DNA from: a virus
DNA length: 28,511 nt
Direction: 5' to 3' (one strand)
Virus record (IMG/VR): IMGVR_UViG_3300010215_000001
Span: 1 to 28,511 of that record
The first letter of the stretch is position 1; each line of letters starts with the position of its first letter. A program made the position numbers and the translations under genes. Below the pieces are notes generated by a model that saw only the letters and a list, made by a program, of their open reading frames with translations, ran no database searches and was not told the origin of the DNA. Shown here one piece after another: positions 1 to 28,511 of the stretch.

Positions 1-269
1 GATGAGTATGTCACTATACCTGCATCTCTTTGATTAATAATATGTTTGCTATCCAACGGATTTATTATTGCGTTGTAGCTTGCTTCTGCTAATTGTTCAG
101 GTGTGTAACCGTCAAGGTTGCTTGCATCAATGCCTATTCCGCCTGCGGTCACCCCGTCACCAATGTATAATTTTTTACTGTCTGTGCAATAGATGCCCTC
201 TCCAATATTTGGAGTAAAGCCAAACCTGTTTGCTTCTAAACCTCTTTTGAACTGAATAGTTGTAGCCAT
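1..269 (-). CDS. Tail fibre, N-terminal part (runs off left edge)
   Basis: Receptor-binding fibre, 89 codons visible. The start at 269 overlaps the stop of the preceding gene as TAATG. The N-terminus reads ATTIQFKRGLEANRFG, followed by GEGIYCTDSKKLYIGDG. This is the short virion-anchoring module found at the start of many phage fibres, including the major tropism determinant (Mtd_N family, established knowledge). Residues about 60-80 (ASYNAIINPLD, then INQR) match residues 31-49 of the other fibre at 26195-27250, so both fibres share a shaft segment. The C-terminal half is outside the left edge; the fibre piece at 27753-28466 is a good candidate for it. Family assignment is firm; which receptor is bound cannot be seen. 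Confidence 0.8.
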   Translation of the reverse strand, partial: MATTIQFKRGLEANRFGFTPNIGEGIYCTDSKKLYIGDGVTAGGIGIDASNLDGYTPEQLAEASYNAIINPLDSKHIINQRDAGIVTYS

Positions 270-649
270 TAAAAAGCACCTCCATCAAGGATTGCAGGAA
301 AAGCGTTCGATATACGTCTCCAGTTTACCCCGTCATCTGTAGGAATAACGCCTGTTATCTCTGACTCTATAGGTTGTAAACAACGATAAGTCTCACCATC
401 ATCACCAATTACCGCCTTAGGAAATGCATAAGCAGTATCAGGATCGTAGACGTCTATCTGTACATGAAGAAGCATATCTTGTGCATAAGCCTCAACCTCA
501 GTTTTACTTACATCCACGCTGGATTTGAGATTTAAGGTATCATTCTTAAGGGCTGATGTTTCATCTCTGAGTGATTCGGACTCTGTCTTAGCAGTTTGTG
601 CCGCTTCAACATATCCTGGCACAGCCGCCACTAAATCTTTAAAAAACAT
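269..649 (-). CDS. Fibre-adaptor-like virion protein, coiled coil plus small C-terminal module
   Basis: 126 aa, not assigned to a named family. Residues about 15-60 are heptad-like and rich in E, T, S and K (TAKTESESLRDETSALK), suggesting a coiled coil. Residues about 68-115 (DVYDPDTAYAFPKAV, then GETYRCLQ and NWRRIS) look like the small beta modules often found between tail and fibre. AGGTG sits 6 nt before the ATG. It lies 3 nt after the adaptor gene stop and overlaps the fibre start, so it was probably translated with both. A role in attaching the fibre to the tail is inferred from position. Confidence 0.7.
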   Translation of the reverse strand: MFFKDLVAAVPGYVEAAQTAKTESESLRDETSALKNDTLNLKSSVDVSKTEVEAYAQDMLLHVQIDVYDPDTAYAFPKAVIGDDGETYRCLQPIESEITGVIPTDDGVNWRRISNAFPAILDGGAF

Positions 650-652
650 AAT

Positions 653-1348
653 TTACACCTGACATAAATTTTCGTATGTTTCTCCGCTGACAGCTTTAAT
701 AAAAAGCGCATCAAGGGCTTTAAGGTCGTCTCTTTCGAGCTCGCCATCTTCATACTGCGCAAACTCGTCTATATAATCTAAAAGGGCTGCCGATAGCCCA
801 TCGTCTTTTCCAATTAAAAAGAATTGATCAATTAATTGAACTGCATCGAGATAGAATCTATATTCATATCCAAGCAGTGTTCTACGAACTTCATAGATAC
901 CTGTTGTTGTGTCCTGCATATACAGATCAATAAGGCGTTCATATATTTCGACTGGCTCATAAAGGTCTTCAGTCGAGTTGTAATTTCTAAAATTATAACG
1001 GTCTATTTCCACTTGAGAATAATGTTTATACTCAGCCCTTAGCTTGTCTGTGTTGGCATATGTCGCAACTACAACGTATATAACAGCATCAGAGAGCTCT
1101 TCATCTATGTCGACAACAGAACCATCACTATCTGCCTTTAAAGGCTTGCGGATGAAATATCCGCTCTCTAAAAGTCTATGAGAGCTAAGACTCGGATTAT
1201 TGGTAAGCAGAGCAACGGGTATGCATTTATCACACACCCGAAGCACTGCATCATAGATTATATCTGCAACATAGCTCTCATCAGTCCATATATTCTTTTG
1301 TCCGGACATGATGACTTTGAGCCTATCTTTAATCTGTTTAAGAGTCAT
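653..1348 (-). CDS. Head-tail adaptor / head-completion-like protein
   Basis: 231 aa, all-alpha appearance with acidic character. It lies directly after the major capsid gene, with TAATG overlap at 1348, which is the usual slot for the podovirus adaptor that binds under the portal. Visible segments are an N-terminal helix (MTLKQIKDRLKVIMSG), a central stretch ending KPLKADSDGSVVDIDEELSD, and YVVVATYAN. These resemble adaptor-like proteins that follow SU10-type capsids, but no decisive motif is present. Function is inferred from position and fold impression. Confidence 0.65.
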   Translation of the reverse strand: MTLKQIKDRLKVIMSGQKNIWTDESYVADIIYDAVLRVCDKCIPVALLTNNPSLSSHRLLESGYFIRKPLKADSDGSVVDIDEELSDAVIYVVVATYANTDKLRAEYKHYSQVEIDRYNFRNYNSTEDLYEPVEIYERLIDLYMQDTTTGIYEVRRTLLGYEYRFYLDAVQLIDQFFLIGKDDGLSAALLDYIDEFAQYEDGELERDDLKALDALFIKAVSGETYENLCQV

Positions 1349-2439
1349 TACGCTGACTTAAGCCCTGCTGCCATCACCCATGCATCCACGTTCTTTGTTT
1401 CTAGTGTAAGTGATGTATAGTAACGTTTAGCCTCTGCTGTCATGTCTGTGCTTACAGGACTCAGCTTTGTGCTGACAAGCGGCGCAAGTGTAGCATACTC
1501 TTTGTTTCCTGCGAGAAGGACGTCACCTGTACCATATTTACTTGTGAGATATCTGTGCAATCTGATATTCACAGTTCCAAAGTCTGTATCAAGACTGTTA
1601 ATCTTGCCGACGTATGCTGTTTCGTCTTTGTATTGTCTGGTTACAAAACCATTAATAGCTTTTTTCAGTGAAGCACCAACAAAGACATCTGTTGGAGATT
1701 CTCCATTATCCCATATAACTTGAAGAAGTTCGTTAAATCTTTCCCATGTGAGCTCTTGCTCTTCCGTATACACTGAAGGATCCAGCCAGCCAAAATGAGA
1801 ACCATCGTTAGCGAAAGTAAGAAAATTCCCCTTACGACCATGATCACTGTTCTGTGTCCAACTTGCGCCTGAAACACCATCTGTGCTCATTTCTTCTTTC
1901 ATAATAAAATGTCCAAATCCAGCCATTTCACTAGCAGTCTCAAGTGTTGAATCACTTGTTGTTACGCCAGCAGCTCTGAATTTCGGAGCTTTCACAATCC
2001 CTTTTCTCTGCTCTGAGATAGTTAGATCTGCGCCTCTGAAAAGCCCGAAGACTGCCGCCTCAAGGTCTTTTGCATGTTCTTTAGCTTTTTTATTGACCTG
2101 GTGCGCCATCTCGTCAGAACCATAGTTGCTAATATGCTTCATGTCTTCTGAGACCATAATGTCAGTTGTAAAAATTTGGACAGCATTCTCTGTTTTCTGT
2201 TTAGTAGATGAACCAGCACCAGAGAAACCGCTTATTTCTATCTGTGCGTTCTTTTTTGGATCTCCCAAAGGATCGATAATCCATCCATGCTTAACGTTTT
2301 TTGCTTTGCTGTTGTGCCCGATGAGCGATATCATCGGCGTATCCGCAGCACCAGTTATGATTACCGCATCTAGAATCGATGGTTTTGTACCAACCCTTTC
2401 TGTTGCAGGGGCTTGATACCCTACTGATGTGAGTGCCAT
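1348..2439 (-). CDS. Major capsid protein, SU10/DUF5309-like
   Basis: 363 aa, a normal length for an HK97-fold capsid subunit without a large N-terminal delta domain. The N-terminus MALTSVGYQAPATERVGTKP, the segment TPMISLIGHN and the block ISEQRKGIVKAP are typical of the SU10 major capsid family (recognised from memory). Next come a mid-protein segment with NDGSHFGWLDP and a C-terminal P-domain-like end (LETKNVDAWVMAAGLKSA). GGGAGG lies 9 nt before the ATG, a strong ribosome site as expected for the most abundant virion protein. The upstream leader carries dyad elements (2502-2578), and the scaffold gene lies further upstream, beyond an inserted cassette. Confidence 0.88.
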   Translation of the reverse strand: MALTSVGYQAPATERVGTKPSILDAVIITGAADTPMISLIGHNSKAKNVKHGWIIDPLGDPKKNAQIEISGFSGAGSSTKQKTENAVQIFTTDIMVSEDMKHISNYGSDEMAHQVNKKAKEHAKDLEAAVFGLFRGADLTISEQRKGIVKAPKFRAAGVTTSDSTLETASEMAGFGHFIMKEEMSTDGVSGASWTQNSDHGRKGNFLTFANDGSHFGWLDPSVYTEEQELTWERFNELLQVIWDNGESPTDVFVGASLKKAINGFVTRQYKDETAYVGKINSLDTDFGTVNIRLHRYLTSKYGTGDVLLAGNKEYATLAPLVSTKLSPVSTDMTAEAKRYYTSLTLETKNVDAWVMAAGLKSA

Positions 2440-2501
2440 TATATATTCCTCCCGTTTCTTGTTAATTTTTGCGCTCTTTTTACAAGAGTAACGAGGTTCC
2501 C

Positions 2502-2533
2502 TGTCTCAAGTTTAGAGGGCGTTTGAGACTTTC
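2502..2533. repeat. 32-bp dyad repeat, copy 2 (upstream of capsid gene)
   Basis: Thirty-one of 32 bases are identical to 4281-4312; the only difference is at 2520 against 4299. It contains the inverted arms GTCTCAA (2503-2509) and TTGAGAC (2523-2529) around a 13-base centre with AGAGGG. On the transcribed (minus) strand it would form a stem-loop in the leader of the capsid mRNA. It is not followed by a T-run, so it does not look like a terminator. Confidence 0.8.
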
Positions 2534-2551
2534 TATAGATAAATAAACATA

Positions 2552-2578
2552 GTCTCAAAACAAGGGGCAAAATGAGAC
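2552..2578. repeat. Diverged third copy of the dyad element
   Basis: GTCTCA and TGAGAC arms spaced exactly as in 2503-2529 (27 bases end to end), with AGGGG in the centre instead of AGAGGG. It lies 49 bp from copy 2. Conserved arms and length with a changed centre suggest a functional hairpin or protein site rather than chance. Confidence 0.55.
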
Positions 2579-2643
2579 ACTTCTTGTCAATCCTATATTT
2601 GTGTAGTACCTATTCATTTCAACAGGGAGTCCATTCTTGGCAG

Positions 2644-2817
2644 TTACAAAGGGAGAGAGATTGAGTTATCACGATCATTTTTATGCACTGGCAACTCGAT
2701 AGAATTAAAGCCAACATTATTTATCTTGTATGAAATATCGCTGATCACAGAAGTAAGGTCAGCATCAACATTTAAGACTCTATTACAGTTTCTGCAAGAC
2801 CTTTCCTTCGGATTTCT
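2644..2817 (-). pseudogene. Remnant reading frame with CxxC knuckle
   Basis: The 415-bp gap between the capsid gene and the ejection-like gene holds a frame of 57 codons without a usable start, opening right after an in-frame TAA. It reads like protein: KERSCRNCNRV, then VDADLTSVISDISYKI and VGFNSIELPVHKND. The paired cysteines suggest the end of a zinc-ribbon domain. It is most likely the 3' part of a truncated gene. The rest of the gap holds the dyad elements and no other gene that I can see. Confidence 0.35.
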
Positions 2818-2854
2818 TTAACAGCTATGTGCCCTTGCAATGCTTATTAGTTTA

Positions 2855-3967
2855 CTAATAGGCAGATTTCCCTTTAGGAATTACATTCATTTTTTGTTTT
2901 GCATTAAAATCACCTAATTTGTGTGTGTTTCTATGATCATTAACAGCCTTCGCTCCAGTATATTCTTTAGTTAAATCTCCCCCAGCCTGATTAAGTGCAG
3001 CATTGCCTGGCAGTTCACCTTTTCTAAATTTTATTAGCAGGTCTATTACCGCCTTTCTCTTCTGGTCAAAAGTTAGACCATCAATAAATGTAGTATTATT
3101 TGCTTTGGGTGCTCCTATTCTTGACTTACTTGAATACGAATGCATATCCGTACCAGCAGTATTCTTCACATTATCGTTGTTGTTGCCATCATATAGAAGA
3201 TTGCTAACAATAGTATTAGCAATAATTTTTCGTATAGAATTACTACTACGTCTCCTAATAGGATTATCAGCATTAGACGAACCAATAGTACTCTCTAAAA
3301 GATAAGAAAGAGGGGCATTAACAAAACTATCCACCAAATAGCTATAATCTGGATTATTTTCTTTATTTAATGATTTCAATCTATTTAAAATAGTACTTAC
3401 AGTTACATCAGCAAATATTTGTCGCGATAAGTTACTAACAAGTTTCCAAATAGGTTTAACAGCTTTAGACGCACCCAATAACTCACCACCAACAAGGTAA
3501 TAAGGACTATCAGCAAGCCCCTCCGCTAAAAAGCTAAGATGTGGATTATTTTCTTTATATGGCTTATAATCTGCATTTAGGCTTTGTATAATTTTTTCCA
3601 TGTTAGGCAGCAGGCCTTGAACTTTTTGTGTTTTTTTAGGTTTTAACCTTTTAAGGGCTTCGGCAAACTTGCCCCCATTTCTTTCAAGCAGATCATCAAA
3701 ATCATGCCGCTCGCTACTCATCTTTTGAAATACGTTAGCAATAGCGGCTAAATCATACTCTGATCGATTCAGTAATGCTCCGCCAAAAGACTCAACAGAA
3801 TGTTCTGGCACTCTAGGCTTTGGACTAGGTCTCAAAACTACTGCATTTTTTACTTCAGGCAAACGAGTCTCATCACCTGAGTATATCTTATCTGTATATC
3901 CGACTTTTGCGTCATCGGATGATTTCAATAAATATGGATTTCTATTTACTTGCTCTTTCTTTCGCAT
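2855..3967 (-). CDS. Ejection (internal virion) protein paralogue with tandem 58-aa repeat
   Basis: 370 aa. Residues about 136-193 and 201-258 form two ungapped 58-aa repeats: both begin KENNP at position 2 and share S-x-L, a PI pair near position 36 and an SN...R..I.A...VS block. The first repeat contains VGGELLGASKA, which matches AGGELGGASKA in the 611-aa protein at 16008-17843 over about 38 ungapped residues. The two proteins are therefore paralogous over this stretch. Internal virion proteins of podoviruses are ejected into the cell to build a DNA channel (family knowledge). The start overlaps the previous stop as TAATG after GAGGTG. Its position between scaffold and capsid is unusual. 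Ejection role inferred. Confidence 0.65.
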   Translation of the reverse strand: MRKKEQVNRNPYLLKSSDDAKVGYTDKIYSGDETRLPEVKNAVVLRPSPKPRVPEHSVESFGGALLNRSEYDLAAIANVFQKMSSERHDFDDLLERNGGKFAEALKRLKPKKTQKVQGLLPNMEKIIQSLNADYKPYKENNPHLSFLAEGLADSPYYLVGGELLGASKAVKPIWKLVSNLSRQIFADVTVSTILNRLKSLNKENNPDYSYLVDSFVNAPLSYLLESTIGSSNADNPIRRRSSNSIRKIIANTIVSNLLYDGNNNDNVKNTAGTDMHSYSSKSRIGAPKANNTTFIDGLTFDQKRKAVIDLLIKFRKGELPGNAALNQAGGDLTKEYTGAKAVNDHRNTHKLGDFNAKQKMNVIPKGKSAY

Positions 3968-4239
3968 TATCTCACCTCAGAGTAAGCAGACGCAAAATCC
4001 CCAAGGCTGCCAGTAGTTTTTTTCTTTGCTGATTGTCCATAGACATTATCTATTGCAGAGTCTAGGTTACTCTGCATTTGTCCCAATAATCCTTGATTGT
4101 TTTTCCATACTCTTTTTTGCCAGTCCAGCATATCCTTCGATGCCTTGTTTTGGTTGTATGCTGCATATATAGTACCAAGCCCACTAAGAAACTTACCAGT
4201 TGAGCCAAATACACCATCAGCCTCTCCGAACCACGCCAT
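3967..4239 (-). CDS. Small internal-virion-like protein
   Basis: 90 aa. A GTG at 4248 in the same frame is possible, but GAGGTG then lies on the start itself; ATG 4239 has 7 nt spacing and is preferred. The N-terminus MAWFGEADGVFGSTG is followed by a glycine/alanine stretch (LSGLGTIYAAYNQNKASKD) and a helical WQKRVWKNNQG segment. This resembles the small ejection proteins of podoviruses, such as the product at 18108-18653. It forms a two-gene cassette with the 370-aa gene, TAATG-coupled. Function inferred from context. Confidence 0.6.
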   Translation of the reverse strand: MAWFGEADGVFGSTGKFLSGLGTIYAAYNQNKASKDMLDWQKRVWKNNQGLLGQMQSNLDSAIDNVYGQSAKKKTTGSLGDFASAYSEVR

Positions 4240-4280
4240 AATATTCACCTCGATAATTTATCCAAGTATCCTCTTTTCTT

Positions 4281-4312
4281 TGTCTCAAGTTTAGAGGGTG
4301 TTTGAGACTTTC
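4281..4312. repeat. 32-bp dyad repeat, copy 1 (downstream of scaffold gene)
   Basis: Partner of 2502-2533, one mismatch in 32. It lies between the scaffold terminator and the 90-aa gene. The two copies therefore bracket the inserted 90-aa/370-aa cassette as direct repeats. The arms are GTCTCAA (4282-4288) and TTGAGAC (4302-4308). Confidence 0.8.
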
Positions 4313-4326
4313 GGTTTTTTAGACAT

Positions 4327-4351
4327 AAAAAAAGGCGACTGTTACGCCGCC
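4327..4351 (-). terminator. Rho-independent terminator after scaffold gene
   Basis: On the minus strand, just past the scaffold stop, GGCGGC pairs with GTCGCC (six pairs including one G-T) around the loop GTAACA. Seven T residues follow. This would end, or attenuate, transcription between the packaging/portal/scaffold genes and the capsid side. Confidence 0.7.
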
Positions 4352-4357
4352 CCCTTA

Positions 4358-5080
4358 TTATTTCTGACCAGCTAGATCAAGAAGAAAGTTCCCTCTATCA
4401 ACCGAACTCATCGCCCCTTCCTTCATGGCTTTCATTCTGTCCCTAGACGGTACAATATCACCTCTGCCAGCACCAGCAGGCACGGCATCGGGCATTCCTT
4501 GTGGTTTACTTTTACCTGATATCTGTCCCCAAACAAGACGCCATCCTTCAGGAGTATCTAAGGCAGCGGCAAACTGTGGATTAGTCCTATTATATTCCAT
4601 TATCTTCTGGTATACGGCATCTTCGTCAAAATCTGGAAATTCTGCTTTAATGCTCGCAATACTGTTTTGAACTCTCTGTTGCTCAGCAATCTGTTGAAGT
4701 TGATTATTTTGTTCAAGAAGGGATTGAAGCTGTTCCTGCATTTTGTCAACACCTAACATCTTTGTGAGCTCCACCATTGCTTGTTCATCTTCGCTCAGTT
4801 CCCCTTCTGGGTTTTGAATGGCGTTTAGCCTCTCCGCCATAGTGCTCTGTCCATCTACTATGCTCTGCATAAATGCCATTAGCTGTTCTGGATCGACAAA
4901 TTGTTCTTCCTCTTCTGGTACACCACGTTCGCCTGTCTCAAAGGTTTCTTCGGGTACATAGCCAAACCCTTGTTGGTTTACATTTTGATGCGGTTCGCCC
5001 AATTCTCCATCGACGTTAAATGCATCCATCAAAACATCTACAGCGGATTGCTGATCACTATCATTATTACCGATGCTCAT
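4358..5080 (-). CDS. Scaffolding protein
   Basis: 240 aa, strongly acidic N-terminal two thirds. A glutamine/glutamate-rich coiled coil lies at about residues 110-145 (DKMQEQLQSLLEQNNQLQ), with a basic end (PSRDRMKAMKEG, then GNFLLDLAGQK). This design, a disordered acidic arm, central coiled coil and basic C-terminal capsid-binding helix, is typical of phage scaffolds that template the procapsid and then leave. It is placed between portal and capsid genes as expected. GGAGG lies 7 nt before the ATG, and the start overlaps the upstream gene by 14 nt. A terminator follows. Confidence 0.8.
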   Translation of the reverse strand: MSIGNNDSDQQSAVDVLMDAFNVDGELGEPHQNVNQQGFGYVPEETFETGERGVPEEEEQFVDPEQLMAFMQSIVDGQSTMAERLNAIQNPEGELSEDEQAMVELTKMLGVDKMQEQLQSLLEQNNQLQQIAEQQRVQNSIASIKAEFPDFDEDAVYQKIMEYNRTNPQFAAALDTPEGWRLVWGQISGKSKPQGMPDAVPAGAGRGDIVPSRDRMKAMKEGAMSSVDRGNFLLDLAGQK

Positions 5081-5306
5081 CGTGTTCCTCCTTATATTTC
5101 TTTATCACTCTAAAAGGCAGATTGATTGTATTCTCAACCCCCTTCATTTCATCCAGAGCGGATAATCTTTTATCTCTGTCTAATTCATTCCTGCACAATC
5201 TCAGTAACAGATCCATATTCTCCTCTGTCATCTGCTGATAAATCTGCCATCCTTGCGAATTCACCAAGGCGACCAATTCGTTGTACATCTCCGCCGATAT
5301 CTCCAT
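5067..5306 (-). CDS. Small portal-associated protein, deep overlap with portal gene
   Basis: 79 aa, helical, charged (residues 1-50 include NSQGWQIYQQM and LLRLCRNELDRDKRL). It overlaps the portal 3' end by 122 nt in another frame. The chosen start (5306) has GAGGAGG 9 nt upstream plus a second GAGG, which supports this long overlap over a downstream start. It overlaps the scaffold start by 14 nt. Small helical proteins at this spot are common in podovirus head operons; the function is unknown to me. Confidence 0.65.
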   Translation of the reverse strand: MEISAEMYNELVALVNSQGWQIYQQMTEENMDLLLRLCRNELDRDKRLSALDEMKGVENTINLPFRVIKKYKEEHDEHR

Positions 5307-6819
5307 CCTCAGAACCTCCTCTCAGTTCGGGAAAGTATTCGTTAAGATTTTTGACACCAAAAAGGGGCAATATCTCTTTTTGTATCCTGCGCATATTCTC
5401 AATATCCTGCGTGTCTTTAAACATTGCATATGCTTCCATCAAGCCACGCTTTTGGATTTCCTTGTTCGTAGCTCCTAAACCAGCATGGACAGCCACATTG
5501 AATTTGATATTTTTTGACCTATCTACTCCACGGAAAAAGCGCTCATCACCATATTTCCAAACAAGCATGGCGATCTTTGTCATTAATGGTTTCATGACAG
5601 ATTCCCGATAAGACGTCATGTAACTTTCTCGCCTAGAACTTGATTCCCCTGCCTGTATACTTGCTGCTGTCGCCGTGTTGTTCTGCTTAATAGCTGTCAT
5701 ACCGATATCCATTGTTCCAGCGGTCTCGTCCATCTCTTTTTCAAGTTGCTGAACATCTATAGCAAGCCCACGCAGATCAGGAACAGGCATCTCTCTGATT
5801 GCATTCAGGCTTTTAACAAGCAATACCTTTCCAGACCCACTCTTCATTTTTTTTGGGTCTAGCCCAGAGCCTTCAAGTGCTAATAATGAAGGGTTAACTG
5901 TTTCTCCAACGGCATCTATCTGCTGATTTCTGCGAATATTAAATTCCAACTGTAAAGGACTCAGTGACGCAATAGGTGAGTCGTAATAAACTTTCACTGC
6001 CTGCCTTTCATCAGGCGAAATAATCTGAGGTATCATTCCTCCAAAAACGACTGGCAAACCGTCATTACAAATCGCTTCTATGCGTAGCGGTATTGTCTTA
6101 TCGTACAGGGTGCTAACAGTCCACTGATCACGCTCACGAACATACACATCCACAAGGTTAACTCTGCCAAACCTATCATCCTCTATGTTGCTATTGCTTG
6201 ACGATGGGTTCAAAGATTCTATATTGAATAATGACTTATTAAACACTTTTGCTTTTGTTAAATCCTCTATCTCGTCTTTTGTAAGTCTGTATTCGACCGT
6301 AACATACCGACAGTCTTTAAACGTTTCTGCATTGGGATCAAACTTAACTTCGTCAATAGACTTAAACCTGATAACAGGTGCATCTTTCCCCCAAAAAACC
6401 ATTATGGGAACATTGCCCACAATCCATGAGTAATAAAATGTTGGCGAAAGACTTTCAAACATATCCATACTATTCGCAGTATAATAATTCACAGCCAACT
6501 GAAGCTTTTTGACAGCTTTCACACTTTCGCTGTCTGCGCCAAAATCCGCTTCAAGAGAACAATATTCATCAGTGGAGAAATATGTTGCATTCATGTCTGC
6601 AACGCCTCGTTTCACTCTATTATTCACTGCAGGGAAAAAGATATTAGACTTCTCCCTCTCTTTTAGGTCATTTTTAAGTTCTTCGTTCATTATCATCAGA
6701 TAAACATACGTCAGTTGCTTAAAAGCGTCCGAATACAATTCGTAGCCACTATCGGAAGCAGCTATAAATGAACCTAGTTCTGTTAATTTTTCATCTTTTG
6801 TTTTTTTCTTTTTTGCCAT
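5185..6819 (-). CDS. Portal (head-tail connector) protein, podovirus type
   Basis: 544 aa. It forms the dodecameric ring at the capsid vertex through which DNA is packaged and ejected. The lysine-rich start MAKKKKTKDEKL uses ATG 6819 with GGTGG 6 nt upstream; an in-frame ATG at 6840 lacks a site and is rejected. Recognisable segments are FFPAVNNRVKRGVADMNATY, PTFYYSWIVGNVP, VKVYYDSPIASLSPLQLEFN and AIKQNNTATAASIQAGESS, as in P22/T7-style connector families. It follows the terminase and precedes the scaffold gene. The 3' end overlaps the 79-aa gene. Confidence 0.85.
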   Translation of the reverse strand: MAKKKKTKDEKLTELGSFIAASDSGYELYSDAFKQLTYVYLMIMNEELKNDLKEREKSNIFFPAVNNRVKRGVADMNATYFSTDEYCSLEADFGADSESVKAVKKLQLAVNYYTANSMDMFESLSPTFYYSWIVGNVPIMVFWGKDAPVIRFKSIDEVKFDPNAETFKDCRYVTVEYRLTKDEIEDLTKAKVFNKSLFNIESLNPSSSNSNIEDDRFGRVNLVDVYVRERDQWTVSTLYDKTIPLRIEAICNDGLPVVFGGMIPQIISPDERQAVKVYYDSPIASLSPLQLEFNIRRNQQIDAVGETVNPSLLALEGSGLDPKKMKSGSGKVLLVKSLNAIREMPVPDLRGLAIDVQQLEKEMDETAGTMDIGMTAIKQNNTATAASIQAGESSSRRESYMTSYRESVMKPLMTKIAMLVWKYGDERFFRGVDRSKNIKFNVAVHAGLGATNKEIQKRGLMEAYAMFKDTQDIENMRRIQKEILPLFGVKNLNEYFPELRGGSEDGDIGGDVQRIGRLGEFARMADLSADDRGEYGSVTEIVQE

Positions 6820-7102
6820 CTTTACCACCAGCCATTTCATTTAATATTCTGTACAGTGTCGCTTTAGACACTCCTGTCGTTTCCATCACGATATTTTTGT
6901 TATAACCATGCTGAAGCATCTCTTTAGCCATCACATGCTTATGTTTCTTTGTTGGTACAGTAATAATTTGTCCTTCCATTCGCATACAAAAAAGGAAAGC
7001 TAAAACCATATCTCCGCCAACAGCCTCTGTTATAGTGTAAAATGTATCAACTGCACTGGTTTGTTGATTATCACCATCCGCTAACGGCGGTATTATAGCC
7101 AT
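6791..7102 (-). CDS. Small helix-turn-helix protein between terminase and portal
   Basis: 103 aa from ATG 7102, chosen because GAGGTG lies 4 nt upstream; the longer in-frame start at 7138 has no site. The C-terminal half carries a resolvase/homeodomain-like HTH (residues about 69-92: EMLQHGYNKNIVMETTGVSK, then ATLYRIL) and a very basic tail (GGKDGKKEKNKR). It overlaps TerL by 32 nt and the portal by 29 nt, so it belongs to the packaging operon. It may bind DNA near the packaging motor or regulate late genes; neither can be shown here. Confidence 0.7.
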   Translation of the reverse strand: MAIIPPLADGDNQQTSAVDTFYTITEAVGGDMVLAFLFCMRMEGQIITVPTKKHKHVMAKEMLQHGYNKNIVMETTGVSKATLYRILNEMAGGKDGKKEKNKR

Positions 7103-8498
7103 TTTGCACCTCATATATTGAGCCTGCTTGTACAGCAAACCTTTTCATCATCCAGCCATAGCGCACTGCATCAAGCATATCGTCACGCACTTTGGCTATT
7201 TTCCCATTCTCGTCCCTGTGGTATTGTCTCCACTCATCCATAAATTCGTGCTGCCCTTTAAAAACTTTGAATTTCCCAGTCTTCGCAACATTCAATATTT
7301 CATAAATCCCGTTTTCCACAGAGTTAGAACCATTTGGAAAGGTTGCACGCTCGAAAAGCATATTAAACCCTGCATCAACATAGATATCTCTAAGCTGCTG
7401 AGCATCCTCTCGCCCTTTCTCGTGCTGGAGTCCGTCATGAGGCCATGCAACAGGCACACCCATAGCCCAACTTTTTGTTGCGCCAAAAGCATCATTCGCA
7501 CTCACTTTGCTCGCCTTCCAGCTATTCACGAGATAGGTGATGTCGTTATCAGGGTCAATCGCCAGCTTAATAACCGCCTGCGGATGGTCGTAACCAAAAT
7601 CCAAAGAACAGATAACCTTCCAAAAGTCAGGTATCTGAAAAGGATCACAAAGGATAAAATCATCATCTATATCGTAAATTCGTCCATGTCCGAGCATAGG
7701 TTCGCCTTCTGTTCGCATTTTCTTCTGATGGTCAGGGTATTGCCCCAACAACCTTTCTCGTTTCTCTGGCGTCATGTGCGGAGCATCCTTCCACCCTTTT
7801 TGCATGAAAAACTGTGAAGGCTCTGGATTATCCATAAACTTAATAACAAGGTTCGTGCGCCCATTTTCAGGCGTCAGGGTATATATTATCTTGCCGCCCT
7901 TCCCCTTATCGCCGTTTACAGTTCTAGTGAGTATTTGCGGTCTGATGGTCTGGTCTCTCGGCTCTTCATCAACATGCACCCAGTCAACAACGTCACCCAT
8001 CATTGCGTGCTGACCTTGGGAATAGCTCCAAAACTGACACACGCTGACATCACCGCTTTTATGTGCCACTCTAACAGTACGCATAGCGTTTGAAACACCA
8101 GGAGCAGACTCCCAACTTATAATGCGGTCTTTCGGTATCAGTCCGCCTTTAAAGCCTTTCCCTGCCTCATATTCGCCGAAAATGCCTTTCTGTAAGAGGT
8201 CTCGTGTTTTCTCCATAGAGTATCCGAGCCCCCACACTGTCGGAGCAAAGTCAAATCTATGCCCGGGCCAGTCGTCAGGATAATCCCCTGTCAGGTGCAT
8301 AGCATCCATACACCGTCCTGTTCTCGACTTTCCTATCTGGTTTGCGGCGATAAGTGCCATCTCAAAATAGTTTTTAGACGCAGCAGTAAACTGTTGTTGC
8401 CAGTCATAAAACGATCTGAAAGTATTAAGAATTCTGTTCTGCTGGATATTAAGCCTTTTAGCTTCAAGAGCCTTTAAAAGCTCAATCCTGCTCTGCAT
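7071..8498 (-). CDS. terL: Terminase large subunit
   Basis: 475 aa, full length. N-terminal packaging ATPase: Walker A-like AANQIGKSRT (residues 51-60), Walker B VDWVHVDEE (about 171-179) and coupling motif TLTPENG (207-213). C-terminal RNase H-like nuclease: D300 in SLDFGYDHP, WPHDG (about 352-356) and the final acidic pair in DDMLDAVRYG (439-448). The segment GDYPDDWPGHRF is common in podovirus-type large terminases. It docks on the portal, cuts concatemers and pumps DNA. The start overlaps the small-subunit gene by 17 nt. Confidence 0.93.
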   Translation of the reverse strand: MQSRIELLKALEAKRLNIQQNRILNTFRSFYDWQQQFTAASKNYFEMALIAANQIGKSRTGRCMDAMHLTGDYPDDWPGHRFDFAPTVWGLGYSMEKTRDLLQKGIFGEYEAGKGFKGGLIPKDRIISWESAPGVSNAMRTVRVAHKSGDVSVCQFWSYSQGQHAMMGDVVDWVHVDEEPRDQTIRPQILTRTVNGDKGKGGKIIYTLTPENGRTNLVIKFMDNPEPSQFFMQKGWKDAPHMTPEKRERLLGQYPDHQKKMRTEGEPMLGHGRIYDIDDDFILCDPFQIPDFWKVICSLDFGYDHPQAVIKLAIDPDNDITYLVNSWKASKVSANDAFGATKSWAMGVPVAWPHDGLQHEKGREDAQQLRDIYVDAGFNMLFERATFPNGSNSVENGIYEILNVAKTGKFKVFKGQHEFMDEWRQYHRDENGKIAKVRDDMLDAVRYGWMMKRFAVQAGSIYEVQNGYNTAVSGW

Positions 8499-8979
8499 TT
8501 TCTATCTCTTTGGACAATTCACTAATGCGTTTATCTAGCTCTTGTGGTGTCATATTTGCATATTCTATAGCACCGCCGTCTTTACCTGTGAGCTCGTGAT
8601 GTTGCTTGTCTCGCCACTGGTCGGGCTGGCGGTTTTTCAGCCAAAAGATACAAGATGTTGGGTCAGGTGCGTAATGTTTGGTATATTCTTTTGTGTCAGT
8701 AATTTTACCTTCGAAAGTTGCAAACTTGGTGTCGGAATGAGAATATCCTACAGCACGCTCAAAAAGTGCCCGTTCAACTTTTTTGTCTGCCGTATATTTA
8801 CCGTCCCCTCTAGCTTCTGCAAAACTCGGATGTTTCTTTGCCCAGTTATGAATGGTCGGTTCTGTTACTTTAAAGAAAGCAGCAACCTCAGTATCAACAA
8901 ACCCTCTCTCATAGAGGATTTTCGCCTGTTCTGCATATTCAGCTTTATACTTTGGTGGTCTACCACCTTTGTTTCTCAT
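8482..8979 (-). CDS. terS: Terminase small subunit
   Basis: 165 aa. N-terminal DNA-binding part MRNKGGRPPKYKAEY, then an HTH (ERGFVDTEVAAFFKVTEPTI, NWAKKHPSF). The central repeat-like section ends in APDPTSCIFWLKNRQPDQW, a hallmark of this small-terminase family. The C-terminus is acidic and helical (SELSKEIENAEQD). It recognises the packaging site and recruits TerL, encoded directly downstream with a 17-nt overlap. ATG 8979 follows the previous stop as TAAATG; the ribosome site is weak, so translation is probably coupled. Confidence 0.9.
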   Translation of the reverse strand: MRNKGGRPPKYKAEYAEQAKILYERGFVDTEVAAFFKVTEPTIHNWAKKHPSFAEARGDGKYTADKKVERALFERAVGYSHSDTKFATFEGKITDTKEYTKHYAPDPTSCIFWLKNRQPDQWRDKQHHELTGKDGGAIEYANMTPQELDKRISELSKEIENAEQD

Positions 8980-9231
8980 TTATTTTTCTACGAAGAGTAT
9001 TTTTCTGGCGGCGGTATTAACGCCATGGATGTGCCTAAAACGTGCCATTTGGTCGGAGTCTACCTCGACAACGGTGGTATCTTCATCAGCCTCTGGCATA
9101 TCATCACTAACAGTCTCAGTGTTTTCAGCCTCAGCAATTATTTTTTCGATATATTTAACGTTTTCGCTTGCTGTCTCCCTTCCGGTCAGCTCTCTGTATC
9201 TCGCCTTGAGCACCTTAAGTTTCTCAGCCAT
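8980..9231 (-). CDS. HeH/LEM-like small protein upstream of terminase
   Basis: 83 aa from ATG 9231, which has GGAGG 6 nt upstream; a longer frame from 9270 is rejected. Residues 1-35 (KLKVLKARYRELTGRE) resemble the HeH/LEM-type helix-extended-helix found in phage proteins. Acidic linker 38-62, then VDSDQMARFRHIHGVNTAAR near the end. It is the first gene of the packaging operon. DNA or protein binding is inferred. Confidence 0.65.
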   Translation of the reverse strand: MAEKLKVLKARYRELTGRETASENVKYIEKIIAEAENTETVSDDMPEADEDTTVVEVDSDQMARFRHIHGVNTAARKILFVEK

Positions 9232-9277
9232 AAAAAACCTCCATAGTATCGTTAAAGATTTCCCCCACACTAGCGAT

Positions 9278-9283
9278 TATAAT
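9278..9283 (+). promoter_or_regulatory. Candidate -10 element for the plus-strand membrane gene
   Basis: Perfect TATAAT on the plus strand, 37 nt before the TTG start at 9320. The -35 region is poor: the best hexamer, TTAAAG at 9252, is 20 nt away. A promoter is plausible but weakly supported. Confidence 0.35.
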
Positions 9284-9319
9284 GGGTAATGAAGATTATT
9301 TCCGAACCTATAGGACGAT

Positions 9320-9994
9320 TTGAACAAAAATATGAATAAAAACGACGAAAGATTACTTGAGTTATGGGAATTTAATAATAAAGAACTTATTTTCTTTCAG
9401 AAGCATTTCTTTTCTTATATAACACTAAGAATAACTAATAGAAATTTCCTGTTTTTCTTATCTTTTATGGTTACTTTATCGCTAGTGTTACTATCACTTA
9501 CTCCTGTTATAGAAACAACCACAGTCGCTAAATATATTAAGGCTGCTTTTTGGATAGACAACAATCCAATTCTTTTTTGTCTTTTTATAATTTCTCTATT
9601 TTCTGGATTGATAATGGTTTTCTGGGGAGCTAAATATGATAATTTCATCGTTGTCGAATGGGGCAAGCTAGTATCAGGATATAGTCGGAATGTAACAGCA
9701 GTCTATGCAGGCGTCATTTCAGCATACTCTATATTCTTACTTGTAATATCTATCATTTCAGAAAATAAAGTCACATTTAGCTTAACAGGTCTTATTGGAT
9801 TAATACTTGCAGTCTTTTACTATCATTCAATAAACTTCCTGATTAAACCCATACAATTAGAAGCAAAAAATTGCACAATTGAAAACATCAAGAAAGTAAA
9901 CATCGAACGTATTAATCGGGCATTTGCTATCTGGCATTCACTAATACAAACTCTTAAAAAACTCAAAGACAACCTTCTTAGGTATTTTTCGTGA
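9320..9994 (+). CDS. Four-helix membrane protein, moron candidate
   Basis: 224 aa on the strand opposite to almost all neighbours. Four hydrophobic segments lie near residues 43-63, 80-103, 123-146 and 150-173, with a charged N-terminus and a basic C-terminal tail (about 185-224) predicted to face the cytoplasm. TTG 9320 is the start because AGGA lies 4 nt upstream; ATG 9332 is the alternative. It is inserted between the early operon and the packaging operon, overlapping the end of the HTH gene by 54 nt tail to tail. No enzyme motif is visible. Host-protective or superinfection-exclusion roles are common for such genes (inference only). Confidence 0.65.
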   Translation: MNKNMNKNDERLLELWEFNNKELIFFQKHFFSYITLRITNRNFLFFLSFMVTLSLVLLSLTPVIETTTVAKYIKAAFWIDNNPILFCLFIISLFSGLIMVFWGAKYDNFIVVEWGKLVSGYSRNVTAVYAGVISAYSIFLLVISIISENKVTFSLTGLIGLILAVFYYHSINFLIKPIQLEAKNCTIENIKKVNIERINRAFAIWHSLIQTLKKLKDNLLRYFS

Positions 9995-10162
9995 ATTTCT
10001 CGGCATATCTCCGAAACAAATAAACACCCCTTCGTTAATCTTCGCATAAGCCGTAGTCTTACTCCACCCAAAGATATCACACAGATCCCGCACAGAGAGA
10101 AGTGTTTTACATTTATACTTTGCTTCCAGCTCTTCGATCTGCATATCCAGCGAGACGAACAC
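9941..10162 (-). CDS. Small excisionase/MerR-like DNA-binding protein
   Basis: 73 aa from GTG 10162, which has GGAGG 7 nt upstream; GTG 10168 is too close to that site and ATG 10144 too far. Residues about 18-45 (KTLLSVRDLCDIFGWSKTTA, then YAKINEG) look like the winged HTH of excisionases and phage AlpA/Xis-type proteins. It starts 2 nt after the RusA-like stop and is the last gene of the early operon. It could be an excisionase, although no integrase is visible, or a late-gene regulator. Confidence 0.55.
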   Translation of the reverse strand: MFVSLDMQIEELEAKYKCKTLLSVRDLCDIFGWSKTTAYAKINEGVFICFGDMPRNSRKIPKKVVFEFFKSLY

Positions 10163-10164
10163 TC

Positions 10165-10584
10165 TCACACCTCCACGGCTTCATAGATGATGGTTTGCTC
10201 TTTTACAGTAGGGTCTAAAACGATGCATTGTTTCGACTCTATAATATGCTCAAAAGTGTCGTCCTGAAAGATACCCTTCTTAACGAGTGAGTCAGTTATC
10301 ATCTTCTGCATAATGGCTAGGTTCTCAGTGTCTTTTATGCCTTTCTTATTCGGCTTAACTAATGTTACAACCACCCGGCATTGTTGATTCACAGCTTTCA
10401 CACGGTTATTTATCACTTCTTGAAACACAAGCCATGCTAGGTTATCTTTTATCCTTTTTCGCTCTGTCCAGTGCATACCTGCGTAAAACTTATTTGCACT
10501 AACAGGCGAAGCTAAAATTTCTATCCTAAAGAGTGTCTTCTTGTCTTCGCATATCGATGTGTTACTCAGCATGGTTTCGTTCAT
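10165..10584 (-). CDS. rusA: RusA-like Holliday junction resolvase
   Basis: 139 aa, a normal size. RusA dimers cut four-way junctions to resolve replication and recombination intermediates before packaging. The acidic active-site pattern is present: IKDTENLAIMQKMITD (D85, E87, D98) and GIFQDDTFEHI (D108, D109). Canonical RusA has D-x-D-N; here it is D-T-E-N, a conservative change. The first strand/helix ASPVSANKFYAGMHW is also consistent. The start overlaps the upstream stop by 4 nt (ATGA). Confidence 0.8.
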   Translation of the reverse strand: MNETMLSNTSICEDKKTLFRIEILASPVSANKFYAGMHWTERKRIKDNLAWLVFQEVINNRVKAVNQQCRVVVTLVKPNKKGIKDTENLAIMQKMITDSLVKKGIFQDDTFEHIIESKQCIVLDPTVKEQTIIYEAVEV

Positions 10585-10814
10585 TCTGACATCCCTTCCG
10601 CCTCTGAGAATTGATTTTCAAGATACAGTCTGAACCAGTTTCCACGATTGTAACGATAATATCCGCCTTTGATGTTTGGAGCACCTAGAGCATTTGCATT
10701 ATCACAGTCACCGCTTGTCGGCTTTATATCAACCGTGTAACCGCCGTTATCCTGATAATCGAGACACTTCTTCTCGCATTTAACACACTTTTCAGGACTA
10801 AAATAACTGCTCAT
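10581..10814 (-). CDS. Cysteine-rich small early protein
   Basis: 77 aa, no family recognised. A C-x2-C-x3-C cluster (CVKCEKKC, residues 10-17) and a fourth cysteine at about 37 (SGDCDNANALG) could bind a metal ion. The aromatic segment GGYYRYNRGNWFRLYL follows. ATGA overlaps join it to both neighbours in the replication operon. An accessory role in replication is only suggested by position. Confidence 0.65.
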   Translation of the reverse strand: MSSYFSPEKCVKCEKKCLDYQDNGGYTVDIKPTSGDCDNANALGAPNIKGGYYRYNRGNWFRLYLENQFSEAEGMSE

Positions 10815-11359
10815 GCTGTCACCGCCTTTTGATTGCTACCAATAGCCTTAAAGTCCCCTATGCTCTGCATCTCATAGCGTCTCTTTCCATGTTTCTTTAC
10901 GTTGTTGTATGCTTTGATAAATCTTGACATCCAGTTACCCGTTTCGGAAACGTCAGAGAGTGCGTATTCTTCGTAGATGGTCCTTGCCACTTCATTTGTG
11001 ACAGGGTCTTCAAATGGCTGTTCTCCATTGCCGTATGCTCTATCCAGCTCTCTTCTGCCCTTGCCGTGACAAACCTCATTTTTGAATACTTCCCACTGCT
11101 GTTCAGCGGTGAAGTCTGTACCGCTTTGGACATCACAGGCGAATCCTGCTGCCTCTCTGATCTCGGCTGGTGACGGATGCCACTCGGAAGTTTTAAGAAG
11201 GTAAATACAGGCTTTCTGAAATGCCTCGTCAGGAATATCCTTCAGTGCCTCATACCAGACCTTGAGCGTAAATTTATTATCCAGATCAACAGGTCGGCGT
11301 CCCTGTTTGAGAACAGATAACACATTCATACCTTGTAAGAATATCTCTTTTGTCAGCAT
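10811..11359 (-). CDS. Helicase-loader-like (G39P-type) replication protein
   Basis: 182 aa. The N-terminal helical domain (LQGMNVLSVLKQGRRPVDL, WYEALKDIPDEAFQKACIYL) and the signature WHPSPAEIREAAG (residues about 55-67) match the pattern of phage helicase loader/inhibitor proteins, which carry DnaB-type helicase to the initiator. It lies right after the initiator gene with a 7-nt overlap, the usual arrangement. The C-terminal part has MSRFIKAYNNVKKHGK. No helicase or polymerase is encoded nearby, which fits use of the host replisome. Confidence 0.65.
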   Translation of the reverse strand: MLTKEIFLQGMNVLSVLKQGRRPVDLDNKFTLKVWYEALKDIPDEAFQKACIYLLKTSEWHPSPAEIREAAGFACDVQSGTDFTAEQQWEVFKNEVCHGKGRRELDRAYGNGEQPFEDPVTNEVARTIYEEYALSDVSETGNWMSRFIKAYNNVKKHGKRRYEMQSIGDFKAIGSNQKAVTA

Positions 11360-12138
11360 TCTAAAAACTCCTTCTGTGCTTCCGTAACTTCGCCTTTTCC
11401 GCCGATGGGCTTTTTCTTGCCTTTGTTTGGCTCAAACAGCCCTGACCAGTTGTTCATGATGGATGTCTCAATGATTTCAGCGGTATCGTGGCCTTTGCAG
11501 TGCCACTGAGTGAGATGTCGTATCTGGAGCATTGCAGAATCTTCAATCAGCTTGATATTCTTTTTGTCGAGGTAGCGAACCCATTGAACCCATGTGCTGC
11601 GATCTATGCACTCTGGCAGTTCTATGTTCTCAGGCTCAAAGAAAGTGAACTCGGGTGCAGGGTCTCTTTCTTCACCGAACCCTTCTTTTTCCTTTTCTAT
11701 TTCACTTTCCTTTTCACTTTCAATTTCAATTTCTATTTTCGGAAGGCTTTTAAAGCCTTTGAAAGCCTTTAATAATTTTGAATTACCGTAAATGATTTTA
11801 ATAATACTATCAGGCAGTTCAGGGAGCATTTTTTCAACTGAGGCTTTCATATTATTGTTCAGTTTCTGATTCTTTAAAAAATTGACAAGTACGACATATT
11901 CTTTCTCGTAAAAAACCTTATCGAAAGACTTGAACACCTCAAATCCTTCAGTTATTTTCTCTGGCGACAGACCAGTATCAAATGCAATTCTGCGTTCCGG
12001 AAGCTCATATATTCCTGATACATTTGTCAGTGGATTTGTTAGAAGATAGAGGAATAAATATTTGAAATCTGGCTCAAGTTTCGCCACAAATGGATCATCC
12101 CAAAATTTAGTGTTTACTGATCTTTTAACGTCTGCCAT
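11353..12138 (-). CDS. Phage replication initiator / replisome organiser-like protein
   Basis: 261 aa. Residues 8-32 (TKFWDDPFVAKLEPDFKYLF, then LYLLTNP) and SGIYELPERRIAF are the typical winged-helix start of phage replication proteins. A highly charged linker of alternating E, I, S and K lies at about 137-153. The C-terminal domain contains TWVQWVRYLDKK and ends ETSIMNNWSGLFEP, a motif common in the DnaT/DnaD-like end of initiators. GGAAGGATGGAG precedes the ATG. It probably melts a phage origin, perhaps inside its own gene or in the palindromic leader just upstream. Confidence 0.75.
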   Translation of the reverse strand: MADVKRSVNTKFWDDPFVAKLEPDFKYLFLYLLTNPLTNVSGIYELPERRIAFDTGLSPEKITEGFEVFKSFDKVFYEKEYVVLVNFLKNQKLNNNMKASVEKMLPELPDSIIKIIYGNSKLLKAFKGFKSLPKIEIEIESEKESEIEKEKEGFGEERDPAPEFTFFEPENIELPECIDRSTWVQWVRYLDKKNIKLIEDSAMLQIRHLTQWHCKGHDTAEIIETSIMNNWSGLFEPNKGKKKPIGGKGEVTEAQKEFLEC

Positions 12139-12154
12139 AACTCCATCCTTCCGA

Positions 12155-12236
12155 TTAGTATATAATACTCAAAAGCGTCAAAACAACGCTGTAACTATCT
12201 GTTAGTACGCTATTACTAATTTAACATTAATTAGTA
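12155..12236. promoter_or_regulatory. Cluster of TTAGTA palindromes upstream of initiator gene
   Basis: The 145-bp AT-rich gap before the initiator holds TTAGTA at 12155-12160, 12202-12207 and 12231-12236 and its complement TACTAA at 12214-12219. They form AGTAT-ATA-ATACT (12157-12169) and a perfect 8-bp-armed palindrome (12214-12221 with 12229-12236). This could be an operator set for the early promoter or part of a replication origin. A minus-strand TATACT and an upstream TTGTTT could serve as a weak promoter overlapping the first dyad. Confidence 0.45.
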
Positions 12237-12262
12237 TTAAGCTTACTTTACCGCCTAACATG

Positions 12263-12293
12263 AACACGCTCTGCCAGACCGTGTTACTTTTTT
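12263..12293 (+). terminator. Possible plus-strand terminator hairpin
   Basis: AACACG (12263-12268) pairs with CGTGTT (12280-12285), with three inner pairs (TCT with AGA). It is followed by AC and six T on the plus strand. The T-run overlaps the 3' end of the minus-strand ASCH-like gene, where it encodes lysines, so it may be coincidental. For the minus strand the same hairpin sits just after the stop codon but lacks a T-run. Confidence 0.3.
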
Positions 12294-12676
12294 ATTTTAT
12301 CCTGTATCTCAGTCAATCTTTTCAGCTTCGGATACTTGTCATAATCAACCCTACGTATGCCCTGAAAGCCTTTGCATTCAATACCGAGAAGCAGTTCTGT
12401 GTATTCAGCCAGCTTACAGAGGAGGTATTGACCAGCGTCCCATTCATTACCAGTTGTTGAGCATGTGAAACCATCGTTCCACTCAAGTCCTATAACTGGC
12501 ATATAACCCCTAATTTTGCCATTGTAGACCACGTATACCCTATCGCCATCTTTTGGGCTTCTGATGTGACGAGAGAGCCTAAAACGCTTCCATTCTCCAG
12601 TGGTCTTCGCTCTATCAATTTCGTATAGGAGCTCGCCTACTCTATCTTTCGGGACTGTTATCATCCACGCTGTCAT
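12284..12676 (-). CDS. ASCH/PUA-like early protein
   Basis: 130 aa from ATG 12676, with GGAGG 6 nt upstream; the in-frame ATG 12691 is rejected. The layout resembles ASCH/PUA-like phage proteins: GEWKRFRLSRHIRSPKDGDR, VYVVYNGKIRGYMPVIGLEW, NEWDAGQYLLCKLAEY and GFQGIRRVDY. ASCH-type folds bind RNA or modified nucleotides (family knowledge), but the role of this subgroup is not known to me. It lies upstream of the initiator, separated by the palindromic gap. Confidence 0.55.
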   Translation of the reverse strand: MTAWMITVPKDRVGELLYEIDRAKTTGEWKRFRLSRHIRSPKDGDRVYVVYNGKIRGYMPVIGLEWNDGFTCSTTGNEWDAGQYLLCKLAEYTELLLGIECKGFQGIRRVDYDKYPKLKRLTEIQDKIKK

Positions 12677-12696
12677 ATCGCACCTCCACAAATCGC

Positions 12697-12725
12697 TTTA
12701 CATCGTTTCGTAGATTTCAGATAAT
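12697..12725 (+). promoter_or_regulatory. Promoter for the 86-aa plus-strand gene
   Basis: TTTACA (12697-12702) and GATAAT (12720-12725) with a 17-nt spacer match the sigma-70 consensus at 5 of 6 bases each. They sit 31 nt before ATG 12757 with a ribosome site between. They point plus, against the early operon. Confidence 0.55.
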
Positions 12726-12756
12726 CACTGAATAGAACATAAACACGAGGTGAAAA

Positions 12757-13017
12757 ATGTATCTTGAAAATTTCCGTGATGAATTCCCAAATATTGGAAG
12801 CTATCTTTATAATGAAAGAGTTGAACCAATTAAAGAATTTATCGCAAACTATAACCTCTACGCCCAAGCACTTAGGCAGATAGATATTGATCTTGAATAT
12901 CGAATATCCAGATTTGTCATAAAACTTGAAAGAGCAATTAAATTGCAAACCCCTTTGAGCGATCTGATATGCACCTTTCAAAGGCTTCATGAAGAAGTTA
13001 TGCTTAATATCAAATAA
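12757..13017 (+). CDS. Small plus-strand protein, moron candidate
   Basis: 86 aa, no family recognised. It is amphipathic and helical (RVEPIKEFIANYNLYAQALR, FVIKLERAIKLQ). Codons are strongly purine-first (GAA, GAT, AAT, ATT, GTT), which supports coding on this strand. GAGGTG lies 5 nt before ATG and a good promoter is at 12697-12725. It ends 2 nt before the convergent neighbour. A minus-strand frame (12673-13023) runs through the same DNA and is also flush with its neighbours, so the choice is not final. It may be expressed in the lysogen. Confidence 0.55.
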   Translation: MYLENFRDEFPNIGSYLYNERVEPIKEFIANYNLYAQALRQIDIDLEYRISRFVIKLERAIKLQTPLSDLICTFQRLHEEVMLNIK

Positions 13018-13019
13018 CC

Positions 13020-13418
13020 TCATCCCCCCACCTCGGCATCTTTAATAAGCTCAGGATAGCGGATAACAAATTCTTGCTCTTCGTTAATGGAGTCATTCAA
13101 ACATAACGAGAATGCCAGCATGATAACGTCAAAATTTGAATGTTTTATCACACCTCCTAAAGCGTCAAATGCCCCTTCATAAAAAAGAGTATCGAAAGCA
13201 TCTCCGAAACAAACTTCATCACTTTCGTCAAAATCACGAACATAATTATAAACATCGTGACAAGTCTTATGAAATCTAAATGCCATAGGCTCATCCCAAA
13301 CACCTGAAACGTGAATATATAACTCACCTTTCTCTATAACTTTGCCGCACTCGTAGCATTTATGTCTCTTGTTAGCTTTACGTTTCCTCTCTTGGTACGC
13401 TTTAGGAAAATCGCACAT
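13020..13418 (-). CDS. Zinc-finger early protein
   Basis: 132 aa from ATG 13418, with GGGAGG 6-7 nt upstream; GTG 13424 is too close to the site. The N-terminal basic stretch QERKRKANKRHKCYECGKVI carries CxxC, and FRFHKTCHDVYNY supplies H-x3-C-H ligands. The pattern, a single C2HC-type zinc site around a beta hairpin, recurs in phage early proteins and in HNH relatives, but the HNH catalytic residues are not visible. The C-terminal half is acidic (YVRDFDESDEVCFGDAFD). Function unknown. Confidence 0.65.
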   Translation of the reverse strand: MCDFPKAYQERKRKANKRHKCYECGKVIEKGELYIHVSGVWDEPMAFRFHKTCHDVYNYVRDFDESDEVCFGDAFDTLFYEGAFDALGGVIKHSNFDVIMLAFSLCLNDSINEEQEFVIRYPELIKDAEVGG

Positions 13419-13430
13419 AATCACCCTCCC

Positions 13431-13823
13431 TTAAAATGGGATATCGTCTTCATCTATCGTGTCAGCAGGTGGCTCTTTAAAGGAACTAGAACTTCCAGTC
13501 TCTTCCCCTCTACGGGAAACGAACTGAATGTTTTCAGCAACCACCTCATGCTTGCTCCTTTTCTGCCCTTCCTGCTCCCATGTGTTAAATGTGAGCCTGC
13601 CTTCGATAAGCAGAGGCATACCTTTTGTAACGTATTCACCGCACATCTCAGCAGTCCGACCAAAGGTAACTATGTCGATAAAGCATGTCTCTTCACGGTC
13701 TTTCGTCTTGCGATTGACAGCGAGTCCGAACTTGCCCACAGGCAAATCACGCCCTGGTATATACCTAACCTCTGGGTTGCGTGTCACATTACCCAGCAGA
13801 ATTATTTTGTTTAAAAAACCCAT
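13431..13823 (-). CDS. ssb: Single-stranded DNA-binding protein
   Basis: 130 aa. OB-fold with typical landmarks: NKIILLGNVTRNPEVRYIPG, VGKFGLAVNRKTKD, TCFIDIVTFGRTAEMCGEYV and KGMPLLIEGRLTFNTWE. The tail ends in DEDDIPF, the acidic tip that docks replication and repair partners on SSB. ATG 13823 is preferred to GTG 13826 because GGAGG is then 7 nt away. It coats single-stranded DNA during phage replication and recombination. It lies between the MazG-like and zinc-finger genes in the early operon. Confidence 0.92.
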   Translation of the reverse strand: MGFLNKIILLGNVTRNPEVRYIPGRDLPVGKFGLAVNRKTKDREETCFIDIVTFGRTAEMCGEYVTKGMPLLIEGRLTFNTWEQEGQKRSKHEVVAENIQFVSRRGEETGSSSSFKEPPADTIDEDDIPF

Positions 13824-13827
13824 CACA

Positions 13828-14160
13828 TCACCTCCTTTCGTCCTGATACTTCTCTGTCCAGCTCTCCAGCTCCGCCTTCGGGTCGTCAGCTATCATGCTC
13901 GCAAGTGCCCATATAGCAGCAACAGCGATGTCCTTAACCTCTTCTTTCATTGCATCCGTATTATTTGCGTGAAGAGCGTCCAGAAGCTCCTTAACCTCTT
14001 CCGCGAGAATCCCATAGCATTGATGCTTATCCACAAAAAGACCGGAACCTTTTGTCTGTAAACGAAACAAAACCTTTTCCTTTATTTCGTCTATAGCGTC
14101 AGAAAGAGCTTTCCACGTTTCTTTTTCTGTATGGTTTGTTGTCAGTGTTATATCTGTCAT
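13828..14160 (-). CDS. MazG-like nucleotide pyrophosphohydrolase
   Basis: 110 aa. The all-alpha NTP-PPase signature is present: E54-E55-x2-E58 in ILAEEVKELLDALH and E74-x2-D77 in MKEEVKDIAVAAIW, which coordinate magnesium. Such enzymes hydrolyse nucleoside triphosphates to monophosphates; in phages they may clean or rebalance the pool, or blunt ppGpp-type stress (known for some MazG members). The start overlaps the upstream stop by 4 nt. SSB follows 4 nt downstream of its stop. Confidence 0.75.
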   Translation of the reverse strand: MTDITLTTNHTEKETWKALSDAIDEIKEKVLFRLQTKGSGLFVDKHQCYGILAEEVKELLDALHANNTDAMKEEVKDIAVAAIWALASMIADDPKAELESWTEKYQDERR

Positions 14161-14420
14161 TTTCTCAAATCCTCCGTTGTGCCCTCTGGCACAAGTCCAA
14201 GAAACTCCATGTCGGAGAGTCCGCAGACCAGTTTTTCGAATGTTTCAAAGCGATACCGCTTTCCGTCAGCCTTAACATGCCAAATACCGTTAATTAGCTC
14301 ATATGTCGGTTTCTTAGGTCGCTTTTTTGGCTTTTTGTCGATATCTGTTGCGAACAACTGACTTGTTGAGCCATCAAATCCTTTACCAAAGATAATTGTT
14401 TTAAATCCATCAAAGCTCAT
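14157..14420 (-). CDS. Hypothetical early protein
   Basis: 87 aa, family not recognised. The middle is very basic (DIDKKPKKRPKKPTYELING), followed by a compact section (GIWHVKADGKRYRFETFEKL) and EFLGLVPEGTTEDLRK. The basic tract suggests nucleic-acid contact. It begins TAAATG from the zinc-ribbon gene with AGGGG upstream, and ends in an ATGA overlap with the MazG-like gene. Confidence 0.65.
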   Translation of the reverse strand: MSFDGFKTIIFGKGFDGSTSQLFATDIDKKPKKRPKKPTYELINGIWHVKADGKRYRFETFEKLVCGLSDMEFLGLVPEGTTEDLRK

Positions 14421-14591
14421 TTATCCCCTAACCTTCTTGTCTTCGTATTCGTGCTGTTTGATAAGCGTGTGACCACACTTGAAACAACCACGTCTTGCTG
14501 TACATTTGCTTGGCACTCCATGTCCTTTATCAAAATAGACAGCTCCGCACTTAGGGTCTTTACACTTGTATGTAACAATCCTTTTTGTCAT
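14421..14591 (-). CDS. Zinc-ribbon mini-protein
   Basis: 56 aa. Four cysteine positions fit a zinc ribbon or knuckle: YKCKDPKCGAVYF, PSKCTARRGCFKCGHTL. The length, basic charge and early position are typical of small phage DNA- or RNA-binding proteins such as Com-like regulators. ATG 14591 has only a weak GAG upstream. It continues directly (TAAATG) into the 87-aa gene. Probably real because it completes the tight operon spacing. Confidence 0.6.
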   Translation of the reverse strand: MTKRIVTYKCKDPKCGAVYFDKGHGVPSKCTARRGCFKCGHTLIKQHEYEDKKVRG

Positions 14592-14901
14592 TTTGCTAAC
14601 TCAATAATCTCGTCAAGCACGAGCCTGAGAGCTGTTGTTGTCGTATGTCATAATGTATTTCAAAAGGGTGCATCTTGTTTATATATTCCAACTTAAAACC
14701 TCTTATTCTTTTCTTTAAAACGTTAATTAACTTCCTTCTTAACCGCCAGACAATAAGCCTCAGAAAGAGGCTATATGATCACTAGAATTACTAAGACTCG
14801 CCTATAGACATGAATACTGGCGAAAGCGTTATACTCTGCTGCACAAATGAACAAGATCAGCTCTGAATATCAGAAGCCTGGCTTATTTATTGCGGTGAAG
14901 A
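14592..14901 (-). other. Gene-poor stretch with hairpin and frameshifted remnant
   Basis: No intact gene is supported in these 310 bases. A perfect 6-bp hairpin (AGCCTC 14756-14761, GAGGCT 14767-14772, 5-nt loop) lies 130 nt past the Cro-like stop. It may be an attenuator, though its T-tract is poor. Near 14595-14673, minus-strand text reads MHPFEIHYD in one frame and TTTTALRLVLDEIIELAK in another, the latter ending in an ATGA overlap with the zinc-ribbon start. This looks like a small gene broken by a frameshift. Confidence 0.4.
14756..14772 (-). terminator. Hairpin after the Cro-like gene, possible attenuator
   Basis: Six perfect pairs with loop TTTCT on the minus strand, followed by TATTGTCT, which is not a clean T-run. 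Position after the first early gene is where lambdoid phages place a leaky terminator (analogy only). Confidence 0.3.
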
Positions 14902-15120
14902 TTACACATTGGCATTTTCAACTTGCGCACATTCGTCAAGTATTTGATCCGTAGTCACTTCGCCATTAGTATAGTCACGCATTTTAATTGCGAGCTCTGG
15001 TGAAACTCCTGATTTATAATTAAGTATTTCAGACATGTGTTTATGTGAGATTCCAAGAGCTTGGACGGCAGTGTATTGACGGATTCCTTTGTTTTTAAGG
15101 TATTTTGCAAAAACGTGCAT
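14902..15120 (-). CDS. Cro/YdaS-like early repressor
   Basis: 72 aa. A compact HTH fills most of the protein: KYLKNKGIRQYTAVQALGIS, HKHMSEILNYKSGVSPELAI. It is followed by the DYTNGEVTTDQIL tail typical of Cro/YdaS-type regulators, which use a (T/N)GGEVT-like ending. GGAGG precedes ATG 15120. It is first gene of the leftward early transcript and divergent from the repressor gene, as Cro is from CI. It probably binds the same operators at 15148-15216 and turns down the repressor gene. Confidence 0.8.
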   Translation of the reverse strand: MHVFAKYLKNKGIRQYTAVQALGISHKHMSEILNYKSGVSPELAIKMRDYTNGEVTTDQILDECAQVENANV

Positions 15121-15138
15121 GTACTCCTCCTAACAAAG

Positions 15139-15167
15139 ATACTAATTAACCTTAAAGGTTATGTCAA
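15139..15167 (-). promoter_or_regulatory. Early (PR-like) promoter
   Basis: Minus strand: perfect TTGACA (15167-15162), 17-nt spacer, TAGTAT (15144-15139). It drives the Cro-like gene and presumably the early operon. The operator at 15148-15160 lies entirely within the spacer, so a bound repressor would block RNA polymerase. Confidence 0.75.
15148..15160. promoter_or_regulatory. Operator O1
   Basis: AACCTTAAAGGTT: AACC and GGTT arms around 5 bases, placed between the -35 and -10 of the early promoter. Similar to O2 and O3. Confidence 0.65.
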
Positions 15168-15177
15168 GAATATTATT

Positions 15178-15190
15178 AACCTACACGGTT
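15178..15190. promoter_or_regulatory. Operator O2
   Basis: AACCTACACGGTT: perfect AACC-N5-GGTT dyad, 30 bp (about three helical turns) from O1, between the two divergent promoters. Confidence 0.65.
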
Positions 15191-15203
15191 ATTGAAATAA
15201 AAT

Positions 15204-15216
15204 CACCTGTGAGGTA
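15204..15216. promoter_or_regulatory. Operator O3, overlaps repressor ribosome site
   Basis: CACCTGTGAGGTA: six of the eight arm bases of AACC-N5-GGTT are kept. It covers GAGGT, the ribosome site of the repressor gene, so occupancy could give negative autoregulation. Confidence 0.5.
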
Positions 15217-15225
15217 AATTACGTC

Positions 15226-15675
15226 ATGAACATAGGAAATAACTTAAAGAAACTTCTTAAAGAAAAAGGTATGAAACAGATTGACCTGTCAGAGCTTACA
15301 GGATTTACCACTAAACACATCTCTAACATAGTAACTGGAAAGGTTGATGAGAGTATGCCTATCGGTACGTTGCAGTTATTAGCTGATGCCCTTAATGTTT
15401 CAATAACTTATTTTTTTGAGGAAACAAATATCGAAGATAATAGCCAGAGCTCAAACACTGGGGATATCAATCTTACTAGTGGAAATGGCAATCAATTCAT
15501 AACTGGTTCAAATATTAAAAATTCAAATATAAAAAGCGAAGCACCTAAGCAACATTTAACTCCAAAATATCAGCAGATACTTAATCTGCTTCCGTATGCA
15601 AACGAGGCGTTTTTAAATAAACTTATAGAAAACCTTTCAAAAACAAAAGAAGATCAAGACAAACTATTTAAATAA
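15226..15675 (+). CDS. XRE-family phage repressor, CI-like but short
   Basis: 149 aa. N-terminal HTH (residues 5-60: LKKLLKEKGMKQIDLSELTG, TTKHISNIVTGKV, PIGTLQLLADALNVS). A low-complexity N/S/G linker at about 70-105 (SSNTGDINLTSGNGNQF) leads to a short helical end (PKYQQILNLLPYANEAFLNK, LIENLSKTKEDQ) probably for dimerisation. There is no S24/LexA-like peptidase domain or catalytic Ser-Lys pair, so RecA-driven self-cleavage is not expected. Induction must use another route, such as an antirepressor. It is divergent from the Cro-like gene across three operators and the likely master of lysogeny. Confidence 0.8.
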   Translation: MNIGNNLKKLLKEKGMKQIDLSELTGFTTKHISNIVTGKVDESMPIGTLQLLADALNVSITYFFEETNIEDNSQSSNTGDINLTSGNGNQFITGSNIKNSNIKSEAPKQHLTPKYQQILNLLPYANEAFLNKLIENLSKTKEDQDKLFK

Positions 15676-16007
15676 ACATTTCGCTTACACACCAAATACA
15701 ATTAATTTTGGCGGAGAAGTTTGCAAAATCTCATAATCAAGGCAGTGAATAGATTAAGACATTTGCAAAAGAGTTTCTTGGAATCATATTCAACTCATAC
15801 GACGAGCTCACAATAATACAGCTCGTCAATATTCAGAAGTCGCTAGAGTATTACATATGATATCTAGCTCTATTTTTATAACGTCCTGTCCATCAGGAAA
15901 CTCATATAATTATAAACTTCTATATATTGTCCATTAAGTTGAATTGCTTTGTTAGCATTTTATAATGCGTTAAATGGTTGCAACTTAACCTTAATATCAG
16001 TATTGAT
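15676..16007. other. Convergent intergenic region with gene debris
   Basis: 332 bases between the repressor stop (+) and the 611-aa ejection gene stop (-). The plus frame reads LAEKFAKSHNQGSE, a TAG, then IKTFAKEFLGIIFN, SYDELTIIQLVNIQKSLEYY and stop. The minus frame reads EFPDGQDVIKIELDII, CNTLATSEY and stop. Neither has a start codon; both look like decayed gene ends. The hairpin GACGAGC/GCTCGTC (15801-15807, 15821-15827) has no T-run. No intact gene is visible. Confidence 0.4.
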
Positions 16008-17843
16008 TCACTTTTTAATCATCTTATCAACGTTTTCTTGTAGAACCCCTCTGACATCTTTAAAGCTATATCCTGTATCTTCTGCAATAGATTTTGATTT
16101 AGCATCAACCATTTTAGTGATGTTGTCAGAGTTTAATTTACCATTTTCTACCATTCTTTTGACCGACTTAGCCATTTCAGAAACGGCAGTAGAAAAAACC
16201 GTATTAGCAACACGCAAAGGCACTCCAGAAATAACATCTCGAGCAACATCCTTTTGCCATTCATCACTTTTGCCATAATTTACTGCCGCAGATACAGCAG
16301 CATCGGCTACAGTATTTCTTGCAAAGTTACCTATCAGCTTGCCTCCGAAGTACGCAGCTTTTGAGGCTCCACCAAGTTCACCGCCAGCCAATAACGGTAC
16401 TTGCTCACCAAGCCTACCAGCAATATTCCATACTTCATCCACGGACTCGTACACTTCTGGATGATCTTCAACTTGCTGTTGCTTCCAATTTTGCTCAGAG
16501 GATTCTATGTTTTTTTTCCAATCTCTTACCATTGCAGTATGCTCTGATTGGTCCATACCCATTTTTTCAAGCAACTTATCAAGAGACAAACTAAGATCAT
16601 ATATTGAATTGAGAGCTCCTTTTCCAAGTCTTTCAAGAACACCATCATTACTGCCGTCATCACCGTTAAATTGTATTTGAAATAAATCATACTTAGAAGT
16701 ATCTATCATAGTTTGTTTTTCAGATTCAGTACCGACTGGATGTGAATTTTCCGGCAAATTGCCCTCAGTATCACTTGCAGATTTGTTTGCATCCTGTTCT
16801 ATCTTTTCAGGCGCATAGACCCTAAGACCAAGATTTTCAAGATCATCGACACTCATAAGGTCTTCATCAGTACCTGTTCCAACCTTATTGGCATCCAAAT
16901 ACCTTATTCGTCCAGTTCCTTTTACTTTTCTTCTGTAAACTTGTTTACCAGTAGGTATACCAGTCTTAATATCAACAAGGTCTATAGGTCCATCAGAAAT
17001 TTGTTGAGCATTAAATCTTTCATTATCAAGCATGGTAGATGCGACTTTGATAGGAAAGTTATTACCAGAGGCTATTTTATACAGCGTTTTTGCAAGTTCT
17101 TGCTGTGACATATTTGAAAAATTATCTAACTTATAAGCCCTTTCATCGTCTAAGTCACTATCAAAATCGCCAGAATAACCATCCTTCCCTTTAGAAATAT
17201 TATATGGGGTTCCTGTAATGTTAAGAACGAAGTTAAATTTCTCTAAAGCCTGTGGATCGTTTTTATTTATGGTCAAAGACTGTAATATAGGCAAAACCTG
17301 TTTCTGTATTTCAACAGCAGGCATCATCTTACTTTTCAAGAGCTCTTTAGCACCATCTGGAGAATCTGCAAGATCCAAGCGGAAATCAGCCATCGCTTTA
17401 ACACCTTGAGTTGTCAGCTTGCTTGAATCATAAGATTGCAACCCCTCAAGTCCTCTGTTTTTATAGATAGCCTCAAATTCTTTTTTGGCATTATTGTATT
17501 CTTGCATATCATTGTATAGCTTATTTGCTTCAACAGACTGCTTAATAAGCCACCCTAAAGGAGTATTAGACGTTTCCTGCGGTAAAACACTTCCTTGAGA
17601 TTGATTACCAATAGCAGAATCAGCCTTATCTGCCCCCGCAATTCCTTCTGTGGAGTCCCCATAATCATTGGTGTGTATTTTCGCACCAGTATTATACACG
17701 TTGTTTAAAACACTGATCCCCCTGCTCACACCATTCTCACCATCTGCTGCCTGTATATCATTATCTTTTATATTTATTGCACCAATAGCATTTGCTATAT
17801 GAGGTTCATCATTAATATCAAATTTGTCTACTTTATCAGCCAT
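16008..17843 (-). CDS. Large internal virion / ejection protein
   Basis: 611 aa, start ATG 17843 with GGTGG 7 nt upstream. Hydrophilic N-terminal half with acidic, N/D-rich stretches; ELAKTLYKIASGNNFPIKVA near 250-270. The C-terminal region has AGGELGGASKAAYFGGKLIG (about 487-506) and a long alanine/valine helix (ADAAVSAAVN), matching the 370-aa protein at 2855-3967. Podovirus ejection proteins are often 600-1500 aa and leave the capsid with DNA to span the envelope. No transglycosylase catalytic motif is visible, and the end borders decayed DNA, so a longer ancestor is possible. Confidence 0.7.
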   Translation of the reverse strand: MADKVDKFDINDEPHIANAIGAINIKDNDIQAADGENGVSRGISVLNNVYNTGAKIHTNDYGDSTEGIAGADKADSAIGNQSQGSVLPQETSNTPLGWLIKQSVEANKLYNDMQEYNNAKKEFEAIYKNRGLEGLQSYDSSKLTTQGVKAMADFRLDLADSPDGAKELLKSKMMPAVEIQKQVLPILQSLTINKNDPQALEKFNFVLNITGTPYNISKGKDGYSGDFDSDLDDERAYKLDNFSNMSQQELAKTLYKIASGNNFPIKVASTMLDNERFNAQQISDGPIDLVDIKTGIPTGKQVYRRKVKGTGRIRYLDANKVGTGTDEDLMSVDDLENLGLRVYAPEKIEQDANKSASDTEGNLPENSHPVGTESEKQTMIDTSKYDLFQIQFNGDDGSNDGVLERLGKGALNSIYDLSLSLDKLLEKMGMDQSEHTAMVRDWKKNIESSEQNWKQQQVEDHPEVYESVDEVWNIAGRLGEQVPLLAGGELGGASKAAYFGGKLIGNFARNTVADAAVSAAVNYGKSDEWQKDVARDVISGVPLRVANTVFSTAVSEMAKSVKRMVENGKLNSDNITKMVDAKSKSIAEDTGYSFKDVRGVLQENVDKMIKK

Positions 17844-17856
17844 TTCTCACCACCCT

Positions 17857-18108
17857 TTATGAAAATAAATATGCTGCAACACCTACCCCTGCACCTATAA
17901 CTGCGCCTGCGGGATTTCCTCCGCTAATAGCAGCCCCTGATGCTGCTCCACCTAATCCTGCTTGTAAAACTCCGCCCGCTGTTTTTGGTGCGGCTGTTGT
18001 CACAGTGTCTCGTCCTTGCATCATATTGGCAGTGGTGCTTGCTGCTGAATTCATTGCACTTGTTGCGTTCCCCATGGGACTGGGGATAGCTGTCGTATAG
18101 TCTCTCAT
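17857..18108 (-). CDS. Glycine/alanine-rich internal virion protein
   Basis: 83 aa. Low-complexity N-terminal part (NATSAMNSAASTTANMMQGR), then a G/A-rich hydrophobic end (AGLGGAASGAAISGGNPAGA, VIGAGVGVAAYLFS) with repeated small-xxx-small spacing, as in membrane-inserting ejection proteins. TAATG-coupled to the 181-aa gene and 13 nt before the 611-aa gene, so one ejection module. Role inferred from composition and position. Confidence 0.6.
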   Translation of the reverse strand: MRDYTTAIPSPMGNATSAMNSAASTTANMMQGRDTVTTAAPKTAGGVLQAGLGGAASGAAISGGNPAGAVIGAGVGVAAYLFS

Positions 18109-18653
18109 TATGCATTCCCCCCAATAGCTGGAATAGCTGTTGCAGCAGTAGCGGCACGTTGAAAGTTTTCAGTCTGCGCATTTGTACGGGCATTCGTCCG
18201 AGCCGAAGCAATAGCCTTGGCTGTGTCAAGTCCCGTGTTCTGCATAGATTTCATATATAAAGCGCTGTTAGGATTTATGCCTGATCTTGAGGCCGTCCGC
18301 CTGTTCTGCTCCAGAGCCCCTTTCATAGACTGTACTACATCTGCTTTTGCCTGATTCATCCGATCCGCAACATTAACACCATCTATAGCTTGAGTATAAA
18401 ACTCGCTTGCCGCTTGCTGTTGCTGGGGTATCAAAGCAGTGTTAGCCGCAATGGTCTGTTTATTTAGTTCGGTTTGCCCAGGTAATAGTTCCATATTGGA
18501 TTCTAACTGAGCAGTCTCATATGGCTGATATGCGCCCTTGTAATATTTATAATATTCATTAGCCATTACTTGTTGCTGTTCAGCAATTTTTGCCATTCTG
18601 TCGTTATACTCTTTGTCTATAGTAGTTGTAGATGAGCTGCCACCTTTACCCAT
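18108..18653 (-). CDS. Internal virion protein, T7 gp14-like position and composition
   Basis: 181 aa, mostly helical, glutamine/alanine-rich: MGKGGSSSTTTIDKEYNDRM, then coiled coil at about 18-60 (MAKIAEQQQVMANEYYKYYK). The segment SGINPNSALYMKS and the C-terminal repeats of AxTNART (ARTNARTNAQTENFQRAATA) are familiar from podovirus internal core proteins. It is the first gene of the three-gene ejection module, overlapping the GNAT-like gene by 8 nt. Confidence 0.7.
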   Translation of the reverse strand: MGKGGSSSTTTIDKEYNDRMAKIAEQQQVMANEYYKYYKGAYQPYETAQLESNMELLPGQTELNKQTIAANTALIPQQQQAASEFYTQAIDGVNVADRMNQAKADVVQSMKGALEQNRRTASRSGINPNSALYMKSMQNTGLDTAKAIASARTNARTNAQTENFQRAATAATAIPAIGGNA

Positions 18654-19191
18654 TTAAAACCTCCTCTCTTGTCACATAGCTCAACACTGCGTCTTCTGAC
18701 CTATCACCTTCATGGATCATTCTGAAAGCATTAGGCAGTATTGCCTTAATTTTCATACCTGCTCTTTGGAGGCACTTTATACTGGCTGTATAACTAGCAG
18801 GCGTGAAACCTATTAGACCATCTAGGGTGTATTCACCCTCTTTATTTCTAATTTCCATTATCATCTCAAATCCAAGTTTTATAGTTCGAAAGATGTCTTT
18901 CTTTAATATGTCAATGAACAAGCACTGATGTATCTGAGCTGTCCGATGTTCGAATGTGTTCAACCAAAATATTCCAGCGACTACACCGTCACACAACACG
19001 ACCCACATAAGGTTTTCTCTGTGTTTAAAGCATGAGACAAATTCATCGACAGTATTAACACTGCCGTCATAGAAGGTTTTATGGAGCAAACCTCTGGAAG
19101 ACATAGAATTGAATATATCAACAAGATCTGAATCACGCAGGGTACGTATGCCATCTTGTTCGGTATATGGGTGAAACGTAATTTTTCTCAT
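18646..19191 (-). CDS. GNAT-like acetyltransferase-fold virion-associated protein
   Basis: 181 aa. It begins MRKITFHPYTEQDGIRTLRD, has a beta-hairpin core (MWVVLCDGVVAGIFWLNTFE), helix IKLGFEMIMEIRNK, and GFTPASYTASIKCLQRAGMK near the end, matching the A-to-motif-B layout of GNAT folds. The acetyl-CoA loop (Q/RxxGxG/A) is not recognisable, so it may be structural rather than catalytic. Proteins of this type recur between tail and ejection genes in P22-like phages. The start codon is preceded by only a weak site. A shrunken second copy lies at 21231-21371. Confidence 0.65.
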   Translation of the reverse strand: MRKITFHPYTEQDGIRTLRDSDLVDIFNSMSSRGLLHKTFYDGSVNTVDEFVSCFKHRENLMWVVLCDGVVAGIFWLNTFEHRTAQIHQCLFIDILKKDIFRTIKLGFEMIMEIRNKEGEYTLDGLIGFTPASYTASIKCLQRAGMKIKAILPNAFRMIHEGDRSEDAVLSYVTREEVLNG

Positions 19192-19330
19192 ACTGTAATC
19201 ATATGAAAATATAAAGAGTTACGTGTTGCTATTGGGGCTATTTGGACGGAAATATAAACGTAAGACAATTTAAGCACATAGTCTTCCATGTTTAAGCAAT
19301 TCGTAGCCAGTAACATGCTTCAGGGTTGCA

Positions 19331-19344
19331 ATATGTATACATAT
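19331..19344. promoter_or_regulatory. 14-bp perfect palindrome upstream of lipoprotein gene
   Basis: ATATGTATACATAT is perfectly palindromic and lies 46 nt before the lipoprotein ATG. It could be a regulator site controlling the moron; no clear promoter could be matched next to it. Confidence 0.35.
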
Positions 19345-19389
19345 GTTATTGTTCATTGTTGCAAAGACCTTATATTTGGAGAATCCCCC

Positions 19390-19776
19390 ATGGAAAAAGT
19401 AGTTTTACTCACGATTCTTATACTGTCTTTAATAATTACTGCTTGCGGAGGCGTAGGTAGCGATTCAGTAGAAATGCCTATACATGTTAATGCCACATAT
19501 GCGGAGTGCTCTGGATGCATCTCCAAAATAAATACTTATAATTTTTTACAAGATCAAATCGGCACCTTTAGTGTTGTGATATACGATTCAACATATGATG
19601 CAACTATTACAATAAACAAAAGCTACCCTATCCAATATACTGGAAATATCGTTTTCGTTGGAGATACCTACAGTGTTGCATACGACAAATATTCAGGTTT
19701 ATTCACAATAAACAGGTTTGAAGATGAGGATGAAGGTAGATTTGCTGCAAACGGCACTGATATCATACAAAGATAA
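19390..19776 (+). CDS. Phage-encoded lipoprotein, moron candidate
   Basis: 128 aa from ATG 19390, chosen over the long frame from 19288 because GGAGA lies 7 nt upstream and a signal peptide begins there. Residues 1-18 are MEKVVLLTILILSLIITA; C19 closes a lipobox (I-T-A-C), followed by Gly-Gly with no Asp at +2, so outer-membrane sorting is likely in a Gram-negative host. The mature part has a C-x2-C (AECSGCISK) and beta-rich segments (FSVVIYDSTYDATITI). Opposite strand to the late genes and ends flush with the convergent tail-tip gene. Lipoproteins of this kind can block phage receptors (superinfection exclusion) or alter the lysogen surface; inferred. Confidence 0.7.
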   Translation: MEKVVLLTILILSLIITACGGVGSDSVEMPIHVNATYAECSGCISKINTYNFLQDQIGTFSVVIYDSTYDATITINKSYPIQYTGNIVFVGDTYSVAYDKYSGLFTINRFEDEDEGRFAANGTDIIQR

Positions 19777-21234
19777 TTACATATTAAACGTTTGAACCTC
19801 AATGTCTAACCTATCAACCCTAGAATAATTATCGCCAGTCGTTGAGTCACCTCTAACCCTAAAACGAATAGGCACACCGCTAGCTGTAATGCTTACACTT
19901 GCCCTCAAAATAACACCTGCTGGTGAAGAGGTAACTGATTTAATTGTCACCCATGAGGCTCCGTTATTGATTGAATATTGTAAATATACGGTACCTGAAA
20001 CAACAATAGAACCTACAGAACCTTTTACATGGAATGTTTGTGTACGCTTAGCTACGCGACTTGCATGATACAATTCTGAACCATAGTCATATGCATAAAA
20101 AGGTGACGGAGTCTCAAGATTCGCAATTGTATAATCGACACCTGCACCGTAATATAAATAATCTGCCTTGTTGATAAACAAAGGACAATATTTTTCAGAT
20201 GCTGATTCTGAGCGAATCTTAAAGTCACCTACATTAAAATATGAAGATTTTATCTCAGCCGCTTCAACAGTGCCTCTCACTGTGACATTGTTAAATTCGG
20301 CTGACCCATTTTTATTGATATTCCATCCTGTAGAACCTGATGAATAGTTATTTGACCTTATATAGTCTTTAATATGTGCATTTGTAATTACTCCTGTTTT
20401 AATATTTGCAGAATTGGCAATTATCTCGTTTGTGCCAATATGCTCCGCTGTAATCGCATTTGCATCTATCATACGAGCCACTACAGCCCCATCAACGAAC
20501 ATATCGGCATCAATGCCTACGGCTGGCCTCCCGTCAATCTGGCCAACCACAAAGACTTTCTTACCTTCTTCAAGTCCTTCTGTCGGCTGTATCACCTGAA
20601 ATGAATCAGCCACTATTTTGTGTGTCGTCTGATATTTATCATCGTCCATAAGCTGTGCAAGAAGGTCGTTTATGGTCTCATCAACAATGGCGGACGCAAG
20701 CATACCGCCTTGAACAAGTGTGGGATGCCATACAGAGTATTTACCATAGCTATTTACGGAACGTATCCAGTAGTAATAATCCGACCTTACGTTTACATAG
20801 CCATGCTCAAATTCTTCAATACCTTTATTCACGTACCCTACTAACTCAGCATCACTAAAACTCTGGCTGCCTTTGGATGCCCACACCTCTATATGTGTAA
20901 ATTTCCCGTCTGCTGGATCTTCCCATGTGAGCTTATTCGCAACGACGCGCTGTAATATCTCAAGTCCTCTAGGCGGATTCGGAACAGGACCATTGCTGTT
21001 TACAACATTATCTGAGAAATCATACGTCACAGGAGTATCTATTATCTTCGTATTAAGTCCTAATGATTCAAGATCCCTTTTAGACACAACTTTATCGAGT
21101 TCATTTCCTCGTGTCCCTGCCATTACCTCTATTGCTTGCTTAATAGCCTCAAGAGTCTTCCTTGACGCTGGAGAAGCATCAGAAGGCACAGGGGGGATTA
21201 CAGGTATCTTTGCAGCTCTGGCATTATTGCTCAT
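19777..21234 (-). CDS. Tail-tip/central-fibre protein, copy 2
   Basis: 485 aa. Residues 1-320 are nearly identical to copy 1 (21582-23114): KIPVIPPVPSDAS start, fibronectin-III-like section (VPNPPRGLEILQRVVANKLT), then a J/DUF1983-like section (IHKIV-type strand, VFVVGQIDGRPAVGIDADMF, NAITAEHIGTNEIIANSANI). A repeat unit GSTGWNINKNGSAEFNNVTV ends the shared part. The C-terminal 165 residues are unique: PLFINKADYLYYGAGVDYTI and a beta-sandwich-like end with RVDRLDIEVQTFNM. The starts of both copies form ATGA overlaps; here the partner is the shortened GNAT frame. Probably alternate receptor-contacting tips. Confidence 0.75.
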   Translation of the reverse strand: MSNNARAAKIPVIPPVPSDASPASRKTLEAIKQAIEVMAGTRGNELDKVVSKRDLESLGLNTKIIDTPVTYDFSDNVVNSNGPVPNPPRGLEILQRVVANKLTWEDPADGKFTHIEVWASKGSQSFSDAELVGYVNKGIEEFEHGYVNVRSDYYYWIRSVNSYGKYSVWHPTLVQGGMLASAIVDETINDLLAQLMDDDKYQTTHKIVADSFQVIQPTEGLEEGKKVFVVGQIDGRPAVGIDADMFVDGAVVARMIDANAITAEHIGTNEIIANSANIKTGVITNAHIKDYIRSNNYSSGSTGWNINKNGSAEFNNVTVRGTVEAAEIKSSYFNVGDFKIRSESASEKYCPLFINKADYLYYGAGVDYTIANLETPSPFYAYDYGSELYHASRVAKRTQTFHVKGSVGSIVVSGTVYLQYSINNGASWVTIKSVTSSPAGVILRASVSITASGVPIRFRVRGDSTTGDNYSRVDRLDIEVQTFNM

Positions 21235-21249
21235 ATAAATGCCTCTTCT
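20282..21249. repeat. ~970-bp direct repeat, copy B (5' part of tail-tip gene)
   Basis: Aligns without gaps to 22162-23129 at a constant offset of 1880. Nearly identical except for scattered changes and one diverged patch (about 20394-20462). Homology stops sharply inside the coding region at the tip junction and at GAAGAGG just upstream of the start codon. Confidence 0.9.
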
Positions 21250-21371
21250 CTGACCACATAGCTTAAAAAAACATCCTCTTTTATATTTCCTTCGTGAAAC
21301 ATACGAAATGTATTAGGCAGAGAACGGATATCCTCTTTTTCGGTGTATGAGTGAAATATTATACTTCTCAT
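21231..21371 (-). pseudogene. In-frame shortened GNAT-like gene (46 codons)
   Basis: The frame reads MRSIIFHSYTEKEDIRSL then PNTFRMFHEG, and ends SYVVREEAFI. The first 18 and the next ~26 residues match the two ends of the 181-aa GNAT-like protein (MRKITFHPYTEQDGIRTL, PNAFRMIHEG, SYVTREE). About 135 codons of the core have been deleted in frame. The last residues (EEAFI) come from the end of the nozzle gene, marking the duplication join. Its stop still overlaps the next start as ATGA, so translation may remain coupled although no enzyme is made. Confidence 0.8.
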
Positions 21372-21581
21372 ACTGTAATCATATGAGAATATAAAGAGTT
21401 ACGTGTTGCTATTGGGACTATTTGGACGAAAAAATAAGAAAGTTTGATATTGAGATTAAGCTTTTACCTATTCAACAATTTCAAACTTAAGCGGTTTGGC
21501 AATATACGGGTTTTTATTTAAAAAATCTTCTATGTATCGATATTAGACTGTGTCTGTAAGATCTGCTGTATCCCAGCTTCC
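21372..21581 (-). other. Duplicated GNAT leader and debris
   Basis: Bases 21369-21430 repeat the sequence before the intact GNAT-like gene (19189-19250) with few changes. The remaining ~150 bases contain a short minus frame without start (YRYIEDFLNKNPYIAKPLKF, then EIVE and stop), probably the end of a lost gene. No lipoprotein copy is present here, unlike the matching place at 19.4 kb. Confidence 0.55.
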
Positions 21582-23114
21582 TTATTTTTGGACTTGTGAA
21601 ATATGCACATATCCAGAACTGCCAGTTATTCTTCCTCCTGATGTCGCATCATCAACTATATAAAGATCGACATACATTCTTCCAGTAACATTTGAAGATG
21701 GAATATATACATATGAACCGTTAAGTGTACCATATCCAGTATTTGAAACAGAATAATACTGGTAAGCTGTATAGAATGATATTGAACCTATTCTTACACG
21801 AAACCTATAGTGAAAATTTCCAGCCAATATATCATGTGTAAAAGACAATTCAATTTTTGCATTTATAGGATAGCCTGCTAAATATGTTCTTGATGTTGAA
21901 CCTGTAAAAACAGCTAAATCTCTTGCACCTGTTGACATGGTTAAAGATAGTGATGGTGAACCGTCATATGCTTGAATAGTTATTTCTGGTATTTGCGCTA
22001 AGTTAAATTCTCCTATCACATTAAGATTGGCGGTATTTATGTTTGCTGCTGCAATAGTGCCTCTAAATGTGGCGTTGTTAAATTCGGCATTACCTGTTTT
22101 TTCTATTTTCCAACCTGACGTACCCAATGCGTAATTAGTTGATTGTAATGTAGTTCGTATAGTGACATTGTTAAATTCGGCTGACCCATTTTTATTAATA
22201 TTCCATCCTGTAGAACCTGATGAATAGTTATTTGACCTTATATAGTCTTTAATATGTGCATTTGTAATTACTCCGTCTTTTATGTTTACGGAGTTTGCAA
22301 TTAATTCATTAGTTCCAACATGCTCAGCCGTAACTACATTTGCATCTATCATACGAGCCACTACAGCCCCATCAACGAACATATCGGCAGCAATGCCTAC
22401 GGCTGGCCCCCCGTCAATCTGACCAACCACAAAGACTTTCTTACCTTCTTCAAGTCCTTCTGTCGGCTGTATCACCTGAAAAGAATCAGCCACTATCTTG
22501 TGTATCGTCTGATATTTATCATCGTCCATAAGCTGTGCGAGAAGGTCGTTTATGGTCTCATCAACAATGGCGGGCGCAAGCATACCTCCCTGAACAAATG
22601 TTGGATGCCATATAGAATATTTACCATAGCTATTTACAGACCTGATCCAGTAGTAATAATCCGACCTTACGTTTACATAGCCATGCTCAAATTCTTCAAT
22701 ACCTTTATTCACGTACCCTACTAACTCAGCATCACTAAAACTCTGGCTGTCTTTGGATGCCCACACCTCTATATGTGTAAATTTCCCGTCTGCTGGATCT
22801 TCCCATGTGAGCTTATTCGCAACGACGCGCTGTAATATCTCAAGTCCTCTAGGAGGATTCGGAACAGGACCATTGCTGTTTACAACATTATCTGAGAAAT
22901 CATACGTCACAGGAGTATCCATTATCTTCGTATTAAGTCCTAATGATTCAAGATCCCTTTTAGACACAACTTTATCGAGTTCATTTCCTCGTGTCCCTGC
23001 CATTACCTCTATTGCTTGCTTAATAGCCTCAAGAGTCTTCCTTAACGCTGGAGAAGCATCAGAAGGCACAGGGGGGATTACAGGTATCTTTGCAGCTCTC
23101 GTATTATTGCTCAT
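21582..23114 (-). CDS. Tail-tip/central-fibre protein, copy 1
   Basis: 510 aa, paralogue of copy 2. Shared N-terminal 320 residues, then its own tip. It carries two copies of the repeat unit, GSTGWNINKNGSAEFNNVTI and GTSGWKIEKTGNAEFNNATF, where copy 2 has one. Such units are typical of the shaft after a J-like domain. The unique end includes PEITIQAYDGSPSLSLTMST and a beta-rich domain ending GRITGSSGYVHISQVQK. The start overlaps the nozzle stop (ATGA). Probably the original position of the gene. Confidence 0.75.
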   Translation of the reverse strand: MSNNTRAAKIPVIPPVPSDASPALRKTLEAIKQAIEVMAGTRGNELDKVVSKRDLESLGLNTKIMDTPVTYDFSDNVVNSNGPVPNPPRGLEILQRVVANKLTWEDPADGKFTHIEVWASKDSQSFSDAELVGYVNKGIEEFEHGYVNVRSDYYYWIRSVNSYGKYSIWHPTFVQGGMLAPAIVDETINDLLAQLMDDDKYQTIHKIVADSFQVIQPTEGLEEGKKVFVVGQIDGGPAVGIAADMFVDGAVVARMIDANVVTAEHVGTNELIANSVNIKDGVITNAHIKDYIRSNNYSSGSTGWNINKNGSAEFNNVTIRTTLQSTNYALGTSGWKIEKTGNAEFNNATFRGTIAAANINTANLNVIGEFNLAQIPEITIQAYDGSPSLSLTMSTGARDLAVFTGSTSRTYLAGYPINAKIELSFTHDILAGNFHYRFRVRIGSISFYTAYQYYSVSNTGYGTLNGSYVYIPSSNVTGRMYVDLYIVDDATSGGRITGSSGYVHISQVQK

Positions 23115-23129
23115 ATAAATGCCTCTTCT
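22162..23129. repeat. ~970-bp direct repeat, copy A (5' part of tail-tip gene)
   Basis: Partner of 20282-21249. Two long near-identical repeats 1.88 kb apart in the same orientation are a ready substrate for RecA-dependent deletion or re-amplification. Confidence 0.9.
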
Positions 23130-24715
23130 ATCGAATTAGCTAGTATCACTGAATGGACCGAGTCATTACCGACAAGCTCTATCTCCCAAACCTTTGAACG
23201 AAATCCACCAGGTAACCTAAATGGATCCGAGTTGACAATTGTCTTTGAAAATTTAAGCTCTCCGTCAGCATATATTTTAAACTCCAAACCTGTGTCTCCA
23301 TCAAAATCTGCATCAACACGAGCTACGCTAAAATTAATTGCCTGCGGAAGCTGATACTTCTTCGATCTCCAAGTGTATGTAAGCTTGTCACCGCTGTTGA
23401 AATCATAAAGATAATAGTTTGCGCCTGACTTGCATAAAAGCCTTATAACATCAGCGGACGTATCTATAAATCCATCATAAATTGCATCTATGCCAGCTAA
23501 TATAAAATCAGTAAAAAAACCTGTATCGAGATCATATATAAAGCCAGTATTACTTTCTTTAAAAAAACCGACATAACGGCCTTCATGATAAAAGGCGAGG
23601 ATGTTTTCTATATCATATTGCTGCCACTGATCCCGACTTATTACGCCATCAGTTATCAGCTTTCCTCCAGTATTTGTGTCGCCTATCAGAAATAGACCGT
23701 CAGGGGATGAATAGATAACAGCAAAACCCGTGCTGACTATGCTACGTTTAGAAGTACATGCCTGCTTATGAGAAAGTGGATTCAGCGTAGCCGCCGCTGG
23801 ATCTATAGATGTTGCGATATATGGTAAATCTTTTGTGAGTACAACAACATAATCACTAAAAAAGCCAGTCCCAACTATATCGCTGTTGAGTTGCTGAATG
23901 TAGTCAGTAGGAAAAGCATAAGGTACAAATGGTTCTGAAAAATATACATATCTACCAGACCATCCCATCATGACACCATTGGCAACCATAGCAAGTCCGA
24001 CAAGGTCATCAGGCGGATTATCCCAAGTCTCAGTAGGCAGAACTTCTGCCAGATTTCCTTCATCAACAGAATCAGTATACGTTGTGGTATCGCTTGCCAC
24101 TTCTTCTACCATTTGATATTCGGCTGACGAAGAACCGCTTAAAAGCCTGTATATGCGAAATTTCTCTATTGTAAGGTTTGGTATTACTGGGAGAATAAAG
24201 TTGCTCAGAGTAACACCCTGCCCTTCGTACAGGTCTATAACAGTTGTAGATTCACACGGTCTTGATTCTTCTCCGAACTCAGTAACATAGGTGTAAACAT
24301 ACGCTGTGGTTCTTTCAATATTTTCAGACGTCTTTGTTCCATTGATCTGAATATTTAAAGATTCCGCAGGAGCAGCAACACCAAGCCGTCTATGGTCAGG
24401 GTCTAAAGTTTGATTCGTTTGTTTGGGATACACACCATCTGTATAGAATATGCGTCCATCATCGTCATTAACAAAACTGGAAACGACATCAACATCCCCA
24501 CTCCATTTAAGGAGCGTTCCGTCTTCCAGCTGGAAAACAGACCGTATATCATCAGAGCCGAGAGCAATACCATCAGCAACACTCTTTAGAGGACGTAGAT
24601 CTCCACTGTCTAAGTAACAGTTAACAGCCTCCTGCGCAAAGTCGTTGGGAAGCTTATACGCTGAAACTTGAGGATTTTTCCCTTTGAAACGTTCGGATGG
24701 TATTAATATTCTCAT
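23111..24715 (-). CDS. Tail nozzle / tubular-tail-like protein
   Basis: 534 aa. N-terminal strand MRILIPSERFKGKNPQVSAY, then LPNDFAQEAVNCYLDSGDLR and PLKS, the classic opening of podovirus tail proteins that follow the adaptor. Two internal fibronectin-like sections (about 105-240) include RTTAYVYTYVTEFGEESRPC. The motif GWSGRYVYFSEPFVPYAFP (about 256-274) and repeated beta-blades suggest a propeller, as in nozzle proteins. GAGG lies upstream of ATG 24715. It forms the short tail tube's lower part and contacts the tail-tip protein encoded next. Confidence 0.8.
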   Translation of the reverse strand: MRILIPSERFKGKNPQVSAYKLPNDFAQEAVNCYLDSGDLRPLKSVADGIALGSDDIRSVFQLEDGTLLKWSGDVDVVSSFVNDDDGRIFYTDGVYPKQTNQTLDPDHRRLGVAAPAESLNIQINGTKTSENIERTTAYVYTYVTEFGEESRPCESTTVIDLYEGQGVTLSNFILPVIPNLTIEKFRIYRLLSGSSSAEYQMVEEVASDTTTYTDSVDEGNLAEVLPTETWDNPPDDLVGLAMVANGVMMGWSGRYVYFSEPFVPYAFPTDYIQQLNSDIVGTGFFSDYVVVLTKDLPYIATSIDPAAATLNPLSHKQACTSKRSIVSTGFAVIYSSPDGLFLIGDTNTGGKLITDGVISRDQWQQYDIENILAFYHEGRYVGFFKESNTGFIYDLDTGFFTDFILAGIDAIYDGFIDTSADVIRLLCKSGANYYLYDFNSGDKLTYTWRSKKYQLPQAINFSVARVDADFDGDTGLEFKIYADGELKFSKTIVNSDPFRLPGGFRSKVWEIELVGNDSVHSVILANSIEEAFI

Positions 24716-24727
24716 TATATCACGCCT

Positions 24728-25264
24728 CTATTTTTCATCTTTTGGTGTAATTGCTCTATCACCAAACCACCAGACGCAAGCTGTCACAGTCGTAAAAACA
24801 ACTGATTTGATAGTGTAAACAATCATATCTGCTATTGTTTGCGGCTCTGTATATCCATCAAGTTCACCATCCATTAGCCAATTAAAAAGCAATATTGTCA
24901 TTGCCATCAGGCAAAGTGTCAGAAATGGTCTAAATAACGACTTTACTGCGTCAACCCATTTATATGATGCCCTTATCATAACATCCGCATTTATTGAAGT
25001 ACTAAGACCTTCATATGAACCATGTGTACGCAATTGTTGAAGTTGTGCCGCCATGATTTCATTTTCATGTTCATCTTCTTGCCTGTCACGCTGAAGCTCT
25101 AAGGCGAATAGATCTTTTTCGTGAGACCATTTCGCTTTTTCAAAGCTGATTTCTTGTCTGCGTTTAAAATATTTAAACACACCGCCAAGCATTGAGCCTG
25201 CAAGACCAAGCACACCACCACTAGCTGCGCTGCTTGCAACTCCTAATATATTAGCCCACTCCAT
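24728..25264 (-). CDS. Three-TM holin-like protein
   Basis: 178 aa. Hydrophobic segments at about 8-32 (ASSAASGGVLGLAGSMLGGV), 110-130 (RPFLTLCLMAMTILLFNWLM) and 147-168 (YTIKSVVFTTVTACVWWFGD) with a charged helical stretch (33-75: KRRQEISFEKAKWSHEKDLF) between. This is the layout of 3-TM holins of gene-transfer-agent type. It overlaps the endolysin gene by 22 nt, which supports a lysis role (timed membrane opening). Alternative: a tail membrane protein. Its first nine codons (MEWANILGV) recur at 27336. Confidence 0.7.
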   Translation of the reverse strand: MEWANILGVASSAASGGVLGLAGSMLGGVFKYFKRRQEISFEKAKWSHEKDLFALELQRDRQEDEHENEIMAAQLQQLRTHGSYEGLSTSINADVMIRASYKWVDAVKSLFRPFLTLCLMAMTILLFNWLMDGELDGYTEPQTIADMIVYTIKSVVFTTVTACVWWFGDRAITPKDEK

Positions 25265-25653
25265 CGCTTATAACCTCCTGGGGTCCACCACCTACGTGAT
25301 CTCCCCGTATCTCTGTGTGTAAAGGTCACATAGTAACCTCTGCCTGTAAATCCAGCTTGCTTGCAAGCATCATTCAATTTTGCTAGATCATGACCAACTG
25401 ATGAAAAATCTATAGCAATCATCTTATGTATTGAAAGAGGTTTGCCCCCTACTCTTACATTATGAAAACGGCATCTATGAGCCGAATTGATATATACCGC
25501 TTTGCCCATATAGTTACGGACAAACTGACACATATCAAATACGTCTTCGTCATACCAAAACTCACCACAGCATGGACAAGCAAACTCTATAGGACTGAAA
25601 TTTAACCAACGCTCCTTATCCCACTCAACGAGAGAGTAATGAGGTATTAGCAT
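25243..25653 (-). CDS. M15-family peptidoglycan peptidase (endolysin)
   Basis: 136 aa from ATG 25653, which follows the previous stop as TAGAATG; an ATG at 25677 is possible. It cleaves peptide cross-bridges of the wall. The M15A zinc site is visible: H at SIHKMIAIDF (H and D ligands) and the distal H in YYVTFTHRDTG. INSAHRCRFHNVRVGG precedes it and RRWWTPGGYKRW closes the fold. The conserved G before A/I-x-D in relatives is absent. ACPCCGEFW near the N-terminus may be a small zinc knuckle. It overlaps the holin-like gene. A defective partial copy is at 27315. Confidence 0.8.
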   Translation of the reverse strand: MLIPHYSLVEWDKERWLNFSPIEFACPCCGEFWYDEDVFDMCQFVRNYMGKAVYINSAHRCRFHNVRVGGKPLSIHKMIAIDFSSVGHDLAKLNDACKQAGFTGRGYYVTFTHRDTGRSRRWWTPGGYKRWSGLIY

Positions 25654-25654
25654 T

Positions 25655-25888
25655 CTATTTCCCGTCTCGTATTTCATCTATTCTTGCGTGAATACGCGTT
25701 ATATCACTGTGTACTTGATTATGTTTTTGCTGACATTCTTTCTTTGTTGTGTAGTCTCTTGCAAGAATAATATTTGTCTCTGTCTGGCTCTTGCTTAGAG
25801 CATTGATAGACCTCCATATCGGGATGAGAACAAGGCTTGCGATACTTCCCAAGGTTTGTATTATATCTGATATCTCAATAGTCATCAT
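25655..25888 (-). CDS. Small single-TM protein of lysis cassette
   Basis: 77 aa. One hydrophobic helix (residues 9-28: IIQTLGSIASLVLIPIWRSI) is followed by a charged coiled coil (KSQTETNIILARDYTTKKEC, HSDITRIHARIDEIRDGK). The start ATGATG overlaps the previous stop (TGA). It lies immediately before the endolysin, as antiholins, second holins or Rz-like spanins do; which of these it is cannot be decided. A copy truncated after the helix lies at 27496-27588. Confidence 0.65.
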   Translation of the reverse strand: MMTIEISDIIQTLGSIASLVLIPIWRSINALSKSQTETNIILARDYTTKKECQQKHNQVHSDITRIHARIDEIRDGK

Positions 25889-26184
25889 ACGAGCTCTTGT
25901 TTCGGATATTTGTCTTTGATGTCCGCTATGGTTTCCGCCCACTTGTTTGTTTTGTTCACAGAGTCCCAATACAGCATATCAAGCTGCTCTGCGAGTGTAG
26001 GATACTCCGCTTGGCGTAGCTCTGTATATGTTGGTTCTGTATCTAGATACATTTCTGGCGTATTGCCTTCGGCTATCCATGCCATAATTAATTGATAATC
26101 AGGATTACTTTCTATTTTAGGAACATCTGTAGCGTTATTAACTCTGTAATAATCACCAAAATCTGTAACTTTATTAATATTCAT
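25885..26184 (-). CDS. Tail-fibre-assembly / XkdW-like protein
   Basis: 99 aa from ATG 26184, with AGGAGGT upstream; a longer frame to 26286 lies inside the fibre gene and is rejected. The central motif MAWIAEGNTPE and the end YPTLAEQLDMLYWDSVNKTN, then IADIKDKYPKQ are standard for small proteins encoded after phage fibres and thought to aid fibre folding or attachment. 10 nt after the fibre gene. Confidence 0.7.
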   Translation of the reverse strand: MNINKVTDFGDYYRVNNATDVPKIESNPDYQLIMAWIAEGNTPEMYLDTEPTYTELRQAEYPTLAEQLDMLYWDSVNKTNKWAETIADIKDKYPKQELV

Positions 26185-26194
26185 GATTGACCTC

Positions 26195-27250
26195 CTAAAG
26201 TTCTGATGAAATAACCGCATGGAACAAACAGCCGTATTTTGTTGTCGTAGTATCTGTATAATAAAATGTCCTATCTTTAGAATCATAAGCTGAAGAGCGT
26301 GTCAACTTCTGGTCTGTAATATATGTGCCTGATACTGATACATATAATGAACATTTACCTACATTACCAACACTGTCATAAACAGTTATACTAGGAACAG
26401 ATCTCATGCCTTCATGATCTATTTGAATAACTTCTGTACCTGTGTAAGAAGCAGAGTTCTTTTTAGTAAGAATACCTGCAAGGGTTAAAGTTCCTTCTGA
26501 AACTCCAGAGTATGTTGTTCGAAAATATCTCATACATTCCGTAAGCTCGTTTGCCTCATCAATAGGCACATAAATGTCGTTGTAACCAAATTTGACGTTA
26601 GAGATCCTAACATCACCAGAGATGTTGACGGCTTTACCTGTGAAGGACGAAGCTCCTGCATATTTAAGTATCTGAAGGTGCAAGCACGAGCCATCACCTA
26701 TTGTCTTACCAACGATTGACGGTATATCAACATTGATGCTAACCCTTGTTTTTGTAGTGGACACATTAATATAGTCGTTATGGGCGACCACATCTGCACT
26801 GCCGCCGACACCGAAGTACTGCTTAAGGTGCACAAGTGCCTGACCGTCAACATCGCTTTCGATATCAAAAGATAAGACACAAGACTGACTAGCGAATTTA
26901 CGCACGTTATCTATTTTCTGACGAACGCCAAAGTATCCGCCGCCAGTATCACCGGATATCCCTCCCCTAAGTTCGAGAGAGTATTTGTTATCATTCTGAA
27001 CGATTTCTCCGTATGCATTTGTAGAACCACCGTCAAGGTATGCTACTAAAGACCATCTATCACAAGGATACCCCTGCGTGATGCCAGCTACAGCACCAGC
27101 TACCCGTTGATTAATAATCACATTTTCGTCCAACGGATTAATTATTGCGTTGTAAGATGCTTTTGCGAGTTCGTTTTCATCATACCCATGAATAGTACTT
27201 GCATCATTTATAGTCCTTAGTTCCTCTATGTTATCTCTAACTATGCTCAT
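26195..27250 (-). CDS. Tail fibre 2 (receptor-binding)
   Basis: 351 aa. Short N-terminus (MSIVRDNIEELRTINDAS) without the Mtd_N-type anchor seen at 1-269. Shared shaft ASYNAIINPLDENVIINQR; carbohydrate-module-like section around CDRWSLVAYLDGG; block SSFTGKAVNISGDVRISNVK and FGYNDIYVP, nearly identical to the fibre piece at the right edge. The last ~110 residues (from about 245) are unrelated to that piece and form the variable tip. ATG 27250 overlaps a 29-codon frame by 4 nt. Confidence 0.75.
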   Translation of the reverse strand: MSIVRDNIEELRTINDASTIHGYDENELAKASYNAIINPLDENVIINQRVAGAVAGITQGYPCDRWSLVAYLDGGSTNAYGEIVQNDNKYSLELRGGISGDTGGGYFGVRQKIDNVRKFASQSCVLSFDIESDVDGQALVHLKQYFGVGGSADVVAHNDYINVSTTKTRVSINVDIPSIVGKTIGDGSCLHLQILKYAGASSFTGKAVNISGDVRISNVKFGYNDIYVPIDEANELTECMRYFRTTYSGVSEGTLTLAGILTKKNSASYTGTEVIQIDHEGMRSVPSITVYDSVGNVGKCSLYVSVSGTYITDQKLTRSSAYDSKDRTFYYTDTTTTKYGCLFHAVISSEL

Positions 27251-27336
27251 TTAGGGTTCCTCTCTTTTATCTCAGCAACCTTTTCACGCCACGCAGTCAA
27301 ATCTGGTGTAACTCCTAATATATTAGCCCATTCCAT
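27247..27336 (-). CDS. 29-codon frame: holin start fused to new tail
   Basis: MEWANILGV, identical to the start of the holin-like protein at 25264, runs into TPDLTAWREKVAEIKERNPK and ends in an ATGA overlap with fibre 2. The tail resembles the end of small fibre-associated phage proteins. It is probably a fusion scar left by duplication; a functional peptide is not excluded. Confidence 0.45.
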   Translation of the reverse strand: MEWANILGVTPDLTAWREKVAEIKERNPK

Positions 27337-27533
27337 AGTTTATAACCTCCTGGGGTCCACCACCTACGTGATCTCCCCTTATCTCTGTTTGCAAAGGTCA
27401 CATAATAACCTCTGTCTGTAAATCCAGCTTGCTTGCAAGCATCATTCAATTTTGTTAAATCATGACCAACTGATGAAAAATCTACAGCGATCATCTTATG
27501 TATTGATAGACCGCCATATCGGGATGAGAACAA
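27315..27533 (-). pseudogene. 3' remnant of M15 endolysin gene
   Basis: From LSIHKMIAVDF to the stop, the frame matches the intact endolysin (offset 2072, about 90% identity). Everything upstream of the first zinc ligand is missing; the distal ligand His is replaced (FANRDKG instead of FTHRDTG). Codons before about 27507 are out-of-frame sequence from the small TM gene. Inactive. Confidence 0.8.
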
Positions 27534-27588
27534 GGCTTGCGATACTTCCCAAGGTTTGTATTATATCTGATACCTCAATAGTCATCAT
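27496..27588 (-). pseudogene. Truncated copy of small TM lysis protein
   Basis: 30 codons: MMTIEVSDIIQTLG, then the TM helix to WRSINT and stop. Nearly identical to residues 1-29 of the protein at 25655-25888. The coiled coil was lost by the deletion that joined it to the endolysin remnant at ATTGA. A free TM helix could still be made. Confidence 0.75.
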
Positions 27589-27752
27589 GCCCCCTCTGGT
27601 TTTACATACTGTTCAATAACACCGCCGTCAGCTATAAACTTACTAACCTCTTCATTCTTTTCAATTTCGCCTGAACTGCAACAAATATTACCATTATCAT
27701 AATACGTTACGTATCCCGTATCTGTTAGTTTCACACTTATAAGTTCTCTCAT
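27585..27752 (-). CDS. Small fibre-accessory protein
   Basis: 55 aa. MRELISVKLTDTGYVTYYDN, a CC pair, then EEVSKFIADGGVIEQYVKP, a motif common in small proteins encoded after phage fibres. TAAATG from the fibre stop with GGAG upstream; a 4-nt overlap follows with the TM remnant. It occupies the same slot as the 99-aa protein downstream of fibre 2 but is unrelated in sequence. Confidence 0.6.
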   Translation of the reverse strand: MRELISVKLTDTGYVTYYDNGNICCSSGEIEKNEEVSKFIADGGVIEQYVKPEGA

Positions 27753-28466
27753 TTACAACTCCGCTACAATGTCTATAAATCCGTCGGTTGTGTTATTGCT
27801 AAAGAGTCTTGCTGACTCTCCAACATTCAAACTACTTCCTGAAGTCGCTAGAACTCTCGCCGAATATTTACCCATATAATCTGCGATGATAGATGTCAAA
27901 GAAGTCTCTTGACGAGTTCTGAAATGAGTAATACTGGAAAACGTTATACTAGGTATCTTGTGTTTTTCTGTATATTCAAGATGGAAGGCAAAAACAGACC
28001 CAGCAGAGACCTCACCAATACAATAAGGTGTATATACCGAGTCTGCTTTTTTTCGTTCAAAATAATTTTTACATTTAGATAATTCAGTTTCAGGGTCAAC
28101 AGACACATAGATGTCGTTGTAACCAAATTTGACATTTGAGATTCTGACATCACTTGAGAGGTTGACAGCTTTACCTGTAAAGGAAGAAGCTCCAGCTTGT
28201 TTGGTTATAAGTATATTTACAAAAGAGTTATCACCTATCGTTTTTCCTATAATACTTGGAAAGTTTATACTGATGCTAACTCGTGTTTTATCTGTAGTAA
28301 CATCAATATAATCGTTGTATACAACAACAGCTCCAGAGCCACCAGAACCAAAGTTTTGTTGCACATACACTATCATCTGACCATTATCATCACTTTCTAC
28401 ATCAAAAGAAAGTATAGCTGTTTCGTTAGAAAACGTTCTAACGTCATTTATTCTAAAATCACATGA
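27753..28466 (-). CDS. Tail fibre, C-terminal part (5' end broken or off edge)
   Basis: In frame from 28466 it reads DFRINDVRTFSNETAILSFD, then NGQMIVYVQQNFGSGG, and SSFTGKAVNLSSDVRISNVK with FGYNDIYV, matching fibre 2. The tip (from about residue 150) is unique. ATG 28376 lies inside the shared domain, so it is not a natural start. The frame continues upstream but meets a TGA at 28467-28469; beyond that YADRIWHFKGKN resembles the DRW segment of fibre 2. This is either a nonsense mutation, an edge error, or the second half of the fibre that begins at 269. Confidence 0.65.
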   Translation of the reverse strand, partial: SCDFRINDVRTFSNETAILSFDVESDDNGQMIVYVQQNFGSGGSGAVVVYNDYIDVTTDKTRVSISINFPSIIGKTIGDNSFVNILITKQAGASSFTGKAVNLSSDVRISNVKFGYNDIYVSVDPETELSKCKNYFERKKADSVYTPYCIGEVSAGSVFAFHLEYTEKHKIPSITFSSITHFRTRQETSLTSIIADYMGKYSARVLATSGSSLNVGESARLFSNNTTDGFIDIVAEL

Positions 28467-28511
28467 TCAATTTTCATTTTTTCCCTTAAAGTGCCATATA
28501 CGATCTGCATA

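Follow-up and report, generated by a model that had tools for sequence, protein, structure and literature searches.

The locus examined here raises a simple question: why, and by what route, does one viral genome carry side by side two intact tail tip genes that begin alike and end differently? We analyzed a 28.5-kb virus record that comes without a completeness estimate (the whole of this stretch of DNA is called the window below). It contains a P22/phiSG1-like terminase gene together with portal, capsid and nozzle genes, and a scan of the window returned neither RNA families nor tRNAs. The genes of interest, all on the minus strand, follow the order nozzle, tip A, a gene remnant (termed the ‘scar’ below), tip B, and then genes of GNAT/DUF2824-like and gp7-like type.

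The tail nozzle gene (23111–24715), directly upstream of A and at the position of P22 gp10, matches phrog_511 (2.9e-122), and its profile matches a solved podovirus chain (8jov_A, 3.6e-129). The gene downstream of B (18646–19191) is intact, sits at the position of P22 gp14 and is related to its counterpart in a relative, L012 (34%, 2e-24). Its designation as GNAT-like or DUF2824-like is a weak one, taken from relatives only: the L012 homologue gives weak DUF2824 and GNAT matches, both below cut-off. Next in this conserved order is the gene for a gp7-like virion protein (18108–18653; 39% to L012, 4e-34, and 43% to a second relative, L174). In P22, the slot after the gp10 nozzle is occupied by the tail needle gene gp26 and then by gp14. 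The slot between the gp10-like nozzle and the gp14-like gene is filled by tip genes here, in L012 and in L174; A and B are analogues of the P22 needle by position only, and the needle family is absent among their PHROG and Pfam profile matches.

Tip gene A (21582–23114) encodes 510 amino acids comprising an FN3-like N-terminal half, a PF09327 domain, an extra 31-residue unit and a C-terminal tip of its own, while tip gene B (19777–21234; 485 amino acids) has the same N-terminal half and another tip. Both match the lambda J family: the Phage_Tail_Tip profile (PF09327, cut-off 22 bits) scored 66.3 bits in A (3.2e-18) and 53.6 bits in B (2.7e-14), and A also matches phrog_31, the central tail fibre J (5.2e-27). 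This profile evidence, taken together with a location at the tip position of the tail module, predicts that both are J-like phage tail tip proteins. In podovirus DEV the J-like protein gp56 at the tail tip is part of a receptor-binding fibre (PMC12892993), and the J-like chain of an entry named in that work (9ze4) matches the corresponding Stx phage gene (1.8e-12). AlphaFold structures of A and B predicted from a seven-sequence alignment reached pLDDT values of 34 and 41, too low for interpretation.

A preliminary description of this locus had reported two copies with intact frames, and both ORFs were indeed found open. It had also claimed that residues 1–320 are almost entirely common to the two proteins, which then switch to unrelated tips right after the motif GSAEFNNVT. 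The proteins are in fact 93.5% identical over residues 1–325, and their C-terminal tips (the last 155 residues of A and the last 160 of B) are unrelated, scoring 2.3 bits in a phmmer comparison with filters off. The position of the switch has to be moved: similarity runs on for about 20 residues, and B after GSAEFNNVT still resembles A past A's second unit, with B residues ∼294–339 pairing with A residues ∼325–371 (20219–20355 versus 22003–22142, 71.6%). The offset corresponds to a ‘GWxIxxxGxAEFNN’ unit of 31 residues that A has and B lacks (∼22068–22160, limits approximate), where GWNINKNGSAEFNN is followed by GWKIEKTGNAEFNN. The true border lies after RGTVEAAEIKSSYFNVGDF in B and after FRGTIAAANINTANLNVIGEF in A, and similarity stops past an RGTxxAAxI...F motif. 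With these refinements the earlier observation as a whole is confirmed: one genome holds two intact genes with a common 5′ end and different 3′ ends, an arrangement also seen where several receptor-binding proteins use a common anchor, as in Ackermannviridae.

Self-comparison of the window places the common part in a gap-free direct repeat of 968 nucleotides (95.35% identity, E=0), one copy of which (22162–23129) contains the 5′ half of A and the last nozzle codons, and the other (20282–21249) the 5′ half of B preceded by nozzle-derived ‘EEAFI’ codons and a Shine-Dalgarno sequence. Its divergence is uneven, with 31 of the 45 mismatches falling into two patches. By offset within the repeat, mismatches amount to 1.2% at 0–484, 14.5% at 484–560, 3.0% at 560–792, 31.2% at 792–856 and 0.9% at 856–968, and the densest cluster (20 mismatches in 65 nucleotides) was reached in none of 10,000 permutations. 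The first 156 codons of A and B differ by only one synonymous and four non-synonymous changes. This mosaic divergence indicates that homologous recombination has acted on the repeat. In the 260–280 patch, B reads NAITAEHIGTNEIIANSANIKTG, L012 reads QSITATHIGTNEIIANSANIKDG and A reads NVVTAEHVGTNELIANSVNIKDG; it is B that resembles L012.

The segment between A and B preserves a trace of how the two genes came together. Comparison by blastn with the ends of the GNAT-like and nozzle genes, followed by translation, resolved a 46-residue ORF (21231–21371) that consists of 18 codons from the beginning and ∼24 from the end of the GNAT-like gene, with 134 codons lost in frame, and of a tail corresponding to the nozzle C-terminus ‘EEAFI’; its stop codon overlaps the start of B. 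The 5′ flank and beginning of this scar form a second direct repeat with the intact GNAT-like gene (21309–21437 versus 19129–19257, 84% over 129 nucleotides), its second part (∼24 codons) matches the end of the intact gene at 69%, and the scar end, Shine-Dalgarno sequence and start of B together match the nozzle end and start of A at 95% over 40 nucleotides. CTGC(C/G)T(A/G)AT marks the inner joint, and the outer joint, at which the end of the GNAT-like gene is fused to the end of the nozzle gene, falls at about AGAAGAGG; the joints show ∼4–10 nucleotides of homology. From this anatomy it follows that the stretch between A and B formerly contained another copy of the downstream gene. The GNAT-derived pieces diverge from the intact gene by 16% and 31%, and the patches of the long repeat by 15–31% against 1–3% for the rest of it.

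Two other ideas about this segment were set aside. Selection on the scar, suggested by its two in-frame joints, was dropped as too weak an argument (about 1 in 9 by chance), and the 129-nucleotide repeat was rejected as the template of a diversity-generating retroelement since its differences are not adenine-specific. The preliminary description had overlooked both the scar and this repeat.

We surveyed relatives by anchoring on the nozzle gene in nine annotated phage records, 80 viral contigs and 80 genome contigs (a few loci represent one virus present in two collections). Most carry a tip gene directly after the nozzle. None of the 153 loci that have an ORF in the tip slot contains a second one similar to it, and L174 is also single (154 in all), with the caveat that certain loci stop a short way past the nozzle, where a second copy could escape; the same test applied to the window, as a positive control, recovered B from A. 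One candidate tandem array (L049) proved to be a single 2165-residue gene with internal repeats and was rejected. The closest loci, L012 (also found as contig L092 of a Denitrovibrio MAG) and L174, each have one long tip gene (903 and 915 amino acids) followed by GNAT-like and gp7-like genes, and the end of the L012 tip shows homology with tip B (33%, 4e-14) but not with tip A. Together with Vibrio phage 1.205, Stx phage ST2-8624 and Aeromonas prophages, these relatives resemble the window in gene position, FN3-like N-terminus and exchangeable C-terminus, but differ in having a single J-like/Phage_Tail_Tip gene in all loci compared (for the PF09327 domain, the comparison covered A and B as well as L012 and L174). 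Because the tandem occurs in no surveyed relative, it looks like an individual event rather than an evolved system.

Pattern searches revealed no close relatives among viral contigs, whether they used the common half, the nozzle, either tip or the precise region around the start, and the common half was not found in genomes. A tblastn search of 50,697 phage records with both tips returned nothing, and among 51 genomes from the phylum of the Denitrovibrio MAG that MAG was the sole match. No single-allele parent, recombinant or single-copy variant appeared in the collections searched, which may omit very near records.

The survey also allowed us to count how often tips change while their surroundings do not. 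We compared the last 150 residues of the tip in 79 non-identical pairs with nozzle identities of at least 85%: similarity was undetectable in 37 pairs, below 45% (or short) in 13 and at least 45% in 29, so that 50 of the 79 pairs have unrelated or very different tips. The tips of L105 and L107 lack similarity despite 97% identity in the nozzle and 98% over the first 200 residues, as do those of L086 and L091 (nozzle 98.5%, N-terminus 91%), and the L067 and L069 tips are 32% identical (nozzle 98.7%, N-terminus 99%). In four pairs (L105/L107, L104/L105, L098/L110 and L067/L069) the exchange border follows a GTxYAxxIxGD-type motif, comparable to the point at which A and B part. These comparisons show tips being exchanged as a matter of course at this locus across a broad group of podoviruses.

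We consider it probable (about 0.6) that the window holds a native tip gene, B, and a foreign allele, A, which were stacked by short-homology recombination, whose 5′ halves have since been partly homogenized, and whose products are both made and compete. B is taken as the native allele because its tip matches that of L012 and because its 260–280 patch resembles the L012 sequence. Recombination at about AGAAGAGG between two phages, or between their replicating DNA, would have fused one GNAT-like gene, the one following tip A, by its 3′ end to the nozzle gene end that precedes B, yielding in one step the order nozzle, tip A, first GNAT-like copy, tip B, second GNAT-like copy. The first of these copies has shrunk to the 46-codon ORF by the in-frame deletion at another short repeat, CTGC. 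Homologous recombination would subsequently have re-equalized most of the 5′ halves, with the old divergence left behind in the patches. Since the GNAT-derived pieces have diverged as far (16% and 31%) as the old patches have, we take the original distance between the parents to have been 15–30%.

The order of these events is a reconstruction, and a tandem duplication of tip plus GNAT-like gene within one lineage, with later replacement of one tip by allele exchange and with the second copy a transient relic, would give an identical map. The outer joint has the shape of a tandem-duplication junction, tip exchange is common in the family, and the absence of the tandem from relatives fits a short-lived state. 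That route requires one event more than a joint between different alleles, however; GNAT-derived pieces that lie 16–31% from the intact gene are too divergent for a recent duplicate, and neither tip ORF is interrupted, the start signals of the two being identical. We regard it as a possible but distinctly less likely history.

It might also be supposed that the tandem is an artefact, a chimeric contig in which the tip regions of two strains were chained. The tandem is known from the sequence of this one record, for which completeness has not been estimated, and its copies differ at a level resembling that between strains. Against this, ∼4–10 nucleotides of homology at the joints are short for an assembler overlap, a further in-frame deletion lies inside the diverged GNAT copy of the scar, and the fibre locus of the same genome holds a similar scar. 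There, a fibre gene is followed by a collapsed holin and endolysin copy (27307–27602, 93% to the intact copies, with its joint at TCTWTCAAT) and then by a second fibre gene, a chaperone, a holin and an endolysin. Two scars in one genome suggest a lineage that acquires receptor genes beside old ones, though the fibre-locus scar falls short of proof because the contig ends truncate the first fibre gene. An assembly artefact is the least probable explanation that we considered.

The stacked-allele reading, in which both proteins are made, agrees with the start signals. A and B have identical Shine-Dalgarno sequences (GAAGAGG, 7 nucleotides before the ATG) and are each coupled to an open upstream frame by an ATGA start/stop overlap, A starting on the nozzle stop codon. 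A consensus scan found no terminator-like site between the two genes, and promoter and terminator scans of the window gave no excess of sites over shuffled sequence. With identical ribosome-binding sites, coupled starts and no terminator-like site between them, neither copy looks silent.

These signals bear on the proposal, made in the preliminary description, of an archived alternate tip that recombination between the 968-nucleotide repeats would activate. Long direct repeats with unrelated 3′ ends, and a mosaic divergence that marks recombination within the repeat, speak for such a switch, and when tsp5, which has a common N-terminus, was introduced into engineered phage S117, the receptor domain of tsp4 was replaced, a swap by crossover between paralogous tail spikes (PMC11414711). 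That precedent also means that a repeat-based swap would not be the different mechanism it had been thought to be. A crossover between direct repeats, however, deletes one tip irreversibly, neither copy appears silent, and the arrangement is not conserved in relatives. Matches to recombinases, invertases and reverse transcriptases were absent among the genes scanned, and the window has no inverted repeat pair of at least 40 nucleotides; we found nothing that would qualify as a Mu gin/gix-type invertible segment or as a diversity-generating retroelement. A dedicated archive or phase switch is therefore improbable, and the earlier interpretation of the locus is partly supported overall.

Slightly less attractive still than the archive is a division of labor in which A and B are specialized paralogues at different virion positions (for example axial and lateral), both always needed. 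Both ORFs are intact, their lengths differ and A has its extra 31-residue unit; in podovirus DEV the J-like fibre gp56 is placed laterally on a separate plug (PMC12892993). The N-terminal halves of A and B are nevertheless near-identical, at synonymous sites too, which implies one attachment surface, and one copy suffices in all surveyed relatives.

Multiple receptor-binding genes with a common anchor, and recombination between them, are already known. The tsp1–4 clusters of Ackermannviridae likewise comprise several receptor-binding genes whose 5′ ends are conserved and whose 3′ receptor domains differ, and recombination at the conserved 5′ ends swaps the tip in S117 as it may here (PMC11414711); their spikes, however, occupy distinct seats of a branched complex, and the family as a whole retains the cluster, whereas the window has tandem alleles of a gene of which relatives have one copy, in one genome only and with a downstream-gene scar. 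Duplication of domains in tail fibres changes host range in OP1 and T4, and the Xanthomonas phages OP1, Xp10 and Xop411 similarly show duplication within a tail gene, with short border repeats, linked to host range (PMC2248197), although in those phages the repeats are of small domains inside one gene and here a whole gene occurs twice with different ends, A having in addition its one extra internal unit. The orphan C-terminal cassettes of polymorphic toxins (Rhs, CDI; PMC3482391) are also alternative 3′ ends homologous to a full gene and exchangeable by recombination; they are usually incomplete and silent, whereas A and B are each full-length and preceded by start signals. We found no description in the open-licence literature of two tandem alleles of a single-copy tip gene with a downstream-gene scar.

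If A and B are stacked alleles, the late operon would yield both proteins, and with the same N-terminal anchor they would compete for one seat on the nozzle (that there is a single seat is an assumption by analogy). Virions would then display one of the two tips or a combination of them; such mixing within a virion, which the preliminary description had raised, is possible on the sequence. Crossovers between the repeats could also reduce the pair to one gene ending in one tip or the other.

A more elaborate version, in which the tandem is stable, concerns a neighboring ORF of 128 amino acids on the plus strand (19390–19776), which meets the stop of B tail to tail. A pattern scan found in it a signal peptide with the lipobox ITAC (MEKVVLLTILILSLIITAC), and it had no PHROG or Pfam match. 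Superinfection-exclusion lipoproteins of the Cor/Llp kind are likewise encoded by small lipoprotein-like genes among or beside tail genes (PMC9586334, PMC11893012), but a sequence match to them was not found, and a role in superinfection exclusion is a guess from position. In the stable arrangement both tips would be made and compete for one seat, making a clonal burst mixed in receptor specificity; recombination between the repeats would keep the anchors identical and rarely yield single-tip descendants, and the lipoprotein beside B would block re-infection through B's receptor. We hold this full scheme to be rather unlikely.

For the biology of these viruses, a broader or switchable host range is a plausible outcome of carrying two tips, and a dedicated switching machine was not seen. 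If both tips are made, one genome would give rise to two kinds of virion without a switch enzyme, a matter of interest for host change in phages. Even if the tandem is transient, the scar would capture a normally invisible step of tip exchange, with two alleles in one genome that were joined through a few homologous bases and later homogenized, at a locus where the survey shows free tip swapping across a broad podovirus group.

The tail-fibre locus of the window (25235–27602) contains a second tandem, together with a scar resembling the collapsed GNAT-like gene copy that separates the two tail-tip genes. This scar, a collapsed holin/endolysin copy at 27307–27602 located between two fibre genes, displays 93% identity to 25235–25438 and 25802–25902 in a self-comparison of the window, and its deletion joint lies at a 9-bp repeat whose copies match imperfectly (TCTWTCAAT).

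The ends of the linear record seem to divide the first fibre gene, whose N-terminus lies at 269–3 and whose C-terminus lies at 28511–27753; an in-frame stop is present near 28468, within the C-terminal piece. The record resembles a nearly complete genome in circularly permuted form, in which a small gap remains.

Paralogues and internal repeats were also observed in relatives surveyed around the nozzle gene (the P22 gp10 position). Four annotated tail-fibre genes upstream of the nozzle in Burkholderia phage BcepIL02 (L007:2496–6903) are mutual paralogues (64–74% DNA identity), and a tip gene of 2165 aa (L049:11584–18081), closely similar to those of Aeromonas prophages, contains three internal repeats of ∼800 nt each (86–91% identity). 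The 1644-aa tip gene of Vibrio phage 1F273_PE002 (L004) also contains large repeats; an Avd and a reverse transcriptase (a DGR) are annotated just upstream of its nozzle gene (L004:4645–6296).

A lipoprotein-like ORF (19390–19776) is convergent with the tip gene at 19777–21234 and abuts its stop. Such a gene lies beside just one of 128 tips of relatives, that of Photobacterium damselae (L130), and the ORF is a candidate superinfection-exclusion gene.
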